A DNA stretch of 64,000 nt, taken from NCBI RefSeq assembly GCF_005434975.1, contig NZ_SKCJ01000001.1:1436001-1500000 (forward strand), read 5' to 3'. The notes under the pieces are model-generated. The model saw only the letters and a list, made by a program, of their open reading frames with translations. It made no database searches and had not been told where the DNA came from. The position numbers were made by a program, and so were the translations under genes. This stretch comes from Parerythrobacter lutipelagi. GTDB taxonomy: Bacteria > Pseudomonadota > Alphaproteobacteria > Sphingomonadales > Sphingomonadaceae. Of the stretch, positions 1 to 64,000 are shown one piece after another (positions within the stretch are counted from its first letter, which is position 1; each line of letters opens with the position of its first letter).

Positions 1-132
1 GCGCAGCCTCGCTTTTCGACCAACCGCCCGTTTGCACCGACAAATGCGCCCTTTTCGCGCCCGGCCCGTCTATTGCAACGTCACGCACTGATGCCCTAAC
101 CACGGGCTCGGAAATTTCGGGAGATTTGTAAC
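1..132. other. Upstream region of the M13 peptidase gene
   Basis: This stretch runs from the window edge to the first gene and I see no gene in it. It should hold the promoter and leader of the peptidase gene, but I could not pick a convincing -35/-10 pair. The sequence just before the start codon contains GGGAG about ten bases upstream, an acceptable ribosome binding site. Confidence 0.4.
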
Positions 133-2271
133 ATGCTACGCACAATGCTTGCGGTCACGGCCAGCGCCGCCGCGCTCGCCATCGCCACACCTGCTCTTGC
201 CGACGATCACATGGAGGCAGAGGCGGCTGAGCCTGCAACGCCGACCATGAGCTTCGGCGAATGGGGCGTCGACCCGGAATTGCTGTCCGATGATATCGAT
301 CCGGGCGATGACTTCTTCGGTTATGTCAATCAGGCATGGCTCGATGCCAACCCGCTGCCGGCAGAATTCAGCCGCTTCGGTGCCTTCAACCTTCTCCGCG
401 AAAAATCGACCTCCGACGTCAAGACCCTGGTCGATGAACTGATGGCGAAAGACGCGTCGGATCTCAGCTATGACGAGCAGCGCATCGCAGCGGTGTATTC
501 GTCTTTTCTCGACACTGACGCGATCGACGCGGCCGGCCTTGCTCCGGCACAGCCATATCTCGACCGGATACAAGGTGCCGGCAACCTCGACGCGCTGGTC
601 ACTCTCTGGTCGACACCCGGTTACGCCTCGCCGCTCGGCGGCGGGGTCAATGTAGATGCCAAGGAAACGAGCCGCTATTCGGTCTATCTTTCGTCCGGCG
701 GCCTCGGCCTCCCCGACCGTGACTATTACCTCGACGAGAGCGAGAAGGGCGAGGACATCAAGGCGAAGTATCGCGACTATCTCGCGTTTCTTTTCACCAA
801 GGCCGGTTACGATGATCCTGAGTCCACCGCTGCCGCTGTATTCGGCTTCGAGGACGACATCGCGCGGACCATTTCATGGGACCGTGCCGCAAGCCGCAAC
901 CTCGACCTTATCTATAACGCCTATACGCCTGCCGAGCTTGGTGAACTGGTCGGCGACTTCCCGATTGAAACGATGATCGAAGCATCGGGCTTTGGCGAAA
1001 CCGATCGTTTTATCGTCACCAACATCCGCCCGAGCGACGAGAAAGCCAAGGAACTTGGTCTCGACGATGAATTCATGTCGAAGATCGGCAAGGGTTTCAC
1101 CGGCATGACCGCATTGCTCCAGACAACGCCGATCGAAACGCTCAAGGCATGGACGGTGAAGGAGTTTCTCGAGAACAATGCGTCGGTCCTGCCAAGCGAG
1201 ATCGATCAGGCCGACTTCGCATTCTTTGGCCAGACGCTTCGCGGCACGCCTGAACAGCGCGAACGCTGGAAGCGGGCGGTAGGCGAGACCGAAGGGCTGA
1301 TGGGCGAATTGCTCGGCAAGTCCTACGTCGAGCGTTACTTCCCGCCGGCCAGCAAGACCGCGATGGACGAGCTGGTGAAGAACCTCCGTCTCGCGCTTGC
1401 CGAGTCGCTCGAAGAAATCGACTGGATGGGCGATGATTCGAAAGAACAAGCGATGGCCAAGCTCAACAGCTTCGATCCGAAAATCGGTTATCGCAACAAT
1501 CTCGATACCTATGAAGGTCTCAATGTGAAGGCCGGCGACCCTATCGGCAACCGCATGGCTGCAGCGCATTGGGCGTGGCGCGATATGCTGGAGAACCTTG
1601 GCGGCCCGATCGACCGGACCGAATGGGGGATGCTCCCGCAGACAGTGAACGCGTATTACAACCCGCTGAAGAACGAGATCGTGTTCCCGGCAGGTATTCT
1701 GCAGCAGCCGTTCTTCGGCGCGGCGGCGGATCCGGCAGTCAATTACGGCGCAATCGGCGGCGTGATCGGCCATGAAATCGGTCATGGCTTCGACGACCAG
1801 GGTTCGAAATTCGATGCCGAGGGCGCGCTGCGCAACTGGTGGACCGATGCCGATCGCGAAGCTTTCGATGAACGCGGAGATGCGCTGGTGGCGCAATACA
1901 ACGCCTATTGCCCGCTCGATGACGGGGAAACCTGCGTCAACGGGCGGCTGACCCTGGGCGAGAACATTGGCGATCTTGGCGGGCTGAGCCTGGCCTACCG
2001 TGCCTACAAGATCCATCTGGATGGCAAGGAAGACAAGGTGATCGACGGGCTCACCGGGGACCAGCGCTTCTTCATGGCCTGGGCTCAGGTCTGGCGTTCG
2101 GCACAGCGTGAGGAAAATTATCGCAACCGCCTGCGCACCGATAGCCATAGCCCGGAAGAGTATCGGACCAACGGCGTCGTGCGGAACATCGATGAATGGT
2201 ATGAAGCGTTCGGCGTTACGGCAGACGATGATCTCTACCTGCCGCCGGAAGAGCGCGTATCGATCTGGTAA
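133..2271 (+). CDS. M13 family zinc metallopeptidase (neprilysin/PepO-like), exported
   Basis: This 712-residue protein begins with a signal peptide of about 23 residues ending in ALA, so it is predicted to act in the periplasm or on the surface, cutting peptides. The gluzincin signature is intact. HEIGH lies at residues 547-551 and supplies two zinc histidines and the catalytic Glu548. GENIGD at about 609-614 supplies the third zinc ligand Glu610 and the structural Asp614. The N-terminal half matches the mostly helical M13 cap domain and the length is normal for bacterial family members. The gene stands alone, with an intrinsic terminator right after it. The natural substrate cannot be read from the sequence. 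Confidence 0.95.
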   Translation: MLRTMLAVTASAAALAIATPALADDHMEAEAAEPATPTMSFGEWGVDPELLSDDIDPGDDFFGYVNQAWLDANPLPAEFSRFGAFNLLREKSTSDVKTLVDELMAKDASDLSYDEQRIAAVYSSFLDTDAIDAAGLAPAQPYLDRIQGAGNLDALVTLWSTPGYASPLGGGVNVDAKETSRYSVYLSSGGLGLPDRDYYLDESEKGEDIKAKYRDYLAFLFTKAGYDDPESTAAAVFGFEDDIARTISWDRAASRNLDLIYNAYTPAELGELVGDFPIETMIEASGFGETDRFIVTNIRPSDEKAKELGLDDEFMSKIGKGFTGMTALLQTTPIETLKAWTVKEFLENNASVLPSEIDQADFAFFGQTLRGTPEQRERWKRAVGETEGLMGELLGKSYVERYFPPASKTAMDELVKNLRLALAESLEEIDWMGDDSKEQAMAKLNSFDPKIGYRNNLDTYEGLNVKAGDPIGNRMAAAHWAWRDMLENLGGPIDRTEWGMLPQTVNAYYNPLKNEIVFPAGILQQPFFGAAADPAVNYGAIGGVIGHEIGHGFDDQGSKFDAEGALRNWWTDADREAFDERGDALVAQYNAYCPLDDGETCVNGRLTLGENIGDLGGLSLAYRAYKIHLDGKEDKVIDGLTGDQRFFMAWAQVWRSAQREENYRNRLRTDSHSPEEYRTNGVVRNIDEWYEAFGVTADDDLYLPPEERVSIW

Positions 2272-2293
2272 GGCAAACCGCGACCAAGAAACA

Positions 2294-2327
2294 GGCGCTC
2301 TCCCCTAGCCGGGAGGGCGCCTTTTTT
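2294..2327 (+). terminator. Rho-independent terminator of the M13 peptidase gene
   Basis: An 11-bp stem with one T-G wobble (2294-2304 with 2311-2321), GC-rich and closed by a short loop, is followed at once by six T residues (2322-2327). It lies 22 bases after the peptidase stop codon. Confidence 0.9.
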
Positions 2328-2384
2328 CGTGGTCGTTATTGATAGGATTTGACTTGGCGGCTTCAGACGGCATGAGGCGCAGCC

Positions 2385-3188
2385 ATGGATCCGATACTGA
2401 CCGCAATCATCCTCGGCATTGTCGAAGGGCTGACCGAATTTCTTCCGGTCTCCTCGACCGGCCACCTGATCCTCGCGACCGAATTGCTCGGTTTCGATCA
2501 AGAGGATTGGGAGGTTTTCAATATTGCCATCCAGCCCGCCGCGATCCTTGCGATCGTCGTGCTGTACTGGCGCACGTTCTGGGATGTGGCGAAAGGGCTG
2601 TTCGGCCTTGAAAAGGGTGCCCTGCATTTCGTGCGCAATCTGCTGGTGGCGTTCTTTCCGGCGGTGCTGCTGGGGCTCGCCTTTGGCGATGCAATCGAGA
2701 TGATGCTGGGCAACGCGGTGCTGGTCTGCTGGACTTTGATCATCGGCGGGATCGCGATCCTCGCAATAGAGCGCTGGGCCAATCCGCCCGCTACCGGCCC
2801 CGGTGTCGCCGGCGTGCCACTGCGAACCTCCGTCATTATCGGCCTGGTCCAATGCCTTGCGATGATCCCCGGTGTCAGCCGGTCAGGCGCGACGATCCTC
2901 GGTGCCATGGCATTCGGTGTCGATCGCAAGACCGCAGCCGAGTTCAGCTTTTTCCTCGCTGTTCCGACGCTGAGCGGTGCGACCGTCTATCAGCTTTACA
3001 AGCACGGTGCGTCGCTGACGGCCGACGATTACCAATTGATCGGGATCGGCTCGGCCGTCGGCTTCGTGGTGGCTCTGGTGGTGGTGAAGCTGTTTGTCGA
3101 AATCATCACCCGTGTCGGGTTCGCTCCATTTGCCTGGTATCGCATCGTCGTCGGGGTCGCCGGCCTAATTTGGCTGACGATGTGCTGA
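2385..3188 (+). CDS. uppP: Undecaprenyl-diphosphatase UppP (BacA)
   Basis: This 267-residue polytopic inner-membrane protein removes a phosphate from undecaprenyl diphosphate, recycling the lipid carrier used for peptidoglycan and other surface polymers. Both family motifs are present. The first, EGLTEFLPVSSTGH, spans residues 14-27 and carries catalytic Glu18 and the conserved Ser-Ser-Thr. The second, PGVSRSGAT, spans about 162-170 with Arg166. The length is typical of BacA-type enzymes, and members of the family confer bacitracin tolerance. The ATG at 2385 has GAGG seven bases upstream. A terminator separates it from the gene before, so it probably has its own promoter. Confidence 0.95.
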   Translation: MDPILTAIILGIVEGLTEFLPVSSTGHLILATELLGFDQEDWEVFNIAIQPAAILAIVVLYWRTFWDVAKGLFGLEKGALHFVRNLLVAFFPAVLLGLAFGDAIEMMLGNAVLVCWTLIIGGIAILAIERWANPPATGPGVAGVPLRTSVIIGLVQCLAMIPGVSRSGATILGAMAFGVDRKTAAEFSFFLAVPTLSGATVYQLYKHGASLTADDYQLIGIGSAVGFVVALVVVKLFVEIITRVGFAPFAWYRIVVGVAGLIWLTMC

Positions 3189-3260
3189 CCCCGCAACTGC
3201 GGAACAAATCGGGCGCTGGCGGTTTTTGTTATCAGAGACGAAAACCGGATATTTGATTCA

Positions 3261-3539
3261 ATGGGCTTGATTTTACTTGTCGCCGTCGGCGCTGTGTTCG
3301 GCTGGCTAGCGTCGATTATGACGCGGTTGCCGGGAACGGGCGCTGACATGGTTCTGATCGCAAGCGGTGTGCTGAGCGCCACGGTTGCCGGGCTTGCCGT
3401 ATACGACGGATCGGTCCTTACCGGGCTGAGTCCGCAAGCATTTGTCGCTGCGTCGCTCGCCTGTGCGATCGTGCTGGCTGCTGTCACGACATTTCGCAGC
3501 CATGGCATCGAACAAACTGGCCCGCGCAAGCGCGACTGA
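3261..3539 (+). CDS. Small hypothetical inner-membrane protein
   Basis: This 92-residue protein appears to have three hydrophobic segments, at about residues 2-18, 29-47 and 58-78, and a short basic tail. The first segment and the GWLAS that follows recall small transglycosylase-associated (GlsB/YeaQ-like) membrane proteins, but the similarity is too weak to name it. It sits 72 bases after uppP on the same strand and could be cotranscribed. It ends six bases from the stop of the convergent phhA gene, with no terminator between them. Its function is unknown. Confidence 0.6.
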   Translation: MGLILLVAVGAVFGWLASIMTRLPGTGADMVLIASGVLSATVAGLAVYDGSVLTGLSPQAFVAASLACAIVLAAVTTFRSHGIEQTGPRKRD

Positions 3540-3545
3540 CTGTTG

Positions 3546-4487
3546 TCAGACCGGCTTTGCGCCGCTGCACCGCCCACCACGCAAGAGATATTCCTGAGTC
3601 CCGCGGGTGTACACATTGTCGACATCGATCACCGCCGTATTGGCATAGGTGAAGCTCTGTCCGAGTGACCGGTAGAGCCGGTCGAAATCACGTTCGACCG
3701 TCTGCCGGAACAGGTCCTCGAAACTCTCGATAACGAAATATGTCGGCTGCAAGTCGCTGATCACGTAATCGGTGCGCATGACCCGGTCGACATTGAGCAT
3801 GATGCGGTTGGGGCTCTCCGCCTCGACCGAGAAGATCGCCTCGGTCGGGCCGGACAGGATGCCCGCTCCATAAGCACGCAGGTCCTTGCCCTGCTCCAGG
3901 ATCAGTCCAAATTCGACTGTGTACCAATAGAGTGACCCAAGCGCCTTGAGATGGTTGTAGCGCATCGCCTTCCACCCTGCCTTGCCGTATTCCTGCATAT
4001 AATCGGCAAACACCGGGTCAGTCAGCATCGGCACATGGCCGAACACATCGTGGAACACATCGGGTTCCTGAATGTAATCGAAGGTCTCGCGCGTGCGGAT
4101 GAAATTGCCCGCAGGAAAACGCCGATTGGCCAAGTGCCAGAAGAACACGTGATCGGGGATCAGCATGGGTACCGGAACCACGCTCCAGCCCGTAAGCTTG
4201 TCCAGTTCTTCCGACATTTGCCCGAATTCGGGCACGCCGCCCTTACCCAGATCAAGCTTCTCCAGGCCATGGAGAAAGGCCGTCGCCGCGCGCCCGGGCA
4301 GCACTTCCATCTGGCGCGCGAACAGATCGTCCCAGATCGCGTCGTCTCCTGACGAGTATTCGGTTTGCCTGGGCTCCAGCCAGTCATCCCCGACATGCGC
4401 GGGTTTTTGCAGCGGTGCAGTGAAGACATCCGCGGGCAATTCGGGCAGGACGCTAAAGTCCTGTTCGGTTTCTGCTATCGTTGCCAT
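3546..4487 (-). CDS. phhA: Phenylalanine 4-monooxygenase
   Basis: This 313-residue iron- and tetrahydropterin-dependent hydroxylase converts phenylalanine to tyrosine. It is a monodomain bacterial enzyme without the regulatory ACT domain of animal homologues. The iron ligands are visible: His146 and His151 in HDVFGH, and Glu192 in YWYTVEFGL. The ATG at 4487 (MATIAET) is preferred because the open frame upstream of it loses similarity and runs into the divergent ppk2 gene. Only 25 bases separate the two start codons, so the phhA promoter must lie within or right beside the ppk2 5' end. No homogentisate-pathway genes are adjacent. Confidence 0.95.
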   Translation of the reverse strand: MATIAETEQDFSVLPELPADVFTAPLQKPAHVGDDWLEPRQTEYSSGDDAIWDDLFARQMEVLPGRAATAFLHGLEKLDLGKGGVPEFGQMSEELDKLTGWSVVPVPMLIPDHVFFWHLANRRFPAGNFIRTRETFDYIQEPDVFHDVFGHVPMLTDPVFADYMQEYGKAGWKAMRYNHLKALGSLYWYTVEFGLILEQGKDLRAYGAGILSGPTEAIFSVEAESPNRIMLNVDRVMRTDYVISDLQPTYFVIESFEDLFRQTVERDFDRLYRSLGQSFTYANTAVIDVDNVYTRGTQEYLLRGGRCSGAKPV

Positions 4488-4512
4488 AGTTTCAACTGAT
4501 ACCAGTAGCAGG

Positions 4513-5325
4513 ATGAAGCAAGGCTTACAATTGCGGGAGAGGGTTTTGGGAAAGCTCAAAGGCAAGGAATACGACGACCTGCTCGAGCCGCTGGAGGAAG
4601 AACTCGTGTTGATGGCGCGCTGGGCCAAGGCCACCGGCGCGCGCATTTGCGTGATCTTCGAGGGCCGCGATACGGCTGGCAAGGGCGGCGCAATCCGCGC
4701 TGTCAGCCAGCGGCTCAATCCGCGGCAATGCAGGGTGGTCGCGCTCAGCAAGCCGAGCGACGACGAGAAAACCCAGTGGTATTTCCAGCGCTACGTCACG
4801 CATCTGCCGTCAGCCGGAGAAATCGTTTTGTTCGACCGCAGCTGGTACAATCGCGCCGGGGTCGAGAAGGTCATGGGCTTTGCGTCTGCGGAACAGGTCG
4901 CCAGCTTTCTGGCCGATGCCCCGCGCTTCGAACGCATGCTGGTCGACGACGGGATATTGCTGTTCAAATACTGGCTGACGACTGACCAGCAGCAACAGGA
5001 GGAACGGCTGGCCGAACGGCTCGAAGACCCGCTCAAGCGCTGGAAACTGTCACCGATCGACCTGGCCGCTCGCGAGCAGTACAGCGCCTATACCGCTGCG
5101 CGCGAAACGATGCTCGAGGCGACGCATACTGATTGGGCGCCGTGGACCCTGGTCGATTTCAATGATCAGAAACGCGGACGGCTGACGCTCATCCGTCACC
5201 TGCTCGAGCGGCTGCCGGAAACCGAGATCGAACCTGAGCCACTCGATTTTCCTGATTTGGGTCACAAGCCGCTCAGCGAAAGCTACGGCGTCATCCTGCC
5301 CATCGCGGATTACCCGATCGACTGA
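4513..5325 (+). CDS. ppk2: Polyphosphate kinase 2 family protein
   Basis: This 270-residue cytoplasmic kinase moves phosphate between polyphosphate and nucleotides. The single PPK2 domain and its length fit class I enzymes, which usually favour NDP-to-NTP synthesis. The Walker A loop (GRDTAGKG, residues 51-58) and the Walker B region (EIVLFDRSWYNR, 103-114) are intact. I chose the ATG at 4513 because the following KLKGKEY...LEEELV segment is the usual PPK2 N-terminus; the longer frame upstream is antisense to phhA. The ribosome binding site is weak (AGCAGG, abutting the ATG). It ends three bases from the convergent hotdog-dehydratase gene. The link to phosphate physiology echoes the Pho-box genes 31 kb away, but no Pho box is visible here. 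Confidence 0.93.
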   Translation: MKQGLQLRERVLGKLKGKEYDDLLEPLEEELVLMARWAKATGARICVIFEGRDTAGKGGAIRAVSQRLNPRQCRVVALSKPSDDEKTQWYFQRYVTHLPSAGEIVLFDRSWYNRAGVEKVMGFASAEQVASFLADAPRFERMLVDDGILLFKYWLTTDQQQQEERLAERLEDPLKRWKLSPIDLAAREQYSAYTAARETMLEATHTDWAPWTLVDFNDQKRGRLTLIRHLLERLPETEIEPEPLDFPDLGHKPLSESYGVILPIADYPID

Positions 5326-5328
5326 CGC

Positions 5329-6183
5329 TCATGCGAGCGTGGCATTCGCCTTCAACGTCTGCCGCCCGTCCGCTGCAAACGCACCCAGCTCGACCCCATC
5401 GCCGTCTGCGCGCATGGCCAGGTGCAAGGCTTCGCCGCAAATCGCCGGACTGATCGCACGAAAGCCGAAGCTCGCAAGAGCATTCTCGCCATAGGTTTCA
5501 GCCGCCAGCTTGAGCAGCAGACTGGCGATCAGCGGACCATGGACCACCAGCCCGCGATAGCGCTCCACGTCGCGGGCATAGGGCAGATCGTAGTGGATAC
5601 GATGCGTGTTGAAAGTCAGCGCGGAATAGCGAAACAACAGCGTTTCCGATGGAACGAGTGTCGTCGCTGCGTCCCAATCGTCTTCGGCAAATTCACCTGC
5701 TTCCGGTGCAGGCGGGCTGAGCGGAGCGTCAGGCGCAGCCGCTTCGCGATAGACCAGTGTTTGCACCTCGCGGATCGCATCGCTGCCATCGGCGCGCGTA
5801 GCATGTTCGACTTCGACGAAGGCGAGACTGCCGCTGCTGCCCGATTTTTCAGTGATCGAACGGACCGTGCTGGTGCGCTCTATTCGCTGAGCCCTGCTGA
5901 TCGGGCGTAGAAACTCGATTTCGCTCGATGCCCACATGCGGCGGGGCAGCGGGATCGGCGGGAGCAGGCTGTCAGGCGCATCGCTGCGCAGCGGATGGCC
6001 GTCTACGCCGAGTTCGCCGGTCGGGCTCAGCGGCGTGCAGAGCGCGAAATGGATGCCCTGCGGTAGAGCGCGGTGATTGATCGAAGTGCGATTGAAGGTT
6101 GCCAGCCACCGTGCAGCCAGCGCCTGGTCGACGATATCGCTCTGCGTCTGCTGCCGCCCGATCCAGGCGTCCCACTGTCCCAT
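5329..6183 (-). CDS. MaoC/FAS1-like hotdog acyl-CoA (de)hydratase
   Basis: This 284-residue protein looks like a double-hotdog hydratase of the mesaconyl-C4-CoA / 3-methylfumaryl-CoA hydratase type. The N-terminal FAS1-like dehydratase half covers about residues 1-150. The C-terminal half holds FNTHRIHYDLPYA at 191-203, which resembles the MaoC active-site helix. I use the ATG at 6181-6183: it overlaps the thiolase stop as TGATG, a standard coupling arrangement, and the first residues, MGQWDAWIG, match the usual start of this family. It is the last gene of a four-gene acyl-CoA operon and probably hydrates the unsaturated CoA ester made by the dehydrogenase. The substrate is unknown. Confidence 0.85.
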   Translation of the reverse strand: MGQWDAWIGRQQTQSDIVDQALAARWLATFNRTSINHRALPQGIHFALCTPLSPTGELGVDGHPLRSDAPDSLLPPIPLPRRMWASSEIEFLRPISRAQRIERTSTVRSITEKSGSSGSLAFVEVEHATRADGSDAIREVQTLVYREAAAPDAPLSPPAPEAGEFAEDDWDAATTLVPSETLLFRYSALTFNTHRIHYDLPYARDVERYRGLVVHGPLIASLLLKLAAETYGENALASFGFRAISPAICGEALHLAMRADGDGVELGAFAADGRQTLKANATLA

Positions 6184-7412
6184 CAGGCCGCGCGCTCGAA
6201 AATCGCGGCCATGCCCTGCCCGCCGCCGATGCACATCGTTTCAAGCCCGTAGCGCGCACCCCGGCGGTGCATCTCATGCGCCATATCGGCCAGAATGCGC
6301 CCTCCGGTCGCGCCGATCGGATGGCCGAGCGAGATGCCCGAACCGTTGACGTTCAAGATATCCCTCCGGCTGTCGTCGTCCGACCAGCCCCACCCCTTGA
6401 GCACCGCGAGCGCCTGCGGCGCGAAGGCTTCGTTCAGCTCGACCATTTCGATCTGGTTCCAGCCCATGCCGGTGCGCGTGAACAGGCGCTCGACCGCCGG
6501 GACGGGGCCGATCCCCATCCGGCTCGGGTCGCAACCCGCGGCCGCCCAGCCGGTGAACCACAGCAGCGGGGTCAGGCCCAGTTCCTCGACCTTGTCTTCC
6601 GCCACCACCAGGCAGGCCGCTGCCGCATCGTTTTGCTGGCTGGCATTGCCCGCTGTTACGATTGCTTGCGGGTCGCGCTTGAGATCGATTGCGCGCAACG
6701 CTCCGAGGCTCTCCATGCTGGCATCGGGCCGGAAGCCTTCGTCTTTCGCAAACACAACCGGATCGCCCTTGCGTTGGGGGATCTCTACAGTGACCAACTG
6801 GTCATCGAATTTGCCCGCGTCCCATGCGGCAGCGGCGTTCCGGTGTGACCGTACCGCAAAGGCATCGGCCTGTTCGCGGGTTATGTCATAGTCCTTCGCG
6901 AGGTTCTCCGCTGTCTCGATCATGCCGGTGATCACCCCGAAGCGTTCGACCGGCTGGCTCATCAGGCGGCCGCGCGTCAGACGGTCCCACAGCACCATGT
7001 CGCCCATCCGTGCACCGTGGCGGGCCTTGGTGGTGTAATGTTCCACGTTGGACATGCTCTCGACACCGCCCGCAACGACGCAATCAGCCGCGCCGGTCTG
7101 GACCATCATCGCCGCGTTGACGACCGCCTGCAGGCCCGAGCCGCAGCGCCGGTCGACCTGATAGCCGGGCACTTCCATCGGCAAGCCCGCGGCCAGCCAG
7201 CTCCAGTGACCGATGGCCGGCGCTTCGCCGCTGCCATAGCCCTGGCTGAAGACCACATCATCGACGCGCTCTGGATCGACGCCGCTGCGTTCGATCAACG
7301 CTTTGAGGATGACCGCTCCGAGCTGGCCTGCCTCGAGCGGGGCAAGGCTACCGAGATAGCGCCCGACCGGCGTGCGCAGGGGCGAACAAATGGCGACGCG
7401 GCGGAGGGTCAT
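6183..7412 (-). CDS. Thiolase family protein (acetyl-CoA C-acyltransferase)
   Basis: This 409-residue enzyme should cleave a 3-ketoacyl-CoA to acetyl-CoA (or propionyl-CoA) and a shortened acyl-CoA. The thiolase catalytic residues are in place: Cys90 in DRRCGSG, His364 in GHPIGATG, and Cys394 in CIGGGQG. The GSGISLGHP sequence differs from the common GGAIALGHP, suggesting a specialised subgroup rather than the housekeeping FadA or PhaA. It lies three bases after the CoA-transferase gene and overlaps the hydratase start, so it is part of the same operon. A degradative role is more likely than a biosynthetic one. Confidence 0.92.
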   Translation of the reverse strand: MTLRRVAICSPLRTPVGRYLGSLAPLEAGQLGAVILKALIERSGVDPERVDDVVFSQGYGSGEAPAIGHWSWLAAGLPMEVPGYQVDRRCGSGLQAVVNAAMMVQTGAADCVVAGGVESMSNVEHYTTKARHGARMGDMVLWDRLTRGRLMSQPVERFGVITGMIETAENLAKDYDITREQADAFAVRSHRNAAAAWDAGKFDDQLVTVEIPQRKGDPVVFAKDEGFRPDASMESLGALRAIDLKRDPQAIVTAGNASQQNDAAAACLVVAEDKVEELGLTPLLWFTGWAAAGCDPSRMGIGPVPAVERLFTRTGMGWNQIEMVELNEAFAPQALAVLKGWGWSDDDSRRDILNVNGSGISLGHPIGATGGRILADMAHEMHRRGARYGLETMCIGGGQGMAAIFERAA

Positions 7413-7415
7413 ATC

Positions 7416-8654
7416 TTATTCCTTGTCAGACAGGGCGACGGTTCCGGCATCGACAAGCTGGCCGATCGCGCCCGATGATAGGCCGAGGCGTTCGGCCAGC
7501 ACTTGCTCGCTATGTTCACCCAGATAGGGCGCCGGGGCAGGATCGCCCGCATCGTGACCGTGGCGTTTGGCAAAGCTGCGCGTGGCGGGATATTCGAAAC
7601 CGCTGGGGTTGGCTGGCGAGGGGCCAAACAGCGGATTGTTGCCCACCAGAACCGGATCATTGGCTGCCTGGTGCATGGTGCGGTACCGTTCGAACGTGCA
7701 GCCATGTTGCGCCATGCGGTCGGCCAGATCGGCATAATCGTGCTTCTCGGCAGCCGACTGAAACAACGCAAACAGGGGCTTGCGATGGTTGAAGCGAGGG
7801 GTATCGCCATCGGCGAAGCGAACGCTTAGCTCGTTCTCGAGCGACGCAATCTCGCGCTCGATACCGAATGCCGCAACCAGGCCATCCCACTGCTTCGGAG
7901 TTAGCGCGGCGACCATGAAACGCTCGCCGTCACGGCTACGGAAATCGCGCCCGAACGCTCCCCAGATGGCGTTGCCCAACCGCTCCCGGTCTGCCCCGCG
8001 GAAAAGCATCTCCGCCATCGCTCCGCTATTGGCCATGGTGCCGATTGCAACATCGCCCAGCGGGATGCGCAATTCGCTGCCCTCGCCGGTCCGGGTCCGG
8101 TGGTGGACCGCAGCCATCAGGGCGAAGGCGCCATAGGCTCCGGTGATGAAATCCCATGCAGGCAGCACCTGGTTGACCGGCGGGGCACCCCGGCCATCCG
8201 GGCCCGGATCCCATTCTTCAGGCCCGCACATCAGCGGGTATCCGCTGGCGGCGTTGACTGTGAAATCCATCGCTTGCCGCCCGTCGTGCCAGCCCATGAT
8301 GCGCAAGCTCACCATGTCATCACGCCCTTCGGCCACCTTGGCATGGGAAAGAAAGCTCTGCTCGGGAAGATTGGTCACCAGCGTGCCGGTCTTGCGTGCC
8401 AGCTCAGCGCAGAGTTCACGCCCTTCACCGCTGCGCAGGTCGAGTGCAACGCTCTTCTTCCCGCGATTGAGGTTTTCCCAGCTGAGCGAGCGACCTTCCT
8501 CGGTCAGCATGTAGCGGTCGTAATCGAGCCCGCCTGCCTTATGGTCCACGCGGATCACTTCGGCACCCATCTGGGCACAATAAAGCCCGATAGTCGGCGA
8601 AGCGACGAAGCTGGAGACTTCGATGACGGAAAGGTCGGCAAGAAGCTTGTACAT
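7416..8654 (-). CDS. CaiB/BaiF family (class III) CoA-transferase
   Basis: This 412-residue protein belongs to the formyl-CoA transferase / CaiB family, which moves CoA between carboxylic acids. The N-terminus, with VIEVSSFVASPTIGLYCAQMGAEVIRVD, is the classic Rossmann-like opening of the family and the length is typical. In this operon it probably activates the acid that the downstream enzymes then oxidise, using another CoA thioester as donor; that is inference. It begins three bases after the acyl-CoA dehydrogenase stop and ends three bases before the thiolase start. Confidence 0.9.
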   Translation of the reverse strand: MYKLLADLSVIEVSSFVASPTIGLYCAQMGAEVIRVDHKAGGLDYDRYMLTEEGRSLSWENLNRGKKSVALDLRSGEGRELCAELARKTGTLVTNLPEQSFLSHAKVAEGRDDMVSLRIMGWHDGRQAMDFTVNAASGYPLMCGPEEWDPGPDGRGAPPVNQVLPAWDFITGAYGAFALMAAVHHRTRTGEGSELRIPLGDVAIGTMANSGAMAEMLFRGADRERLGNAIWGAFGRDFRSRDGERFMVAALTPKQWDGLVAAFGIEREIASLENELSVRFADGDTPRFNHRKPLFALFQSAAEKHDYADLADRMAQHGCTFERYRTMHQAANDPVLVGNNPLFGPSPANPSGFEYPATRSFAKRHGHDAGDPAPAPYLGEHSEQVLAERLGLSSGAIGQLVDAGTVALSDKE

Positions 8655-8657
8655 GGC

Positions 8658-9851
8658 TTAGCTTTCTATCCCCGCATTCCAGTCGCGCAGCATATGCTTG
8701 GCGATTTGCAGCAGCAGTATTTGTGTGGTCCCTTCGTAGATGCGGAAAATGCGCGCATCGCGGAAAAAACGTTCCGCATCATATTCGGCCAGATAGCCTG
8801 CGCCGCCGTAAACCTGCACCACCCGGTCCACCACGCGGCCGCACATCTCGGAAGCAAAGACCTTGAACGCGGCCGCCTTGCGCACGACATTCTCTCCGCG
8901 GTCGGCGCGAGAGGTCACGTCGTGCATCATGCATTCGGCGGCGTAGATTTCCATCTCGCTCTCAGCGAGCATCTGCTGGATCAGCTGGAAATTCGCGATC
9001 GGTTCGCCAAAGGCCTTGCGTTCGCTGGCATAGCGGATCGCGGAATCAAGCGCGCGCCGTGCCAGGCCCGCTGCCATGGCGCCGACCGAAATGCGTCCGT
9101 TGTCCAGGCTCATCATGGCATGGCGAAAACCCTTGCCGGTTTCCCCGCCGAGCAGTGCACTACCCGGGACATGCACATCGTCGAGCATGATGTCCGCAAT
9201 ATGCGCGCCGGCCTGGCCCATTTTCTTGTCGGGTGAACCGGTGGAGACGCCCGGCGTGTCCATCGGCACGATGAAGGCGCTGACATGCGCGTTCTTGGGC
9301 AGGTTTTCCTTCTCGGTGCGCGCCATGATCAATGCAACATCGGCGCTCGGCGCGTTGGTGATATAGCGCTTGGTGCCGCTCAGGATCCAGCCCCCAGAAC
9401 CATTTGGGCCGTCGGGATCGGGTTTGGCAGTCGTTTGCAGGCCGGCGCTGTCGGAGCCTGAGCCGGGCTCGGTCAGGCCGAAGCAGGCAATCTCGCCGCC
9501 TGCTACACGGGGCCACCATTCCGCCTTCTGCGCCTCGGTTCCGCCGTTCTTCAGCGCCGAGCTGAACATGCCGATGTTGATCGAGAAAATCGAACGATAG
9601 GCCGGTGCGGCATAGCCCATGATATTTATCACGCGGGCATATTGCTGCATGTTGAGGCCTGCCCCGCCGTATTCTTCAGGGATCGACAGGCCGAACAGCC
9701 CCATCTCGCGCATTTCCTGCAGGATATCGGCGGGAATGCGGTCGTTGGCGATCACATCCTTCTCGGCCGGGATCAGGCGTTCCCGGACATAGCGTTCAAG
9801 TTGCTCGGAAAACTGGGAGAATACATCGGGATCCATACCGTTTTCGGCCAT
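8658..9851 (-). CDS. Acyl-CoA dehydrogenase
   Basis: This flavoprotein of about 397 residues should introduce a 2,3-double bond into an acyl-CoA and pass electrons to ETF. The FAD/substrate motif CFGLTEPGSGSD, the RKAFGEPIANFQ region and the catalytic Glu at about 373 (FRIYEGTTQI) are all visible. Glu at this C-terminal site is the short/medium-chain arrangement, unlike the isovaleryl-type enzyme at 55.99 kb. Two ATGs are possible. The one at 9860 directly abuts the GGGAG motif, while the one at 9851 has it nine bases upstream, so I prefer 9851. It is the first enzyme of the acyl-CoA operon and lies close behind a lipoprotein gene on the same strand. Confidence 0.92.
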   Translation of the reverse strand: MAENGMDPDVFSQFSEQLERYVRERLIPAEKDVIANDRIPADILQEMREMGLFGLSIPEEYGGAGLNMQQYARVINIMGYAAPAYRSIFSINIGMFSSALKNGGTEAQKAEWWPRVAGGEIACFGLTEPGSGSDSAGLQTTAKPDPDGPNGSGGWILSGTKRYITNAPSADVALIMARTEKENLPKNAHVSAFIVPMDTPGVSTGSPDKKMGQAGAHIADIMLDDVHVPGSALLGGETGKGFRHAMMSLDNGRISVGAMAAGLARRALDSAIRYASERKAFGEPIANFQLIQQMLAESEMEIYAAECMMHDVTSRADRGENVVRKAAAFKVFASEMCGRVVDRVVQVYGGAGYLAEYDAERFFRDARIFRIYEGTTQILLLQIAKHMLRDWNAGIES

Positions 9852-9883
9852 CGCTTTCATCTCCCTGCCCGGCGCGATCGCGC

Positions 9884-10105
9884 TCAGTTATCGGTGTCTT
9901 GCGTGACTGGCTCATCGCCAACCGGCGCCCCGGAGCCATCACCGGGTGCAGGGATTCGTCGCTGTTCGATGATCTCAGCCGCGTCGTCCAGCGCCTGGGC
10001 TTCGCCTTCGGTGCCGCCGCCGGACTGACTGCTCGATGAGCCGCAGGCTGCCAGGAGCACAGCGGCGAAACTGGCAGCGAGCCTGTTGCTACGGAGTATG
10101 GTCAT
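9884..10105 (-). CDS. Small acidic lipoprotein of unknown function
   Basis: This 73-residue protein has a type II signal peptide ending in the lipobox LLAAC and a Ser/Gly linker. A short acidic region follows (ALDDAAEII and a DTDN end). I take the ATG at 10105, since the frame upstream is basic and unlike a leader. It is the second of two tandem lipoprotein genes on the minus strand and ends only about 30 bases before the acyl-CoA dehydrogenase start, so it may share that transcript. No domain is recognisable. Confidence 0.65.
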   Translation of the reverse strand: MTILRSNRLAASFAAVLLAACGSSSSQSGGGTEGEAQALDDAAEIIEQRRIPAPGDGSGAPVGDEPVTQDTDN

Positions 10106-10139
10106 GCTCTCACCATAGTGCGCTTTACGCAGCCGTAAA

Positions 10140-10177
10140 GCGGGCGGTCCGCGTCGCCGCGAACCGCCCGCGTTTTC
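10140..10177 (-). terminator. Strong hairpin between the two lipoprotein genes, possible terminator
   Basis: GCGGGCGGT (10140-10148) pairs perfectly with ACCGCCCGC (10163-10171), and the loop can extend the stem. The T-run is short on both strands: three on the minus side and four after one G on the plus side. It may partly terminate, or stabilise, the transcript of the upstream lipoprotein gene. Confidence 0.45.
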
Positions 10178-10196
10178 GTGCGTCACACGGTCGATT

Positions 10197-10523
10197 TCAC
10201 ATGGAGTCGGAAGTGTCTTGAGAGACTTCCGAGTTGTTCTCGGCCTCGTTGAGCAACGCTTCGATGTCCGCCACTGTCGCTTCGGCCTCTTCGGTTGCGG
10301 TCTCCGCCTCGACTTCTACCGAACGACTCACCGGCGGCGCCACGGCTTCTTGTGCCACTTCGACATCCTCGACCGGTTCTTCAGTGACATCTTCCAGCGC
10401 TGCGGCAGCCGGTTCTTCAACAGTCACGGCCTCGGCGTCATTGGAGGCGTCGCTTGAATCTCCGCATGCTGCCAGGGCCAGCGCGGTGCCGGAAACGAAG
10501 GCGGTAAGGACAATCTTTTTCAT
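10197..10523 (-). CDS. Acidic Glu/Ala/Val-rich lipoprotein of unknown function
   Basis: This 108-residue protein starts with a clear lipoprotein signal peptide (MKKIVLTAF, lipobox LALAAC). The mature part is very rich in Glu, Ala and Val, and is probably disordered or coiled. The ATG at 10523 is preceded by GGGAGCC, about nine bases upstream. Together with the smaller lipoprotein downstream it makes a tandem pair with similar architecture, though the sequences are not obviously alike. It is divergent from recQ across 149 bases that must hold both promoters. Confidence 0.65.
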   Translation of the reverse strand: MKKIVLTAFVSGTALALAACGDSSDASNDAEAVTVEEPAAAALEDVTEEPVEDVEVAQEAVAPPVSRSVEVEAETATEEAEATVADIEALLNEAENNSEVSQDTSDSM

Positions 10524-10672
10524 AATTCGTGGGCTCCCTTTCGGAGAATGACTGACGCGCGGAGCGCAGTGTTGCAGTTGATTGCACGATAACCTGTGCT
10601 TTTCCCCACCGCAAAGACCAAATTCGTGGGTGCAAGGTTTGCCCGCGCCCTGACCTCTGCCAAGGACCAACG

Positions 10673-12466
10673 ATGCCTCAGGAAACGATCGAGCAGGAGC
10701 AGCTGGAGAAAGCGCGCGAAACGCTGCGCCGTCTGTTCGGTTTTGACAGCTTTCGCGGGCGGCAGGCCGACGTCGTGTCGCGCGTACTGGACGGGCAATC
10801 AGCCCTGGCGGTGATGCCCACCGGGGCGGGTAAGTCACTCACCTACCAGCTGCCGGCTGCCATGCTTGACGGCACCTGTGTGGTGATCTCTCCGTTGATA
10901 GCATTGATGCATGATCAGCTTCGGTCCGCTCGCGCGAATGGCATTCGGGCCGCCACCCTGACGAGTGCCGATGCCGATTGGCGGGAGACGATGGACGCGT
11001 ACCGCGCCGGTGAACTGGACTTGCTCTATGTCGCTCCGGAGCGGGCAAGCCAGCCACAGTTTCTCGACTTTCTGACCGCTTCACCGATCGTGCTGTTCGC
11101 CATCGACGAGGCGCATTGCGTGTCCGAGTGGGGGCATGATTTCCGACCGGATTATCGCGCGCTGCGGCCGCTGCTCGATGCTTTCGCCGATGTGCCGCGA
11201 CTGGCGCTGACTGCAACCGCCGACCAGCGCACGCGGGCCGATATTCTCCAGCAGCTCGGCATTCCGGAGGAAGGCCTGGTGCTCGCCGGGTTCGACCGGC
11301 CCAACATCCGTTACTCCATCCGTCACCGCGATAATCCGGTGCGGCAGATAACGCAGATCATGGCCGAGAACCCCGGCCCGGGCATTGTTTACGCGCCCAC
11401 GCGCAAGAAGGTGGAAGATCTCGCTGCGAAGCTGGCCGCAGCGTCGGGCAAGCCGGTTCTGCCGTATCACGCGGGTCTCGATCCGGACGTTCGCGCTCGG
11501 AACCAGGCAGCGTTCGTGGCCAGCGAGGAGATGGTGATCGTCGCTACGATTGCGTTCGGCATGGGGATCGACAAGCCCGATGTCCGGTTTGTGGCGCATG
11601 CCGGAATTCCCAAGTCGATCGAAGCATATTACCAGGAAACAGGTCGCGCAGGGCGGGATGGAGACCCTGCGCGAGCCGAGATGATGTGGGGCGCGGGCGA
11701 TTTTGCGCAAGCGCGCCAGCGGCTCGCTGAATTGCCTCAGGCCCGGCAGGGTGAGGAACGCACCCGGCTCGATGCCTTGGCCGGTCTGGTCGAGACGGCT
11801 GGCTGTCGGCGGGCCATCCTGCTGCGCCATTTTGGCGAAGATCCACCCCGCGAATGCGGCAATTGCGACAATTGCCTGTCGCCGCCGGGCGTTACCGACG
11901 CCACAACGACAGCGCGCAAATTGTTGTCTGCCGTGTACCGGACCGGCCAAAGCTTCGGCTTTGGCCACATTCAGAAAGTCCTGACCGGTGTTGAGGATGA
12001 ACGGGTGCGTCAACGCGGGCACGACCGCCTGAGCGTATTCGGCATCGTGGAGGGCGAGGAAATGCGGGTGCTTCAACCGCTATCCCGCGCGTTGCAGGCG
12101 AGAGGATCACTTATCGCGACTGAGCATGGCGGCCTTGCGCTGGGGGGAGATGCCGCCAGCATTCTCAAGGGCGACGCAGAAGTGATGATCGTTTTGCCGC
12201 CGAAGCGCGAACGCGGGCGCAAGCGCCGGGATGCGACACCCAATCCGGTGGGCGATCCGCTGTTCGACGCGCTGCGCGAATTGCGGCGCGATCTGGCGCA
12301 GGAAGGGAAGGTGCCGCCCTATGTCATCTGCCACGACGCGACTTTGCGTGAAATGGCGCGGTTCAAACCGTCCAGTCTTGCAGAGATGAGCAATTTGAGC
12401 GGCATCGGAACCAAGAAGCTGGAAGCCTACGGCGATGCATTCCTGGCCGTCATCCGCCAGCACTGA
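10673..12466 (+). CDS. recQ: ATP-dependent DNA helicase RecQ
   Basis: This 597-residue superfamily 2 helicase unwinds DNA 3' to 5' during recombination and replication repair. The usual order is visible: Walker A MPTGAGKS around residues 48-55, a DEAH box at 145-148, and the aromatic-rich SEWGHDFRPDYRAL loop. GRAGRDG is helicase motif VI. The zinc-binding cysteines are Cys378, Cys395, Cys398 and Cys401 (CGNCDNC). A winged-helix region and an HRDC domain end the protein. The length is normal. The ATG at 10673 has AAGGA about seven bases upstream. Confidence 0.97.
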   Translation: MPQETIEQEQLEKARETLRRLFGFDSFRGRQADVVSRVLDGQSALAVMPTGAGKSLTYQLPAAMLDGTCVVISPLIALMHDQLRSARANGIRAATLTSADADWRETMDAYRAGELDLLYVAPERASQPQFLDFLTASPIVLFAIDEAHCVSEWGHDFRPDYRALRPLLDAFADVPRLALTATADQRTRADILQQLGIPEEGLVLAGFDRPNIRYSIRHRDNPVRQITQIMAENPGPGIVYAPTRKKVEDLAAKLAAASGKPVLPYHAGLDPDVRARNQAAFVASEEMVIVATIAFGMGIDKPDVRFVAHAGIPKSIEAYYQETGRAGRDGDPARAEMMWGAGDFAQARQRLAELPQARQGEERTRLDALAGLVETAGCRRAILLRHFGEDPPRECGNCDNCLSPPGVTDATTTARKLLSAVYRTGQSFGFGHIQKVLTGVEDERVRQRGHDRLSVFGIVEGEEMRVLQPLSRALQARGSLIATEHGGLALGGDAASILKGDAEVMIVLPPKRERGRKRRDATPNPVGDPLFDALRELRRDLAQEGKVPPYVICHDATLREMARFKPSSLAEMSNLSGIGTKKLEAYGDAFLAVIRQH

Positions 12467-12494
12467 CCGGTTTCCATTGACTCTCCCGTGGGTT

Positions 12495-12522
12495 GATATA
12501 AAAGTAATATCACTATTATATC
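12495..12522. promoter_or_regulatory. AT-rich inverted repeat ahead of the SPFH gene (candidate operator)
   Basis: GATATAA (12495-12501) and TTATATC (12516-12522) form a perfect 7-bp inverted repeat with a 14-base spacer. A further ATATC copy (12507-12511) sits inside the spacer and makes a second, overlapping GATAT/ATATC inverted repeat. The site stands out as strongly AT-rich against GC-rich flanks and ends 13 bases before the SPFH start codon. Such clustered short repeats suit a ribbon-helix-helix repressor, and one is encoded in the same operon. That link is an inference. Confidence 0.5.
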
Positions 12523-12535
12523 GAAAGGGAAGGTC

Positions 12536-13447
12536 ATGTCGGACGTTGTGGGTGGGATGAATATCAGTCGCGAGCGCAGGGCGAATAGCTACAACGGTTA
12601 CATCATGCTGTTGGTTTTGGCGCTGATCGCCGTGCTCGGGGCGGTCGTGGTGAGCAATGGTTTCCCGCCCGACGGGGCAAGCAAACTGGCCAAGCTGGGC
12701 TTCGTCGGATCGCTGATCGGATCGGTTGCCGCGCTGCTGCTGGTCGGGAGCGGCTTCTTCATGATCCAGCCGAACCAGGCGACTGTCATAACCTTGTTCG
12801 GCGAGTATCGCGGGACCGAGCGGCGGGAGGGCTTGCGCTGGGTATGGCCTTGGATGATGCGCAAGAAAATCAGCGCCCGCGCGCACAACATCCATTCGGA
12901 GCGTGTGAAAATCAACGACGTACGCGGTAACCCGATCGAGATCGCCTGCAACGTCGTGTGGCGTGTCTCCGACACCGCCCAGGCGGCGTTCGATGTCGAT
13001 GATTACAAGGAATTCGTGAACATCCAGATCGAGGCCGGTCTGCGCACGGTCGGCTCACGTCATCCCTATGACGATTTCGAAGGCGAGGAAATCACGCTGC
13101 GAGGCGGCGGAGACGCGATCAATCGAGAACTGCTCGAAGAGCTCAACGATCGGCTGAAGGTGGCCGGTATCGTCGTCGACGAGGCGGGTCTCACGCATCT
13201 CGCCTATGCGCCGGAAATTGCCAGCGCAATGCTCAAGCGTCAGCAAGCCGATGCAATCATTGCAGCGCGTGCGAAGATAGTTCTGGGCGCGGTGGGCATG
13301 GTCGAAGACGCCTTGCAGAAGCTGAGCGCTGATGATGTTGTGCACTTGGATGATGAAAGAAAGGCGGCGATGGTTTCCAATTTGATGGTCGTATTGTGTG
13401 GCGACCGCGAGGCGCATCCGGTCGTCAACGCCGGCTCGCTTTACTGA
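12536..13447 (+). CDS. SPFH/Band 7 domain membrane protein
   Basis: This 303-residue protein has two hydrophobic segments (about residues 22-43 and 52-76). An SPFH (stomatin/prohibitin-like) domain follows, beginning near FMIQPNQATVITLFGEY and ending in a helical stretch to the C-terminus. SPFH proteins form large ring assemblies on membranes and often scaffold proteases or organise membrane domains. No NfeD-like partner is encoded next to it, unlike classical stomatin operons. Instead a ribbon-helix-helix protein follows after 25 bases. AAGGGAAGG just upstream of the ATG is a good ribosome binding site. Confidence 0.85.
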   Translation: MSDVVGGMNISRERRANSYNGYIMLLVLALIAVLGAVVVSNGFPPDGASKLAKLGFVGSLIGSVAALLLVGSGFFMIQPNQATVITLFGEYRGTERREGLRWVWPWMMRKKISARAHNIHSERVKINDVRGNPIEIACNVVWRVSDTAQAAFDVDDYKEFVNIQIEAGLRTVGSRHPYDDFEGEEITLRGGGDAINRELLEELNDRLKVAGIVVDEAGLTHLAYAPEIASAMLKRQQADAIIAARAKIVLGAVGMVEDALQKLSADDVVHLDDERKAAMVSNLMVVLCGDREAHPVVNAGSLY

Positions 13448-13472
13448 CCGCACAAATCACGGGGACAGGCCA

Positions 13473-13673
13473 ATGGCCTCACCGAAGAAAAAAGCTTTTG
13501 CACTGCGTCTCGATCCCGGCGTTCACGCTGCGGTCGAACGGATCGCTGCTGCGGAGCTCAGGAGTGCCAACGCGCAGATAGAGATTCTGTTGCGCGAAGC
13601 TCTGTCAGCGCGCGGGGTGAAAATGCCGATTGCAAAGCCAGCCAAGCGAGGTCGGCCGCCAAGGGACACATAG
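13473..13673 (+). CDS. Ribbon-helix-helix (Arc/MetJ-type) DNA-binding protein
   Basis: This 66-residue basic protein shows the RHH pattern: a short strand (AFALRLD, residues 8-14), helix one (PGVHAAVERIAAAEL), a turn (RSANAQ), and helix two (IEILLREAL). A Lys/Arg/Pro-rich tail follows. The family binds DNA as dimers through the strand and usually represses its own operon. I chose the ATG at 13473, which follows GGGGACAGG and opens with MASPKKK. It lies 25 bases after the SPFH gene, so the two are almost certainly cotranscribed. It may bind the AT-rich repeat upstream of that gene. It could alternatively be an antitoxin, but no toxin gene is adjacent. Confidence 0.8.
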   Translation: MASPKKKAFALRLDPGVHAAVERIAAAELRSANAQIEILLREALSARGVKMPIAKPAKRGRPPRDT

Positions 13674-13726
13674 CCGCGCTGAAAGCCTTAGCGGCGCGTT
13701 AACCCTTTCGCGCTATCGCGTGATGC

Positions 13727-14707
13727 ATGGAAAATCGCGCTCTCCCTATCGAATCACGCCGCATTTCGAAAATGCTGCTGATCGTTGCTGCCGTTGCAGT
13801 AGCCGCTATCCCTGTCGGCGCGGCGCTCGCTCAGCCGAACGGCGCTTTCACTGTTGTCGAAACTGGCCGCAGCTATGCGCAGCTTCAGGCGGCGGTCGAT
13901 GCGATTGGCAATGGGACCGGGACGATTGCCATTGCGAGCGGATCACACCGCCAATGCGCGGTGCAGAAAGGTGGCAATATTTCTTTCATGGCCAGCGAGC
14001 CAGGCCGTGCGGTGTTCGATGGCGTGACTTGTGAAGGCAAGGCTGCGCTGGTGCTACGCGGCGCGTCCGCCAAAGTGTCTGGCGTGGTCTTTCGCGGCAT
14101 GGCTGTGCCGGATTTCAACGGCGCCGGCATCCGCCTCGAAAAAGGCAATCTGACTGTATCGCAGAGCTGGTTTGCAGATAGTCAGCAAGGCATTCTGACC
14201 GCCAATGATCCCGCCGGCGTGATCGTGATCGACAAGTCGACGTTCACCGGTCTCGGCACATGCGAGGGCCCGGGAGGCTGTGCGCACTCGATCTATATCG
14301 GCGATTATGGACACCTGCGTGTGACCCGCAGCCGCTTCGAAAAAGGGGCAGGGGGGCATTACCTCAAAGCACGCGCCGCACGGGTCGATGTGGCCGCATC
14401 AAGCTTCGACGACAGCAATGGCCGCAACACCAATTACATGATCGACCTGCCGGCAGGCGCAGTTGGCCAGATCACCAACAACTGGTTTGTGCAGGGGCGC
14501 AGCAAGGAAAATTACTCCGCCTTCATCGCGGTTGGCGCAGAGAAGAAACTTCACGCATCCGACGGGCTGCTGATCGCCGGGAACGATGCTCGGCTGGCTC
14601 CAAACGTCAGCCGCAACACTGTGTTTGTTGCTGACTGGAGTGGTGCGGACATCGAGCTCGGTCCGAACAATCTCGGCACCGGCCTGAAGAGCTTCGAGCG
14701 TCGCTAG
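13727..14707 (+). CDS. Exported right-handed parallel beta-helix repeat protein
   Basis: This 326-residue protein has a hydrophobic signal sequence (about residues 15-35, ending ALAQ). It then runs in short repeating turns typical of right-handed beta-helix (pectate-lyase-like) folds. Repeats such as VSGVVFRG, LTVSQSWFADSQQGI, VIDKSTFTG and LRVTRSRFEKG carry the alternating hydrophobic and Asn/Ser pattern. It contains no polysaccharide-lyase signature I can recognise, so binding or degradation of a surface glycan is only a guess. It ends three bases from the convergent Sel1-repeat gene. Confidence 0.75.
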   Translation: MENRALPIESRRISKMLLIVAAVAVAAIPVGAALAQPNGAFTVVETGRSYAQLQAAVDAIGNGTGTIAIASGSHRQCAVQKGGNISFMASEPGRAVFDGVTCEGKAALVLRGASAKVSGVVFRGMAVPDFNGAGIRLEKGNLTVSQSWFADSQQGILTANDPAGVIVIDKSTFTGLGTCEGPGGCAHSIYIGDYGHLRVTRSRFEKGAGGHYLKARAARVDVAASSFDDSNGRNTNYMIDLPAGAVGQITNNWFVQGRSKENYSAFIAVGAEKKLHASDGLLIAGNDARLAPNVSRNTVFVADWSGADIELGPNNLGTGLKSFERR

Positions 14708-14710
14708 ACG

Positions 14711-15421
14711 CTATTCTTCGGCACCGTCCCAGGCTTCAAACCGGTTTTCATAACCATATTGTTCCGCCAGCGCGTTCGCCCGCTTGAAGATCGCGTGCAT
14801 TTCCGCGTCGTCGATCTGTTTCGAAACCAACTGGTAATAACCTGAAGCGGTTTCGCTGCCGAGAGATAGAGCCAGCAGCCAGTAGGCCATGGCTTCGACC
14901 CTGCTTTTCTCGACCCCTTCGCCATTCATGTAGAGAACGCCGAGTCCCTGCAACGCATGCGGATTGCCGTTCTCCGCAGCCATTTGGTAATAGCGCCGGG
15001 TTGCCGCGTAATCCTTGGCCACGCCGCGACCGGTTGCATGCATGACCGCAAGGCTGGTCATGGCGTTGGTGCTCCCTTGCGCGACCGCCTGACGGAATAA
15101 TTCGACCGCCTGCTCCACCGACCCTTCGGTCAAACCCTCGTCGATCAGCACGCCAAGGCGCCATTGCGCATAGGAATCGCCCTGTTCTGCCGCCTTGCGA
15201 TAGAGCGTGGATGCGCGCGCTATGTCTTGTTCAACATGCCGCCCGTTGTCGTAAAACCATGCGAGGTAGGCGATCGACTCCGCATCACCCTGATTGGCCG
15301 ATTTCTCGATCAAGGCGAAGGCATCGGCTTCCTTGCCTTGCTCTATCAGGTCCATCGCCTGCTCTTTCGGCGTGTTGGCGATCAGCAGCAGTGCCAGCGC
15401 GGCGAGCCAGATTCGATTCAT
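14711..15421 (-). CDS. Exported Sel1-like (TPR-type) repeat protein
   Basis: This 236-residue protein starts with a short hydrophobic leader (MNRIWLAALALLLIA). Several Sel1-like repeats of about 36 residues follow, recognisable by the A...Y..AAEQGD/NP.A...LG.LY..G pattern. Examples are YRKAAEQGDSYAQWRLGVL, FRQAVAQGSTNAMTSLAVM and YQMAAENGNPHALQGLGVL. Such proteins are protein-interaction scaffolds in the cell envelope. The partner is unknown. It follows the ribA and GNAT genes on the same strand, 27 bases after the latter's stop, and may belong to their transcript. Confidence 0.82.
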   Translation of the reverse strand: MNRIWLAALALLLIANTPKEQAMDLIEQGKEADAFALIEKSANQGDAESIAYLAWFYDNGRHVEQDIARASTLYRKAAEQGDSYAQWRLGVLIDEGLTEGSVEQAVELFRQAVAQGSTNAMTSLAVMHATGRGVAKDYAATRRYYQMAAENGNPHALQGLGVLYMNGEGVEKSRVEAMAYWLLALSLGSETASGYYQLVSKQIDDAEMHAIFKRANALAEQYGYENRFEAWDGAEE

Positions 15422-15448
15422 TGGTGAATTTCCCTTCCGATTGGGAGG

Positions 15449-15949
15449 TTAGCCGAAAGCCGGGGGATAGGAAACCGTGCCTTGCGGGCTTGCTCCTGCA
15501 AAAATCAGCCGCTGAAAATATTCCGGGGGCGGGCCGGGATACAGCAGCCGGGGGTCGTGCTCGAATCCGAAGCGCGAATAGAATGCCGGATTCCCCAGCA
15601 AGACCACACCGCGTGCGCCACGCGCCCTGATCTCGGCAAGTCCGTGCTCGATCAAGCTGGAGCCGATACGCTGGCGCTGGCGTTCGGGCCAGACGCTGAC
15701 AGGGCCGAGGCCGTACCAGTTGCAAGTGCCGTCAGTGATGCTGACCGGCGAGAACGCAATGTGCCCGACGATTCTGTCGGAATCCAAAGCAACTAGCGAA
15801 AGTGCGAGGTCTCCGGCATCGCGCAATTTGTCGACCAGTTCGGCTTCGTCGCCATCGCTGAACGGCATGTCCCGAAAGGCGGCGCCGGTCAGGGCGTATA
15901 TGGTTTCTTGATCGCCTGGCGTTTCAAGCCGAAGTTCGATCGCCTTCAT
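15449..15949 (-). CDS. GNAT family N-acetyltransferase (YhbS-like)
   Basis: This 166-residue protein has the GNAT fold. The acetyl-CoA-binding motif A is read as LGPVSVWPERQRQRIGSSLI (a Q/R-x-x-G-x-G/A type loop). The region VVLLGNPAFYSRFGFE is typical of the YhbS-like subgroup. The acceptor is unknown. Its ATG overlaps the ribA stop codon as ATGA, so translation is probably coupled to ribA. Whether that implies a role in flavin metabolism is not known. Confidence 0.88.
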   Translation of the reverse strand: MKAIELRLETPGDQETIYALTGAAFRDMPFSDGDEAELVDKLRDAGDLALSLVALDSDRIVGHIAFSPVSITDGTCNWYGLGPVSVWPERQRQRIGSSLIEHGLAEIRARGARGVVLLGNPAFYSRFGFEHDPRLLYPGPPPEYFQRLIFAGASPQGTVSYPPAFG

Positions 15950-16983
15950 GAAAGCAAATGGCCCGAGCGATCACGTTTGGTCGCGAGGTAGCGCGCGTTA
16001 TGCGGATTGTCCGGCAATTGATGCTGGACGCGTTCGGTTACGACGATGCCTGCTGCCTCAAGCGCTGCAACCTTGGCGGGATTGTTGGTCATCAGGCGGA
16101 TCTTGTTCTGGCCGATCAGTTCAAGCATACGCGCCGCCACGGGAAAGTCGCGCGCTTCGTTGGGCAGGCCGAGCCTGCGGTTGGCATCGACAGTGTCGAA
16201 GCCCTGATCCTGCAAGCGGTAGGCGCGCAGCTTGTTGACCAAGCCAATCCCGCGACCTTCCTGCCGCAAGTAAAGCAACACGCCCCAGCCGCCCTTGTTT
16301 GCTTCTTCGGCCATAGCGTGCAGCGCTGCATCGAGTTGCGGTCCGCAATCGCATTTGAGGCTGGAGAAAATATCGCCTGTCAGGCACTCGGAGTGCAAGC
16401 GGACCAAGGGTGTGCGCTCGGACGATTGCTTGCCGATGACCAGCGCGACATGCTCGCGCGTGTCGTCGGCACTGCGAAAAGCGACAATCTCCGCGTTTTC
16501 GCTGGCTGAGACTGGCAAGCGGGCGCGGGTTGCGATGACGAGCCGGTCCGTATCGGTCCACGCGATCAAATCGGCCCCTGAAACGGTTTCGCTTTCGCCG
16601 GCATCCCGGGGGTCGACGAGAAAAGCGGGCAGGATGCCGGCCAGCCTGGCCAGCTCCATCGCGGCGACCGCATGATCATGCCAGTCGAGCGGCATCGCCA
16701 TGAATGGTCCCTTGAACGGATTGGCCATGTCGAGCGCAGGATCGGCAATTGGCCGTGCCGCAACAAGATCCAACGCCTCGGCCCCGCCAATCAGGACCGG
16801 TGCATGGGGCTCCGCCGCGTCACGCTGGTTGGCGAGCTTGAGCGTTGCTGCGCGTGCTGCGGAAATCAGCATTGTCTCGGCCTTCGCTTCTCCTGCAATC
16901 GCTGTTTCGACCGGCAAGAGAACCGGGCCGCCGTCCAGCGCAATCGGCCAGCCGTGCCGCAGCGCATCGATTGCGCGCGCCAC
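15946..16983 (-). CDS. ribA: GTP cyclohydrolase II with long N-terminal extension
   Basis: This 345-residue protein catalyses the first step of riboflavin synthesis, opening GTP to the diaminopyrimidine. The C-terminal catalytic domain (about residue 170 onward) is complete. The zinc cysteines are Cys200, Cys211 and Cys213 (HSECLTG...CDC), and RQEGRGIGL and ANRRLGLPNEARD carry the substrate and catalytic residues. The first ~170 residues are an extra domain without recognisable DHBP-synthase active-site residues. The start is a GTG at 16983; no ATG is available upstream before the stop, and the ribosome binding site is poor, so the start is less certain than the product. Confidence 0.93.
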   Translation of the reverse strand: MARAIDALRHGWPIALDGGPVLLPVETAIAGEAKAETMLISAARAATLKLANQRDAAEPHAPVLIGGAEALDLVAARPIADPALDMANPFKGPFMAMPLDWHDHAVAAMELARLAGILPAFLVDPRDAGESETVSGADLIAWTDTDRLVIATRARLPVSASENAEIVAFRSADDTREHVALVIGKQSSERTPLVRLHSECLTGDIFSSLKCDCGPQLDAALHAMAEEANKGGWGVLLYLRQEGRGIGLVNKLRAYRLQDQGFDTVDANRRLGLPNEARDFPVAARMLELIGQNKIRLMTNNPAKVAALEAAGIVVTERVQHQLPDNPHNARYLATKRDRSGHLLS

Positions 16984-17069
16984 GCGGCGGGAAGGCGAAG
17001 CGGTGCCGGGGCCAATATTGGAAGACCTGCTATCGGAAGGCTGGGTATCGGATGGGGGGCGTTCGCTGT

Positions 17070-17864
17070 TCAGAGATCAAACTCCGTCGTCAGAGGAATA
17101 TGATCGGACGGCTTCTCCCAATCGCGCGCTTCCTCGAACACATGGTGCCGGACAGCCTGCCCGGCGAGGTCGGGGCTTGCCCACATATGGTCGAGCCGGC
17201 GACCGCGATCGCCCTTGCGCCAATCCTTCGCGCGGTAGCTCCACCAGCTGAAATACCGCTCCGGATCGCGGATGTGCTCGCGTCCGATGTCGGTCCAGCC
17301 ATGCGCATCCTTGAACCGCTGGAGCGTCTCTACCTCGACCGGCGTATGGCTGACGACCTTGAGCAACTGCTTGTGATTCCACACATCGCTTTCGAGCGGC
17401 GCAACGTTGAAATCACCGGTTATCAATGTCGGCCGGTCGATCTTGTCCGCCCAGCGCGTCATCCGCTCGAAAAAATCAAGCTTCTGGCCGAACTTGGGAT
17501 TGATCTCCCGGTTCGGCTCATCCCCTCCTGCCGGGATGTAGACATTCTCGACAATCATGCCCTTGCCTGCACCATGCAGTTCCACCCCGACATGGCGCGC
17601 TTCACCATTGTCCTGCCAGTCGTGGCGCGAAAATTCGGTCAGGGGAATGCGGCTGACCGTAGCGACGCCATGGTAACCCTTCTGGCCATGCACCGCAGTG
17701 TGTTCATAGCCAAGTCGCGCGAATGCCTCGAACGGGAACTGGTGTTCCTGGCATTTGATTTCCTGAAGGCACAGCACATCGGGCGCATGCTGTTCGAGAA
17801 AGCGCTCCACGATCGGCATGCGCAGGCGAACGGAGTTGATGTTCCAGGTAGTTATAGAGACCAT
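17070..17864 (-). CDS. xthA: Exodeoxyribonuclease III
   Basis: This 264-residue Mg-dependent nuclease of the exonuclease III/AP endonuclease family acts in base excision repair. Visible family blocks are TTWNINSVRLR at the start with its metal-binding Asn, LCLQEIK with the catalytic Glu, GDFNVAP, and the C-terminal SDHIPLT with the catalytic His. I use the ATG at 17864 (MVSITTWN); the frame upstream of it crosses the small-RNA terminator region and is not coding. It lies 86 bases before the ribA start on the same strand. Confidence 0.96.
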   Translation of the reverse strand: MVSITTWNINSVRLRMPIVERFLEQHAPDVLCLQEIKCQEHQFPFEAFARLGYEHTAVHGQKGYHGVATVSRIPLTEFSRHDWQDNGEARHVGVELHGAGKGMIVENVYIPAGGDEPNREINPKFGQKLDFFERMTRWADKIDRPTLITGDFNVAPLESDVWNHKQLLKVVSHTPVEVETLQRFKDAHGWTDIGREHIRDPERYFSWWSYRAKDWRKGDRGRRLDHMWASPDLAGQAVRHHVFEEARDWEKPSDHIPLTTEFDL

Positions 17865-17932
17865 AGCGGATGCTTTAGGTACGTTGGTTGCGAGCAGCAA
17901 GCGGCCGGTCTTCAGGATGGCAGCACTGTTCC

Positions 17933-17970
17933 AAAAAAACCCTCGTGCCGGGGGCATTGGCACGAGGGTT
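17933..17970 (-). terminator. Rho-independent terminator on the minus strand
   Basis: CCCTCGTGCC (17940-17949) pairs perfectly with GGCACGAGGG (17959-17968), extended by AA/TT, around a 9-base loop. Seven A residues on the plus strand (17933-17939) give a seven-U tail on the minus strand. It lies upstream of xthA and downstream of lolA, so it ends whatever enters from the right. Confidence 0.92.
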
Positions 17971-18059
17971 CCATGTTAGCGTTCGTCACGCTTTGACAAA
18001 GCGGTCTTTCTAGGGAGACTGAGGCAACAGGGGGGAAACCCGCCTCCGACCGCTTTGTT
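17933..18059 (-). ncRNA. Candidate structured small RNA of about 127 nt
   Basis: Between lolA and xthA the minus strand carries promoter, structured RNA and terminator in order. A perfect 11-bp stem joins 18048-18058 to 17996-18006. Inside it are stacked GAGGC/GCCTC (18042-18046 with 18021-18025) and GGG/CCC (18039-18041 with 18033-18035) stems. After the main stem a 5-bp AGCGT/ACGCT hairpin leads into the terminator. C-rich unpaired segments, including CUCCC, resemble the anti-Shine-Dalgarno loops common in alphaproteobacterial riboregulators. No open reading frame explains this conservation of structure. I cannot assign it to a named RNA family; a processed lolA 3' UTR is the main alternative. 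Confidence 0.6.
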
Positions 18060-18065
18060 GGTTAC

Positions 18066-18094
18066 AATCTATTCCTGTCGTGCTTGCTCGCCAA
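18066..18094 (-). promoter_or_regulatory. Candidate sigma-70-type promoter of the small RNA
   Basis: On the minus strand TTGGCG (18089-18094) and TAGATT (18066-18071) are spaced by exactly 17 bases. Each matches the consensus at four of six positions. A start site about seven bases downstream falls at the first base or two of the 11-bp stem of the proposed RNA, which supports the pairing of promoter and RNA. Confidence 0.5.
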
Positions 18095-18148
18095 TGAACA
18101 ATCGACCGCGGCTTGTCGTATTCTTCCAACAATCAGCCGCCGAAGCGA

Positions 18149-18805
18149 TTATCTCGGGCGACGAGACGAACGGCGCGGATCCTTGTAGGTGAATGCGCTG
18201 TCAGCGACCGCGACTCCGTAGCGATGATTGCGCAGCCGCACAGTCGTGCGATTGTTCTGCGAGTCGAGCGAGACCCAATTGGTCAGCTGCAGTCCGCCCG
18301 GGGCTTTCGCACTGGGCACGAAGATCAGCGTGATGATGCCGTATTCCGGGCGATTGGGGTCGCGCACTTCCACGCTGATGACATCGGGATTGCTGGTCGG
18401 GACCAGCTTGCCATAGCGCTTCACGTCGCGATTGGGATCGAGCAGCGCACCGAGCGGCGAGTTGCTGATTGGCCAGCGCTGGACCTGGTTTACCTCGTAA
18501 TCGATCAGCGTCAGCGACTTGCCATTGGAGACAAGCAGCATCGGGACGCCTTCTTCATACTGGAAGCGAATCTTGCCGGGACGCTTGAGCGTAAGCTTTC
18601 CGGCCACAGTCTGTCCCTGACGGTCAGTCTGCGTGAAGTCCGCCTGCATGGTCGAAATGCCGCGCAATGCGGTCACCGCGCGGTCCAGATCGCCTTGCTG
18701 CGCGGAGGCAGGAGCAGCTGTCGTGAGGGTCGCCGCTGGTGCGCCAATGGCCAGCGCGGCGGCAAGCGCGCCGAGCAGTGGCTTCGATTTTAGGTTTGAG
18801 ATCAT
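18149..18805 (-). CDS. lolA: LolA-family outer-membrane lipoprotein carrier protein
   Basis: This 218-residue protein with a signal peptide (cleavage near ASAQQ) is a periplasmic LolA-type chaperone that ferries lipoproteins from the inner membrane toward the outer membrane. The opening of the mature part (LRGISTMQADFTQTDRQG), then KLTLKRPGKIRFQYEEG and LVSNGKSLTLID, is the standard LolA pattern. Two ATGs lie six bases apart. GGAG sits one base before the ATG at 18811 but seven bases before the one at 18805, so I use 18805. rpmG lies upstream on the same strand. Confidence 0.88.
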   Translation of the reverse strand: MISNLKSKPLLGALAAALAIGAPAATLTTAAPASAQQGDLDRAVTALRGISTMQADFTQTDRQGQTVAGKLTLKRPGKIRFQYEEGVPMLLVSNGKSLTLIDYEVNQVQRWPISNSPLGALLDPNRDVKRYGKLVPTSNPDVISVEVRDPNRPEYGIITLIFVPSAKAPGGLQLTNWVSLDSQNNRTTVRLRNHRYGVAVADSAFTYKDPRRSSRRPR

Positions 18806-18834
18806 GTTCATGCTCCGTGAAATAGCGTCGGAGC

Positions 18835-18875
18835 GTTGAACGGTCACTGAACTTGTGCGGTTCCCGCCGTTCAGC
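18835..18875 (-). terminator. Hairpin between rpmG and lolA, weak terminator or attenuator
   Basis: GTTGAACGG (18835-18843) pairs with CCGTTCAGC (18867-18875), nine pairs including one G-U, around a 23-base loop. It starts right after the rpmG stop codon and no T-run follows. It could reduce read-through into lolA or protect the rpmG transcript end. Confidence 0.35.
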
Positions 18876-19043
18876 TTACTTGATCTTCGCTTCCTTGAAC
18901 TCGACGTGCTTGCGCACGACCGGATCGTATTTGCGGAAGGTCATCTTCTCAGTGATGTTCCGCGGATTCTTTTTCGTCACGTAATAGAAGCCCGTGTCGG
19001 CGGTCGAGACGAGCTTGATCTTGACGGTTGCGGGCTTCGCCAT
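18876..19043 (-). CDS. rpmG: 50S ribosomal protein L33
   Basis: This 55-residue basic protein, read directly from the minus strand, starts [20 protein letters not shown] and ends [11 protein letters not shown]. The [13 protein letters not shown] core, the [10 protein letters not shown] end and the length are diagnostic of the zinc-free form of L33: the CxxC pairs of the zinc-binding version are absent. It is a component of the large ribosomal subunit near the E site. AGGAAC lies a few bases upstream of the ATG. Confidence 0.97.
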
Positions 19044-19082
19044 GGCGTGTTCCTAAAGATCTTTTGAGGGCCGTGCGGCCAG

Positions 19083-19118
19083 AAAAACATAAGGCGGCAC
19101 GCGCAGCACCGCCCTTAT
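19083..19118 (-). terminator. Terminator after the pabBC-rluA-arfB operon
   Basis: ATAAGGCGG (19089-19097) pairs with CCGCCCTTAT (19109-19118) with one bulged base. On the minus strand the hairpin is followed by a five-U run (complement of 19083-19087). It lies about 40 bases after the arfB stop codon. Confidence 0.7.
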
Positions 19119-19160
19119 CGGCGCGGCCATTGGGCGATTCCCCTGAAATTGTCAAGCGAC

Positions 19161-19574
19161 TTACCAGTCGCTGCGGCTCACTTTGCCGCGCCCGGCCTTG
19201 ACCTGGCCGCGCTCTTTCTTTGCCTTCAGCCGCTTGGTCTTGCCGACTCTGTTCACGCGGACTTTCTTGCGCGCTTTGGGCGGTGTGAGTGCCGCGCGCA
19301 AGACCGATTCGAGCTTCTCGCGCGCTTCGCTGCGGTTTGCATCCTGAGTCCGGTGAGACCGGGCGGTAATGAGCAGATCGCCGCCCGTGGTAAGCTTGCT
19401 CCCCGCCAGCGTTTTCAGACGATTGAACACTGCCGGAGGCAGGCGCAGAGCGTAAATGTTCACCCGCAACTGGACTTCGGTTGCAACCTTGTTGGCATTT
19501 TGACCGCCGGGGCCGCTGCCTGCGAGGAAACTTTCCTCGGACAGCGCATGCGCCCGGTCGATGATGTCACTCAT
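19161..19574 (-). CDS. arfB: Alternative ribosome-rescue factor ArfB (YaeJ)
   Basis: This 137-residue peptidyl-tRNA hydrolase releases nascent chains from ribosomes stalled without a stop codon. The catalytic GGQ is at residues 23-25 within GSGPGGQNANK. There is no codon-recognition domain, and the C-terminal tail is strongly basic (KKVRVNRVGKTKRLKAKKER), as needed to fill the empty mRNA channel. The ATG at 19574 lies inside the end of rluA, an 8-base overlap, so the two are coupled. It is the last gene of an operon that begins with pabBC. Confidence 0.93.
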   Translation of the reverse strand: MSDIIDRAHALSEESFLAGSGPGGQNANKVATEVQLRVNIYALRLPPAVFNRLKTLAGSKLTTGGDLLITARSHRTQDANRSEAREKLESVLRAALTPPKARKKVRVNRVGKTKRLKAKKERGQVKAGRGKVSRSDW

Positions 19575-20220
19575 CGCTGAAGCCGAGCCGCATGAAATCC
19601 TCCGGCAGCGGCGAAACCGCAGCAATGGCAGGTTTGCCGTCGCGCCCCACATTAAGTCCCGCTGCGTGAAGCATCGCGCGCGAAACCCTCGCATCGCGTT
19701 TGCCATAAACCGGATCACCAAGCAGAGGCACACCCAGCCCCGCCAGCGCATGAATCCGGATCTGGTGCGTGCGTCCGGTTTCAGGTCTGAATTCGACCAG
19801 CGTAAGCCCGTCTCGAACCGCCAAAGTGCGCCAGTGGGTAGTCGACGGCTTGCCCTTTTTCGCAGCGATCATGCGCCAACCTTTCTCGGCACTGCTGATT
19901 TTCGAGAGCGCGAGTTCGATCGCGCCCTCGCTCTCTGCGATCTCCCCGGCGAGTACCCCGAGATAGCGCTTGCCGACGCGGCGATCCTCGAACGCGCGTC
20001 CGAAGCGTTTCAAAGCCTTGGGGTTGCGCGCAAGCAGCAGGCAACCCGAAGTGTCGGTGTCGAGGCGGTGCACCGGCATCGGCGCACGCTGGAATCCGAG
20101 TTTCAGCTCTTCCATATGATCGTCGAGGCTTTTGCCACCTTTGCGGGGCTGCTCGATTGGAAGCCCTGCAGGCTTGTCGATTACAAGTGCTTCGCCGTCT
20201 TCGAAAAGGATATCAATCAT
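19567..20220 (-). CDS. RluA-family RNA pseudouridine synthase
   Basis: This 217-residue enzyme isomerises uridine in rRNA or tRNA. The family motif HRLDTDTSG, with catalytic Asp54, and RTHQIRIH are intact, and there is no S4 domain. The compact form resembles RluA- and TruC-like enzymes, so the exact target uridine cannot be named. Its ATG overlaps the pabBC stop as TAATG, and arfB starts within its end, indicating tight translational coupling. Confidence 0.92.
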   Translation of the reverse strand: MIDILFEDGEALVIDKPAGLPIEQPRKGGKSLDDHMEELKLGFQRAPMPVHRLDTDTSGCLLLARNPKALKRFGRAFEDRRVGKRYLGVLAGEIAESEGAIELALSKISSAEKGWRMIAAKKGKPSTTHWRTLAVRDGLTLVEFRPETGRTHQIRIHALAGLGVPLLGDPVYGKRDARVSRAMLHAAGLNVGRDGKPAIAAVSPLPEDFMRLGFSDE

Positions 20221-22055
20221 TACAGGAGCCTTGCTGGCATGAGGCCGCGTAGCGCGTTGCCGAGCAGGAAGCCGTTGGAGAGATCGTCGAGAGTGAGATC
20301 GGCTTCTTCAGCCTTGCCGGATTCGAGCAGGGAACGCCGAAGCACGCCGGGCAGCAGGCCGAGTGAAGCACGCGGCGTTAGCAGCTTGCCATCGCGCTCG
20401 ATGAATATGGAGGTCCAGCTGCCTTCTGTCAGCAGGCCATCGTCGCGCACCAGAACCGCTTCCTGCGCGCCGGCATCTTCGGCCGCATTCCGGGCATCGC
20501 AATAAAAACCTCTGTCAGTGGTCTTGTGCCTCAGCCGCCAGTCGCCCGCATCGACCGGCAGAGGCAAGGCGATACAGTCGAGCTGCTGTTCGCGCATCGG
20601 AGGATAATCGGATGTGGTCAGCGAAGTTGCACCGCTGCGCGCCGCCAGCAGGCGCACCTTTGCCGCTCGCTCGAGTTCGAAACATAGCGCGTGGATCTGA
20701 TTGCGGGCGGCGTGACGGTCAAACGAAAAGCCGAGTTCAGCTGCGCTCGACTTGAGCCGATCGAGATGCAATTCGAGCAGTTCTATGCCCGCGTCAGGTG
20801 TGAACCGCATGGTCTCGATCAGATCGAACTGGGCGCCGTGCAGTTCCGGCGAGCTCTTCCGTGCGAAGCTGCCCTTGAGAATGCATTCGCGCCATTCGGT
20901 TTCGACTTCACTGTCGGCGACGATGGCAGATCCCACTCCCAGCACTGCGGTGCCATGGTCATTCTCGCTCGGAGTCAACCGCAAGGTTCGGATTGCGACA
21001 TTGAAGGCTGCGTCGCCATCGCCGTCAATTCGTCCGATCGCGCCGCAATACGGCCCGCGCGGGTCGCGTTCGACCTGATTGATCAGTTCCATCGCGCGAA
21101 TCTTGGGTGCGCCGGTGATCGAGCCGCACGGGAAAATTGCCCGGATCAGGTCAATCGGACCTCTGCCGTCTTCCAATTCCGCGCGCACGGTGGAGACCAT
21201 CTGGTGGACCGTCGGATAGGTTTCGATCGCGAACGGCGCATCGACGCTGACACTGCCTGGCTTGGACACCCGGCTGAGATCGTTGCGCATCAAGTCGACG
21301 ATCATCAGGTTCTCGGCCTTGTCTTTGACCGACCCGGCCAGTTCACTCGCAAGCGCCTGGTCATGGGCTGCGTCGCCGCCGCGCGGGCGGGTGCCTTTCA
21401 TCGGCTTGGCTTTGGCTTCCGATCCCCTCAGCGAGACGAAAAGCTCGGGGCTCAGGCTCAGCAGCCAGTGCGAACCATCATAGAGCAAACCGCCGTAGCC
21501 TGCCTGCGCAGCCGGTCGCAATTGACGATAGAGCGCAACCGGGTCACCGCGATAAGATCCGGCCAGCGGAAAAGTCAGATTGGCCTGATAAATCTCGCCT
21601 GCTTCGATTGCGGCCTGCATTGTCTCAAAGGCCGTGGAATAACCGCCAAACGAGAGTTGCGGTTCGAGCGGGCCGAGCGAGGCTTGGCCCGTGCCACTGG
21701 CTTCGAGCCACCGCGCCGATTCATCTTGTGGCAAGACTGTCTGATCGTCGAACAGGCCAAGCCAAACCAGGGGTCCGCTTCCTCCGGTGCGCGCATCGGC
21801 CAGATCGCGCAGCTTCGGTTCGAGCGCCAGCCCGGCTTCATACGCGATATACCCGACCAGCGGTTTGCCAGTCTCGCGCCGGGCAGCATCGGCCTGGGCA
21901 AGGATCGGCTCGACCTCGCACGCATAGCGGGCAATGAAGATCTGAGACGGGTTCTGGTACAAATGGGCATCGACCGCACCCTCTGAACGAGCATCGTCGA
22001 GCAGGACGAAAGGTTGCCGCGCCTTGGATGCTGTCTCTGCCATCGCCCCCGACAT
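20220..22055 (-). CDS. pabB: Bifunctional aminodeoxychorismate synthase component I / aminodeoxychorismate lyase
   Basis: This protein of about 611 residues joins the two ends of p-aminobenzoate synthesis for folate. The PabB half contains KPMKGTRPRGG, where Lys (not the Ala of anthranilate synthase) marks the PabB subgroup. It also has KAENLMIVDLMRNDLSRV and GSITGAPKIRAMELI. The C-terminal ~190 residues are a PLP-dependent PabC-like class IV domain with the HKTTDRGFYCDA lysine region and LLTEGSWTSIFI. I chose the ATG at 22055; another ATG at 22043 is possible but has poorer spacing. The glutaminase subunit PabA is not encoded nearby. rluA follows with a one-base overlap. Confidence 0.93.
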   Translation of the reverse strand: MSGAMAETASKARQPFVLLDDARSEGAVDAHLYQNPSQIFIARYACEVEPILAQADAARRETGKPLVGYIAYEAGLALEPKLRDLADARTGGSGPLVWLGLFDDQTVLPQDESARWLEASGTGQASLGPLEPQLSFGGYSTAFETMQAAIEAGEIYQANLTFPLAGSYRGDPVALYRQLRPAAQAGYGGLLYDGSHWLLSLSPELFVSLRGSEAKAKPMKGTRPRGGDAAHDQALASELAGSVKDKAENLMIVDLMRNDLSRVSKPGSVSVDAPFAIETYPTVHQMVSTVRAELEDGRGPIDLIRAIFPCGSITGAPKIRAMELINQVERDPRGPYCGAIGRIDGDGDAAFNVAIRTLRLTPSENDHGTAVLGVGSAIVADSEVETEWRECILKGSFARKSSPELHGAQFDLIETMRFTPDAGIELLELHLDRLKSSAAELGFSFDRHAARNQIHALCFELERAAKVRLLAARSGATSLTTSDYPPMREQQLDCIALPLPVDAGDWRLRHKTTDRGFYCDARNAAEDAGAQEAVLVRDDGLLTEGSWTSIFIERDGKLLTPRASLGLLPGVLRRSLLESGKAEEADLTLDDLSNGFLLGNALRGLMPARLL

Positions 22056-22144
22056 AATGGCTTTCGCCCTCAAGTCGAGTGCTTGACCGCAAGGGCCGTG
22101 CTGGCCAGTGTCCGGCGAAACACAGGTTTGGAGAACAAACGCAC

Positions 22145-23671
22145 ATGGGACAAATCTTTCTCGGGCTCGCAGCCAATGGCGAGAAGCAGTATCTCGATCT
22201 TGGCCGGGCCAACCGGCACGGACTGATTGCCGGGGCCACCGGGACCGGCAAGACAGTGACCTTGCAGGGCATGGCGGAGAGTTTCTCCGCTGCAGGCGTC
22301 CCGGTCTTCCTTGCCGATGTGAAAGGCGACCTGTCTGGCGTTTCCATGCCGGGCTCACCGACTTTCAAACATGCCGACAAGCTGGAGGGGCGGGCGAAAG
22401 ACCTCGGCATGGAAGACTATGCGTATTCGGACAACCCGTCCGTCTTCTGGGACCTGTTCGGTGAACAGGGCCACCCGATCCGGACCACAGTGTCGGAGAT
22501 GGGCCCGCTTCTGCTCAGCCGCTTGCTGGACCTGAACGACACGCAGGAAGGCGTGCTGCAAATTGTCTTTCGCCATGCCGACGAAAACGGGCTGCTGTTG
22601 CTCGATTTTGGAGATCTGCAGTCAGTGCTCGCTTGGGCATCGGCAAATGCAAAGGAGCTGTCCGGTGTCTATGGCAATGTCAGCAAACAGAGTGTCGGCG
22701 CTATCCAGCGGCAATTGCTGAGCTTCGAAAGCCAAGGGGCAGATCTGTTCTTCGGTGAACCGGCGCTGGAAATCGACGACTTCCTCAAATGTGACGAGCA
22801 GGGCCGCGGATACATCAACATCCTTGCTGCCGACAAGCTGATGCGCAGTCCCAAACTCTACGCCACCTTCCTGCTGTGGTTGCTGGCTGAACTTTTCGAA
22901 AGCCTGCCGGAAGTGGGCGATCCGGAAAAGCCCAAACTCGTGTTCTTTTTCGATGAAGCGCACCTGTTGTTCGATGATGCTCCGGATGCCTTGCAGGACA
23001 AGATCGAGCAGGTTGTGCGCCTGATCCGGTCTAAGGGAGTCGGGGTGTTTTTCAGCACTCAGAATCCGGTCGACATACCGGACGAGGTGGCCGGCCAGCT
23101 GGGCAGCAAAATCCAGCACGCCTTGCGAGCATTCACTCCGCGCGATCAACGCGCCATCAAGGCAGCGGCGGAGACGTTCCGGATCAACCCGGATCTCGAT
23201 GTGGCGCAAGCGATCACCGAGCTGAAAGTCGGTGAAGCGCTGGTGTCCACGCTCGACGAGGACGGCGCACCGACAATCGTGCAGCGCACCTTGATCAAAC
23301 CGCCGCGAAGCCGCCTTGGCCCGGTGACGGTCAAGGAACGCGCTATCATGCAGTCGATCAGTCCGGTGGATGGAAAATACGATACGGCGGTGGACCGCGA
23401 GAGTGCCGAAGAAGTGCTGGCACAGAAAACTCTGGATGCGGCCGAAACGGCCAAAGAGGTCGATGAGAAGGGCCGCGAAGAAGTATCCAGGAGAAGTCGG
23501 AAGACCCCGTCTGTCTGGGAAAAGGCCAGCAAGGGAGCTTTCAGGGCGGCAGCAGGCTCCATCGCTTCGATCGCTGTGGCGACTGCGCTGGGCAAAAAGT
23601 CTCGAGCCGATCCGATGCGCACCGGAGCGACGGCTTTCGTCCGGAACATGATCGGCGGATTGATGCGTTAA
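22145..23671 (+). CDS. HerA-like DUF853 ATPase
   Basis: This 508-residue FtsK/HerA-superfamily ATPase of the DUF853 (YjgR) type has Walker A GATGTGKT at residues 30-37. Its Walker B is [12 protein letters not shown]. The text [21 protein letters not shown] and [15 protein letters not shown] is typical of the family. The cellular role of these proteins is poorly known; DNA translocation is assumed from the superfamily. I chose the ATG at 22145 (MGQIFLG), which places Walker A at the usual distance. The C-terminal ~100 residues are Lys/Arg/Glu-rich and less conserved. Its stop overlaps that of the convergent sensor kinase by four bases. Confidence 0.88.
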
Positions 23672-25089
23672 GCGTTCGGCAGGCTGATTTCTGCGCGCAA
23701 GCCGCCCTCTGCGCGGTTTGTCAGCACGAGCTCGCCGCCGTGCTGTTCGGCAATGGAGCGGGCAAGCGTCAGTCCCAATCCCGCCCCGCCAGTTGCACGA
23801 TTGCGTGAAGCCTCGCCGCGCGTGAACGGTTCCAGCATGTCAGCGATCCGGTCGTCGTCAATGCCGGGGCCGGTGTCATCAATGCGCAGAATGATCTTTT
23901 TGTTGTCCTCCAGCAGACTGACCGTGGCCTCGTTGCCATAGCGCACAGCGTTGGAAATCAGATTGCGCAGCGCGCGGCGCAGCCAGGTGACATACACCGG
24001 CCGAACGATGCGCGGATGGTCGATGATGTGGACCGGCATGCCGCGATCCTCGAATTCTTCGACCACCGCAGCGGTGAGAGCAGCAAGGTCGGTAAGTTCG
24101 GGCGGCTCATTGCCTTTACCCACCCGGGCCAGCGACAGAATATCGTCCAGCGACCGGGTGATGTCCTCGATCACCGCCGCCATTTTTTCGCGTTCGCTTT
24201 CATCTTCGACGCTCTCGATGCGCACGCGAAGCGCGGCCAAGGGTGTCTTGAGGTCATGGCCGATCGCGCCAAGCATCACGTCCTTCTCGTCGATCAATCC
24301 GGAAATGCGCGCTTCCATCGCGTTGTGGGCCCGGATCAGGCGCTGGATATCTTCCGGGCCTTCCGCAGCCAACGGTTCGCCCGCCTGCTGCCTGGCGGTA
24401 AAACGCTCCGTCCGGTCGGCCAGCGCAGCAAGTGGACGGGTTATGCGGCGCAGGAAAAAGAACAGCGATGATGTGAGCAAGAGGAATATCACCAGGGTCT
24501 GGAACAGGATCGTTCGCTGGACTCCGCGCTGAACTTCCGGCTCTGGTACTCGCGCGACGGCCCATTGCGCTGCGCCTTCGCGCCGAACCGCAGCGACAAG
24601 AAAATTTCGATTGTCCAGCCCCTCTCGGCCCATCCGTGCACGAAGGCGGGGCCTGGCTGCGACGATCGGATCGGCACTTGCCTTGCGCTCTATTACGAGA
24701 ATCTCGGCCACTGCCACGCCTTGCGATTGAAGCAGCGCAAGCAATTCCTCTTCGCGTCCGTACTGCGGTTGGTCACCTTCGACCTGCGCCGGTTTGTCGA
24801 CCCATTCCAGCCGTATTGGCCGGGGCAGGCGTGGTGCCAAACGCGGCCGGTCGATAGTTTCGCCGCGATTGCGCCGGGCACGCTGAACTCTGCGGCGTTC
24901 AAAGCGCGTGGTTTCCTGCGGTTCAGATATGCGGACAAGCTGGAGAGCGGCGGCGTTCAGCATCGCACTGTCGCGCCGGTTTTCAGCTGCGCGGTAGAGC
25001 AGGACTGCTGTTACGCATTGCGCCAGCAGTATCGCCAGCGTTGCCGCGAGCAAGATTTGACCGCGCAGGCTTCTGGGCCACAGGCGCAC
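23668..25089 (-). CDS. Sensor histidine kinase (HAMP/HisKA type)
   Basis: This protein of about 473 residues is an inner-membrane sensor. TM1 covers about residues 11-32 and TM2 about 194-213, enclosing a periplasmic region of ~160 residues that is unusually rich in Arg and Pro. HAMP, HisKA with phospho-acceptor His278 ([11 protein letters not shown]), and an HATPase domain ([26 protein letters not shown]) follow. I prefer the GTG at 25089, one base after the response-regulator stop, because AAGGA lies five bases upstream; a GTG at 25143 would overlap the regulator. It pairs with the adjacent regulator, and an EF-hand protein heads the operon. Confidence 0.92.
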
Positions 25090-25090
25090 G

Positions 25091-25825
25091 TCAGTCCTTG
25101 TCCGGCAGCGGCCGAGAGACCTTCGCAGCAAAGCGATAGCCACCCCCGCGGACGGTCACGATATACTCCGGGTTGCGGCTATCGGCTTCGATTTTGCGTC
25201 GCAGCCGGCTGATCTGGTTGTCCACCGCGCGGTCGAACAAATGTGCTTCGCGGCCTTGGACCATATTGAGCAATTGATCGCGGTCGAGGACTTGGCGTGG
25301 ATGATCGAGAAATGCCCGCAAGAGCCGGAATTCCGCAGTCGAGATGGAAACCAGCACGCCTTCCGGGTCAGTCAAACGGCGCTTGAGAGGATCGAGCTGC
25401 CAGCCTTCGAACTCGTAAGGGGAATCTGCAAGCCGCGTTGATGAGGCGCGGCCTGCACGGCGCAGCACAGAACGTATGCGGGCCACAAGTTCGCGCGGCT
25501 CGAACGGCTTGGTCACATAGTCGTCTGCGCCGATTTCCAGCCCGATGATCCGGTCGGTCGCTTCACCTTTTGCCGTCAGAAGTATCACCGGAAGTTGCCG
25601 TGCTTCGACCAGATGTCGGCACAGCGAAAGCCCGTCTTCTCCCGGCATCATGACATCAAGCAGGACCAGATCGGGCACTGTTTCACGCAAGAGACTGCGC
25701 GCGGCTGCGGCACTAACGGCCTGCTGCACGTCGAACCCCTGGCGGACAAGATATTCCGCCAGGGGTTCGCGCAGACTGGCTTCGTCATCGACCAGCAAAA
25801 GGGAGGTCAGGGCAGTTTCAGTCAT
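25091..25825 (-). CDS. OmpR-family response regulator
   Basis: This 244-residue transcription regulator has a receiver domain with the acidic pair DD13-14, phospho-acceptor Asp57 (LVLLDVMMPG), and the conserved Lys in VTKPFEP. A winged-helix OmpR/PhoB DNA-binding domain (GRE...DRAVDNQISRLRRKIE) ends it. It is almost certainly phosphorylated by the kinase encoded one base downstream. It lies 51 bases after the EF-hand gene on the same strand, so that gene is either its target or part of the same operon. Confidence 0.95.
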   Translation of the reverse strand: MTETALTSLLLVDDEASLREPLAEYLVRQGFDVQQAVSAAAARSLLRETVPDLVLLDVMMPGEDGLSLCRHLVEARQLPVILLTAKGEATDRIIGLEIGADDYVTKPFEPRELVARIRSVLRRAGRASSTRLADSPYEFEGWQLDPLKRRLTDPEGVLVSISTAEFRLLRAFLDHPRQVLDRDQLLNMVQGREAHLFDRAVDNQISRLRRKIEADSRNPEYIVTVRGGGYRFAAKVSRPLPDKD

Positions 25826-25876
25826 CGGATATCCACTGCACCTGGTCTTGGAGGCGGCAAAGATGCACGCGGCGGC

Positions 25877-26572
25877 TTACTCGCCGCGCCGCCCCGCGCG
25901 GCGTTCCATGCGGCGTTCCTGACGTGCCTCGCGTGCGGCACTGCGTTCTTCTGCAGATACCTGGCCGTCGCCGTTGCTGTCCATCGCTGCGAAGCGCTTG
26001 TCGATCGCAGCGGCGAACTCTGCCCGGGAGACCGATTTGTCTCCATCGGTGTCGGCCATGCGGAGCATCGCCATGCCGCCCCGCCCGCCATGCATTCTGT
26101 GGTCGCCGCCGCGCCGGCCTTCGGCACCCTCACCACGCTTGCCGCGGCGTTCATGCTTCATTTCGCGCCCGGCATCGAGTTCGGCCTGAGACAGGCCGCC
26201 GGACTTGTCGGTGTCGAGCCGATCGAAGCGCTCAGCGCCGCGCTTGGCGCGTCGTTCCTGCATATGCTGGGCGCGCGCCTCGCGCGCAGCCTGCATTTCA
26301 GTCAGAGTGACTTCGCCATTGCCATCGGCATCCATTTTGGCAAACCGCTCTGTCTGTCTCGCGCTGCGGTCTTCGGCATTGATCGTGCCATCGCCATTGG
26401 CGTCCATCCGTTCGAACATCTGCGCGGCGTGCGCTTGGTGTTCGGCGCTGGTTATCACGCCATTCTGGTCCGCATCGGGACCACGCTTTGCGCCATGATG
26501 GTCGGCATAGGCTACGCTTGCGCCTGCCAGGGCGAGTGCTGCGGCCGAAAGGGTGAGGGTCAGTTTTTTCAT
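25877..26572 (-). CDS. Exported protein with six EF-hand calcium-binding loops
   Basis: This 231-residue protein has a signal peptide (MKKLTLTLSAAALALAGASVAYA) and six 12-residue EF-hand loops. They start at Asp33, Asp57, Asp81, Asp120, Asp174 and Asp198, each following the DxDxxG or DxNxDG pattern. A Gly/Arg/His-rich linker (about 138-168) divides the first four from the last two, and Lys/Arg clusters lie between loops. It should bind calcium in the periplasm or outside the cell. It heads the operon with the two-component system, which suggests the system senses or controls a cation- or envelope-related signal; that is inference. The ~200 bases upstream should contain its promoter. Confidence 0.9.
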   Translation of the reverse strand: MKKLTLTLSAAALALAGASVAYADHHGAKRGPDADQNGVITSAEHQAHAAQMFERMDANGDGTINAEDRSARQTERFAKMDADGNGEVTLTEMQAAREARAQHMQERRAKRGAERFDRLDTDKSGGLSQAELDAGREMKHERRGKRGEGAEGRRGGDHRMHGGRGGMAMLRMADTDGDKSVSRAEFAAAIDKRFAAMDSNGDGQVSAEERSAAREARQERRMERRAGRRGE

Positions 26573-26776
26573 CTCGGATTCTCCAATCGAAGTAACGATT
26601 GAGCTGCGACGGTTCCTCTAGGGAGAGGGGGACTGGTTCGGGACCGCCACAGCTCGTGATATCGTTCTAGCCGCGCAATGTCGCAGCTTTATGCCGTTTG
26701 GAGTGAGATTTGTCGCTCTTTGTATCAAACAGGCTGGGTTGTTCATCGCGGTGAAAAGCAAATCACCCCGCCAGTT

Positions 26777-27175
26777 CTAGCTGCCGTCATTGACCATGCA
26801 GAACGCATTGAGCTTGTTGCCGTCGGGATCGCGGAAATAGCCGGCATAAAAAGTGTTGCCGTTCTCATCCGGTTCACCGCGAGGGCCCGGTTCACCTTCG
26901 TCGCTGCCGCCATTTGCCAAGGCGATATCGTAAAGGCGTTTAACCTGGTCAGTGCCCTGCGCCTGAATGGCGACCATAGTGCCATTGCCGACAGTCGCTT
27001 CCTTGCCGTCGAACGGTTTGGTCGCGGCGATGCCGGCTCCGCCATCCCACGCGCCCCACGCGATGAATGTGTCGAACTCCATCATCCGGCCGACGCCCAT
27101 TTCCTTGGCAATCGCGTCGTAGAATACGGCCGCGCGCTCCAGGTCGTTGGTTCCCAGCGTAGTGTATCCGATCAT
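26777..27175 (-). CDS. VOC (glyoxalase/bleomycin-resistance fold) protein
   Basis: This 132-residue protein has the paired beta-alpha-beta-beta-beta pattern of the VOC superfamily. It begins with MIGYTTLGTNDLERAAVFYDAI and ends with GYFRDPDGNKLNAFC, the typical second-half metal-ligand strand. Close relatives include many uncharacterised glyoxalase-like proteins, so I cannot name a substrate. It lies 69 bases after the aminopeptidase P gene on the same strand. Confidence 0.88.
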   Translation of the reverse strand: MIGYTTLGTNDLERAAVFYDAIAKEMGVGRMMEFDTFIAWGAWDGGAGIAATKPFDGKEATVGNGTMVAIQAQGTDQVKRLYDIALANGGSDEGEPGPRGEPDENGNTFYAGYFRDPDGNKLNAFCMVNDGS

Positions 27176-27244
27176 GCAAATTCTCCCTGATGCGACTCGC
27201 GACCAGGTGGAACATTAGTGGAACAACGCCAGTGCCACAAGCCA

Positions 27245-29062
27245 CTACAGTGGCGTGCAGGCTTCCTCGACCCAGGCAAGAACGTCGCCATCGAGCTGCG
27301 GAACGAGGATTTCGCGAACCCGCGCGTGATAGCTGTTCCACCAGCCGATTTCCTCATCGGTCATCAGACTGCGGTCAACCAGCAAGCGATCGATCGGGAC
27401 GAATGTCAGAGTTTCGAAGCCGAGATAGTCGCCTTCCGCCCCGTCGATATCCTGCGGCACAGTCAAGACCAGGTTCTCGATCCTGATCCCGAAGTCGCCT
27501 GCCTTGTAATAGCCCGGCTCGTTGGACAGGATCATCCCTGCGCGCAGCGGCTCGCCCGTGCCGGGCTGAGGTCCGGTCGCCTTCGCGATGCGTTGCGGCC
27601 CTTCGTGCACCCCGAGATAGCTGCCCACTCCGTGTCCGGTCCCGTGCGCGTAGTCCACACCTGCCTGCCACAGGAACTGTCGTGCAAGGGCATCAAGCTG
27701 GCCGCCGCTGGTGCCAGCGGGAAAGCGCGCCATGGCCAGCGCGATGTGCCCCTTGAGTACCCGTGTGAACCGGTCCTTGTGCTCCTGCGTCGGTGCGGCA
27801 CTTCCCTCCGCATTGCCAATCCACACGGTGCGGGTGATATCAGTCGTGCCATCACGGTATTGCCCGCCGGAATCACACAGGAAAACGCTGCCCGGTTCGA
27901 TCGGCAGGTTCGAATCCTCGTCCACACGGTAATGCGGTATCGCGGCATGCGGACCGGCGGCAGAGATCGTATCGAAGCTCTGGTCGCGCAACAGGCCGGT
28001 TTCCTCGCGGAACCCGCGCAACGCGGCCACTGCGGAAAGCTCGGTCTCGCCGCCCTTGGGCGCTTCGACCGAGATCCAGTGCAGGAATTTTGCCAGTGCA
28101 GCCCCGTCACGCGCTTGCGCATCACGGTGTCCTTGCTGCTCGGCGCGGTTCTTGACCGCCTTGGGCACGATGACCGGGTCGCGTTCTGCCACCGGCGTTG
28201 CCCCGGCGTCTTCCAGCAATTGATAAATGGCGGCGACGCCGAATTCCGGGTCCACTGCAACCGTCTTGCCCTTCATGGCCCCCAGCGCTGGCTCGAAATC
28301 GGCACGATCGCGGATCGTCACCGCATTGCCGAGATGTTTCTCGAGTTCGGGAGTGACCTTGTCGGGCGCAATGAACAGTTCGGCAGTGCCGTCGTCATGT
28401 GCGACGACATAGGACAAGGCGACCGGCGTGCGTTCGACATCGGTGCCGCGGATGTTGAGCAGCCAGGCAATCGAATCGAGTGCCGAAATTACCGTTGCGT
28501 CATAGCCTTCAGCCTTGAGCCAATCGGCGACTTCGCCGCGCTTCTCCGCGCTCGACCGGCCAGCGAATTGGTCGCCATGCACTTCGGCCACGGCTGTCGA
28601 GGGCTCTGGCCGGTCGTCCCACACAGCGTCGACGGGGTTATCCGTGACGGGGACCAATGCGATCTTCTGCTTGGCCACCGCCTTGCTGGTCGCCGAAACC
28701 CAGCCACGTGTGTGCAGCCAGGCATCGTACCCGATCCTTGCACCTTCGCCTGCGTGGACTTTGAGCCAGTCGCCCATGCTTTCGCCAGGGATAATGCAAT
28801 AGTCGTAGAACTGCCCGTCGACCTGGTCGCGGACCTGAATGGTGTAGCGTCCGTCGACGAACATCGCGGCATGGTCGCGCAGGACGATCGCGGCCCCGGC
28901 GGACCCACCGAAACCGGTCAGCCAGGCCAGCCGCTGGGCATAGCTTCCGATATATTCGGACATATGCTCGTCGCTGATCGGGATGACGAACCCGTCGAGG
29001 TCCTGTCGCTTCAGTTCCTCGCGCAGGGCAGCGAGACGGGCTTCGTGGGTTTGCATCAGCAT
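27245..29062 (-). CDS. Aminopeptidase P family protein (M24 Xaa-Pro aminopeptidase)
   Basis: This protein of about 605 residues removes N-terminal residues next to proline. It is the long, three-domain form: two creatinase-like N-terminal domains, then the pita-bread catalytic domain. The dinuclear metal ligands are in GGQYRDGTTDITRT (two Asp), GTGHGVGSYLGVHEGPQ (His), SNEPGYY (Glu) and RIENLVL (Glu). I chose the ATG at 29062, which has CCGGA about ten bases upstream; a second ATG at 29056 is also possible. No signal peptide is seen, so it should be cytoplasmic. Confidence 0.93.
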   Translation of the reverse strand: MLMQTHEARLAALREELKRQDLDGFVIPISDEHMSEYIGSYAQRLAWLTGFGGSAGAAIVLRDHAAMFVDGRYTIQVRDQVDGQFYDYCIIPGESMGDWLKVHAGEGARIGYDAWLHTRGWVSATSKAVAKQKIALVPVTDNPVDAVWDDRPEPSTAVAEVHGDQFAGRSSAEKRGEVADWLKAEGYDATVISALDSIAWLLNIRGTDVERTPVALSYVVAHDDGTAELFIAPDKVTPELEKHLGNAVTIRDRADFEPALGAMKGKTVAVDPEFGVAAIYQLLEDAGATPVAERDPVIVPKAVKNRAEQQGHRDAQARDGAALAKFLHWISVEAPKGGETELSAVAALRGFREETGLLRDQSFDTISAAGPHAAIPHYRVDEDSNLPIEPGSVFLCDSGGQYRDGTTDITRTVWIGNAEGSAAPTQEHKDRFTRVLKGHIALAMARFPAGTSGGQLDALARQFLWQAGVDYAHGTGHGVGSYLGVHEGPQRIAKATGPQPGTGEPLRAGMILSNEPGYYKAGDFGIRIENLVLTVPQDIDGAEGDYLGFETLTFVPIDRLLVDRSLMTDEEIGWWNSYHARVREILVPQLDGDVLAWVEEACTPL

Positions 29063-29136
29063 GGCGTCAATTCCGGTCAGTGTGAATCTTTCAAGACCGA
29101 ACATAGGGGATCGGGTGTCGATCTGCCACCCGCGCG

Positions 29137-30318
29137 CTATTCGCCCGTCGGGTCCGCCTTCCACAATAGCGCGGCGTAGGGTGATATCCGGCCGAAAATA
29201 TCTTCCATCGGTATCAAGCTGGCAAGCTGCCGCGCAATTCGGCAGGTCGCGTAGTCGGCTGAGTCGCTCCCGGTCGAAGTGACAATGCGGCAATGTCGTA
29301 CGCGGCCACTGGAATCGGGCGTCAGATTTATGCGCAGGGGGCTGGCCTCGCGGCCTTCGGGAAAGATACCCGCTTCGGTCAGGGAGACTATGAAGCGGTG
29401 CTCGACCTCGTCGGCCATTCGCGTGGATTTTTCATGCTCCGGATCGGGAGCATAGGCGGTCAGCTTTTCCCCTTGCCGCGAAATGTAAAGCGGAACACCG
29501 CGATGGTTCTGTGCCGAGGCATCGGCCCATACGGGTCCAAGAACGGTTGTGGCGAAACTGCATGCGCCATTGTCCTGTGCCGCGATACCGGACCTTTCGA
29601 TGACCCGGCAGGCCGGATTGCCGCCCTTCTGTGAGACGATGATGGCGGTATACGCACGATCCGCTTCCGATACGCCGGCCGGCAGACCGACTTGGGGCAC
29701 AATGCGCCATGCGGGATCGGCATAGAAAGCGCGCATCCAGAACGGCGATGGGGGGAAGGAAAACAGCTGATCGACCCGGGGCGCCAGCATCGGTACAGGC
29801 GCCGGGTCACGCTCGCCAGTGAGCAGGGGAGCGTGTGCCTGATCTTTATCCGCCGGGTACCGGCGAGGCATGATCGTGACGCGATATGTTCCCTCGATCC
29901 GATTGCCGTTGTCATCCAGCGCAGGGATGAAACGCTGCCTAATGATGTCGCCGCAGATGGCGGCTTCATCGACCGGGAGTTTGCTGTCTTTACCCAACGT
30001 GCAACCGGAGACTGCACCGCCGGCATCGATATCCAGCGTCAGTTGAGAGTATCCCAGATGTCCGGGATTAGCGAGATGCGCGCGTACCAGCCGAGAAGAA
30101 ACCTCGAACCATTCGAACGGTTCATTCACCGGACGTGCCAACCGCATCGCGGCGTCATCACGGTTGGAATTCGTGCCATACCCGTTAATCAGGATTGCGA
30201 TGCTGACGGGCTTTCCATCGAGGACAGCCCTTGGCGCGTGGGGGGTGCCATCCTCGGCAGCAAGGGCACTTGATTGCGCGAGCGCGAGCGCAAGAATTGC
30301 CGTGCGTAACATCTGCAT
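29137..30318 (-). CDS. Exported protein with three TonB_C-like Cys-Cys modules
   Basis: This 393-residue protein has a short signal peptide (about 1-21) and no other membrane segment. Three times it repeats a pattern resembling the TonB C-terminal domain: a strand, Gly/Ser, Cys, a polar turn, then a second Cys before a helix. The cysteine pairs are Cys106/Cys122, Cys237/Cys253 and Cys343/Cys359, each exactly 16 apart, likely disulfides. The first copy ends RQRFIPALDDNG, the usual TonB_C helix. It lacks the N-terminal anchor and Pro-rich arm of TonB, so it is not a working energy transducer. The ATG at 30318 has GGAGG six bases upstream. It diverges from the S9 peptidase gene. Confidence 0.7.
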   Translation of the reverse strand: MQMLRTAILALALAQSSALAAEDGTPHAPRAVLDGKPVSIAILINGYGTNSNRDDAAMRLARPVNEPFEWFEVSSRLVRAHLANPGHLGYSQLTLDIDAGGAVSGCTLGKDSKLPVDEAAICGDIIRQRFIPALDDNGNRIEGTYRVTIMPRRYPADKDQAHAPLLTGERDPAPVPMLAPRVDQLFSFPPSPFWMRAFYADPAWRIVPQVGLPAGVSEADRAYTAIIVSQKGGNPACRVIERSGIAAQDNGACSFATTVLGPVWADASAQNHRGVPLYISRQGEKLTAYAPDPEHEKSTRMADEVEHRFIVSLTEAGIFPEGREASPLRINLTPDSSGRVRHCRIVTSTGSDSADYATCRIARQLASLIPMEDIFGRISPYAALLWKADPTGE

Positions 30319-30446
30319 GGGCGACCTCCACTGGCGCTGACTGTAAAACTGTCTCGTCCAGCTGCCAAGCATGCTCTTGCGCCGCCGACGATGCCCACCT
30401 AGCAACCGCTCGACCACCCGCTCTTCCCATCCAAGAGAAACCGCGC

Positions 30447-32615
30447 ATGAAACCACACCAGATCAGCATCCTTGCAATGGCTGCCGGCCTGCTCTGGCTG
30501 CCAAATTCGGCGTCGGCACAGAGCGCAGACAAGGAAACTCAAAGCGTGACCGCACCTGTACCAACCGCACCGCCTGTCGCGGAAAAGCGCGAGCACAACT
30601 ATACGCATCACGGGATCACAATTTCCGATCCGTATCACTGGTTGAAGGATCAGTCCTATCCGGTGGTCGATGACGAGGATGTGCTCGACTATGTGAAGGC
30701 AGAGAATGCGTGGTTCGAAGCCCGCATGGCACCGCAGAAAGAGCTGGTCGACACAATCTACGACGAACTCAGGGGCCGAGTGAAGGAAGACGATTCCTCC
30801 GTACCGCAAAAGGATGGTGACTGGGTCTACTGGACAAAGTTCGACGAAGGTCAGGAATACCGCAAGTGGTACCGGAAGCCAGCAAATGGCGGCGACGAAA
30901 CGCTGATCCTTGACGAGAACGCGCTGGCCGAGGGCAAGGATTATTTCCGCCTCGGAGCGTTTTCGGTGTCTGAGAACGGGCGCTATCTGGCCTATTCAAG
31001 CGATGACAGCGGGGCAGAACGCTACACCGGGCGGATCAAGGATCTCGAGACCGGCGATTTGCTCGACGACGTGATCCTCGAAACACGCACCGGGCTGGTC
31101 TGGGCTGCGAACGACAGCGTGATCGTTTATGGCCGGGCGAACGAGAACTGGCGGGTCGACAACGTCCGCGTCCACACCATCGGCACGGACGCCTCCGAGG
31201 ATGTCGAGATATACAGCGAAGAAGACATCGGGTTCAGCGTCGGAAGCGGACTTTCAGCGCAGGAAGACTGGCTGATCATATCCGCTGGCGACAATGAGAC
31301 CAGCGAAGTCAGGCTGGTCCGGGCAGATGATCCGACCGGCGAACAGATCCTTGTTCGCGCGCGCGAAAAAGGTGTCGAGTATGATGTCGATATCCGTGAT
31401 GGCGTGCTGTTCGTTCACACCAATGACGAACATATCAATTTCCGCCTGGCGACAGCAAAGCTGGAGACCCCCGGAGAATGGCAAACCCTGATCAAAGGAT
31501 CGAATGATTTCTATCTGACCGATTTCGAGCTCTACAAGGATTTCTATGTCACTGAAGGGCGGCTGAGCGGCCTCGACCAGGTCCAGATACGCTCCTACGC
31601 AGACCCTTCGCTGGTAACTCCGATCACGTTCCCCGAAGCGAGTTATTCGGCAGGCCTGTCGAACAATCCCGAGTATGATGTCGACAAGCTGCGGCTCGAC
31701 TACGAGAGCATGGTCACGCCGGATTCGGTCTATGATTATCATCTTGCGGACGGCCGGCTTGAATTGCTCAAGCAACAGGAAATCCCGAGCGGTTATGATG
31801 CGTCGCTATACACGACCGAGCGTCTGACCATCGAAGCGCGCGACGGCACAATGGTGCCGGTCAGCGTTGTCTACCGCAAAGATCGGTCAGAAGGCCCCGG
31901 CCCGCTGCATCTCTATGCCTACGGCGCTTACGGCTATGCTGTTCCGCCCGGCTTCTCTTCCTCGCGGCTGAGCCTGCTGGACCGGGGCATGGCCTTTGCC
32001 ATCGCGCATATTCGCGGCGGCGATGACCTTGGGCGGCGCTGGTACTTGCAGGGCAAGCTCAACGAGCGCACGAACACTTTCAATGATTTCGTCGATGTCG
32101 CGCAGGGCCTGATCGACAAAGGCTACACCGAGAAGGGCAAACTGTCCGCCAGTGGCGGTTCTGCGGGCGGCGAATTGATGGGCGTGATCGTAAACACCGA
32201 TCCGGACCTGTGGGGCGCGGTGGTTGCGCATGTGCCGTTCGTCGACGTGCTCAGCACCATGCTCGATGACAGCCTGCCGCTGACGCCCGGCGAATGGCCG
32301 GAATGGGGCAATCCGATCGAGAGCAAGCAGGCCTTCGCCTACATCCTCAGCTACTCGCCCTACGACCAGGTGATGGCGCAGGACTATCCGCCGATTCTGG
32401 TCACTGCGGGTCTCAACGATCCGCGTGTGACCTATTGGGAGCCCGCCAAATGGGTCGCCCGGTTGCGTGACGTGAAAACCGACCAGAACGAACTGCTGCT
32501 CAAGACGAACATGGGAGCGGGCCACGGCGGAAAGTCGGGGCGCTTTGCGTCGCTCTACGAGACAGCCGAGGAATACGCGTTCATCCTGTGGCAGCTGGGG
32601 CTTGCCGGGAAGTGA
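30447..32615 (+). CDS. S9 family serine peptidase (oligopeptidase B / prolyl oligopeptidase type), exported
   Basis: This 722-residue enzyme has a signal peptide (ending ASAQS), an N-terminal seven-bladed propeller, and a C-terminal alpha/beta-hydrolase domain. The catalytic triad is visible: Ser572 in GGSAGG, Asp658 in AGLNDPRV, and His693 in GAGHGGKSGR. The text YHWLKDQSYPVVDDEDVLDY near the start is typical of the oligopeptidase B branch. I chose the ATG at 30447, which opens the signal peptide; the upstream frame is antisense to the divergent gene. A GTG start for the thioesterase overlaps its stop, so the next two genes are probably cotranscribed. Confidence 0.94.
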   Translation: MKPHQISILAMAAGLLWLPNSASAQSADKETQSVTAPVPTAPPVAEKREHNYTHHGITISDPYHWLKDQSYPVVDDEDVLDYVKAENAWFEARMAPQKELVDTIYDELRGRVKEDDSSVPQKDGDWVYWTKFDEGQEYRKWYRKPANGGDETLILDENALAEGKDYFRLGAFSVSENGRYLAYSSDDSGAERYTGRIKDLETGDLLDDVILETRTGLVWAANDSVIVYGRANENWRVDNVRVHTIGTDASEDVEIYSEEDIGFSVGSGLSAQEDWLIISAGDNETSEVRLVRADDPTGEQILVRAREKGVEYDVDIRDGVLFVHTNDEHINFRLATAKLETPGEWQTLIKGSNDFYLTDFELYKDFYVTEGRLSGLDQVQIRSYADPSLVTPITFPEASYSAGLSNNPEYDVDKLRLDYESMVTPDSVYDYHLADGRLELLKQQEIPSGYDASLYTTERLTIEARDGTMVPVSVVYRKDRSEGPGPLHLYAYGAYGYAVPPGFSSSRLSLLDRGMAFAIAHIRGGDDLGRRWYLQGKLNERTNTFNDFVDVAQGLIDKGYTEKGKLSASGGSAGGELMGVIVNTDPDLWGAVVAHVPFVDVLSTMLDDSLPLTPGEWPEWGNPIESKQAFAYILSYSPYDQVMAQDYPPILVTAGLNDPRVTYWEPAKWVARLRDVKTDQNELLLKTNMGAGHGGKSGRFASLYETAEEYAFILWQLGLAGK

Positions 32616-33019
32616 GCGAACCCTATCGCAGAACCTTTACCGCTTCGCCCGAGCAGATCGACGAGATGGGCCATGTCAACAACGCCGTCTGGGTGCAATG
32701 GGTGCAGGACATGGCGACCGCGCATTGGGATGCGGTTGCCCGGCCCGAAGATGCGCGTGACTACGTCTGGCTCGTGGTCCGACACGAGATCGACTATCGC
32801 GGCAATATTTCCGAGGGCGAAAGTGTGACCGGGGAGACATGGATTCCCGGCGAGCCCAAGGGCGCCACATCGGCGCGGCGGGTCGATTTCCGCAATCGCG
32901 AGGGCAAGGTCATCGTCTCGGCACTGACTACATGGGCCATGCTCGACCGCGAGACGCAGCGGCTCGTACGCGTCCGACCCGCTGTGATTGCTCCCTTCCG
33001 GATTGAACAGGAAAACTGA
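32612..33019 (+). CDS. Hotdog-fold acyl-CoA thioesterase
   Basis: This 135-residue protein has the 4-hydroxybenzoyl-CoA thioesterase-like pattern. ASPEQIDEMGHVNNAVWVQWVQD includes the Asp/Glu-x-x-x-H-V-N-N catalytic loop, and TWAMLDRETQRL is the usual last strand. It should hydrolyse a short or aromatic acyl-CoA. I prefer the GTG at 32612, which overlaps the peptidase stop as GTGA with GGGAA just ahead; the longer start at 32588 would add residues read antiparallel to no homology. The NADH:flavin oxidoreductase follows three bases later. Confidence 0.85.
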   Translation: MSEPYRRTFTASPEQIDEMGHVNNAVWVQWVQDMATAHWDAVARPEDARDYVWLVVRHEIDYRGNISEGESVTGETWIPGEPKGATSARRVDFRNREGKVIVSALTTWAMLDRETQRLVRVRPAVIAPFRIEQEN

Positions 33020-33022
33020 TTT

Positions 33023-34273
33023 ATGGCGCATTCGCCGCTCTTTGAACCGCTCAAGCTGCCTAACGGCAGCTCGCTTCCCAACCGGCTGTGCAAGGCGGCG
33101 ATGGAGGAAAACCTCGCTGAACAGCCGGGGCAGTATCCTGGCGAGAAGCTGTTCGCGCTGTATGATCGATGGGCAAGAGGCGGGGTCGGAATGATCCTGT
33201 CGGGCAATGTCATGGTCGACCCTTCGGCGCTGACCGGTCCGGGCGCTGTGGTGCTGCAAAAGGGAACCGACCTCGCTCCGTTCCGCAAATGGGCCGATAT
33301 CGGCAAATCGGGCGGCGGGCAGTTCTGGTTGCAGATCAGCCATCCCGGGCGGCAGATGTACAAATCGCTCGGCGAAACCGCGGTCTCGCCGAGCAACGTC
33401 GCGCTCGACCTGGGCAAATTCTCCGATCTGTTCGCTCCGGTTCGCGCTGTGACAGTCCCTGAGATCGAGGCAATCATAACCCGGTTCGCCGACACCGCTG
33501 AGGCGGCACAGGATGCGGGGTTCGACGGTGTGCAGATTCACGGTGCGCACGGTTACCTTGTCAGTCAGTTCCTCTCGCCGCTGACCAACCGGCGCGACGA
33601 TGAATGGGGCAGGAGCCTGGAGAATCGTGCGCGGTTCCTCACCCGGATCGTCGAAGCGGTGCGGAGCCGGGTGAAACTGTCTTTCGGCGTCGGGCTCAAA
33701 CTCAACTCCGCCGACTTCCAGCGCGGCGGCTTCGCATTCGAAGATGCACGGCAGGTCGTCGAATGGCTCAACGGTCATGGGCTCGATTTCGTCGAGCTGT
33801 CAGGTGGCAGCTACGAAAGTCCGGCGATGCAGGGCAATCCGCAGGAAGGCTCGACCGGTGCGCGCGAGGCCTATTTCATCACCTTCGCGCGCGACATTGC
33901 CAAAGTCGCCGACATGCCGATCATGGTCACTGGCGGCATTACCAAGCTCGCATCGGCAGAAGCCGCGCTGGAGCATGACGAGGCCGGGTTCGGGGTCGAA
34001 CTGCTGGGCATTGCGCGGGCGATGGCGAGCGATCCGGACCTGCCCAGACACTGGCGGGATGGAATGCATGCCGATGCCGTATTGCCGCAAGTCGGCTGGA
34101 AGAATGCATCGCTCAAAGGCCTCGCAACCATGGCGTTGACCAAGGCGCAGATCGAGCGAATGGCGCAAGGCAAAGCGCCGGGCATGGGCGGCTGGCCGGT
34201 CAAAGCGCTGATAGCCGATCAGGTGCGCGCAGCGAAACGGGCCAAGCGCTATCGTGCGTGGCGATCAGCCTAG
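33023..34273 (+). CDS. NADH:flavin oxidoreductase (Old Yellow Enzyme family)
   Basis: This 416-residue FMN-dependent TIM-barrel enzyme reduces activated C=C bonds. Family features are LPNGSSLPNRLCKAAMEE near the start, LQISHPGRQ, the active-site loop IQIHGAHGYLVSQFLSP, and the NRRDDEWG motif. It resembles the NADH-dependent subgroup with an SPSNV loop rather than classical YqjM. Its substrate is not evident. It is the last gene of the S9 peptidase, thioesterase, oxidoreductase operon and ends nine bases from the convergent ald gene. Confidence 0.92.
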   Translation: MAHSPLFEPLKLPNGSSLPNRLCKAAMEENLAEQPGQYPGEKLFALYDRWARGGVGMILSGNVMVDPSALTGPGAVVLQKGTDLAPFRKWADIGKSGGGQFWLQISHPGRQMYKSLGETAVSPSNVALDLGKFSDLFAPVRAVTVPEIEAIITRFADTAEAAQDAGFDGVQIHGAHGYLVSQFLSPLTNRRDDEWGRSLENRARFLTRIVEAVRSRVKLSFGVGLKLNSADFQRGGFAFEDARQVVEWLNGHGLDFVELSGGSYESPAMQGNPQEGSTGAREAYFITFARDIAKVADMPIMVTGGITKLASAEAALEHDEAGFGVELLGIARAMASDPDLPRHWRDGMHADAVLPQVGWKNASLKGLATMALTKAQIERMAQGKAPGMGGWPVKALIADQVRAAKRAKRYRAWRSA

Positions 34274-34282
34274 CGCTTGCAA

Positions 34283-35398
34283 TTATGCCAGAAAGTCGGC
34301 GGTCGAGCGGTATTCATAGCCCAGCTCGTCAGCAACGGCCTTGTAAGTCACCTTGCCTGCGTGAACATTGAGCCCTTCGGCTAGGTGCTCGTTCTCGCGC
34401 ATGGCGTCTTTCCAGCCCAGCTTGGCGATGCGCATCGCGTGCGGCAGAGTCACATTGTTCAGCGCATAGGTGCTGGTCCGGGCGACCGCACCGGGCATAT
34501 TGGCAACGCAGTAATGGACAATGCCGTCGATCGTATAAGTCGGGTCGGCGTGGGTGGTGGCCTTCGACGTTTCAAAACAGCCACCTTGATCGATCGCAAC
34601 ATCCACCAGAACCGCGCCGGGCTTCATTTCGCTGAGAAACTCGCGTGACACGAGCTTCGGGGCCGATGCCCCCGGGATCAGGACCGCCCCGATAACCAGA
34701 TCGGCCTGCCGCAGCGAATCTTCCAGATTTGTCTTATTGGAATAGCGCGTGCTGGCGCGGGCTTCGAAGAAGGTGCCGACCTTTTCGAGGACTTCCGGAT
34801 CGCGGTCGAGAATTTCGACATCGCCGCCCAGACCAACCGCCATCTGCGCAGCGTTGAAACCGACGACACCACCACCGATAACCACGACCTTGCCCGGCAG
34901 AACGCCCGGCACGCCGCCAATCAACACGCCGCGGCCGCCGTGTTCCTTCTGCAGCGCTGCAGCGCCTGCCTGGATGCTCATGCGCCCGGCCACCTGACTC
35001 ATCGGCTTCAGCAGCGGCAGGCTGCCGCCCCGGCCAGTGACGGTCTCGTAAGCAATCGCAGTCACGCCGGACTTGACCAGATCTTCTGTCTGCTCGGGAT
35101 CGGGTGCGAGGTGGAGATAGGTATAAAGAATCTGGTCCGAGCGCAGCTTGGCGCGCTCTACCGCCTGCGGTTCCTTGACCTTCACAACCATTTCGCACTC
35201 AGCAAAGATCGGGTCGGGACCATCGACGATCTTCGCACCGGCGGCGACATATTCTTCGTCGGTTGCGCCAATGCCCAGACCGGCGCCGCTCTGGATCCAC
35301 ACTTCGTTGCCGCGCGATACCAGTTCGCGCGCACTTTCAGGCGTAAGGCCAACGCGGTATTCGTGGTTCTTGATCTCTTTCGGGCAGCCGATACGCAT
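34283..35398 (-). CDS. ald: Alanine dehydrogenase
   Basis: This 371-residue NAD-dependent enzyme interconverts L-alanine with pyruvate and ammonia. [20 protein letters not shown] at the start, then [24 protein letters not shown], the dinucleotide-binding [22 protein letters not shown], and [19 protein letters not shown] are all diagnostic. I chose the ATG at 35398, since the 27 codons upstream show no similarity. It converges on the oxidoreductase gene; upstream it diverges from the phosphate-porin gene across 195 bases. Confidence 0.96.
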
Positions 35399-35516
35399 TG
35401 GTCGAGTCTCCTGGGGCGCTGGCAAGGCCGTTACAACTGAAACTATCTTGCCGCAAGCCAACTGCTTCGGCCGGAGCAAGTGAACGCGGGGGATTGTGCA
35501 AAACTTCTGCGGCGCT

Positions 35517-35534
35517 TTGTCACCGGCCTGTCAC
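35517..35534 (+). promoter_or_regulatory. Pho box upstream of the porin gene
   Basis: TTGTCAC (35517-35523) and CTGTCAC (35528-35534) are direct repeats spaced 11 bases start to start, matching the PhoB-binding unit (CTGTCAT, 4-base spacer, CTGTCAT) at most positions. The box lies about 60 bases before the porin start codon. Confidence 0.75.
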
Positions 35535-35593
35535 AAAACATCAATAGCGGCGCCATCTGACAGTCAATCAATCGTCGGAAACGGGTAATAGAA

Positions 35594-36979
35594 ATGAAAA
35601 CTTCGCTTAAAGCATCGGTCCTCGCGGTCGCAGTCGCCAGCGGATGGGCCATGCCCGCCAGCGCTCAGTCGGCCGTCGATCCATCCGTGCTGGAAGAGCT
35701 TAACGCGATGCGTGCGGAAATGACCCGCATGGCTGCGCGCATCGACACGCTGGAAATCGAACTCGAACAGGCAGAGGCCAAAGCGGATAGCGCCAGCCAG
35801 TCCGCTGCGTCGGCGGTCGAAGCCGCCAGCGCCGCCAGCCAACAGGCAGCTGAGAACAATGGGCCGGCGATTGCATTCAAGGGCGCGCCTGAAATCAAGG
35901 GCGAAGGCGGCTGGAGCTTCAAGCCGCGCGGGCGCCTGCAGTATGATGCCGGATTTACTTCCGCCCCTTCGTCGACCGGACGGTCGGACGGTTTCGGCAA
36001 CGAAGCGCGCCGCGCGCGGCTGGGCGTGTCGGGCGATATGCCGGGCGGTTTCGGCTATAAATTCGAAGTCGATTTCGCGGGCAATGAAGTCACTGTGACC
36101 GACGCCATCATCTCGTACGAGGCCGGTGATACCGAACTGTCGGTCGGACAGATGAACAATTTCCAGTCGCTCGAAGAGCTGACCAGCAGCTTGCACACAA
36201 CCTTCATCGAACGCGCCGCGTTCACCGACGCGTTCGGTTTCGAACGCCGCGTGGGCGCAGCGGCCCAGTTCAGCAGCGACAATTTGCTGGTCCAGGCCGG
36301 TGTGTTCACGGACAATATCGATGACCTTTCGAACAAGAACTGGGGCGCTGATGCGCGGGTCGTGATCAATCCGCAATTGGGCGACAGCACGCTGCACCTT
36401 GGCGCTTCGGCCCACTATGCCGACCTCGAGAACGGTTCGAGTGTGCGCTATCGCCAGCGTCCGCTGGTGCATTTTACCAGCGAGCGTTTCATCAACACCG
36501 GCAATCTGGGTGCGGACAGCGAGTTCGGCCTCGGGGTCGAGGGCGCAGTAATCTCCGGCCCGTTCCATGCCGCTGCCGAAGGCTTCTGGCAGTCGGTCAA
36601 CATGCCCGGCGCGATGGATGATCCGACCTTCTTCGGCGGTTATGCCGAAGTCGGCTACTTCCTGACGGCGGGCGATACGCGCGGCTATAAAGGCGGGAAA
36701 TTCGATCGCGTTAAGCCGAACAGCCCGGTCGGCGAGGGCGGCATGGGTTCGGTTCAGGTCAATCTTCGCTACGACTATCTCGACCTGAACGATGCCAACA
36801 TCATCGGCGGCAAGCAGAACGGTTACCTGCTGTCGCTGGCATGGAAGCCGACCGATTACACTCTGTTGCTCGCCAATTACGGCAAGCTCGAATACGACGA
36901 TGCCGTTTTCGCCGCCGCTCTCGGAGATACGTCCTACAGCGTCGACAGCTTCGGCATCCGTGCGCAGATCGACTTCTGA
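35594..36979 (+). CDS. Phosphate-selective porin (OprP/OprO type)
   Basis: This 461-residue outer-membrane protein should let phosphate or polyphosphate enter the periplasm. It has a signal peptide (ending ASAQS). A coiled-coil trimerisation segment follows, rich in Glu and Ala (about residues 25-80). The rest is beta-barrel sequence opening with GGWSFKPRGRLQYDAGF and ending in Phe (IRAQIDF), as barrels do. The central text RRARLGVSGDMPGGFGYKFEVDF is the family signature. A Pho box lies just upstream and pstS follows with its own box, so expression should rise under phosphate limitation. Confidence 0.92.
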   Translation: MKTSLKASVLAVAVASGWAMPASAQSAVDPSVLEELNAMRAEMTRMAARIDTLEIELEQAEAKADSASQSAASAVEAASAASQQAAENNGPAIAFKGAPEIKGEGGWSFKPRGRLQYDAGFTSAPSSTGRSDGFGNEARRARLGVSGDMPGGFGYKFEVDFAGNEVTVTDAIISYEAGDTELSVGQMNNFQSLEELTSSLHTTFIERAAFTDAFGFERRVGAAAQFSSDNLLVQAGVFTDNIDDLSNKNWGADARVVINPQLGDSTLHLGASAHYADLENGSSVRYRQRPLVHFTSERFINTGNLGADSEFGLGVEGAVISGPFHAAAEGFWQSVNMPGAMDDPTFFGGYAEVGYFLTAGDTRGYKGGKFDRVKPNSPVGEGGMGSVQVNLRYDYLDLNDANIIGGKQNGYLLSLAWKPTDYTLLLANYGKLEYDDAVFAAALGDTSYSVDSFGIRAQIDF

Positions 36980-36984
36980 CCTGC

Positions 36985-37002
36985 CTGTCATTTGTATGTC
37001 AC
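36985..37002 (+). promoter_or_regulatory. Pho box upstream of pstS
   Basis: CTGTCAT (36985-36991), spacer TTGT, then ATGTCAC (36996-37002). The first repeat is a perfect consensus copy, the second matches at five of seven, and the 11-base period is exact. It lies in the 72-base gap between the porin and pstS, 49 bases before the pstS ATG. Confidence 0.85.
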
Positions 37003-37051
37003 ATTCGCCCCATATGCGGCGACCAATCCAATTTTTCAGGAACCATTTGAA

Positions 37052-38098
37052 ATGAAACTGACCAAGACAATCGCTTTTGCCGCCATCTCTTCGATTGCGC
37101 TCGCTGCGTGCGGCGGTGCCGGGGGTGGCAGCAGCGCCAATGAATCGATCCAGGTTGTCGGCTCTTCGACGGTTCTGCCCTTTGCCAAGAAAGTGGCGGA
37201 AGATTTCGCTCTGTCTAACCCCGACTTCCCTGCGCCGGTCATCGAATCGACCGGCACCGGCGCCGGTATGAACCTGTTTTGCCAGGGCGTAGGCCCGAAC
37301 ACGGCGGACATGACCAACGCCTCGCGCCGCATGAAGAAGAGCGAGTTCGACACCTGCCAGGCAAATGGCGTGACGGAAATCGTCGAACTCCAGGTCGGTC
37401 TCGACGGGATTGCCTTTGCTTCGAAGCAAGGCGGCATCACCATGAACCTGACCCCTGAGATCGTCTACAAGGCGCTGGCTGCCAAGCCTTATGGCAAGGA
37501 ACAGACCGCAGTGACGTGGGCCGATGTCGATCCTTCGCTCCCGGCACAGAAAATCCTTGTCTACGGCCCGCCGTCGACCTCGGGAACGCGCGATGCGCTC
37601 AAGGAACTGATCCTTGAACCGGGCTGCAAAACCGACCCGGCAATGGCCGCGCTCAAGGAAAGCGATGAAGATCAGTACGACCAGGTGTGTACGGAAGTCC
37701 GTTCGGACGGTTCCTATGTCGAGCCGGGCGAGAACGACAATCTGATCGTCTCCAAACTGGATAGCAACGGCAACGCTGTCGGCGTGTTCGGCTACAGCTA
37801 TCTGGAAGAAAACCTCGACAAGGTGCAGGGCCTTGCGATGAACGGCGTCGATCCGACTTACGAGAACATCTCGACCTTCAAATATCCGGGGGCTCGTCCT
37901 CTGTTCGTCTATCTGAAGAAGCAGCACCTCGATGCAATCCCGGGCCTCAAGGAATTCGTCGCCCATTGGGCCAAAAGCTGGAAGGCCGGTGGTCCGCTCG
38001 CCAAGATCGGACTGGTTGCCAACCCTGACGAGACGATGGCGGCGATGGACAAGGCTGCTGTCGAATACCCGGCGCTGGACGGCAATAGCCTGAAGTAA
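37052..38098 (+). CDS. pstS: Phosphate ABC transporter substrate-binding protein
   Basis: This 348-residue periplasmic protein captures phosphate for the Pst importer. It has a lipoprotein-like leader (MKLTKTIAFAAISSIALAAC, lipobox LAAC). The opening QVVGSSTVLPFAKKVAEDF and the phosphate-loop texts GTGAGMNLFCQGVGPNTADMTNASR and STSGTRDALKELIL are those of the PstS family. The ATG at 37052 begins the leader; the frame upstream is not coding. A consensus Pho box lies 49 bases ahead. No pstC, pstA, pstB, phoU or phoBR gene follows: a terminator does. The rest of the Pst system must be elsewhere. Confidence 0.95.
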   Translation: MKLTKTIAFAAISSIALAACGGAGGGSSANESIQVVGSSTVLPFAKKVAEDFALSNPDFPAPVIESTGTGAGMNLFCQGVGPNTADMTNASRRMKKSEFDTCQANGVTEIVELQVGLDGIAFASKQGGITMNLTPEIVYKALAAKPYGKEQTAVTWADVDPSLPAQKILVYGPPSTSGTRDALKELILEPGCKTDPAMAALKESDEDQYDQVCTEVRSDGSYVEPGENDNLIVSKLDSNGNAVGVFGYSYLEENLDKVQGLAMNGVDPTYENISTFKYPGARPLFVYLKKQHLDAIPGLKEFVAHWAKSWKAGGPLAKIGLVANPDETMAAMDKAAVEYPALDGNSLK

Positions 38099-38194
38099 AA
38101 GACCCACCCCAAGCCGCACGGTCGTTGCGTCCGGCGCAAGTTGATCAAATACATACGGGCGGCGGATTTTGCGATCCATAGGGCGCCAAAAAGC

Positions 38195-38224
38195 AAAAAG
38201 CCCCGCTGCATGGCGGGGCTTTTT
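38195..38224. terminator. Rho-independent terminator after pstS
   Basis: AGCCCCGC (38199-38206) pairs perfectly with GCGGGGCT (38213-38220) around a six-base loop. Five T residues follow on the plus strand (38220-38224) and five A residues precede, so it can act in both directions. It lies about 100 bases after the pstS stop. Confidence 0.88.
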
Positions 38225-38424
38225 CGTATGCGCGAGGGATGTTCGATCGGGCGGAATTGCGCTCGTGTGGCACGAATACCGGCGTGTAGGAAACCTAAAA
38301 ATTGCGCACTCTCAGTGCGGCTTGCTCGAGCTGATCGAGTGTTTAGCTATAAACTTTCCAGATTATCAAATATACAAGGGAACGATATTCATCCGATCTC
38401 ATCATTTGCAAAAGGAGTGCAATA
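38225..38424. other. AT-rich upstream region of an orphan lipoprotein gene
   Basis: Together with the terminator before it, this makes a 326-base stretch without a gene (38099-38424). Bases from about 38340 are clearly richer in A and T than the surrounding chromosome. AAAGGAG, nine bases before the next ATG, is a strong ribosome binding site. No RNA or repeat is evident, and I could not settle on a promoter. Confidence 0.4.
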
Positions 38425-38784
38425 ATGGGAAAAATATCAATTGTTACTACGTCAGCTGCACTTTTGCTTTCTGGCTGCGTTAGCGCCGGTTTGCCCACGC
38501 GCCCGGCGACAGACATCCAGTTGCTGGCCACTGCAAGCGGAACTCTAGCAGAGCAGGGAAAATGTGTTTTTCTGCAAGGTCCCGAACGAATCTTCCTCAT
38601 CTGGCCGACAGGAAGTTCGCGCACACCAGAGGGTGTGCGACTGCCGGATGGCACCAGTTTCCAGATCGGATCGGAAATCACGCTCATCGGCGGTTTCAAC
38701 GCCGAATATCCTGCATTTCGTGCGGCCGAAGAGGCCTGCGGAACCGACCGCGCTTTCGCAGTCAATCTCAACCAAGGAGAATGA
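38425..38784 (+). CDS. Orphan small lipoprotein of unknown function
   Basis: This 119-residue protein has a lipoprotein signal peptide (MGKISIVTTSAALLLSGC, lipobox LLSGC). The soluble part of about 100 residues carries CVFLQGPERIFLIWPTGSSR and EITLIGGFNAEY, and three cysteines in all. No family is recognised. It sits in a locally AT-rich islet between terminators, with codon use less GC-biased in its first third. A strong AAAGGAG ribosome binding site supports translation. Recent acquisition is possible. Confidence 0.65.
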   Translation: MGKISIVTTSAALLLSGCVSAGLPTRPATDIQLLATASGTLAEQGKCVFLQGPERIFLIWPTGSSRTPEGVRLPDGTSFQIGSEITLIGGFNAEYPAFRAAEEACGTDRAFAVNLNQGE

Positions 38785-38906
38785 AATTGAGAATCGGTAT
38801 TGGTGTCGCAGAACTGTTCCTTTCGAACGCATCCATGCCGCTGTCTGCGCAGCCGATGGATGGAATACCGATGAGCGGGCCTGATGACCGTCGATTCAAA
38901 GCTTAG
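38781..38906 (+). CDS. Possible 41-residue ORF or gene remnant
   Basis: An ATG overlapping the lipoprotein stop as ATGA, with GGAG just before it, opens a 41-codon frame. Its product begins MKLRIGIGVAELFLSN and looks like a poor signal peptide ending LSAQ. It has no recognisable domain. It may be a translated micro-ORF coupled to the lipoprotein, or the remnant of a decayed exported protein. Confidence 0.25.
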   Translation: MKLRIGIGVAELFLSNASMPLSAQPMDGIPMSGPDDRRFKA

Positions 38907-39133
38907 AATCCGATCGAACCGGCACAGGCCGTCCACGCCGCAAACTCTGTGGCACGGTGCAGGAATACCTGACCTGCAGCAGTCCATACGGGTATATGTC
39001 GGAAGCCGTTGCCGAAGCGGGCCTTACGCCCCGTGCTATCACACTTTCACGAACACAAACTGAGTGAAGGACAGGGGGCTGCATCCCGGTGCGGCCCCCG
39101 CCAGCTGATCACCTGCAAGCCAAGCCGGATTGC
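38907..39133. other. Non-coding tail of the AT-rich islet
   Basis: No complete gene is seen. A plus-strand frame open from 38887 to 39063 (ending ...AITLSRTQTE) has plausible residue composition but no start codon, and could be the 3' end of a decayed gene. A GC-rich hairpin at 39074-39099 marks the boundary with ftsK. Confidence 0.3.
39074..39099 (-). terminator. Strong hairpin after ftsK, likely terminator
   Basis: A 10-bp stem (39074-39083 with 39090-39099, one G-U pair) with a six-base loop lies 35 bases after the ftsK stop on the minus strand. The T-run after it is poor, so it may be Rho-assisted. Confidence 0.45.
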
Positions 39134-41473
39134 CTAGAGCGGGTTCCCGTCCTGATCGCGGAAGATTTCGCGCCGCCCAACGTGGTTGGCCGGGCCAACC
39201 AGCCCTTCTTCCTCCATCCGCTCGATCCACTTTGCCGCAGTGTTGTAGCCGACGCCCATCTGGCGCTGGAGCCAGCTGCCCGATGCTTTCTGGTTCTCGA
39301 TCACGACCTGACAGGCCTGGCGGTACTTGCGCTCGACCGGGTCGTCGCTGGCGGTGAGGTCGTCTTCGAAGGTCATGCCGCCGCCGTCTTCGGGCTCTTC
39401 GGTCACGGCGTCGATATATTCCGGGCTGCCTTGCGCGCGCCAGTGGTCGGCGACCGCTTCGACTTCCTCGTCACTCACGAACGGGCCGTGGACCCGGACC
39501 ATTGCGCCGGTGTTCGGCTTGTAGAGCATGTCGCCCTTGCCGAGCAACTGCTCGCTGCCCTGTTCGCCAAGGATGGTGCGGCTGTCGATCCGGCTGGTCA
39601 CTTTGAAGCTGATGCGGGTCGGCAGGTTGGCTTTGATGACGCCGGTGATCACGTCGACCGAGGGGCGCTGCGTCGCCATGATCAGATGGATGCCGGCAGC
39701 ACGGCTCTTTTGCGACAGGCGCTGGATCAGGACTTCGATTTCCTTGCCGACAGTGACCATCAAGTCAGCCAGCTCGTCGACGATCAGCACGATCTGCGGC
39801 AGCGGCTGGTAGTCGAGCTGTTCTTCCTCGAACAGTTCTTCGCCCGTTTCGGGATCGAACCCGGTCTGCACCCGGCGCCCCAATGGTTTGCCCTTGGCGG
39901 CAGCGGTGCGGACTTTCTCGTTGAAACCGGCGATATTGCGCGAATTGATCGACGACATCATCCGGTAGCGCCGCTCCATCTCTTCGACCGCCCATTTCAG
40001 CGCGCGGACCGATTTGTGCGGCTCGGTCACCACCGGGCTGAGCAGGTGCGGAATATCGTCATAGGTCTTCAGCTCGAGCACCTTGGGATCGATCAGGATC
40101 AGGCGGCATTCCTCGGGCGTGAAGCGGTATAGCAGGCTCAGCAGGATGCAGTTGAGCCCGACCGACTTACCCGCGCCGGTGGTCCCGGCGACGAGCAGGT
40201 GGGGCATGGCGGCCAGATCGGCCACAACCGGTTCGCCGGCGATATCCTTGCCCAGGATGATCGGCAGTCCGCCCTTGGCATCGGCAAAGGCGGCGCAGGC
40301 GGCCAGTTCCTTGAGCATGACCATCTGGCGGTCGGCATTGGGCAATTCGATGCCCATCACCGTCTTGCCCGGGATGGGGGAGACGCGCGCGGAAATGGCG
40401 GACATGTTGCGCGCAATATCTTCTGCCAGCCCGATCACGCGGCTGGCCTTGATCCCGGGCGCGGGTTCAAGCTCGTACATGGTAACCACTGGGCCGGTGC
40501 GCACGGCGGTGATCTCTCCCTTGACGTTGAAATCGTCGAGCACGGTTTCAAGCAGGCGCGCATTGCGTTCCAGCGCCAGCTTGTCGAGCTTCGGCCCTTT
40601 GTCCTCGGGCGGCTCCTCCAGCAGGTCCAGGCTCGGCAAGTCGTAGCTGGCGAACATGTCGCGCTGCTTTGCCTTGGTCAGCTGGGCCTTTTTCGGCGGT
40701 GCGCGGGGGTCGGTGATTTCCGGCGCACGGCGGGACGCTTGTTCGATCACCGGCTCATCTTCCGTCGCCGAGCGCTTAGCAGTGCGGTCCTTGCGCTTGG
40801 GCAGGAGTGCTTCTGCCGCTTCAGGCAGGGAAGGACGGCGCTTGAGGAAGGCGGGCAGGGTCAGCAGCTGTGCCCAGTCGAGCGCGAAGACCCGCGTAAC
40901 CAGCGCGATTCCGCCGGCCAGCGCGAGCAGCGCCATACCGAGCACCGCCCAGCCGCTCGCGCTGCCGGCCAGCTTGACCGCTATCGCTTCGAATGCCCTC
41001 GCGCCGAGCAGTCCTGTGACGCCGCCGAAAGATGCGGGCCAGTCCTTGCTGTAGGCCTCCAACGCCAGCGAAAACACCGTAGACAGCAGTGCCATGCCCA
41101 GAAGCAGCATCAGCACCGGCCGCCACCAGCGGGTTTCGGTATCGACATCATCGTCTTCGACATCGCGCCACAACTTGCGCGCACCGACATAGAACAGAGG
41201 AAGGACCAGCACCGAGCTCCAGCCGAACAGGAAAAACAGGCGCTCCGAAGCCCACGCGCCGGAAACGCCCATCCAATTGGCGACATCACCGCTCGACGCG
41301 GCAGTCGACGGGCTGGGATCGGTGTGCGAATAGCTGACCATCGCCAGCGCGAGGAATACCATCGCGCCGAATAGCACTACCGCGCCGGTCATCTGCGCCG
41401 CGCGGCGCAGCGAGCGGCGGAAAGCGATCCGCCAGTCGGCTTTTTGCGAATTCGAGATGGCTCTGCTGGCCAT
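39134..41473 (-). CDS. ftsK: DNA translocase FtsK
   Basis: This 779-residue protein couples chromosome segregation to cell division, pumping DNA at the septum. It has N-terminal membrane segments (about residues 28-50, 78-98, 115-135 and 160-195). A short acidic/basic linker follows, then the alpha, beta and gamma motor domains. Walker A is AGTTGAGKS and Walker B is IVLIVDELADLM. The C-terminal gamma domain (SWLQRQMGVGYNTAAKWIERME) recognises KOPS sequences. The linker is short for FtsK, so the protein is nearer SpoIIIE in length. It lies 80 bases after the thiamine-phosphate-synthase-like gene on the same strand. Confidence 0.95.
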   Translation of the reverse strand: MASRAISNSQKADWRIAFRRSLRRAAQMTGAVVLFGAMVFLALAMVSYSHTDPSPSTAASSGDVANWMGVSGAWASERLFFLFGWSSVLVLPLFYVGARKLWRDVEDDDVDTETRWWRPVLMLLLGMALLSTVFSLALEAYSKDWPASFGGVTGLLGARAFEAIAVKLAGSASGWAVLGMALLALAGGIALVTRVFALDWAQLLTLPAFLKRRPSLPEAAEALLPKRKDRTAKRSATEDEPVIEQASRRAPEITDPRAPPKKAQLTKAKQRDMFASYDLPSLDLLEEPPEDKGPKLDKLALERNARLLETVLDDFNVKGEITAVRTGPVVTMYELEPAPGIKASRVIGLAEDIARNMSAISARVSPIPGKTVMGIELPNADRQMVMLKELAACAAFADAKGGLPIILGKDIAGEPVVADLAAMPHLLVAGTTGAGKSVGLNCILLSLLYRFTPEECRLILIDPKVLELKTYDDIPHLLSPVVTEPHKSVRALKWAVEEMERRYRMMSSINSRNIAGFNEKVRTAAAKGKPLGRRVQTGFDPETGEELFEEEQLDYQPLPQIVLIVDELADLMVTVGKEIEVLIQRLSQKSRAAGIHLIMATQRPSVDVITGVIKANLPTRISFKVTSRIDSRTILGEQGSEQLLGKGDMLYKPNTGAMVRVHGPFVSDEEVEAVADHWRAQGSPEYIDAVTEEPEDGGGMTFEDDLTASDDPVERKYRQACQVVIENQKASGSWLQRQMGVGYNTAAKWIERMEEEGLVGPANHVGRREIFRDQDGNPL

Positions 41474-41553
41474 GAAATACCCCTGTCCTACACTTGTGAT
41501 ACACCATGAATCCGCAGCGACTCGCCGTCAAGCGCCAAGCGACGGAGTGCGGT

Positions 41554-42087
41554 TCAGGAGAGTCCGTCGATCGCCGCCCAGCGCGGCCAGCCCAGCCGCT
41601 TTGCGGTGTCCGGCGTCATCCCGCCCAGCGCGATCACCGGCACATCGGTCTTGCGCGCGAGCAAGCGAAACCGCACCGCTCCGAGTGTCTCCGCATTCGG
41701 GTGCGATGCGGTCGGGAACACCGGTGAGAGCAGGGTCGCATCGGCACCGGCGCGCTCAGCGGCGACGATCTCTTTCCAGTCATGCGCGGTGACCAGCTTG
41801 AGCAGGCTGTCATCGCGCGGCATTCCGGATGCGGCACCGTAAACACCGTCGGCCCGCCATTGTTTTGCCAGAACCGGGCTGCCGGCCAGAATCACCAGAT
41901 GGTCGCGCCGCCGTGCGCAGGCGGACAGCGCGGCAAAGCGCGCCCGGCGGGCGCTGCGGTCCAGATGGTAGTGCCGGAAAACGAAGCCCGATCCGCGCGG
42001 CAGACGGGCCAGAGCTTCCTCGACACACGCATCGTTGCGCTGGTCCGACAGCAGCCAGAGTTCGGGTAAGGACTGGAGGTTCGCCAC
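41554..42087 (-). CDS. Thiamine phosphate synthase-like TIM-barrel protein
   Basis: This protein of about 177 residues resembles ThiE/TenI. LWLLSDQRND at the start mirrors the first strand of thiamine phosphate synthases. ERAGADATLLSPVFPTASHP and VPIALGGMTPD-like text (VIALGGMTPDTAKRLG) mirror the later phosphate-binding strands. It is shorter than usual ThiE (about 210) and the pyrophosphate-binding residues of the middle strands are not all obvious, so a TenI-like regulator or degraded enzyme is possible. I use the GTG at 42087; the longer frame runs into the divergent yggS gene, whose start is only 22 bases away. No other thiamine gene is near. Confidence 0.75.
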   Translation of the reverse strand: MANLQSLPELWLLSDQRNDACVEEALARLPRGSGFVFRHYHLDRSARRARFAALSACARRRDHLVILAGSPVLAKQWRADGVYGAASGMPRDDSLLKLVTAHDWKEIVAAERAGADATLLSPVFPTASHPNAETLGAVRFRLLARKTDVPVIALGGMTPDTAKRLGWPRWAAIDGLS

Positions 42088-42109
42088 GAGGTCGCTATAG
42101 CGGCGCGCG

Positions 42110-42772
42110 ATGGAAAATGCAGCCACTCCGCTCGAACATGTCCGCGCTGAAATTGCCAAGGCGTGCAAGGCCTCGCGGCGCGAGCCGGGCGACATCGCGC
42201 TGATCGCGGTCAGCAAGACCCGCTCGGCTGAGGAAATCGCCCCGCTGCTGGAGCAAGGTCATCGGCTGTTCGGCGAAAACCGGGTGCAGGAAGCGCAGGA
42301 TAAATGGCCCGCGCTGATCGAGCGTTATCCCGATACGCAATTGCATCTGATCGGTCAGTTGCAGTCCAACAAGGCGGACGATGCGGTTGCGCTGTTCGAC
42401 TGTATCCACGCGCTCGACCGGCCGAGCCTGCTCAAGGCGTTGGCAAAGGCGATGGACAAGGCGGACAAGCGTGTGCCGTGCTTCGTGCAGGTCAATGTGG
42501 GGGAAGAAGACCAGAAGGGCGGCTGCCTGCCCAAGGATCTGCCCGCGTTTCTGGCGCAGGTGCGCGATGCCGATATTCCCGTCGCGGGGCTGATGTGCAT
42601 TCCGCCGTTCGAGATCGAGCCCGCGCCGTTTTTTGCTTTTCTTGCCAAACTGGCAGCGGACAACGGCCTGTCCGGCCTGAGCATGGGCATGAGCGGCGAC
42701 TACCCGACAGCTATCATGCTCGGCGCGACGCATATTCGCGTCGGCACCGCCCTGTTCGGCGCGCGCGGGTAG
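42110..42772 (+). CDS. YggS-family PLP-binding protein
   Basis: This 220-residue TIM-barrel protein binds pyridoxal phosphate and is involved in B6 and amino-acid homeostasis (PLPBP). Visible blocks are IALIAVSKTRSAEEI with the PLP-binding Lys, LFGENRVQEAQDKW, LHLIGQLQSNKAD, and GLSMGMSGDYPTAIMLGATHIRVGTALFG at the phosphate-binding end. The length is normal. The ATG at 42110 has no strong ribosome binding site. A bidirectional terminator separates it from the convergent TonB receptor gene. Confidence 0.95.
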   Translation: MENAATPLEHVRAEIAKACKASRREPGDIALIAVSKTRSAEEIAPLLEQGHRLFGENRVQEAQDKWPALIERYPDTQLHLIGQLQSNKADDAVALFDCIHALDRPSLLKALAKAMDKADKRVPCFVQVNVGEEDQKGGCLPKDLPAFLAQVRDADIPVAGLMCIPPFEIEPAPFFAFLAKLAADNGLSGLSMGMSGDYPTAIMLGATHIRVGTALFGARG

Positions 42773-42874
42773 GTTCCTTGTTTACTGCGTGACCTTCGCT
42801 GCGGTCGCTCTGTCGCGCTTGCGGTCGGCTGGTTGCCGAGCGGCATTGGTCAAAGTGTCCAGAGTTTCTCGCAA

Positions 42875-42908
42875 CAAAAAAGGGCGCCCCGAAGAGCGCC
42901 CTTTTCTT
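42875..42908. terminator. Bidirectional Rho-independent terminator
   Basis: AAGGGCGC (42880-42887) pairs with GCGCCCTT (42896-42903) around an eight-base loop. A T-run follows on the plus strand and a six-A run (42876-42881) precedes it, giving a U-run on the minus strand. It serves both yggS and the TonB receptor gene. Confidence 0.9.
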
Positions 42909-42928
42909 TGTTCGACTGATCGGTTGGA

Positions 42929-45238
42929 TCAGAATTCGAAGGTGGCTTCCGCACCGACCTGACGACCCTTGCTCAGCGGCGAGAGTGTGCCGCCTGCCGG
43001 GAAGAAGTCGAACGGACGGTTCACGCCGTTGGACAGCGGCCCGCCGAACGGCAGCTGGGTGTCGCCACCGGCCTGAACACCGTCGAGCAGGTTCTTGCCG
43101 TAGATCGAGAAGGCGAGGCCTTCCATCGGCGTGTTCCAGGTCACGTTGACATCGAGATTGGTGATGTCCTGGATGTAACCGAAGTTGTTGTCGGTGTAAG
43201 CGAATTCGTCACGATACTGCAGGTTCGCACGGCTGACGATCGAGCTGTTGCCCAGATCCCAGTCATGGATGAACCCGACACCGGCGGTGATTTCCGGCAC
43301 ACGCGGCAGACGCAGCGCGAGATCGGCGTCGTTGATTACGCCGTCACCCGAAATATCGAAGCGCACTTCGTCATACTTGTCGTCGATGATGCCGACATTG
43401 GCGGTGAACAGCAGCGAATCGGACACCCGCATCCGGCTCTCGGCTTCAAAACCGAAGATCGTCGCGTCGGCGGTGTTGAGGATGAACTGCGAGACACCGG
43501 CGGTCGGCGAGCTCTGGTTCACTTCGCGCTGCATGTTCTCGATCGTGGTCATGTAGATCGCCGCGTTCAGCGTGAACGCGCCGTCATCGGTCTGGAACTT
43601 GCCGCCCAGCTCGTAATTGTCGACCTTTTCCTCGTCGAACGAGAAGTTGCCGCCGGTTGCCGGGACAACGACGTTTTCGAACACGTTCGCGTTGGTGATG
43701 CGGAAGTTGTAGCCGCCCGAACGATAGCCGCGGGTCCAGTGAGCATACACCTGGCCGGGGCCGAATTCATACTGCAGGCCGAATTTCGGCGACCAGTTGG
43801 ACCAGCTGTTGTCATCGACGAAGCCGTTGTTCTCGGTCGGGATGAACGGGTTGGTGCCGCTGGTCGGGCAAGTGCCCTGGACAACCGAGCACATCGGACG
43901 CGGGCGGACGTAGGTTACGCCGGCGGCCTTTTCTTCCTTGCTCCAGCGGAGACCGGCGATGATTGCCAGCGCATCCGTGACGTTGAACTTCGCATTGGCG
44001 AAGGCACCGATCACTTCATGGTCCTGCGTGCCGCCGCCATAGAAGGTCAGCGGGCTGAGCGGGGGCAGGTCACGGGTTTCGGTGTACGCGATCGACTGAT
44101 CGAAATAGAACCCGCCGACGGTCAGCTCGAGATTGTCGAAGCTCATCGCGTAACGCAGTTCGTTCGAAATCTGGTCCTGCTCGGTTTCCGTGCCGGAGTG
44201 GAAGCCGAAGAACGGCAGGCTGTCGATATCGCCCAGCGTGGTGGCCGAGTAATCACGGTAGCCGAAGATGTTGGTCAGCGTGCCCGGGCCGATATCCAGC
44301 TCCGAGGTCAGCGATGCCGTCCAGACCGTGTTGTCGTAATTGCCACGCTCGTCGATCGACAGGTCGAAGCTGTCACGGCGGAAGAGACCGCGGTTCTGGC
44401 CGGCCGGTCCGTCACCATCGCTGGTGAAGTAATCGACCTTGCCGCGAACCATCAGGTCGCCAAAGCGGCCTTCCAGCGCGCCGCGCAGGATCTTGGTGTC
44501 TGCACGGCCCTGGTTGGAACCGTTGAACAGGTTGGTGAAGTACCCTTCATCCTTGTTGTAATAACCGCCGAGTTTGAACAGCAGCGTGTCTTCCACCAGC
44601 GGGCCGGAAACGACGCCGCTGACGGTGTAGTTCGCGCCGCCACGACCGCCATCGACGAACGGGCCGTCTACCGATGCGCGGAACTTGCCGGTAAATTCAT
44701 TGGTCGGGTTGCCGGTGTTGATCAGCACTGCGCCGCCGGTCACATTGCGGCCGAACAAAACGCCTTGCGGACCGCGCAGGATTTCCACGCTGTCGAGGTC
44801 GAACAGGTCGAACACGACACCGCCGTTGAAGCCGAGATAGACCCCGTCGACGAACACGCCGACTGTCGGATCGATCGAAGGGATCGAGCTGTTGATGCCG
44901 AGACCGCGGATCGAGAAGTTGGCGGTACCGCGGCTGGTGCCGATCTGGTCGAGCGAAACGTTCGGTGCCGAATAGGTCAGTGACTGAACATCGCGAACCT
45001 TGAGCGCTTCGAGGCTTTCCGAATTGAACGCAGTGACGGCTGCCGCAACGTCCTGCACGTTTTCGGCATCCTTGGTCTTGGTGCCCGTCACCACGATAAC
45101 GCCGAATGCGTCGAGCGCATTGTCACGCTGGGTGGTTTCTTCTTCCTGGTCGGCGTCCTGTGCGTAAGCGACCTGGGGGGCGAGCATCATGCCCGCGCCA
45201 AGCAGGGCAATCGCGCGAAGCGAAGCAAAATTCTTCAT
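42929..45238 (-). CDS. TonB-dependent receptor
   Basis: This protein of about 769 residues is an outer-membrane active importer. It has a signal peptide (ending VAYAQ) and a plug domain opening with VIVVTGTKTKDAENVQDVAAAVTAF. The plug includes RGLGINSSIPSIDPTVGVFVDGVYLG and SVEILRGPQGVLFGRNVTGGA. The 22-strand barrel ends in Phe (EATFEF). The plug is of the type common in sphingomonad nutrient receptors; no siderophore signature is visible. I use the ATG at 45238 because GGAGAG lies about nine bases ahead. Two short palindromes occur in the leader region. No transporter or regulator gene is adjacent, so the ligand is unknown. Confidence 0.93.
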   Translation of the reverse strand: MKNFASLRAIALLGAGMMLAPQVAYAQDADQEEETTQRDNALDAFGVIVVTGTKTKDAENVQDVAAAVTAFNSESLEALKVRDVQSLTYSAPNVSLDQIGTSRGTANFSIRGLGINSSIPSIDPTVGVFVDGVYLGFNGGVVFDLFDLDSVEILRGPQGVLFGRNVTGGAVLINTGNPTNEFTGKFRASVDGPFVDGGRGGANYTVSGVVSGPLVEDTLLFKLGGYYNKDEGYFTNLFNGSNQGRADTKILRGALEGRFGDLMVRGKVDYFTSDGDGPAGQNRGLFRRDSFDLSIDERGNYDNTVWTASLTSELDIGPGTLTNIFGYRDYSATTLGDIDSLPFFGFHSGTETEQDQISNELRYAMSFDNLELTVGGFYFDQSIAYTETRDLPPLSPLTFYGGGTQDHEVIGAFANAKFNVTDALAIIAGLRWSKEEKAAGVTYVRPRPMCSVVQGTCPTSGTNPFIPTENNGFVDDNSWSNWSPKFGLQYEFGPGQVYAHWTRGYRSGGYNFRITNANVFENVVVPATGGNFSFDEEKVDNYELGGKFQTDDGAFTLNAAIYMTTIENMQREVNQSSPTAGVSQFILNTADATIFGFEAESRMRVSDSLLFTANVGIIDDKYDEVRFDISGDGVINDADLALRLPRVPEITAGVGFIHDWDLGNSSIVSRANLQYRDEFAYTDNNFGYIQDITNLDVNVTWNTPMEGLAFSIYGKNLLDGVQAGGDTQLPFGGPLSNGVNRPFDFFPAGGTLSPLSKGRQVGAEATFEF

Positions 45239-45259
45239 GGGTTCTCTCTCCACAAGTGA

Positions 45260-45309
45260 ACGTAAGGGGTAACGTTTACGTTAGGGGCAGGCTGCTACAC
45301 CAAGGTGTA
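45260..45309 (-). promoter_or_regulatory. Two palindromes ahead of the TonB receptor (candidate operators)
   Basis: TAACGTTTACGTTA (45270-45283) is a perfect 6-bp inverted repeat with a two-base centre. TACACCAAGGTGTA (45296-45309) is another. In addition ACGTAAGGGG (45260-45269) and ACGTTAGGGG (45278-45287) form direct repeats 18 bases apart. All lie between 22 and 71 bases upstream of the receptor start, where a repressor or activator would bind. The cognate factor is unknown. Confidence 0.5.
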
Positions 45310-45364
45310 ACATTATCAAAAATGAAATTCACAAACCGCGGGAAATGACCGTTCAGTGTGGCTT

Positions 45365-48124
45365 TTAGGCGTCTTCCAGTTCGGCCTGCCGGGCATCGCT
45401 GGCGGCGTCGAGCAATGATGTTTCGATGCTCGACAGCCGGTCGGGCGCGGTGACCTTCTGACCAAGGGGGTCGGTCACGTAGAACGTGTCGGCCGCCCGC
45501 TCACCGTAGGCGGTAATATGCGCGGAATGCACCATCAGCTGGTTCTCGAACAGGCTTCGGGCGAGCCGGTTGAGCAAGGCAGGTCGGTCGCGCGCGTTCA
45601 CCTCGATCACAGTAAACCGGTTGGAGGCGCCATTGTCGAACAGGACCCGGGGCCGGACCTCGAATGCTCTGGCACGCATGCGCGGCAAGGGACGGCGGGC
45701 AAGCTGCGGCGCGAGCTCGATCTTGTTGGCCAGCGCATCGGCAATTGCCGTCTTGATGCGGGCCAGCTGGCTCTCTTCACGGAACGGCTTGCCGAGCGGA
45801 TCCTGGACAAGAAAATTGTCGACCGCCCAACCGTTGCGGGTGGTATGGATGCGCGCATCGATAATGTTTGCCCCGGCCAGGTGAATGCCGCCGGCAATGC
45901 GGTAAAACAGGCCGGGATGATCGGCTGCGATCACGCTGACCAGCGTCGCACCGCGCGCTTCGTAAAATTCGCAATGGATCGAAAGCTGTTCTTCCAGCCC
46001 GCGCGCGACGGAAAACTGCACGAGGTTGCGCTGGATGATGTCTTCCGGTTCTGCGACCCAATAGGCATCGATGAATTCGTTGCCGATCTTCCCGATCAGT
46101 CCGGCCTGATCGCCGAGCAGGACCTCGACCAGTTCCTTCTTTGCGGCCACGCGGTTTTCGCGCCCGTGTTTGACATGGCCGAGCCGCAGCCGCTCTTTCG
46201 CGACATCGTAGAGCTCGCCGATCAACTGCCGTTTCCAGCTGTTCCACGTGCCGGGCCCGACCGCGCGGATATCGACGACCGTCAGGATCAGCAGATTGCG
46301 CAGCCGTTCCATCGTCTGCACTTCACCGACGAAATCCTCGATCGTCTTGGGATCGGTCAGATCGCGTTTCTGCGCGGTTGCACTCAACAGCAGATGAAAC
46401 CGGACCAGCCAGGCGACCAGTTCCGTCTCGTCCTCGTTCAGGCCGAACCTCGGGCAGAGCTCTTCCGCAACCTCTGCCCCGAGGACCGAGTGATCGCCGC
46501 CGCGCCCCTTGGCGATATCGTGCAGCAGCACCGCGACATAGATTGCCCGGCGCGAATTGACCTTGTGGATCAGTTTCGACGAGCGCGGATGATCTTCGTT
46601 CAATTCTCCGCGCTCGATCTTCGACAGCAGGCCGATCGCGCGGATGGTGTGCTCGTCCACCGTGTAATGATGGTACATGTCGAACTGCATCTGCGCGTTG
46701 ACCTTGCCGAAATCGGGCACGAATTTCCCGAAGACCCCGGCTTCGTTCATCCAGCGCAGCACCGTTTCCGGATCATTGCGACCGGCGAGCAGATCGAGGA
46801 ACAGCGCATTGGCGCGCGGATCGTTCTGCACATCGGCCTTGATCAGGCCCGAATCGCGATCCGCCTGACGCATGGTCTCAGGATGGATCGCAAACCCTTC
46901 GGCTTCCGCGATCTGGAAAATCTCGATCAAACGCACCGGATCCTTGCGGAACCAGTCGTCGCTCGGCGCGGCGATCTTGCCGCCGAACACGCGGTAGCCC
47001 TTGTGATCGCGCGGACGCGCCTTGAAGCCGGCCAGAAAGCCGCGCCGCGCGCGCTTCTGAGCGAACTGTTCGTCGATATGCGCCAGGAACACGCCGGTCA
47101 GGCTGCCCACCCGCTTGGCCTGGAGGAAATAGAACTGCATGAACCGTTCGACCGCGCTTTTGCCGGTCCGGTCAGCGAAATTCATCCGCTCCGCGACCGC
47201 GCGCTGCAGGTCGAAGGTCAGCCGGTCTTCAGGCCGTCCGGTGATAGTGTGCAGATGGCAACGCACCGCCAGCAGGAAACTCTCGGCCCGGCGGAAGCTG
47301 CGATATTCCTTGGCGGTGAGAAGGCCGACATCGACCAGTTCGGCGGCCACGCGCACCTTGTGGATGTATTTGCCGATCCAGTAGAGCGTGTGCAGATCGC
47401 GCAGGCCGCCTTTGCCGTCTTTCACATTGGGTTCGACGACATAGCGGCTGTCGCCCATGCGCTTGTGCCGTGCGTTGCGTTCTTCCAGCTTGTCGGACAG
47501 GAATTCGCGCTCGGTCCCGGTGACCACTTCCGCCCAGAAGCGCCGGCGGACTTCTTCATACAGATCCTGATCGCCCCAGACATAGCGCCCTTCGAGCAGC
47601 GCGGTGCGGATCGTCAGGTCTTCCTTCGCCATGCGCACCACATCGTCGGGCGTGCGGCTGGAATGGCCGACTTTCAGGCCTAGGTCCCACAGGAAATAGA
47701 GGATCGCTTCGATCACCTGTTCGCACCACGGCGTGCGGCGCGAAGGCGTCAGGAAAGCAATATCGACATCCGATTGCGGCGCCATTTCCGCGCGCCCGTA
47801 TCCGCCGACCGCCATGATCGTCAGGTGTTCCCCGGCGGACCGGTTGCCCGGCGGATAGACATTGGCGACCACGTGATCATGCAGCAGCCGGACAATCTGG
47901 TCGACCAGAAAGGCATGGCCCGCACAGCAATCATGCCCGGCGGAAGGGCGCGCTTCGAGCCGCTTTGCAAGCTCGGCCCGACCATCGCCAAGCGCGCCGC
48001 GCAGCAATGCGACAACCGACTGCCTGCCATTCTCGCCCTGTTCGGCGTGAATCGCGTCGATCTGCTGGGCAAGCATGCGGCGGTCGATAACGCGCCGCTG
48101 GCTGGTGATCTTGAGCTTGGTCAA
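45365..48124 (-). CDS. glnD: [Protein-PII] uridylyltransferase
   Basis: This 919-residue enzyme senses glutamine and adds or removes UMP on PII proteins, linking nitrogen status to glutamine synthetase. The nucleotidyltransferase signature GGYGRAEMAPQSDVDIAFL, the HD-domain text LHDIAKGRGGDHS, and two C-terminal ACT domains (TLVSVIAADHPGLFYRI and TVIEVNARDRPALLNRL) are all present. The start is a TTG at 48124, overlapping the ligase stop as TTGA. The next ATG (48076) would remove the conserved SQRRVIDRR segment, so I keep the TTG. Confidence 0.94.
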   Translation of the reverse strand: MTKLKITSQRRVIDRRMLAQQIDAIHAEQGENGRQSVVALLRGALGDGRAELAKRLEARPSAGHDCCAGHAFLVDQIVRLLHDHVVANVYPPGNRSAGEHLTIMAVGGYGRAEMAPQSDVDIAFLTPSRRTPWCEQVIEAILYFLWDLGLKVGHSSRTPDDVVRMAKEDLTIRTALLEGRYVWGDQDLYEEVRRRFWAEVVTGTEREFLSDKLEERNARHKRMGDSRYVVEPNVKDGKGGLRDLHTLYWIGKYIHKVRVAAELVDVGLLTAKEYRSFRRAESFLLAVRCHLHTITGRPEDRLTFDLQRAVAERMNFADRTGKSAVERFMQFYFLQAKRVGSLTGVFLAHIDEQFAQKRARRGFLAGFKARPRDHKGYRVFGGKIAAPSDDWFRKDPVRLIEIFQIAEAEGFAIHPETMRQADRDSGLIKADVQNDPRANALFLDLLAGRNDPETVLRWMNEAGVFGKFVPDFGKVNAQMQFDMYHHYTVDEHTIRAIGLLSKIERGELNEDHPRSSKLIHKVNSRRAIYVAVLLHDIAKGRGGDHSVLGAEVAEELCPRFGLNEDETELVAWLVRFHLLLSATAQKRDLTDPKTIEDFVGEVQTMERLRNLLILTVVDIRAVGPGTWNSWKRQLIGELYDVAKERLRLGHVKHGRENRVAAKKELVEVLLGDQAGLIGKIGNEFIDAYWVAEPEDIIQRNLVQFSVARGLEEQLSIHCEFYEARGATLVSVIAADHPGLFYRIAGGIHLAGANIIDARIHTTRNGWAVDNFLVQDPLGKPFREESQLARIKTAIADALANKIELAPQLARRPLPRMRARAFEVRPRVLFDNGASNRFTVIEVNARDRPALLNRLARSLFENQLMVHSAHITAYGERAADTFYVTDPLGQKVTAPDRLSSIETSLLDAASDARQAELEDA

Positions 48125-49824
48125 GCGTCCAGCAGGTCGCCCGCGAACTGCGTGCGCACCGTCCGCTTGTCGATCTTCTGCGTCCCCAGCCGCGGCAGGG
48201 CGGTGTCCGCCTGCCAGATGTGTTCGAGCAGCGGCACTTTGAACGGCGCGAGCTTGGTCAGCATGAACTCTCGCAATTGCTCGGGCGAGAGGTCATGCCC
48301 GTCCTTGGTGTGGTAAACCGCTGCCGGGACTTCACCCATACGCTCGTCGGGCAGGCCGAAAACCGAACATTCGGCGATCGCTTCATGCTCGTAGATGCCG
48401 CCTTCGACTTCGGGACAGGCGATGTTCTCGCCGCCCCGGATGATGATGTCCTTCTTGCGGTCGACGATGAACAGATACTCGTCCGCGTCGAGATAGCCGA
48501 GGTCGCCGGTGCGGAAATAGCCGTCCTTGGTGAAGGCGGCGTCTGTCGCTTCGTCGTTCTTCCAGTAACCCCGGAAATTGGCGACGGTGCGGATGCAGAC
48601 TTCGCCGACCGAACCCTGGGCCAGCTTGTTGCCATCATCGTCGAGGATCGCGAGATCGACCAGCGGCCGGCTGGCGCGCCCGGTGCTGCCCGGCTTGGCC
48701 ATGTAGTTTTCGTTGAAATTGCCGCAGCCCACTCCGTTTGTTTCCGTCAGCCCGTAACCCAGCAGCGGGAATCCTTCAGGGAACGCCTGCTTGATCTTGG
48801 TCACATGATCGACCGGTCGCGGCGCACCGCCGGCGGCGAAGCTCTTGCAGGCGGTCAGATCGTATTTTTCGCGATTGGGATGGGTGGCGATTTCATAGCT
48901 CATCAGCGGCACGCCGACGAAATAGGTCACGCCTTCGGCTTCCATCAGCTGCATCGCGTGCTCTGCATCCCATTTGGGCATCAGCACCAGTTTGCGCGCA
49001 ATGCCGTAGGATTGCAGGAACAGCGGCACTTCGCCGGTCACATGGAACAGCGGAACCGCGATCAGCGCGCAGGGTTGAGCGCTGACATCCTGGCCCTGGC
49101 CTTCCAGCAGGACCTTGGCCATCGCGCTTTGCGAGACATAGCTGAAAGTGCCGTTCACCACCCCGCGATGATCGGACCATGCGCCTTTCGACTGGCCGGT
49201 CGAACCCGAAGTGTAGAGGATGGTCGCCAGATCGTCCGGGCCCAGTTCGCCGAGCATGGCCATCGCCGTGTCGCCGTCTGCCCAAACGGCTTTCAGGCCG
49301 GTGGCCGCATCGCAATCATGATCGAACAGCACGACTTTTGCGCTGTGATCGGTGCCTTCGAGCCGTTTCGCCCGCCCGGCATCGGCCAGCACTACATCGC
49401 ATTCCGCCAGGCGCACGCCATAGGCCAGCTCGTCGCCGGTCCAGAAACCGTTGAGCAGGGTGGCGCAGCCGCCGGCCATGATGATGCCCATATAGGCGAT
49501 GATCCAGTTGGCCGAATTGCGCGCTGCAATCCCGACCCGGTCACCTTTCGACACCCCGTGATGCTGCGCGAGCCCGGCTGCGACATGCGTCGCCGCCTGC
49601 CAGCATTCGCCGAACGTCAGGCGCATCTCGCCATCGACGAGGAAGGTCACATCCTTATGCTCGTTGCAGAAATGGGCAAAGTAATGCGCCAGCGTAGGCG
49701 GCGCATTCTTGAAGGCCGGCATTTCGACGCCGTACATTTCGACCGGGACGGTTTCAAACGGCTGGCCGGGTTTGACCATTTCGTTCATGATGGCGACCAG
49801 CGTGTTGTCGAGTTCAGTGGGCAT
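48121..49824 (-). CDS. AMP-dependent (class I adenylate-forming) acyl-CoA synthetase/ligase
   Basis: This 567-residue enzyme activates a carboxylic acid as an acyl adenylate and then an acyl-CoA. The adenylation motifs are clear: TILYTSGSTGQSKG (P-loop-like), GYGLTETNG, YFRTGDLGYLD, and the hinge Asp followed by RKKDIIIRGGENIACPEVE. The C-terminal Lys (LPRLGTQKIDKR) is also in place. The acid is unknown. I use the ATG at 49824 (MPTELDN), which has GAGGAGAG upstream. glnD starts at its stop codon, so the two are coupled, although no functional link is known. Confidence 0.93.
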   Translation of the reverse strand: MPTELDNTLVAIMNEMVKPGQPFETVPVEMYGVEMPAFKNAPPTLAHYFAHFCNEHKDVTFLVDGEMRLTFGECWQAATHVAAGLAQHHGVSKGDRVGIAARNSANWIIAYMGIIMAGGCATLLNGFWTGDELAYGVRLAECDVVLADAGRAKRLEGTDHSAKVVLFDHDCDAATGLKAVWADGDTAMAMLGELGPDDLATILYTSGSTGQSKGAWSDHRGVVNGTFSYVSQSAMAKVLLEGQGQDVSAQPCALIAVPLFHVTGEVPLFLQSYGIARKLVLMPKWDAEHAMQLMEAEGVTYFVGVPLMSYEIATHPNREKYDLTACKSFAAGGAPRPVDHVTKIKQAFPEGFPLLGYGLTETNGVGCGNFNENYMAKPGSTGRASRPLVDLAILDDDGNKLAQGSVGEVCIRTVANFRGYWKNDEATDAAFTKDGYFRTGDLGYLDADEYLFIVDRKKDIIIRGGENIACPEVEGGIYEHEAIAECSVFGLPDERMGEVPAAVYHTKDGHDLSPEQLREFMLTKLAPFKVPLLEHIWQADTALPRLGTQKIDKRTVRTQFAGDLLDA

Positions 49825-49877
49825 CGGCGTCTCTCTCCTCAAATCGGTCCGCTCGCAGCACTTTGTCCGCAGGTGCA

Positions 49878-49919
49878 GGGGGAAATGCCGGCCCGGCGAG
49901 CAAAGCGAGGGTTTCCCCC
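49878..49919. repeat. Inverted repeat in the lgt/ligase divergent region
   Basis: GGGGGAAA (49878-49885) and TTTCCCCC (49912-49919) are perfect inverted copies with a 26-base spacer that is itself able to fold. It lies 54 bases upstream of the ligase start and 92 before lgt. It could be a leader hairpin of the ligase mRNA or a protein-binding site. Confidence 0.4.
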
Positions 49920-50010
49920 GTCTCTTGCCTGTGCCAAAGGCCAGCCAGCGCCTGTGGATCGTGCGACACGGAATCGCGTGATTTGTCAAAGTCTCTAGGG
50001 GGTCAATCCT

Positions 50011-50922
50011 TTGCTGTCACTACTCGCCGCAACGGCAGCCAATCCGCCGCTTGAGTGGAGCTCGTTCGGTCTTACCGACGGGATCGATCTCGGCTTTTTC
50101 CAGCTGCGTTTCTATTCGCTCGCCTATCTGTTCGGAATCCTGTTTGCTTACTGGCATCTGTCGAAGATGATCAAGGCACCGGGCGCGCCGATGGCTGCGC
50201 GGCATGTCGAGGACCTGTTCTTCTACTGTTTCCTCGGCGTGATCCTCGGCGGACGGCTGGGCTATGCGGCGTTTTACGACCAGAGCCTGTTCACCGGCTT
50301 TGCGGACGAAGGTTTCGTCACGTGGAAACTGCTGCGTCTGTGGGACGGCGGGATGAGCTTCCACGGCGGACTGATCGGTGTGGTGCTGGCCATCGGCTGG
50401 GTCTCGTGGCGCGCCGGGCTGAATTTCATCCGGGTGTGCGATTACGTGTCGGTCAATGTCCCGGTCGGCATGTTCCTCGGCCGGCTGGCAAACTTCGTCA
50501 ACGGCGAGCTCTACGGACGCACGACCGATGTGCCGTGGGCGATGAGCTTTCCCGAAGTCATCAACGGCGCGCTGATCAACGGGCCGCCGCGCCATCCCTC
50601 GCAGCTCTATCAGGCGGGTCTTGAAGGGCTGGCGCTGATTGTCATCATGCTGCTGCTGTTCTGGAAAACGCGCTCGCGCTTCCGCCCGGGCTTCCTCGTG
50701 GCGACCTTTGCCGCAGGCATGGGGCTGGCGCGCTTCATCAACGAATTCTTCCGCCAGCCCGACGCGCAATTGCTGGAATTTGCGCAGGACACCGGGCTTT
50801 CGATGGGTCAGTGGCTGTCGATCCCGCTGATCGTCGTCGGACTGATCATCATGGTGTGGACCATGCGGCGGCCCGAACTCGGCAGCGGGAAGGGTGAAGG
50901 GACAGGCGCGAAGACCGCATGA
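50011..50922 (+). CDS. lgt: Prolipoprotein diacylglyceryl transferase
   Basis: This 303-residue polytopic inner-membrane enzyme attaches diacylglyceryl to the lipobox cysteine, the first step of lipoprotein maturation. The family text is clear: GMSFHGGLIG, GRLANFVNGELYGR with its essential Arg, and RHPSQLYQAGLEG. The start is a TTG at 50011 with AGGGGG eight bases upstream; no ATG lies nearby that keeps the N-terminus. The window encodes at least six predicted lipoproteins that depend on it. The midA-like gene starts within its stop codon (ATGA). Confidence 0.95.
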   Translation: MLSLLAATAANPPLEWSSFGLTDGIDLGFFQLRFYSLAYLFGILFAYWHLSKMIKAPGAPMAARHVEDLFFYCFLGVILGGRLGYAAFYDQSLFTGFADEGFVTWKLLRLWDGGMSFHGGLIGVVLAIGWVSWRAGLNFIRVCDYVSVNVPVGMFLGRLANFVNGELYGRTTDVPWAMSFPEVINGALINGPPRHPSQLYQAGLEGLALIVIMLLLFWKTRSRFRPGFLVATFAAGMGLARFINEFFRQPDAQLLEFAQDTGLSMGQWLSIPLIVVGLIIMVWTMRRPELGSGKGEGTGAKTA

Positions 50923-51983
50923 TCGATTACGAGCAGCTTGGTCTAGGCGACCGTTTTCGCCGGCTGATCCGCAACACCGGCCCGGTTTCGCTGACCCATT
51001 TCATGGGGGAAAGCAACGCGTTCTATTACAGCGGCAAAGACCCGCTGGGCGGGACCGGCGACTTCATCACCGCGCCCGAAATCAGCCAGATGTTCGGCGA
51101 ACTGATCGGACTGTGGCTGGCCGATATGTGGATCAACGCCGGGCGCGACGAGCCAGTGCATTATGTCGAACTGGGCCCGGGCCGCGGAACCTTGGCGTCC
51201 GACGCTCTGCGCTCTGCGCGGCGTTACGGGCTGGAGCCGCGGGTGCATTTCGTGGAGACCTCGCAGGCGCTGAAAGACATCCAGCTGACGACTGTACCCG
51301 GCGCGATCTGGCACGACGATCTGTCCACTCTGCCGCAGGAAGGGCCAATCCTGCTGATCGCCAACGAGTTTCTCGATGCGCTGCCGGTGCGCCAGCTGGT
51401 GCGCACGCCGAACGGCTGGCGCGAACGGATGGTCGGCCTGTCGGGTGACGATTTCGCATTCGTCGCGGGCGGGCAGCCGATGGACCCCGCCGTGCCGGTC
51501 GATTTGCGCGAAGCGGAGGAGGGCACGATCATCGAAACCTGCCCGGCTGCTGCCGCCATCCTGTTTGAAGTGGCCGGCAGGCTGGACGAGCAGGGCGGCT
51601 GCGCGCTGTTTATCGATTACGGGCACGATGCCACGCGGACCGGCTCAACCCTGCAGGCGGTGCGAGCGCATCAGAAGGTCGATCCATTCGCCGCGCCGGG
51701 TGACGCGGACCTGACCGCGCATGTCGATTTCGCCACCCTCGCACGGATCGCCCAGTCGCGCGACGTGCGCCATCTCGGCACAGTGACGCAAGGCGACTGG
51801 CTGCGCGCGCTGGGCATAGAGACCCGCGCGAAGAGTCTGGCGGACAAAGCGCCGCAATATCAGCAGGAAATTCACGCCGCGCTCGAACGGCTGACCGCCG
51901 ACGACCAGATGGGCACCTTGTTCAAAGTGATGGGGCTGGCGTCCGACCGCTGGCCCGGCGGTGTGGGCTTCCCGGACGCTTAA
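50919..51983 (+). CDS. MidA/NDUFAF7-family class I SAM-dependent methyltransferase
   Basis: This 354-residue protein belongs to the DUF185/MidA family; in mitochondria the homologue NDUFAF7 methylates an arginine of a complex I subunit. MTHFMGE-like text (LTHFMGESNAFYYSGKDPLG), GDFITAPEISQMFGELIGLW, and VELGPGRGTLASDALR (SAM-binding) are all characteristic. LIANEFLDALPVRQ is the substrate-site motif. Its ATG overlaps the lgt stop as ATGA, a common pairing in alphaproteobacteria. Its stop shares TTAA with the convergent transporter gene. Confidence 0.93.
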   Translation: MIDYEQLGLGDRFRRLIRNTGPVSLTHFMGESNAFYYSGKDPLGGTGDFITAPEISQMFGELIGLWLADMWINAGRDEPVHYVELGPGRGTLASDALRSARRYGLEPRVHFVETSQALKDIQLTTVPGAIWHDDLSTLPQEGPILLIANEFLDALPVRQLVRTPNGWRERMVGLSGDDFAFVAGGQPMDPAVPVDLREAEEGTIIETCPAAAAILFEVAGRLDEQGGCALFIDYGHDATRTGSTLQAVRAHQKVDPFAAPGDADLTAHVDFATLARIAQSRDVRHLGTVTQGDWLRALGIETRAKSLADKAPQYQQEIHAALERLTADDQMGTLFKVMGLASDRWPGGVGFPDA

Positions 51984-53518
51984 AGCCCGATCCGTTCAGC
52001 CAGATCCGCTGCCGCCTGTTTCGGCGATTTCTTGTCTTCAAGCCGGTCGACAGCGAAATTGGCTTCGCGCATCGCGTCGACATCGATCGCGCCGATCAGC
52101 GGTTCGAGCGCGCTAACCAGCTGCGTATTGCCGGCTTGGTCGGGCGCAACCAGCAGGATCGCATCATAGGACGGGAACGCGCCCCTCGTGTCTTCCAGCA
52201 CCACCAGCCGGTCGGCTGCGATCCGCCCGTCGGAGGTATAGGCGCTGATCACATCGGCCTCGCCCCCGGTCAGCGCGTCATACATGAAAGTCGCAGTGAA
52301 ATTGCGCTGCCGGGCGAAGTCGAAGCCGTAGGCGTCGCGCACGGCAAACCATTCGGGACGGCGAAAGAACTCGACATCGCCGCCGATGGTCAGCCGGGAC
52401 GATGCGCGGGCGAGATCGTCCATGGTTCGCAGGCCAAGCTCGTCCGCCCGATCCTGCCGCATGGCGAAGGCATAGGCGTTCTCGAAGCCGAGCCGCCCGA
52501 GCACCAGCGTGCCGCTCGTCTCGCGTTCCCATTCGCTGAGCGCACGGTACATTTCCTCGCGGCCCGGATTGTCGTCGCGCTTCAGCTGGTTGGTCCACAG
52601 CGTGCCGGTGTAATCGATCGCAATATCGATCGCGCCGGTGGTTACCGCCTCGTGCACCACAGCGCTGCCCAGCCCGTCACGGTAGTCGACAGCGAAGCCG
52701 GCATCCTCAAGCTGCGATCCGATCAGCCGCGCAAGGATATATTGTTCGGAAAAGCTTTTGGTGCCGATGACGATGGTGTCGGCTCCGCGCTCCGCCGGAC
52801 GCAAGGTCCACGCCGACAGAAGCACGCCTGCCACCGCCACGCCCAGCCCGCCCCACACCAGCCACCGCTTGCGCTGGGCAAAGCCGCGCTCGACCAGCCC
52901 GAGCAGACTATCGGCAACCATCGCCAATCCGGCAGAGGCAATACAGCCTGCGAGCACCAGCGCCCAGTTCTGCGTCTGCAGACCGGCGAAGATCGGATCG
53001 CCCAGGCTTGGCTGGCCGATGGTGGTCGAAAGCGTCGCGGCGCCAATCGTCCACACGGCGGCGGTGCGGATGCCCGCCATGATGTATGGCGCGGCAAGCG
53101 GTGCCTCGACCAGTCGCAGTTTCTGCCATCCGGTCATCCCGACCCCGTCGGCTGCTTCGAGCACCCCCGCATCCATTTGTTCGCGCGCGGTGACCGCATT
53201 GCGCAGGATCGGCAGCAGGGCATAGAGCGCCAGCGCGAGCAGGGCTGGCAGGAAGCCGAGCGTGGGCAAGCCTTCACCGAACACCGCGCGAAGGCTGAGC
53301 AGGATCGGGAAGAACAGCGCGAGCAGCGCCAGCGCCGGGATCGTCTGGACGAGGCTGGCGAAGCCCAGAGCAATGCGGCTTACCGCAGCATTGCGGCTGG
53401 CCCACACCGCCAGCGGCAAAGCGACCGCAATGCCCAGCGCGATGGCGGCAGCGGCCAGCACCACATGGGCGGCGAGCTTGCCCCCGAGGCCGAAAAGGAT
53501 CTCTAAAATTTCGTTCAC
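51980..53518 (-). CDS. Quaternary-amine ABC transporter: fused permease and substrate-binding protein
   Basis: This 512-residue protein joins a ProW/OpuBB-type permease (about residues 1-215, with several membrane segments and the EAADGVGMTGWQKLRLVEAPLAAPYIMAG coupling loop) to a ProX/OpuBC-type substrate-binding domain. The binding domain starts near TIVIGTKSFSEQYILA and runs to about residue 500. Such fusions import glycine betaine, choline or related osmolytes. The start is a GTG at 53518, overlapping the ATPase stop as GTGA. The fusion keeps the receptor tethered to the channel. The true ligand cannot be read from the sequence. Confidence 0.9.
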   Translation of the reverse strand: MNEILEILFGLGGKLAAHVVLAAAAIALGIAVALPLAVWASRNAAVSRIALGFASLVQTIPALALLALFFPILLSLRAVFGEGLPTLGFLPALLALALYALLPILRNAVTAREQMDAGVLEAADGVGMTGWQKLRLVEAPLAAPYIMAGIRTAAVWTIGAATLSTTIGQPSLGDPIFAGLQTQNWALVLAGCIASAGLAMVADSLLGLVERGFAQRKRWLVWGGLGVAVAGVLLSAWTLRPAERGADTIVIGTKSFSEQYILARLIGSQLEDAGFAVDYRDGLGSAVVHEAVTTGAIDIAIDYTGTLWTNQLKRDDNPGREEMYRALSEWERETSGTLVLGRLGFENAYAFAMRQDRADELGLRTMDDLARASSRLTIGGDVEFFRRPEWFAVRDAYGFDFARQRNFTATFMYDALTGGEADVISAYTSDGRIAADRLVVLEDTRGAFPSYDAILLVAPDQAGNTQLVSALEPLIGAIDVDAMREANFAVDRLEDKKSPKQAAADLAERIGL

Positions 53519-54282
53519 GGTGCCATTCCGGCCAGCGCTCTGGCCTGATCGCGCGGTACCGCCACCAGCGCCTGTGCCGTGTCGCCGCCTTCACCGGCCA
53601 GCAGCTGGCCCGGTGTGCAATCGGCTACGATGCGCCCGGCCTCCATCACCAGAATACGGTCCGCCAGCAGCAGCGCCTCCGCCATGTCGTGCGTGACCAT
53701 CAGCGAGGTCAGGCCGAGCCGATCATGCAATTCGCGCACCCGCTTGCCCAGCGCATCACGCGTCACCGGATCAAGCGCGCCGAACGGTTCGTCCATCAGC
53801 AGCAGATGCGGATCGCCCGCCAGCGCCCGGGCGACACCGATGCGCTGGCGCTGACCGCCGGACAGCTCGTGCGGCATGCGCGCGGCATAATCGCTGCCCA
53901 GATCGACCAGTTCGAGCAGTTCAGCCACCCGGCCGGAACCAATCGGCGCGCCCGCCAGCTTCGGGCCGATCCCGATATTCTGCGCCACATCCATATGCGG
54001 GAACAGTCCGATGCCTTGGAAGACATAGCCCATTCGGCGGCGCAGCGCGTGCGGCTCACCCTGCCTTATATCCTCACCATCGAAACGGATCGTGCCCGCG
54101 TCCGGCTCCACCAGCCGGTTGATCGTCTTGAGCAAGGTCGATTTGCCCGAACCCGAAGCCCCGACCAGCGCGACGAACTGGTTTTCTAGGATATCCAGGC
54201 TGACCCGGTCGACAGCCACGGTTCGATCAAAGCTTCTGGTGACCTGATCGATGGCCAGAAAGGGGCTGTTTGTGCCGGGCAT
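53515..54282 (-). CDS. Quaternary-amine ABC transporter ATP-binding protein
   Basis: This 255-residue ATPase powers the fused permease/receptor encoded next. Walker A GASGSGKST, the Q-loop FQGIG, the signature LSGGQRQRIGVARAL, and Walker B LLLMDEPFGALD are all intact. It lacks the CBS domains found in longer OpuA/ProV proteins, as is usual for the OpuB-like type. It is the first of two coupled genes and lies 38 bases after the histidine kinase stop codon, so it might be cotranscribed with that gene. Confidence 0.93.
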   Translation of the reverse strand: MPGTNSPFLAIDQVTRSFDRTVAVDRVSLDILENQFVALVGASGSGKSTLLKTINRLVEPDAGTIRFDGEDIRQGEPHALRRRMGYVFQGIGLFPHMDVAQNIGIGPKLAGAPIGSGRVAELLELVDLGSDYAARMPHELSGGQRQRIGVARALAGDPHLLLMDEPFGALDPVTRDALGKRVRELHDRLGLTSLMVTHDMAEALLLADRILVMEAGRIVADCTPGQLLAGEGGDTAQALVAVPRDQARALAGMAP

Positions 54283-54320
54283 AGGCCGACTGTAGCGCCC
54301 CGCGTGTCAATCGAAAGGGG

Positions 54321-55898
54321 TCAGGTGGAAATCGCCTCGATCGGTGCGCTCAATTCCACAACGACACCGTCCTGCGTCCAGCGGCGCTTGATCGTTCCGC
54401 CCAGTTGCCCCTCGACAGACATCCGCAGCAGCCGGGATCCGAACCCCTCGGGCGCACCCGGCTTTGGCGCAGGGCCGCCGCGTTCGCGCCAGACTGCAGA
54501 AACCTTGCCTTCCTCCTCGTCGACCCCGATCACAACATCTATCGTGCCCTGGGCAGACGAGAGCGCGCCATATTTGGCGGAATTGGTCGCGAGTTCGTGA
54601 AACACCAGCGCCATGGGTGTGGCGGCACTTGCGCCGACCCTGCATTTGTCCCCGGAGATGGTAATGTGTCCGATTTCCTTGAGGCGATAGGGTTCCATCA
54701 ATTCCTTGATCAGGCCGGCAAGATTGTCGCTCTTGCGTCCGTCGAGCGGCCGCACGTAATCATGTGCGCGGCCAAGCGCAGCAATCGCCGCTGTAAGGTT
54801 GTCGGTGAATGGCTTCACTTCCGGCAAGTTGCGTGCGTGGAGCGACACCAGACTGGAAACAACCGCGAAGATATTCTTGATCCGGTGGGACAATTCGCGT
54901 GCCAGCAGGTCGCGCTGTTCGGAGACTTTGCGCGAAACATCGATGTCGGTCACGGTGCCAAACCAGCGTTCAATCTCTCCGGCCGGGTCGCGCAACGGAT
55001 GCGCGCGGCTCAGGACCCAGCGCCATTCGCCCGATGTGTGCATCATCCGGTATTCGGCGTCGAACGCTATGCCTTCGCCCGCGCACCGGTACCACAGGTC
55101 CATCGCTGCTGCTTCATCATCCGGGTGCACCAGTTGCCGCCATCCTTCGGCATTCTTCGGCCCGTCTATGCCGGTGAACAGTTTCCATCGCGCGTTGTAG
55201 AAATCGAAATTGCCCTCCGCGTCGCACGACCACGCGAGGTCGGGCATGTTGTCGGCCAGCATCCGCAATTGCTTTTCGCTATTATGCAGCAGGCCCTGGG
55301 CTTCCAGTGCATCGCGCCGGTTGCGCAGGCGGCGCATTACAGCAGCGGCCAGCGTCCTGAGCCCGGCGATTTGCAAATCATCGAGGCCTTCGGGTCGCGG
55401 TTCGGTATCGATCACGCATAGCGAGCCGAGCGGCGCGCCTTCGTCGCTGACCAGCGGCGCCCCGGCATAGAACCGGATGCCGGGGCCTTTAGTGACCAAC
55501 GGATTGTCGGCAAAGCGCGGGTCCTGCGTGGCGTCGCGCACCACCATTGGCTCGGGATGAAGCATGGCATGTGCGCAGAACGAGGTTGATCGCGGTGTTT
55601 CGCGTTCTTTCAAACCCTCGCGTGAGAGAAACCGCTGGCGTTCTTTTTCGACCAGTGAAACCAGCGCAATCGGTGCGCCGCACAATTGTGCCGCGAACCG
55701 GGTAATCCCGGCCAGTTCCTCGTCGTCTTCAAGCGCGTCGAGACCGTAGCTTTCCAGAACGAAAGCGCGCGAGGCTTCATCACAGAATTCCTGCGACGGG
55801 GCTTTCCCCGCCGGCCATGGGAGAGTGGTGGGGTTGCGACCGGGTTTCACGCGCAGCAAAATAGACGGTTCGCCAGCGATTTCATAGGCTTTTGTCAA
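54321..55898 (-). CDS. GAF-PAS sensor histidine kinase of the HWE family
   Basis: This protein of about 525 residues has no membrane segment, so it senses an internal signal. A GAF domain spans about residues 55-195 and a PAS domain about 211-325. The kinase region has His338 (ELSHRIKN), the ELATNSAKYGAL N-box, and a Trp-x-Glu (VWRERGG) that defines the HWE family. Such kinases often respond to light, oxygen or the general stress response in alphaproteobacteria; no chromophore Cys of the LOV type is visible. The start is uncertain: I use a TTG at 55898 with AAGG just upstream. No response regulator is adjacent. Confidence 0.88.
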   Translation of the reverse strand: MTKAYEIAGEPSILLRVKPGRNPTTLPWPAGKAPSQEFCDEASRAFVLESYGLDALEDDEELAGITRFAAQLCGAPIALVSLVEKERQRFLSREGLKERETPRSTSFCAHAMLHPEPMVVRDATQDPRFADNPLVTKGPGIRFYAGAPLVSDEGAPLGSLCVIDTEPRPEGLDDLQIAGLRTLAAAVMRRLRNRRDALEAQGLLHNSEKQLRMLADNMPDLAWSCDAEGNFDFYNARWKLFTGIDGPKNAEGWRQLVHPDDEAAAMDLWYRCAGEGIAFDAEYRMMHTSGEWRWVLSRAHPLRDPAGEIERWFGTVTDIDVSRKVSEQRDLLARELSHRIKNIFAVVSSLVSLHARNLPEVKPFTDNLTAAIAALGRAHDYVRPLDGRKSDNLAGLIKELMEPYRLKEIGHITISGDKCRVGASAATPMALVFHELATNSAKYGALSSAQGTIDVVIGVDEEEGKVSAVWRERGGPAPKPGAPEGFGSRLLRMSVEGQLGGTIKRRWTQDGVVVELSAPIEAIST

Positions 55899-55991
55899 AG
55901 ACCTTAATCCGTGTGTGATTCAACAACATACGCAATTTGCGGCCCGCCCCGCACCCCGCTATGCGCAACGGAAAGAAGAACAGGAGCAATC

Positions 55992-57161
55992 ATGCGCGCG
56001 ACCCCAGAGTTCGATTTCCAGCTTGGCGAAAGTGCGGAGATGATCCGCGAAAGCGTCGGCCGTTTCGCCGACGAGCAGATCATTCCGCTGGCAGACAGGA
56101 TCGACCGTGAAGACTGGTTTCCGAAGGACGATTTGTGGCGCCAGATGGGCGAGCTCGGCCTGCACGGCCTGACGGTCGATGAAGAGGATGGCGGGCTCGG
56201 CCTCGGCTATCTCGAACATGTCATCGCGGTCGAGGAAGTCAGCCGCGCCTCCGCTTCGCTAGGGCTTTCCTACGGCGCGCATTCCAACCTCTGCGTCAAC
56301 CAGATCCGCCGCTGGGGCAATCCGGAGCAGAAGGCGAAATACTTGCCGGGGCTGATCAGCGGCGAACATGTCGGCTCGCTCGCCATGTCGGAAGCGGGCG
56401 CCGGTTCGGACGTGGTTTCAATGAAGCTGAAGGCCGACGCGGTAGATGGCGGATACCGCCTAAACGGGACCAAGTTCTGGATCACCAACGCGACCTGCGC
56501 GGACACGCTGGTGGTTTATGCCAAGACCGATGGTTCGGCCGGATCGCGCGGCATCACCGCTTTCCTGATCGAGCGGGGCGATGAAGGGTTCTCCATCGGG
56601 CAGAAGATCGAGAAGATGGGGATGCGCGGCAGCCCCACGGCGGAACTGGTGTTCGACGATTGCTTCGTGCCGGAAGACCGGGTGATGGGACCGCTCAACG
56701 GCGGCGTCGGCGTGCTGATGAGCGGGCTCGATTACGAGCGCGTGGTCCTCGCCGGATTGCAGCTCGGCATTATGCAGGCCTGCCTCGACACAGTCATCCC
56801 TTACCTGCGTGAGCGCAAGCAATTCGGCAAACCGATCGGCAGCTTCCAGCTGATGCAGGCCAAGGTGGCGGACATGTATGTCGCGCTGCAATCGGCCCGC
56901 GCTTACACCTATGCCGTGGCCAAGGCGTGCGACGCCGACCAGACGACCCGGTTCGACGCGGCGGGCTGCATCCTGCTCGCCAGCGAGAATGCCTTCCGGG
57001 TAGCCGGCGAAGCGGTCCAGGCGCTGGGCGGCGCGGGCTATACGCTTGACTGGCCGGTCGAACGTTATCTGCGGGACGCAAAGCTGCTCGACATCGGCGC
57101 GGGCACCAACGAAATCAGGCGGATGCTGATCGGCCGCGAACTGATCGGGGCGGCGGGGTGA
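55992..57161 (+). CDS. liuA: Isovaleryl-CoA dehydrogenase
   Basis: This 389-residue FAD enzyme oxidises isovaleryl-CoA to 3-methylcrotonyl-CoA in leucine breakdown. The catalytic base is Glu249 in LDYERVVLAG, the position used by isovaleryl-CoA dehydrogenases, while the C-terminal site usually occupied by Glu reads GAGTNEIRR with Ala. That pairing distinguishes it from the general acyl-CoA dehydrogenase at 8.7 kb. MSEAGAGSDVVSMKLKAD is the FAD-site motif. I use the ATG at 55992, with AGGAGC ahead. It heads the plus-strand liu cluster. Confidence 0.94.
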   Translation: MRATPEFDFQLGESAEMIRESVGRFADEQIIPLADRIDREDWFPKDDLWRQMGELGLHGLTVDEEDGGLGLGYLEHVIAVEEVSRASASLGLSYGAHSNLCVNQIRRWGNPEQKAKYLPGLISGEHVGSLAMSEAGAGSDVVSMKLKADAVDGGYRLNGTKFWITNATCADTLVVYAKTDGSAGSRGITAFLIERGDEGFSIGQKIEKMGMRGSPTAELVFDDCFVPEDRVMGPLNGGVGVLMSGLDYERVVLAGLQLGIMQACLDTVIPYLRERKQFGKPIGSFQLMQAKVADMYVALQSARAYTYAVAKACDADQTTRFDAAGCILLASENAFRVAGEAVQALGGAGYTLDWPVERYLRDAKLLDIGAGTNEIRRMLIGRELIGAAG

Positions 57162-57174
57162 CAGGACCTCGGCG

Positions 57175-58023
57175 ATGACCGGTCAGATCGGCGGTACGCC
57201 TGATCCCCGCGCGGGTGTGCCTGATATCGGCGGGGTCGATATCGACAGCCTGCCGCGCTTTGCGGGGGATTCGCTGGAGGAATATTACACTCCGATGATG
57301 TCGGGCGCGTGGGCGCTCAACCGGCTGCCGTTTTCGGTCTGCGCGGGATACTGGAGCGGGCTGCAGCAAGTCTACCGCATGCCGCTGCTGACGCGGCGGC
57401 AGAATGTGTGGATGTCGCTCAGTCCGATGGAAATCGAGAGCCAGCAGATCGGGGTCGATGCCGCGTGCGGGCATGTCGTGATTTACGGACTGGGGATGGG
57501 CTGGGCAGCAGCGGTCAGCGCGCTGCGCCCGGAAGTCGAGCGGGTCACTGTGGTCGAGCTCGACGAAGATGTGATCGCCATGCACGAGAAGCTCGACCTG
57601 TTCGCTCGGCTGCCGGATGGAGCGGGCGACAAGGTGACAATCGTTCACTCCGATGCGCTGGAATGGAAGCCGGACGGCAAGGTCGATTTGCTGATGCCCG
57701 ACATCTGGCTCGATATGGTCAGCTGGGAGCGCGCCGAGGAAGTGCGCGAGATGCAGGACAATGTCGGCGCGGAGGCAGTCTATTTCTGGGGTCAGGAGCT
57801 GGAGATTGCGCGGCACCTGGCGAAAGACGGAACGTCGATCGACGATGCGGGCATTTCCGGTTTTGCGCGGAAATTCGATCTGCCGTTGATCGGCCCCGGC
57901 ACGCAGGACTACGCCGCGCGAACCCGCGCAGCGGCGAAACAATGGATCAAAGGTCGCTGGCTCGACGGCACAGACGTGCCAGACGACTTGCGCAGCGAGG
58001 CTGACGATCTACAGGATGATTGA
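57175..58023 (+). CDS. Uncharacterised protein with a methyltransferase-like Rossmann core
   Basis: This 282-residue protein has a central stretch, VVIYGLGMGWAAAVSALRP...VTVVELDEDVIAMH, with the Gly-rich loop and acidic strand end of SAM-dependent methyltransferase or spermidine-synthase folds. VTIVHSDALEW follows, as the next strand of that fold would. The ends are not recognised, and LLMPDIWLDMVSWERAEEVREMQ replaces the usual catalytic region. It sits between liuA (13-base gap) and liuB (no gap), so it is cotranscribed with leucine catabolism. Its role there is unknown. Confidence 0.75.
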   Translation: MTGQIGGTPDPRAGVPDIGGVDIDSLPRFAGDSLEEYYTPMMSGAWALNRLPFSVCAGYWSGLQQVYRMPLLTRRQNVWMSLSPMEIESQQIGVDAACGHVVIYGLGMGWAAAVSALRPEVERVTVVELDEDVIAMHEKLDLFARLPDGAGDKVTIVHSDALEWKPDGKVDLLMPDIWLDMVSWERAEEVREMQDNVGAEAVYFWGQELEIARHLAKDGTSIDDAGISGFARKFDLPLIGPGTQDYAARTRAAAKQWIKGRWLDGTDVPDDLRSEADDLQDD

Positions 58024-59631
58024 ATGACCGCACCTGTTCTCACTTCGACACTCGACCGCGAGGCTCCTGATGCCAAGGCGCGGTTCGAGCACAACAAGGC
58101 GCTCGCCGATGACCTGCGCGCAGCGGTAGCCGAGGCTGCGCTGGGCGGGCCGGAAAAGCACCGCGATCGGCATGTGTCGCGCGGCAAACTGCTGCCACGC
58201 GACCGCGTCGAGCGGTTGCTCGATCCGGGCTCGCCGTTCCTCGAGGTCGGCCAGCTGGCCGCCAACGGGATGTATGAAGGCGATGTGTCGGGCGCGTCGA
58301 TGATTTGCGGCATCGGGCGCGTCTCTGGCCGCCAGTGCATGATCGTGTGCAACGATCCGACGGTGAAGGGCGGCTCCTACTACCCGATGACCGTCAAGAA
58401 GCACTTGCGCGCGCAGGAAATCGCGCAGGAAAACCGCTTGCCGTGCATCTACCTGGTCGACAGCGGCGGGGCGAACCTGCCCTATCAGGCAGAAGTCTTC
58501 CCCGATCGCGACCATTTCGGGCGCATCTTCTTCAATCAGGCGAACATGTCTGCGCTGGGCATCCCGCAGATCGCCTGCGTGATGGGAAGCTGCACCGCAG
58601 GCGGGGCCTATGTGCCCGCCATGTCCGACGAGACGGTGATTGTGCGCGAACAGGGCACGATTTTCCTCGCCGGTCCGCCGCTGGTGAAGGCGGCAACGGG
58701 CGAGGAAATCACCGCCGAGGATCTGGGCGGCGGCGATCTGCACGCGAAGAAATCGGGCGTGGTCGACCATCTGGCGGAGAATGACGAGCATGCGCTGACC
58801 ATCGTGCGCGACATCGTCAGCCATCTGGGCGCGAACACGGGCGCGGCGAAGGATGTGGAACTGCGCGACCCGCGCCCGCCGAAATTCGACGCGGATGATC
58901 TTTACGCGCTGGTGCCGGACGATGTCCGGGCGCCTTATGATGTGCATGAGGTGATCGCGCGGCTGGTCGACGGCAGCGAATTTCATGAATTCAAGGCGCA
59001 TTACGGCAGCACGCTGGTGTGCGGTTTCGCGCATATCTGGGGCATGCCCGTGGCGATCCTCGCCAACAATGGCGTGCTGTTTTCAGAAAGCGCGCAGAAA
59101 GGCGCGCATTTCATCGAGCTGGCCTGCCAGCGCCGCATCCCGCTGCTGTTCCTGCAGAACATTTCCGGCTTCATGGTCGGGGGCAAATACGAAGCGGAAG
59201 GCATCGCCAAGCACGGTGCCAAGCTGGTGACCGCGGTTGCCACCGCCACCGTGCCCAAGGTGACCGTGGTGATCGGCGGCAGCTTCGGCGCGGGCAATTA
59301 CGGCATGTGCGGCCGCGCCTATTCCCCGCGCTTCCTGTTCACCTGGCCTAATGCCCGCATCAGCGTGATGGGCGGCGAACAGGCGGCCAGCGTGCTTGCC
59401 ACCGTCCACCGCGATGCCGACAAATGGAGCGAGGCCGAGGCCGAGGAATTTAAGGCCCCGATCCGCCAGAAATACGAAGACGAAGGCAATCCCTATTACG
59501 CTACCGCCCGCCTGTGGGACGATGGCGTGATCGATCCGGTCCAGACCCGCGACGTGCTCGGCCTCGCCTTTTCTGCCGCGCTTGAAGCCCCGATTCCCGA
59601 GCGACCCGCGTTCGGCGTGTTCAGGATGTAA
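58024..59631 (+). CDS. liuB: Methylcrotonyl-CoA carboxylase carboxyltransferase (beta) subunit
   Basis: This 535-residue subunit transfers CO2 from biotin to 3-methylcrotonyl-CoA in leucine degradation. The carboxyltransferase text is diagnostic of the MCC group: [47 protein letters not shown], and [25 protein letters not shown]. The [37 protein letters not shown] block also fits. It starts right after the methyltransferase-like stop codon. The biotin-carrying alpha subunit is not in the window after it. Confidence 0.95.
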
Positions 59632-59690
59632 ACCTGAAACCTTCTCGCAATCCGTTGCGTAGCTGCTAGGGGCATCGACAGGGAGAGACC

Positions 59691-60317
59691 ATGGCTGAAG
59701 ACCACACGCGGAAGCCCACGCTTCTGTCGCGCCTCGTGCGGCGGATTATCATGGCGATTTATCGCTGGAAGGGCTGGAAGCTCGACGGCCACCTGCCCGA
59801 TCTCGACAAGTTCGTTATCGCCGGCGCGCCGCATAGCTCCAATTGGGATTTCGTGTTCTTTATCGGTGCAACCGCCGAAGAGGGGGTCGAACCCAGTTTC
59901 ATGGGCAAGCACACGCTGTTCAAGGGCATCATGCGCAATTTCATGTTCGACATGGGCGGCATCTCGGTCGACCGGACCAAGCGTGCCAATGTGACGCAGC
60001 AGGTCGCGGCCGAATTTGAGCGGCGCGAGAAGCTGGCGCTGGTCATCGCGGCAGAGGGAACGCGCAGTTCGAACGGCGAATGGAAATCGGGTTTCTACCA
60101 TATAGCGCAGGCGGCACAGGTGCCGGTCGTGCCCGCATGGGTATGCAACGCGCGCCGCGTACTTGGCTTCGGCCCGCCGATCTACACCACGGGCAATTAC
60201 GGCGAAGACCTGCTCAAAATCGCGCAGTTCATGCGCTCCAAACTGCCCGATTACGAGCGTTACAAAGTGCTGGAGGCACAGGCGCTAAGGCTGATTGAAG
60301 AGGCGAAACATGCTTGA
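59691..60317 (+). CDS. Lysophospholipid acyltransferase-family protein
   Basis: This 208-residue enzyme resembles 1-acyl-glycerol-3-phosphate acyltransferases. APHSSNWDFVF carries the catalytic His-x4-Asp (HSSNWD), MGKHTLFKGIMRNFM is the usual acceptor region, and AEGTRSSNGEWKSGFYHIA holds the EGTR motif. One short hydrophobic segment may attach it to the membrane. The acyl donor and acceptor are unknown. The next gene begins inside its end, an 8-base overlap, so the two are coupled. Confidence 0.88.
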   Translation: MAEDHTRKPTLLSRLVRRIIMAIYRWKGWKLDGHLPDLDKFVIAGAPHSSNWDFVFFIGATAEEGVEPSFMGKHTLFKGIMRNFMFDMGGISVDRTKRANVTQQVAAEFERREKLALVIAAEGTRSSNGEWKSGFYHIAQAAQVPVVPAWVCNARRVLGFGPPIYTTGNYGEDLLKIAQFMRSKLPDYERYKVLEAQALRLIEEAKHA

Positions 60318-61110
60318 TGCTCTGCTGACCAATGCGGTCATACTTGTCGGGATCGTGCTGATCCTGTGGGCGATTTCCGTCCAGATCGACGACGTGTCGT
60401 TCATCGACAGTTTCTGGGGCGCCGGGATGGGGATCATGGCGATCACCAGCTTCATGCAAGTGGGCGAGCCCGGTCTGGTCGCTGCTATCCTGCTGGCGAT
60501 GACCACGGCCTGGGGCTTCCGGCTTGGCATCCACCTGTTGCGCCGCTGGTGGCGCGAAGGCGAGGACCAGCGATACAAGCGGATGATGCGCAAGGCGCGC
60601 GAGAAAGGCCGCTGGGCGTTTGCTTTGTCGGCGCTGTTCAAGATCTGGCTCGGGCAAGCGCTGCTCTTGTTCCTCGTATCCAGCCCGGCGCAGGTCGGCA
60701 TCCTCGCATCGGGCGACAGCGATGCGATCGGCCCGCTGGCATGGGCCGGGATTGCGCTGTTCCTCGTCGGGATTTTCTTCGAATGGGTCGGCGACTGGCA
60801 GTTGGCGCAGTTCAAGGCAGACCCGTCGAACGAAGGCAAGATCCTCAACACCGGGCTGTGGCGCTACACCCGCCATCCGAATTATTTCGGCGATGCGTGC
60901 GCGTGGTGGGGCATCTGGCTGGTTGTTGCGTCGGTCGGCTGGGACTGGGCGCTCTATACTGTAGCGGGGCCGATCTTCCTGACCTTCACGCTGACCAAAT
61001 GGTCGGGCGCGGCGCTGCTCGAATCGGGCATGAAGAAGAAACGCGGCGACAAATATTCCGAATATATCGAGCGCACTTCGGCCTTCTTTCCGTGGCCGCC
61101 GAAGAATTGA
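60310..61110 (+). CDS. DUF1295 / steroid 5-alpha-reductase-like membrane protein
   Basis: This 266-residue polytopic membrane protein matches the DUF1295 family, related to steroid 5-alpha reductases and isoprenylcysteine methyltransferases. DDVSFIDSFWGAG near the start, then FEWVGDWQLAQFKADPSNEGKILNTGLWRYTRHPNYFGDACAWWG and the C-terminal EYIERTSAFFPWPP are typical. The substrate of bacterial members is unknown. I use the ATG at 60310, just inside the acyltransferase gene, and reject the TTG at 60295. Confidence 0.9.
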   Translation: MLDALLTNAVILVGIVLILWAISVQIDDVSFIDSFWGAGMGIMAITSFMQVGEPGLVAAILLAMTTAWGFRLGIHLLRRWWREGEDQRYKRMMRKAREKGRWAFALSALFKIWLGQALLLFLVSSPAQVGILASGDSDAIGPLAWAGIALFLVGIFFEWVGDWQLAQFKADPSNEGKILNTGLWRYTRHPNYFGDACAWWGIWLVVASVGWDWALYTVAGPIFLTFTLTKWSGAALLESGMKKKRGDKYSEYIERTSAFFPWPPKN

Positions 61111-61114
61111 GCGA

Positions 61115-61134
61115 TCGGCCTTTTAACCGGCCGA
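61115..61134. promoter_or_regulatory. 20-bp near-palindrome ahead of the TetR gene (candidate operator)
   Basis: TCGGCCTTTTAACCGGCCGA (61115-61134) matches its own reverse complement at 16 of 20 positions, with perfect six-base arms. It lies 45 bases before the TetR start and just after the DUF1295 stop, where a TetR autorepressor would bind. It could instead be a weak terminator, but no T-run follows. Confidence 0.5.
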
Positions 61135-61179
61135 ACCATTCCCTAAATTGCAGCGACAGGCGATGAGGGACCAATTGCG

Positions 61180-61809
61180 GTGAGCGAAGAGGAACTGGAC
61201 CAGGAACGCCACAAGGTGGTGCGCGCCGCCATGGACGCGATGGAACGCCGCGGCGAAGAACTCACCCGTTCGAAGCTTGTCGCCGAACTGGGCATCGCAC
61301 GGGTCCGCCTCGACACGCTGTTCCCCGACGACAACGCGCTCTTCGATGCGGTGGTCGCAGAATGGTTCGCACCCAAGCTGGCCGTGATGGACGAGGTCAT
61401 GGCGAGCGATTTGCCCGTCCGCCGCAAGGTGTACGAATTTTTCGCCCGGCGCTTTATCCTGCTGCGGGACAATTTCCGCGCGGACCCCGCAGCGTTCCGG
61501 CTTTATATCGAGATGGGCGAACAGCATTTCGAGCGCGCGCGCAGCTTTATCGATCTGGCCGATCACTATCTGTGTGAACTGATCGCCGAGGCGCAGGTGG
61601 AGGGGTATTTCCCCGATCTGGCGATCAATGATGCGCTGTCGCTGATCAACCAGATCGTGAACTGCTATATCCAGCCCTATCACATCGCCATGCTGGAAGA
61701 CCGGCTGAGCGAAGACAAGCTCGCGCGGATTATCGATACGCTATTCGAAGGCCTGTCCGGCACCGACCGGGGGGCCAAGGGCGTATCCGGGCTGCGGGCC
61801 GCGAGTTAG
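61180..61809 (+). CDS. TetR-family transcriptional regulator
   Basis: This 209-residue protein has a TetR-type helix-turn-helix near its start (RSKLVAELGIARVRLDTLFPDDNALFDAVV), although the recognition helix is unusual. A long all-helical ligand-binding domain follows, carrying FFARRFILLRDNFRADPAAFRLYIEMGEQ. The ligand is unknown; neighbours suggest a lipid or acyl-CoA. The start is a GTG at 61180 with GAGGG about ten bases ahead. A 20-bp palindrome lies upstream. Its stop overlaps the stop of the convergent nucleotidase gene. Confidence 0.85.
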   Translation: MSEEELDQERHKVVRAAMDAMERRGEELTRSKLVAELGIARVRLDTLFPDDNALFDAVVAEWFAPKLAVMDEVMASDLPVRRKVYEFFARRFILLRDNFRADPAAFRLYIEMGEQHFERARSFIDLADHYLCELIAEAQVEGYFPDLAINDALSLINQIVNCYIQPYHIAMLEDRLSEDKLARIIDTLFEGLSGTDRGAKGVSGLRAAS

Positions 61810-63548
61810 TCGGTCAATTCCGTAACCCGGCCCGTTGCCGGTAATTGCCGCACGTCCACGGCGCGCAAATATTCTTCCATCGCGTCGAGATCGATTGCGC
61901 CGACTGTCACATCGGTGCCCTGCTCGAACACCGTGAAACTGTCGCCTCCCGCAGCGAGGAAACTGTTCATCGTCACGCGGTAGGTCCGGGCGGGATCGAT
62001 CGGCTCTGCGTCCAGCGCCGCGGATACCAGCCGCTGCCCGGCGGGGCGGCGCAGATCATAGGTCATTGCAAACCCTTCGGACGGGCTGAATGTCTGGACG
62101 AAGCCTTCATCGTCGAACTGCTGTTCGAGCAAAGCGAGCAATTGTGCGCCGGTGAAAGTCTTCGTCACCAGCGTGTTGCCGAACGGCTGGACCGCGTAGA
62201 TGTCGCCGTAACTGATCGCGCCGTCGGCATCCGGGATCAGTGCAGTGCGCACGCCCGAATTGTTCATGAAAGCGATCTGCGCCCCGGCATCGCGCGTGCC
62301 GAACAATTGCGCATCGGCGATCAGATTGCCGAGCGGGGTTTCCTCGGTCGCCGGGCCGGGATCGGGTGCCGGGCCGGAAATCCGGCCGACCGGACGTTCC
62401 GCCGCTTCGCGCGATGCATCGGCATAGCGTGCAACATAGGCCGCGACTTCGCGGTCGGCCCGCCAGAAGATCGGGGTAGGTTCGCCCGGCATGGCTGCCG
62501 GGTTCACGCTCTGAACGACGATGTTGTCGGCTGCGATTACGCGCGCATCACCAGCGGCGGGATCGACTTCGAGCAGGATGTCGGTCAGCATCGAGCCACC
62601 ATATCCTGCGCTCGTCACCCAGAAACGGCGCTCGGGATCGATATCGGTGAAATCACACACATAGGCGCGGTGGGTGTGACCTGAGATTACGAGATCGACC
62701 CGCGGATCGACCTGCTTGAGAATTTCGATCAGCGGGCCCGATACGCCGCCGCAACTTTTATCGTTGTAGCCGACTTCGGTGTAGAGGCCTTGGTGGATCG
62801 AGACCACGATGGCGTCCGCGCCCTGGCTCGCCAGTTCTTCCACCGCCTGATTGATGGTCGCCGCCTCGTCTTCAAAACTGAGGCCCGCAACACCGCTCGG
62901 TGTCACCAGCGTGGGCGTTTCCTTCAGCGTCAGCCCGATCACGCCGACCGAAACCCGGGCGGCACCTTCGCCGAATGTGCGCAGGCCATAGGCCGGGAAC
63001 AGTGTTTCGCCATCGGGCTGGATCACATTGGCGGCGAGGAAGGCGAAGTCTGCGCCGGTGTATTGTTCGACCGCGCAGGGCGTGCGCAGGGTGTTCTGTT
63101 CGCAGCCGCCGTTCTGGATGCGCTTGAGTTCTTTCCACCCGCGGTCGAATTCGTGATTGCCCACCGCGTTGAAATCGAGCCCGATCCGGTTCATCGCGCC
63201 GATCGCCGGTTCGTCAAGGAAGATCGAGGAGATCAGCGGGCTGCCGCCGATCAGATCGCCTGCCGCGATGACCAGCGAATGCTCGTTCTTCGCGCGGGTT
63301 TCAGCGACCGCGCTGGCCAGATAGGCCGCGCCTGCGGCGTATACTTCGCGCTCGGTCCCGTCGTTCTCGACCAGGCGGATCCGGCGTGCGATCGGCTGGA
63401 GATTGCCGTGAAAATCGTTGAGCCCCACGATCCGCACCGGCACCGGCTGTGCGGCTTGCTGCGGCTGTGCGGCCTGCTGTGGCTGGGGGACAGTGGCACA
63501 GGCGGCAAGCGCGAGCGTGGCGGAGGCGGTCAGGATACGGCGGATCAT
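61806..63548 (-). CDS. Bifunctional metallophosphatase/5'-nucleotidase lipoprotein
   Basis: This 580-residue enzyme hydrolyses nucleotides outside the cytoplasm to salvage nucleosides and phosphate. It has a lipoprotein leader with Cys17 (LALAAC). The calcineurin-like metal motifs are all present: GLNDFHGNLQ, AAGDLIGGSP, GNHEFDRGW and SGHTHRAY. A C-terminal 5'-nucleotidase domain with FMNNSGVRTALI and FGNTLVTKTFTG binds the base. The first mature residues are a short Pro-Gln-Ala repeat (PQPQQAAQPQQAAQP), a flexible tether. It lies 43 bases after the truncated flavoprotein gene on the same strand. Confidence 0.94.
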   Translation of the reverse strand: MIRRILTASATLALAACATVPQPQQAAQPQQAAQPVPVRIVGLNDFHGNLQPIARRIRLVENDGTEREVYAAGAAYLASAVAETRAKNEHSLVIAAGDLIGGSPLISSIFLDEPAIGAMNRIGLDFNAVGNHEFDRGWKELKRIQNGGCEQNTLRTPCAVEQYTGADFAFLAANVIQPDGETLFPAYGLRTFGEGAARVSVGVIGLTLKETPTLVTPSGVAGLSFEDEAATINQAVEELASQGADAIVVSIHQGLYTEVGYNDKSCGGVSGPLIEILKQVDPRVDLVISGHTHRAYVCDFTDIDPERRFWVTSAGYGGSMLTDILLEVDPAAGDARVIAADNIVVQSVNPAAMPGEPTPIFWRADREVAAYVARYADASREAAERPVGRISGPAPDPGPATEETPLGNLIADAQLFGTRDAGAQIAFMNNSGVRTALIPDADGAISYGDIYAVQPFGNTLVTKTFTGAQLLALLEQQFDDEGFVQTFSPSEGFAMTYDLRRPAGQRLVSAALDAEPIDPARTYRVTMNSFLAAGGDSFTVFEQGTDVTVGAIDLDAMEEYLRAVDVRQLPATGRVTELTD

Positions 63549-63591
63549 GGTGCATTCGATGCGCTGCGAATGCGGCAATGTAAAGACAGCG

Positions 63592-64000
63592 CTATAGCGC
63601 CTGTGCGCAAGCATGGCCGCTCGCCCATGCCCATTGGAAATTGTACCCGCCGAGCCAGCCGGTCACATCGACGGCTTCGCCGATCACGTAGAGGCCGGGG
63701 GATTTTTTCGCTTCCATCGTTTGTGAAGACAATTCGGCGGTGCTGATGCCGCCGGCCGTGACCTCCGCCTTGGCATATCCCTCGCTGCCGTTGGGCCGGA
63801 AAGTCCATTGGCGCAGCCGTTCTTCGGCCTCGCGCAATGCCTTGTCGGAGAGATTGCCCAGATCGCCATCCAGCCCGAGCCGGTCGCACAGCGTGTCTGC
63901 CAGCCGCTGCGGCAGGTCTTCACGCAGCAACGAGCGTACTTGCCCGCGCGGGCTGGTGCGCTTCGCTTCAAGCAGCCAGTCACGCGGCCGTCCGGGCAGA
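63592..64000 (-). CDS. HI0933/BaiN-type NAD(P)/FAD-dependent oxidoreductase, 5' end outside the window
   Basis: The last 135 or so residues of a flavoprotein run off the right edge. The visible C-terminus contains RQWTFRPNGSEGYAKAEVTAGGIS and GLYVIGEAVDVTGWLGGYNFQWAWASG, the classic ending of the HI0933/BaiN (YhiN) family. The frame stays open through the edge (…RPRDWLLEAKRTSPRGQVRSLL), so the gene continues upstream. Family members include NAD(P)H-dependent flavoproteins; the role of this one is unknown. Confidence 0.9.
   Translation of the reverse strand, partial: LPGRPRDWLLEAKRTSPRGQVRSLLREDLPQRLADTLCDRLGLDGDLGNLSDKALREAEERLRQWTFRPNGSEGYAKAEVTAGGISTAELSSQTMEAKKSPGLYVIGEAVDVTGWLGGYNFQWAWASGHACAQAL

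Follow-up and report, generated by a model that had tools for sequence, protein, structure and literature searches.

Between lolA and xthA, the minus strand of the analysed stretch of the Parerythrobacter lutipelagi genome (64,000 nucleotides, hereafter the window) carries a gene for a structured small RNA, which is present family-wide, is absent from Rfam, and constitutes a new RNA family of a known kind. The RNA is probably an independently transcribed, trans-acting regulator and the founder of its family, with C-rich loops that would pair with G-rich ribosome-binding sites. The gene, its elements, and the neighbouring genes are listed in Table 1. The family searched (f1) was taken to be Sphingomonadaceae in the GTDB sense, on the basis of its named relatives and recall.

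Table 1. Features of the small RNA locus, in window coordinates
Feature	Position	Strand	Remarks
lolA, upstream, same strand	18149..18811	-	TIGR00547 lolA, E 2.9e-16, below the curated cut-off
Promoter/activator element GTTCAT-N6-GCAAGC	18082..18099	-	GTTCAT 18099-18094, GCAAGC 18087-18082; conserved
-10 region TAGATT	18066..18071	-	Leading TA alone strongly conserved (94% and 93%)
Small RNA gene, ~127 nt	17933..18059	-	Start inferred from promoter spacing; T tract taken as the end
5' hairpin	17996..18058	-	Lower stem 18058-18048 / 18006-17996 (11 bp), upper stems above
Apical loop 1, UUUCCCCCCUGUUG, presumed seed	18025..18038	-	89-100% conserved per position (100 sequences)
Hairpin 2, AGCGU-GACGA-ACGCU	17978..17992	-	Invariant stem pairs and conserved loop
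Terminator hairpin	17938..17970	-	Arms 17970-17959 and 17949-17938; C-rich loop AAUGCCCCC 17958-17950
T7 tract of the intrinsic terminator	17933..17939	-	Sequence
xthA, downstream, same strand	17070..17864	-	TIGR00633 exodeoxyribonuclease III, 175.2 bits, cut-off 99.05

RNA gene and its conserved fold

The original prediction had placed a promoter, a folded RNA, and a terminator in this gap, and all the minus-strand elements that it named are present at those positions, with a total length of about 127 nt. They include the promoter-like letters TTGGCG (18094-18089) and TAGATT (18071-18066), which are there as sequence with a 17-base gap, the 11-bp stem, the AGCGT/ACGCT hairpin (17992-17978), and the terminator with seven T. 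A simple consensus scan reported neither the promoter nor the terminator of the RNA; the terminator loop is 9 nt long, and the rule of the scan allows at most 8. The minimum free energy of the 130-nt stretch was −59.1 kcal/mol (mean of shuffled sequences −36.9, sd 3.7; z −5.9), and none of the 200 dinucleotide shuffles folded as low.

Relatives were collected by BLASTN with a 188-base query, which found the RNA in 118 of the 199 family genomes. The 118 positive genomes yielded 110 loci from 109 genomes (one genome twice), of which 100 entered the alignment A3; L008, L036, L055, L068, L095, L100, L102, L103, L105, and L108 were omitted to keep A3 at 100 loci (some of them are near duplicates, others divergent), and L109 was without the strict anchor. 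A smaller alignment, A1, consisted of 31 sequences chosen from 50 of 61 non-redundant ones, aligned with MAFFT, for which a structure was assembled manually by combining the fold of a single member with the RNAalifold consensus. The covariance model R1 was built from A1, the 100 loci of A3 were aligned with R1, and model R2 was built from A3. R2, whose training set includes the window sequence, located the RNA at 17935-18059 with 128.9 bits.

Compensatory changes, sought in the alignment of relatives, were found at 26 of the 35 pairs in A3 (406 cells with both sides changed vs 97 after shuffling, by a shuffle control that ignores relatedness and in an alignment fitted to the structure). Paired cells made up 95.1% (82.8% shuffled), and the covariation score was 0.398 against 0.169 shuffled, falling to at most 0.102 once the partners were slid by one to three columns. 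In A1, which was not fitted to the structure, both sides had changed at 16 of 35 pairs (71 cells vs 24.6 shuffled). The lower stem of the 5' hairpin had such changes at all nine modelled pairs, with 91.6% of cells paired in A3, and the terminator stem at 8 of 13 pairs, with 99.5% of cells paired. Since the fold lies below all shuffles and is conserved with compensatory changes, the unit is beyond chance. RNA length among relatives varied between 106 and 135 nt by steps of one nucleotide; this gradation and the covarying helices make a coding RNA unlikely.

The unpaired parts were nearly constant. Besides loop 1, the GCCCCC of the terminator loop and the GACGA loop of hairpin 2 were each 98-100% conserved (100 sequences), and three of the five stem pairs of hairpin 2 were invariant in A3. 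Fixed loops on changing stems are the pattern of pairing small RNAs, and the RNA fits it. CUCCC, proposed earlier as the pairing segment, sits in a variable stem strand, and that role would pass to the conserved C-rich segments UUUCCCCCCUGUUG and AAUGCCCCC.

Conservation of a loop over 12-14 nt might also reflect binding by a protein, in which case the RNA could serve as a decoy or scaffold, with the GACGA hairpin and the C-rich loops bound by protein. Hairpin 2, near-invariant in stem and loop alike, would suit such a role, as would the finding that, in six of six genomes, the exact 12-nt complement of loop 1 turned up nowhere except opposite the RNA gene. C runs facing G-rich start sites are, however, the usual sign of pairing RNAs, and the glnK sites described below fit it, so that protein binding as the main function appears unlikely.

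Distribution, promoter, and locus

Model R2 matched 192 of the 199 family genomes, 183 of the 187 good genomes, and 95 of the 96 genera. Of the matching genomes, 187 had one match each and five had two. Milder filters regained one of the seven missed genomes (G055, E 1.2e-4). At the order level, 67 of 147 genomes matched, comprising 64 from the family and three from two other families; the 20 misses that were listed were all outside the family, and 60 further misses were unlisted. The three divergent copies from other families have the C-rich loop and a GCGTGACGA hairpin, with xthA downstream in all three and lolA upstream in two. At the class level (model R1, stricter filters), 12 of 385 genomes matched, five of them within the family. 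The seven matches outside the order (24.4-32.5 bits) were rejected, as they resemble plain terminators, and none of them had the exact loop motifs or adjoined lolA or xthA. One of these weak matches (L237, near 1535) has ACGTGACGATCGT before its terminator, like hairpin 2. The RNA is thus family-wide, with traces beyond the family.

No further copy was found in the genome of the window, where the next match had an E value of 0.07. A pattern scan of named genomes found at least 119 loci, and the matches listed included Novosphingobium, Erythrobacter, Sphingomonas, Croceibacterium, Qipengyuania, and Tsuneonella. Among them, the closest to the window region were Altererythrobacter sp. C41 (76% identity) and Pelagerythrobacter rhizovicinus (75%). 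On contig G009:C2, the RNA was found twice with equal scores near both contig ends (L054, L055), probably because overlapping ends of a circular assembly were left unmerged.

Upstream of the RNA, RTTCA was present in 100 of 100 loci, being the anchor of the count; from this anchor, a G 12 letters on was conserved in 97% and an A 15 letters on in 99% of these loci. The core RTTCA-N7-GM.A-N12-TA was found in 90 of the 100 loci and never in 20,000 shuffled stretches; 46 of the 100 loci had the full consensus RTTCAT-N6-GMAAGC-N10-TA, and 112 of the 119 named loci among the matches listed had a loosened form. By raw letter counts, six of 14 further loci (L263, L265, L266, L269, L270, L272) fit 12-13 of 14 promoter letters, and the other eight fit 6-11, including the three from other families with 6-8.

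The assignment of TTGGCG as a −35 box did not hold up: its first T, which is the last letter of GTTCAT, is conserved at 80%, and the next five letters at 36-52%. The promoter spacing is unlike that of a normal −35 box, and the promoters of EcfG, RpoH, and RpoN also differ from it in spacing. EcfG-type promoters, which would be expected of a GsrN-type stress RNA, have the form GGAAC-N16/17-CGTT, which, by comparison, is not that of the conserved promoter here. As the spacing fits none of these, an activator probably binds GTTCAT-N6-GMAAGC across the −35 region. The promoter motif had just one other exact match in the window's genome (L275, G000:C1:1344140-1344169), which may be due to chance. 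Another stretch, similar to TGCGACAA and less strongly conserved (TACGACAA in the window, 18113-18120, minus strand), lies 21 bp upstream of GTTCAT and is possibly the site of a second regulator.

Same-strand xthA was found downstream in 72 of the 100 loci, at a distance of 30-496 nt (median 80 nt), and in all 14 further loci, an arrangement that would suit a cis-acting leader or attenuator in which the promoter, the structured leader, and the terminator govern read-through into xthA. In the other 28 loci, however, xthA was not found within ~1.4 kb downstream, and 16 of these, both congeners L002 and L003 among them, have a convergent alkaline-phosphatase-like gene there (in L003, 1705-3126, minus strand; alkaline phosphatase model, E 4.6e-50, below cut-off), which speaks against a cis leader. 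These xthA-less loci belong to A3, in which the RNA and its consistently paired terminator stem are conserved, and no antiterminator was seen by eye. The fixed position before a controlled gene that marks a riboswitch or attenuator of xthA is thus lacking in 28 of 100 loci, and such a leader is improbable. The RNA instead has a promoter and a terminator of its own, which are conserved although the gene downstream varies, as is characteristic of a trans-acting small RNA.

The RNA is very unlikely to derive from the lolA mRNA by processing of its 3' end: same-strand lolA lies upstream in nearly all loci, its stop about 90 nt ahead of the RNA in the window, but the promoter core directly precedes the RNA in 90 of 100 loci, and in genus g24 (low G+C, ~2-Mb genomes; L263, L266, L270) the RNA and the promoter motif are kept although the lolA match ends ~840-950 nt off. 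Genus g24, with genome G024, is presumably Zymomonas.

Candidate targets and proposed function

Long complementarity to loop 1 gave 19 non-self matches in six genomes, of which 18 were examined and none was convincing; six had a start codon and an open frame within 22 nt, with ATG in L298 alone (53 codons). The motif CAGGGGG before ATG occurred at 26 sites in the window's genome and at 5 in the reversed control, and 12 of the 26 had an open frame of at least 50 codons. For comparison among genomes, 90 CAGGGGG loci were used, namely all sites of the congeneric G000, G104, and G015 and part of those from five other genomes. The sole orthologous pair among them was a PII gene followed by amtB, common to the window's genome and one congener (PII by NCBIfam, E 3.9e-47, below cut-off); we take these genes to be glnK and amtB. 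In the third congener, G015, CCGGGGGGC stands in place of CAGGGGG before glnK. The glnK start in the window's genome (L336 / L393, G000:C1:1086539-1086874, minus strand) reads TTCAGGGGGCTTCG-ATG, with amtB downstream. Upstream of it lies TGGCAC-N5-TTGC, a sigma-54-like motif.

The glnK starts were counted in the best 40 loci (39 genomes), which come from closer relatives, out of 116 matching family genomes; L406-L420 (three from the family, twelve from other families) and L441, whose start is not MK, were left out. Within 22 nt before glnK, GGGG was present in 36 of these 40 best-scoring loci and GGGGG in 18. GGGGG preceded amtB in 11 of 39 loci, and start regions of 25 nt had it in 0 of 54 cases for xthA, 0 of 33 for lolA, and 1 of 39 for the window genes. 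Two glnK loci from other families have TTGGAG and AGGAGGG at their starts.

The predicted pairing of loop 1 with the glnK starts averaged −15.1 kcal/mol, compared with −12.0 for shuffled loops, and none of 200 shuffled loops did as well; such an effect was not seen for amtB, xthA, or lolA, where 98, 195, and 199 of 200 shuffled loops, respectively, paired as well as loop 1. When the run of six C was held fixed, 46 of 300 random flanks equalled the pairing of loop 1 with glnK, and among 28 rearrangements the real loop came third; the specificity of loop 1 for glnK beyond the C run is thus weak. The glnK start sites are orthologous and therefore not independent. Given this weak specificity, the dependence among the sites, and the origin of the loci in closer relatives, the glnK (PII) mRNA, the best single candidate target, is only a lead.

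The preferred reading, a small RNA that pairs in trans, could work as follows. A dedicated promoter, probably activator-dependent, would start the 127-nt RNA, which would end at its own terminator. The covarying stems would hold out the two near-invariant C-rich loops and the fixed GACGA hairpin, and the loops would pair with the G-rich ribosome-binding sites of several mRNAs, glnK being the best candidate. Pairing would alter the translation or stability of the targets, most likely as repression, and Hfq is probably involved.

A bolder and less probable reading makes the RNA a core riboregulator of the whole family that would be switched on by a putative activator through the 18-bp motif and would set ammonium assimilation through glnK and other start sites with G runs. 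An RNA that is absent from Rfam yet found in 95 of the 96 sampled genera of sphingomonads, a group used for the breakdown of pollutants and lignin, would be an overlooked core regulator. The covariance model, a promoter motif that could serve to isolate the activator, and a candidate target known by name are at hand for tests.

Novelty and comparison with known small RNAs

No Rfam 15 model matched the 64-kb window or seven homologous loci at the gathering cut-off, in line with the earlier remark that it could not be matched to a named RNA family. The best sub-threshold match at the region was nse_sRNA (21 bits, 75 required), and the suhB (alphaR8) model gave no match up to E 5. Together with the covarying pairs and the promoter core in 90 of 100 loci, the lack of an Rfam match supports the proposal of a candidate novel small RNA that is equipped with a promoter and a terminator of its own. 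Among the matches listed in literature searches, no published description of this RNA was recognised. To our knowledge, few small RNAs are conserved across a large bacterial family with such covariation and together with their promoter.

The alphaR8 small RNAs SisA-D of Caulobacter have a single-stranded UUUCCUCCCU core of anti-Shine-Dalgarno character, a terminator, and many targets (PMC12559287). The RNA here resembles them in its terminator and in its core UUUCCCCCCU, one letter from UUUCCUCCCU. The alphaR8 core, however, lies internally, following a weak hairpin (PMC12559287), whereas here a long covarying hairpin presents it as the apical loop. One alphaR8 copy adjoins an FGase gene, and the siblings have no promoter motif in common (PMC12559287). 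Unlike alphaR8, the RNA here occupies the lolA-xthA locus, is mostly present in one copy, and has one conserved promoter. Of the alphaR8/suhB features compared, the terminator was found here; a single-stranded stretch with the exact 10-nt core UUUCCUCCCU and the Rfam match were not.

GsrN of Caulobacter is most strongly conserved in its C-rich loop, through which it binds a G tract in an mRNA (PMC5869019); a strongly conserved C-rich loop is shared by the RNA here. GsrN belongs to the general stress response, raises KatG, and has BLAST matches confined to Caulobacteraceae (PMC5869019). Its promoter and locus are unlike those found here. PmaR of Agrobacterium, which was set beside the RNA here by description, likewise has a long stem and an accessible C-rich loop; it is limited to Agrobacterium and a Rhizobium strain, and its control is mostly positive (PMC6234868).

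SuhB of Sphingopyxis granuli, likewise from a sphingomonad, is an Hfq-dependent trans-acting RNA of 61 nt that represses thnR (PMC6563040); it was judged different on account of this length and because suhB gave no match, not by sequence. Zms15 of Zymomonas mobilis ZM4 is a plus-strand small RNA of 98 nt at 1,666,899 (PMC6970203). The RNA of the presumed Zymomonas genome G024 lies on the plus strand at 1,651,008 of a 2.02-Mb contig; compared by strand and position alone, the two agree in strand and roughly in position, and Zms15 may be a homologue that has already been seen experimentally.
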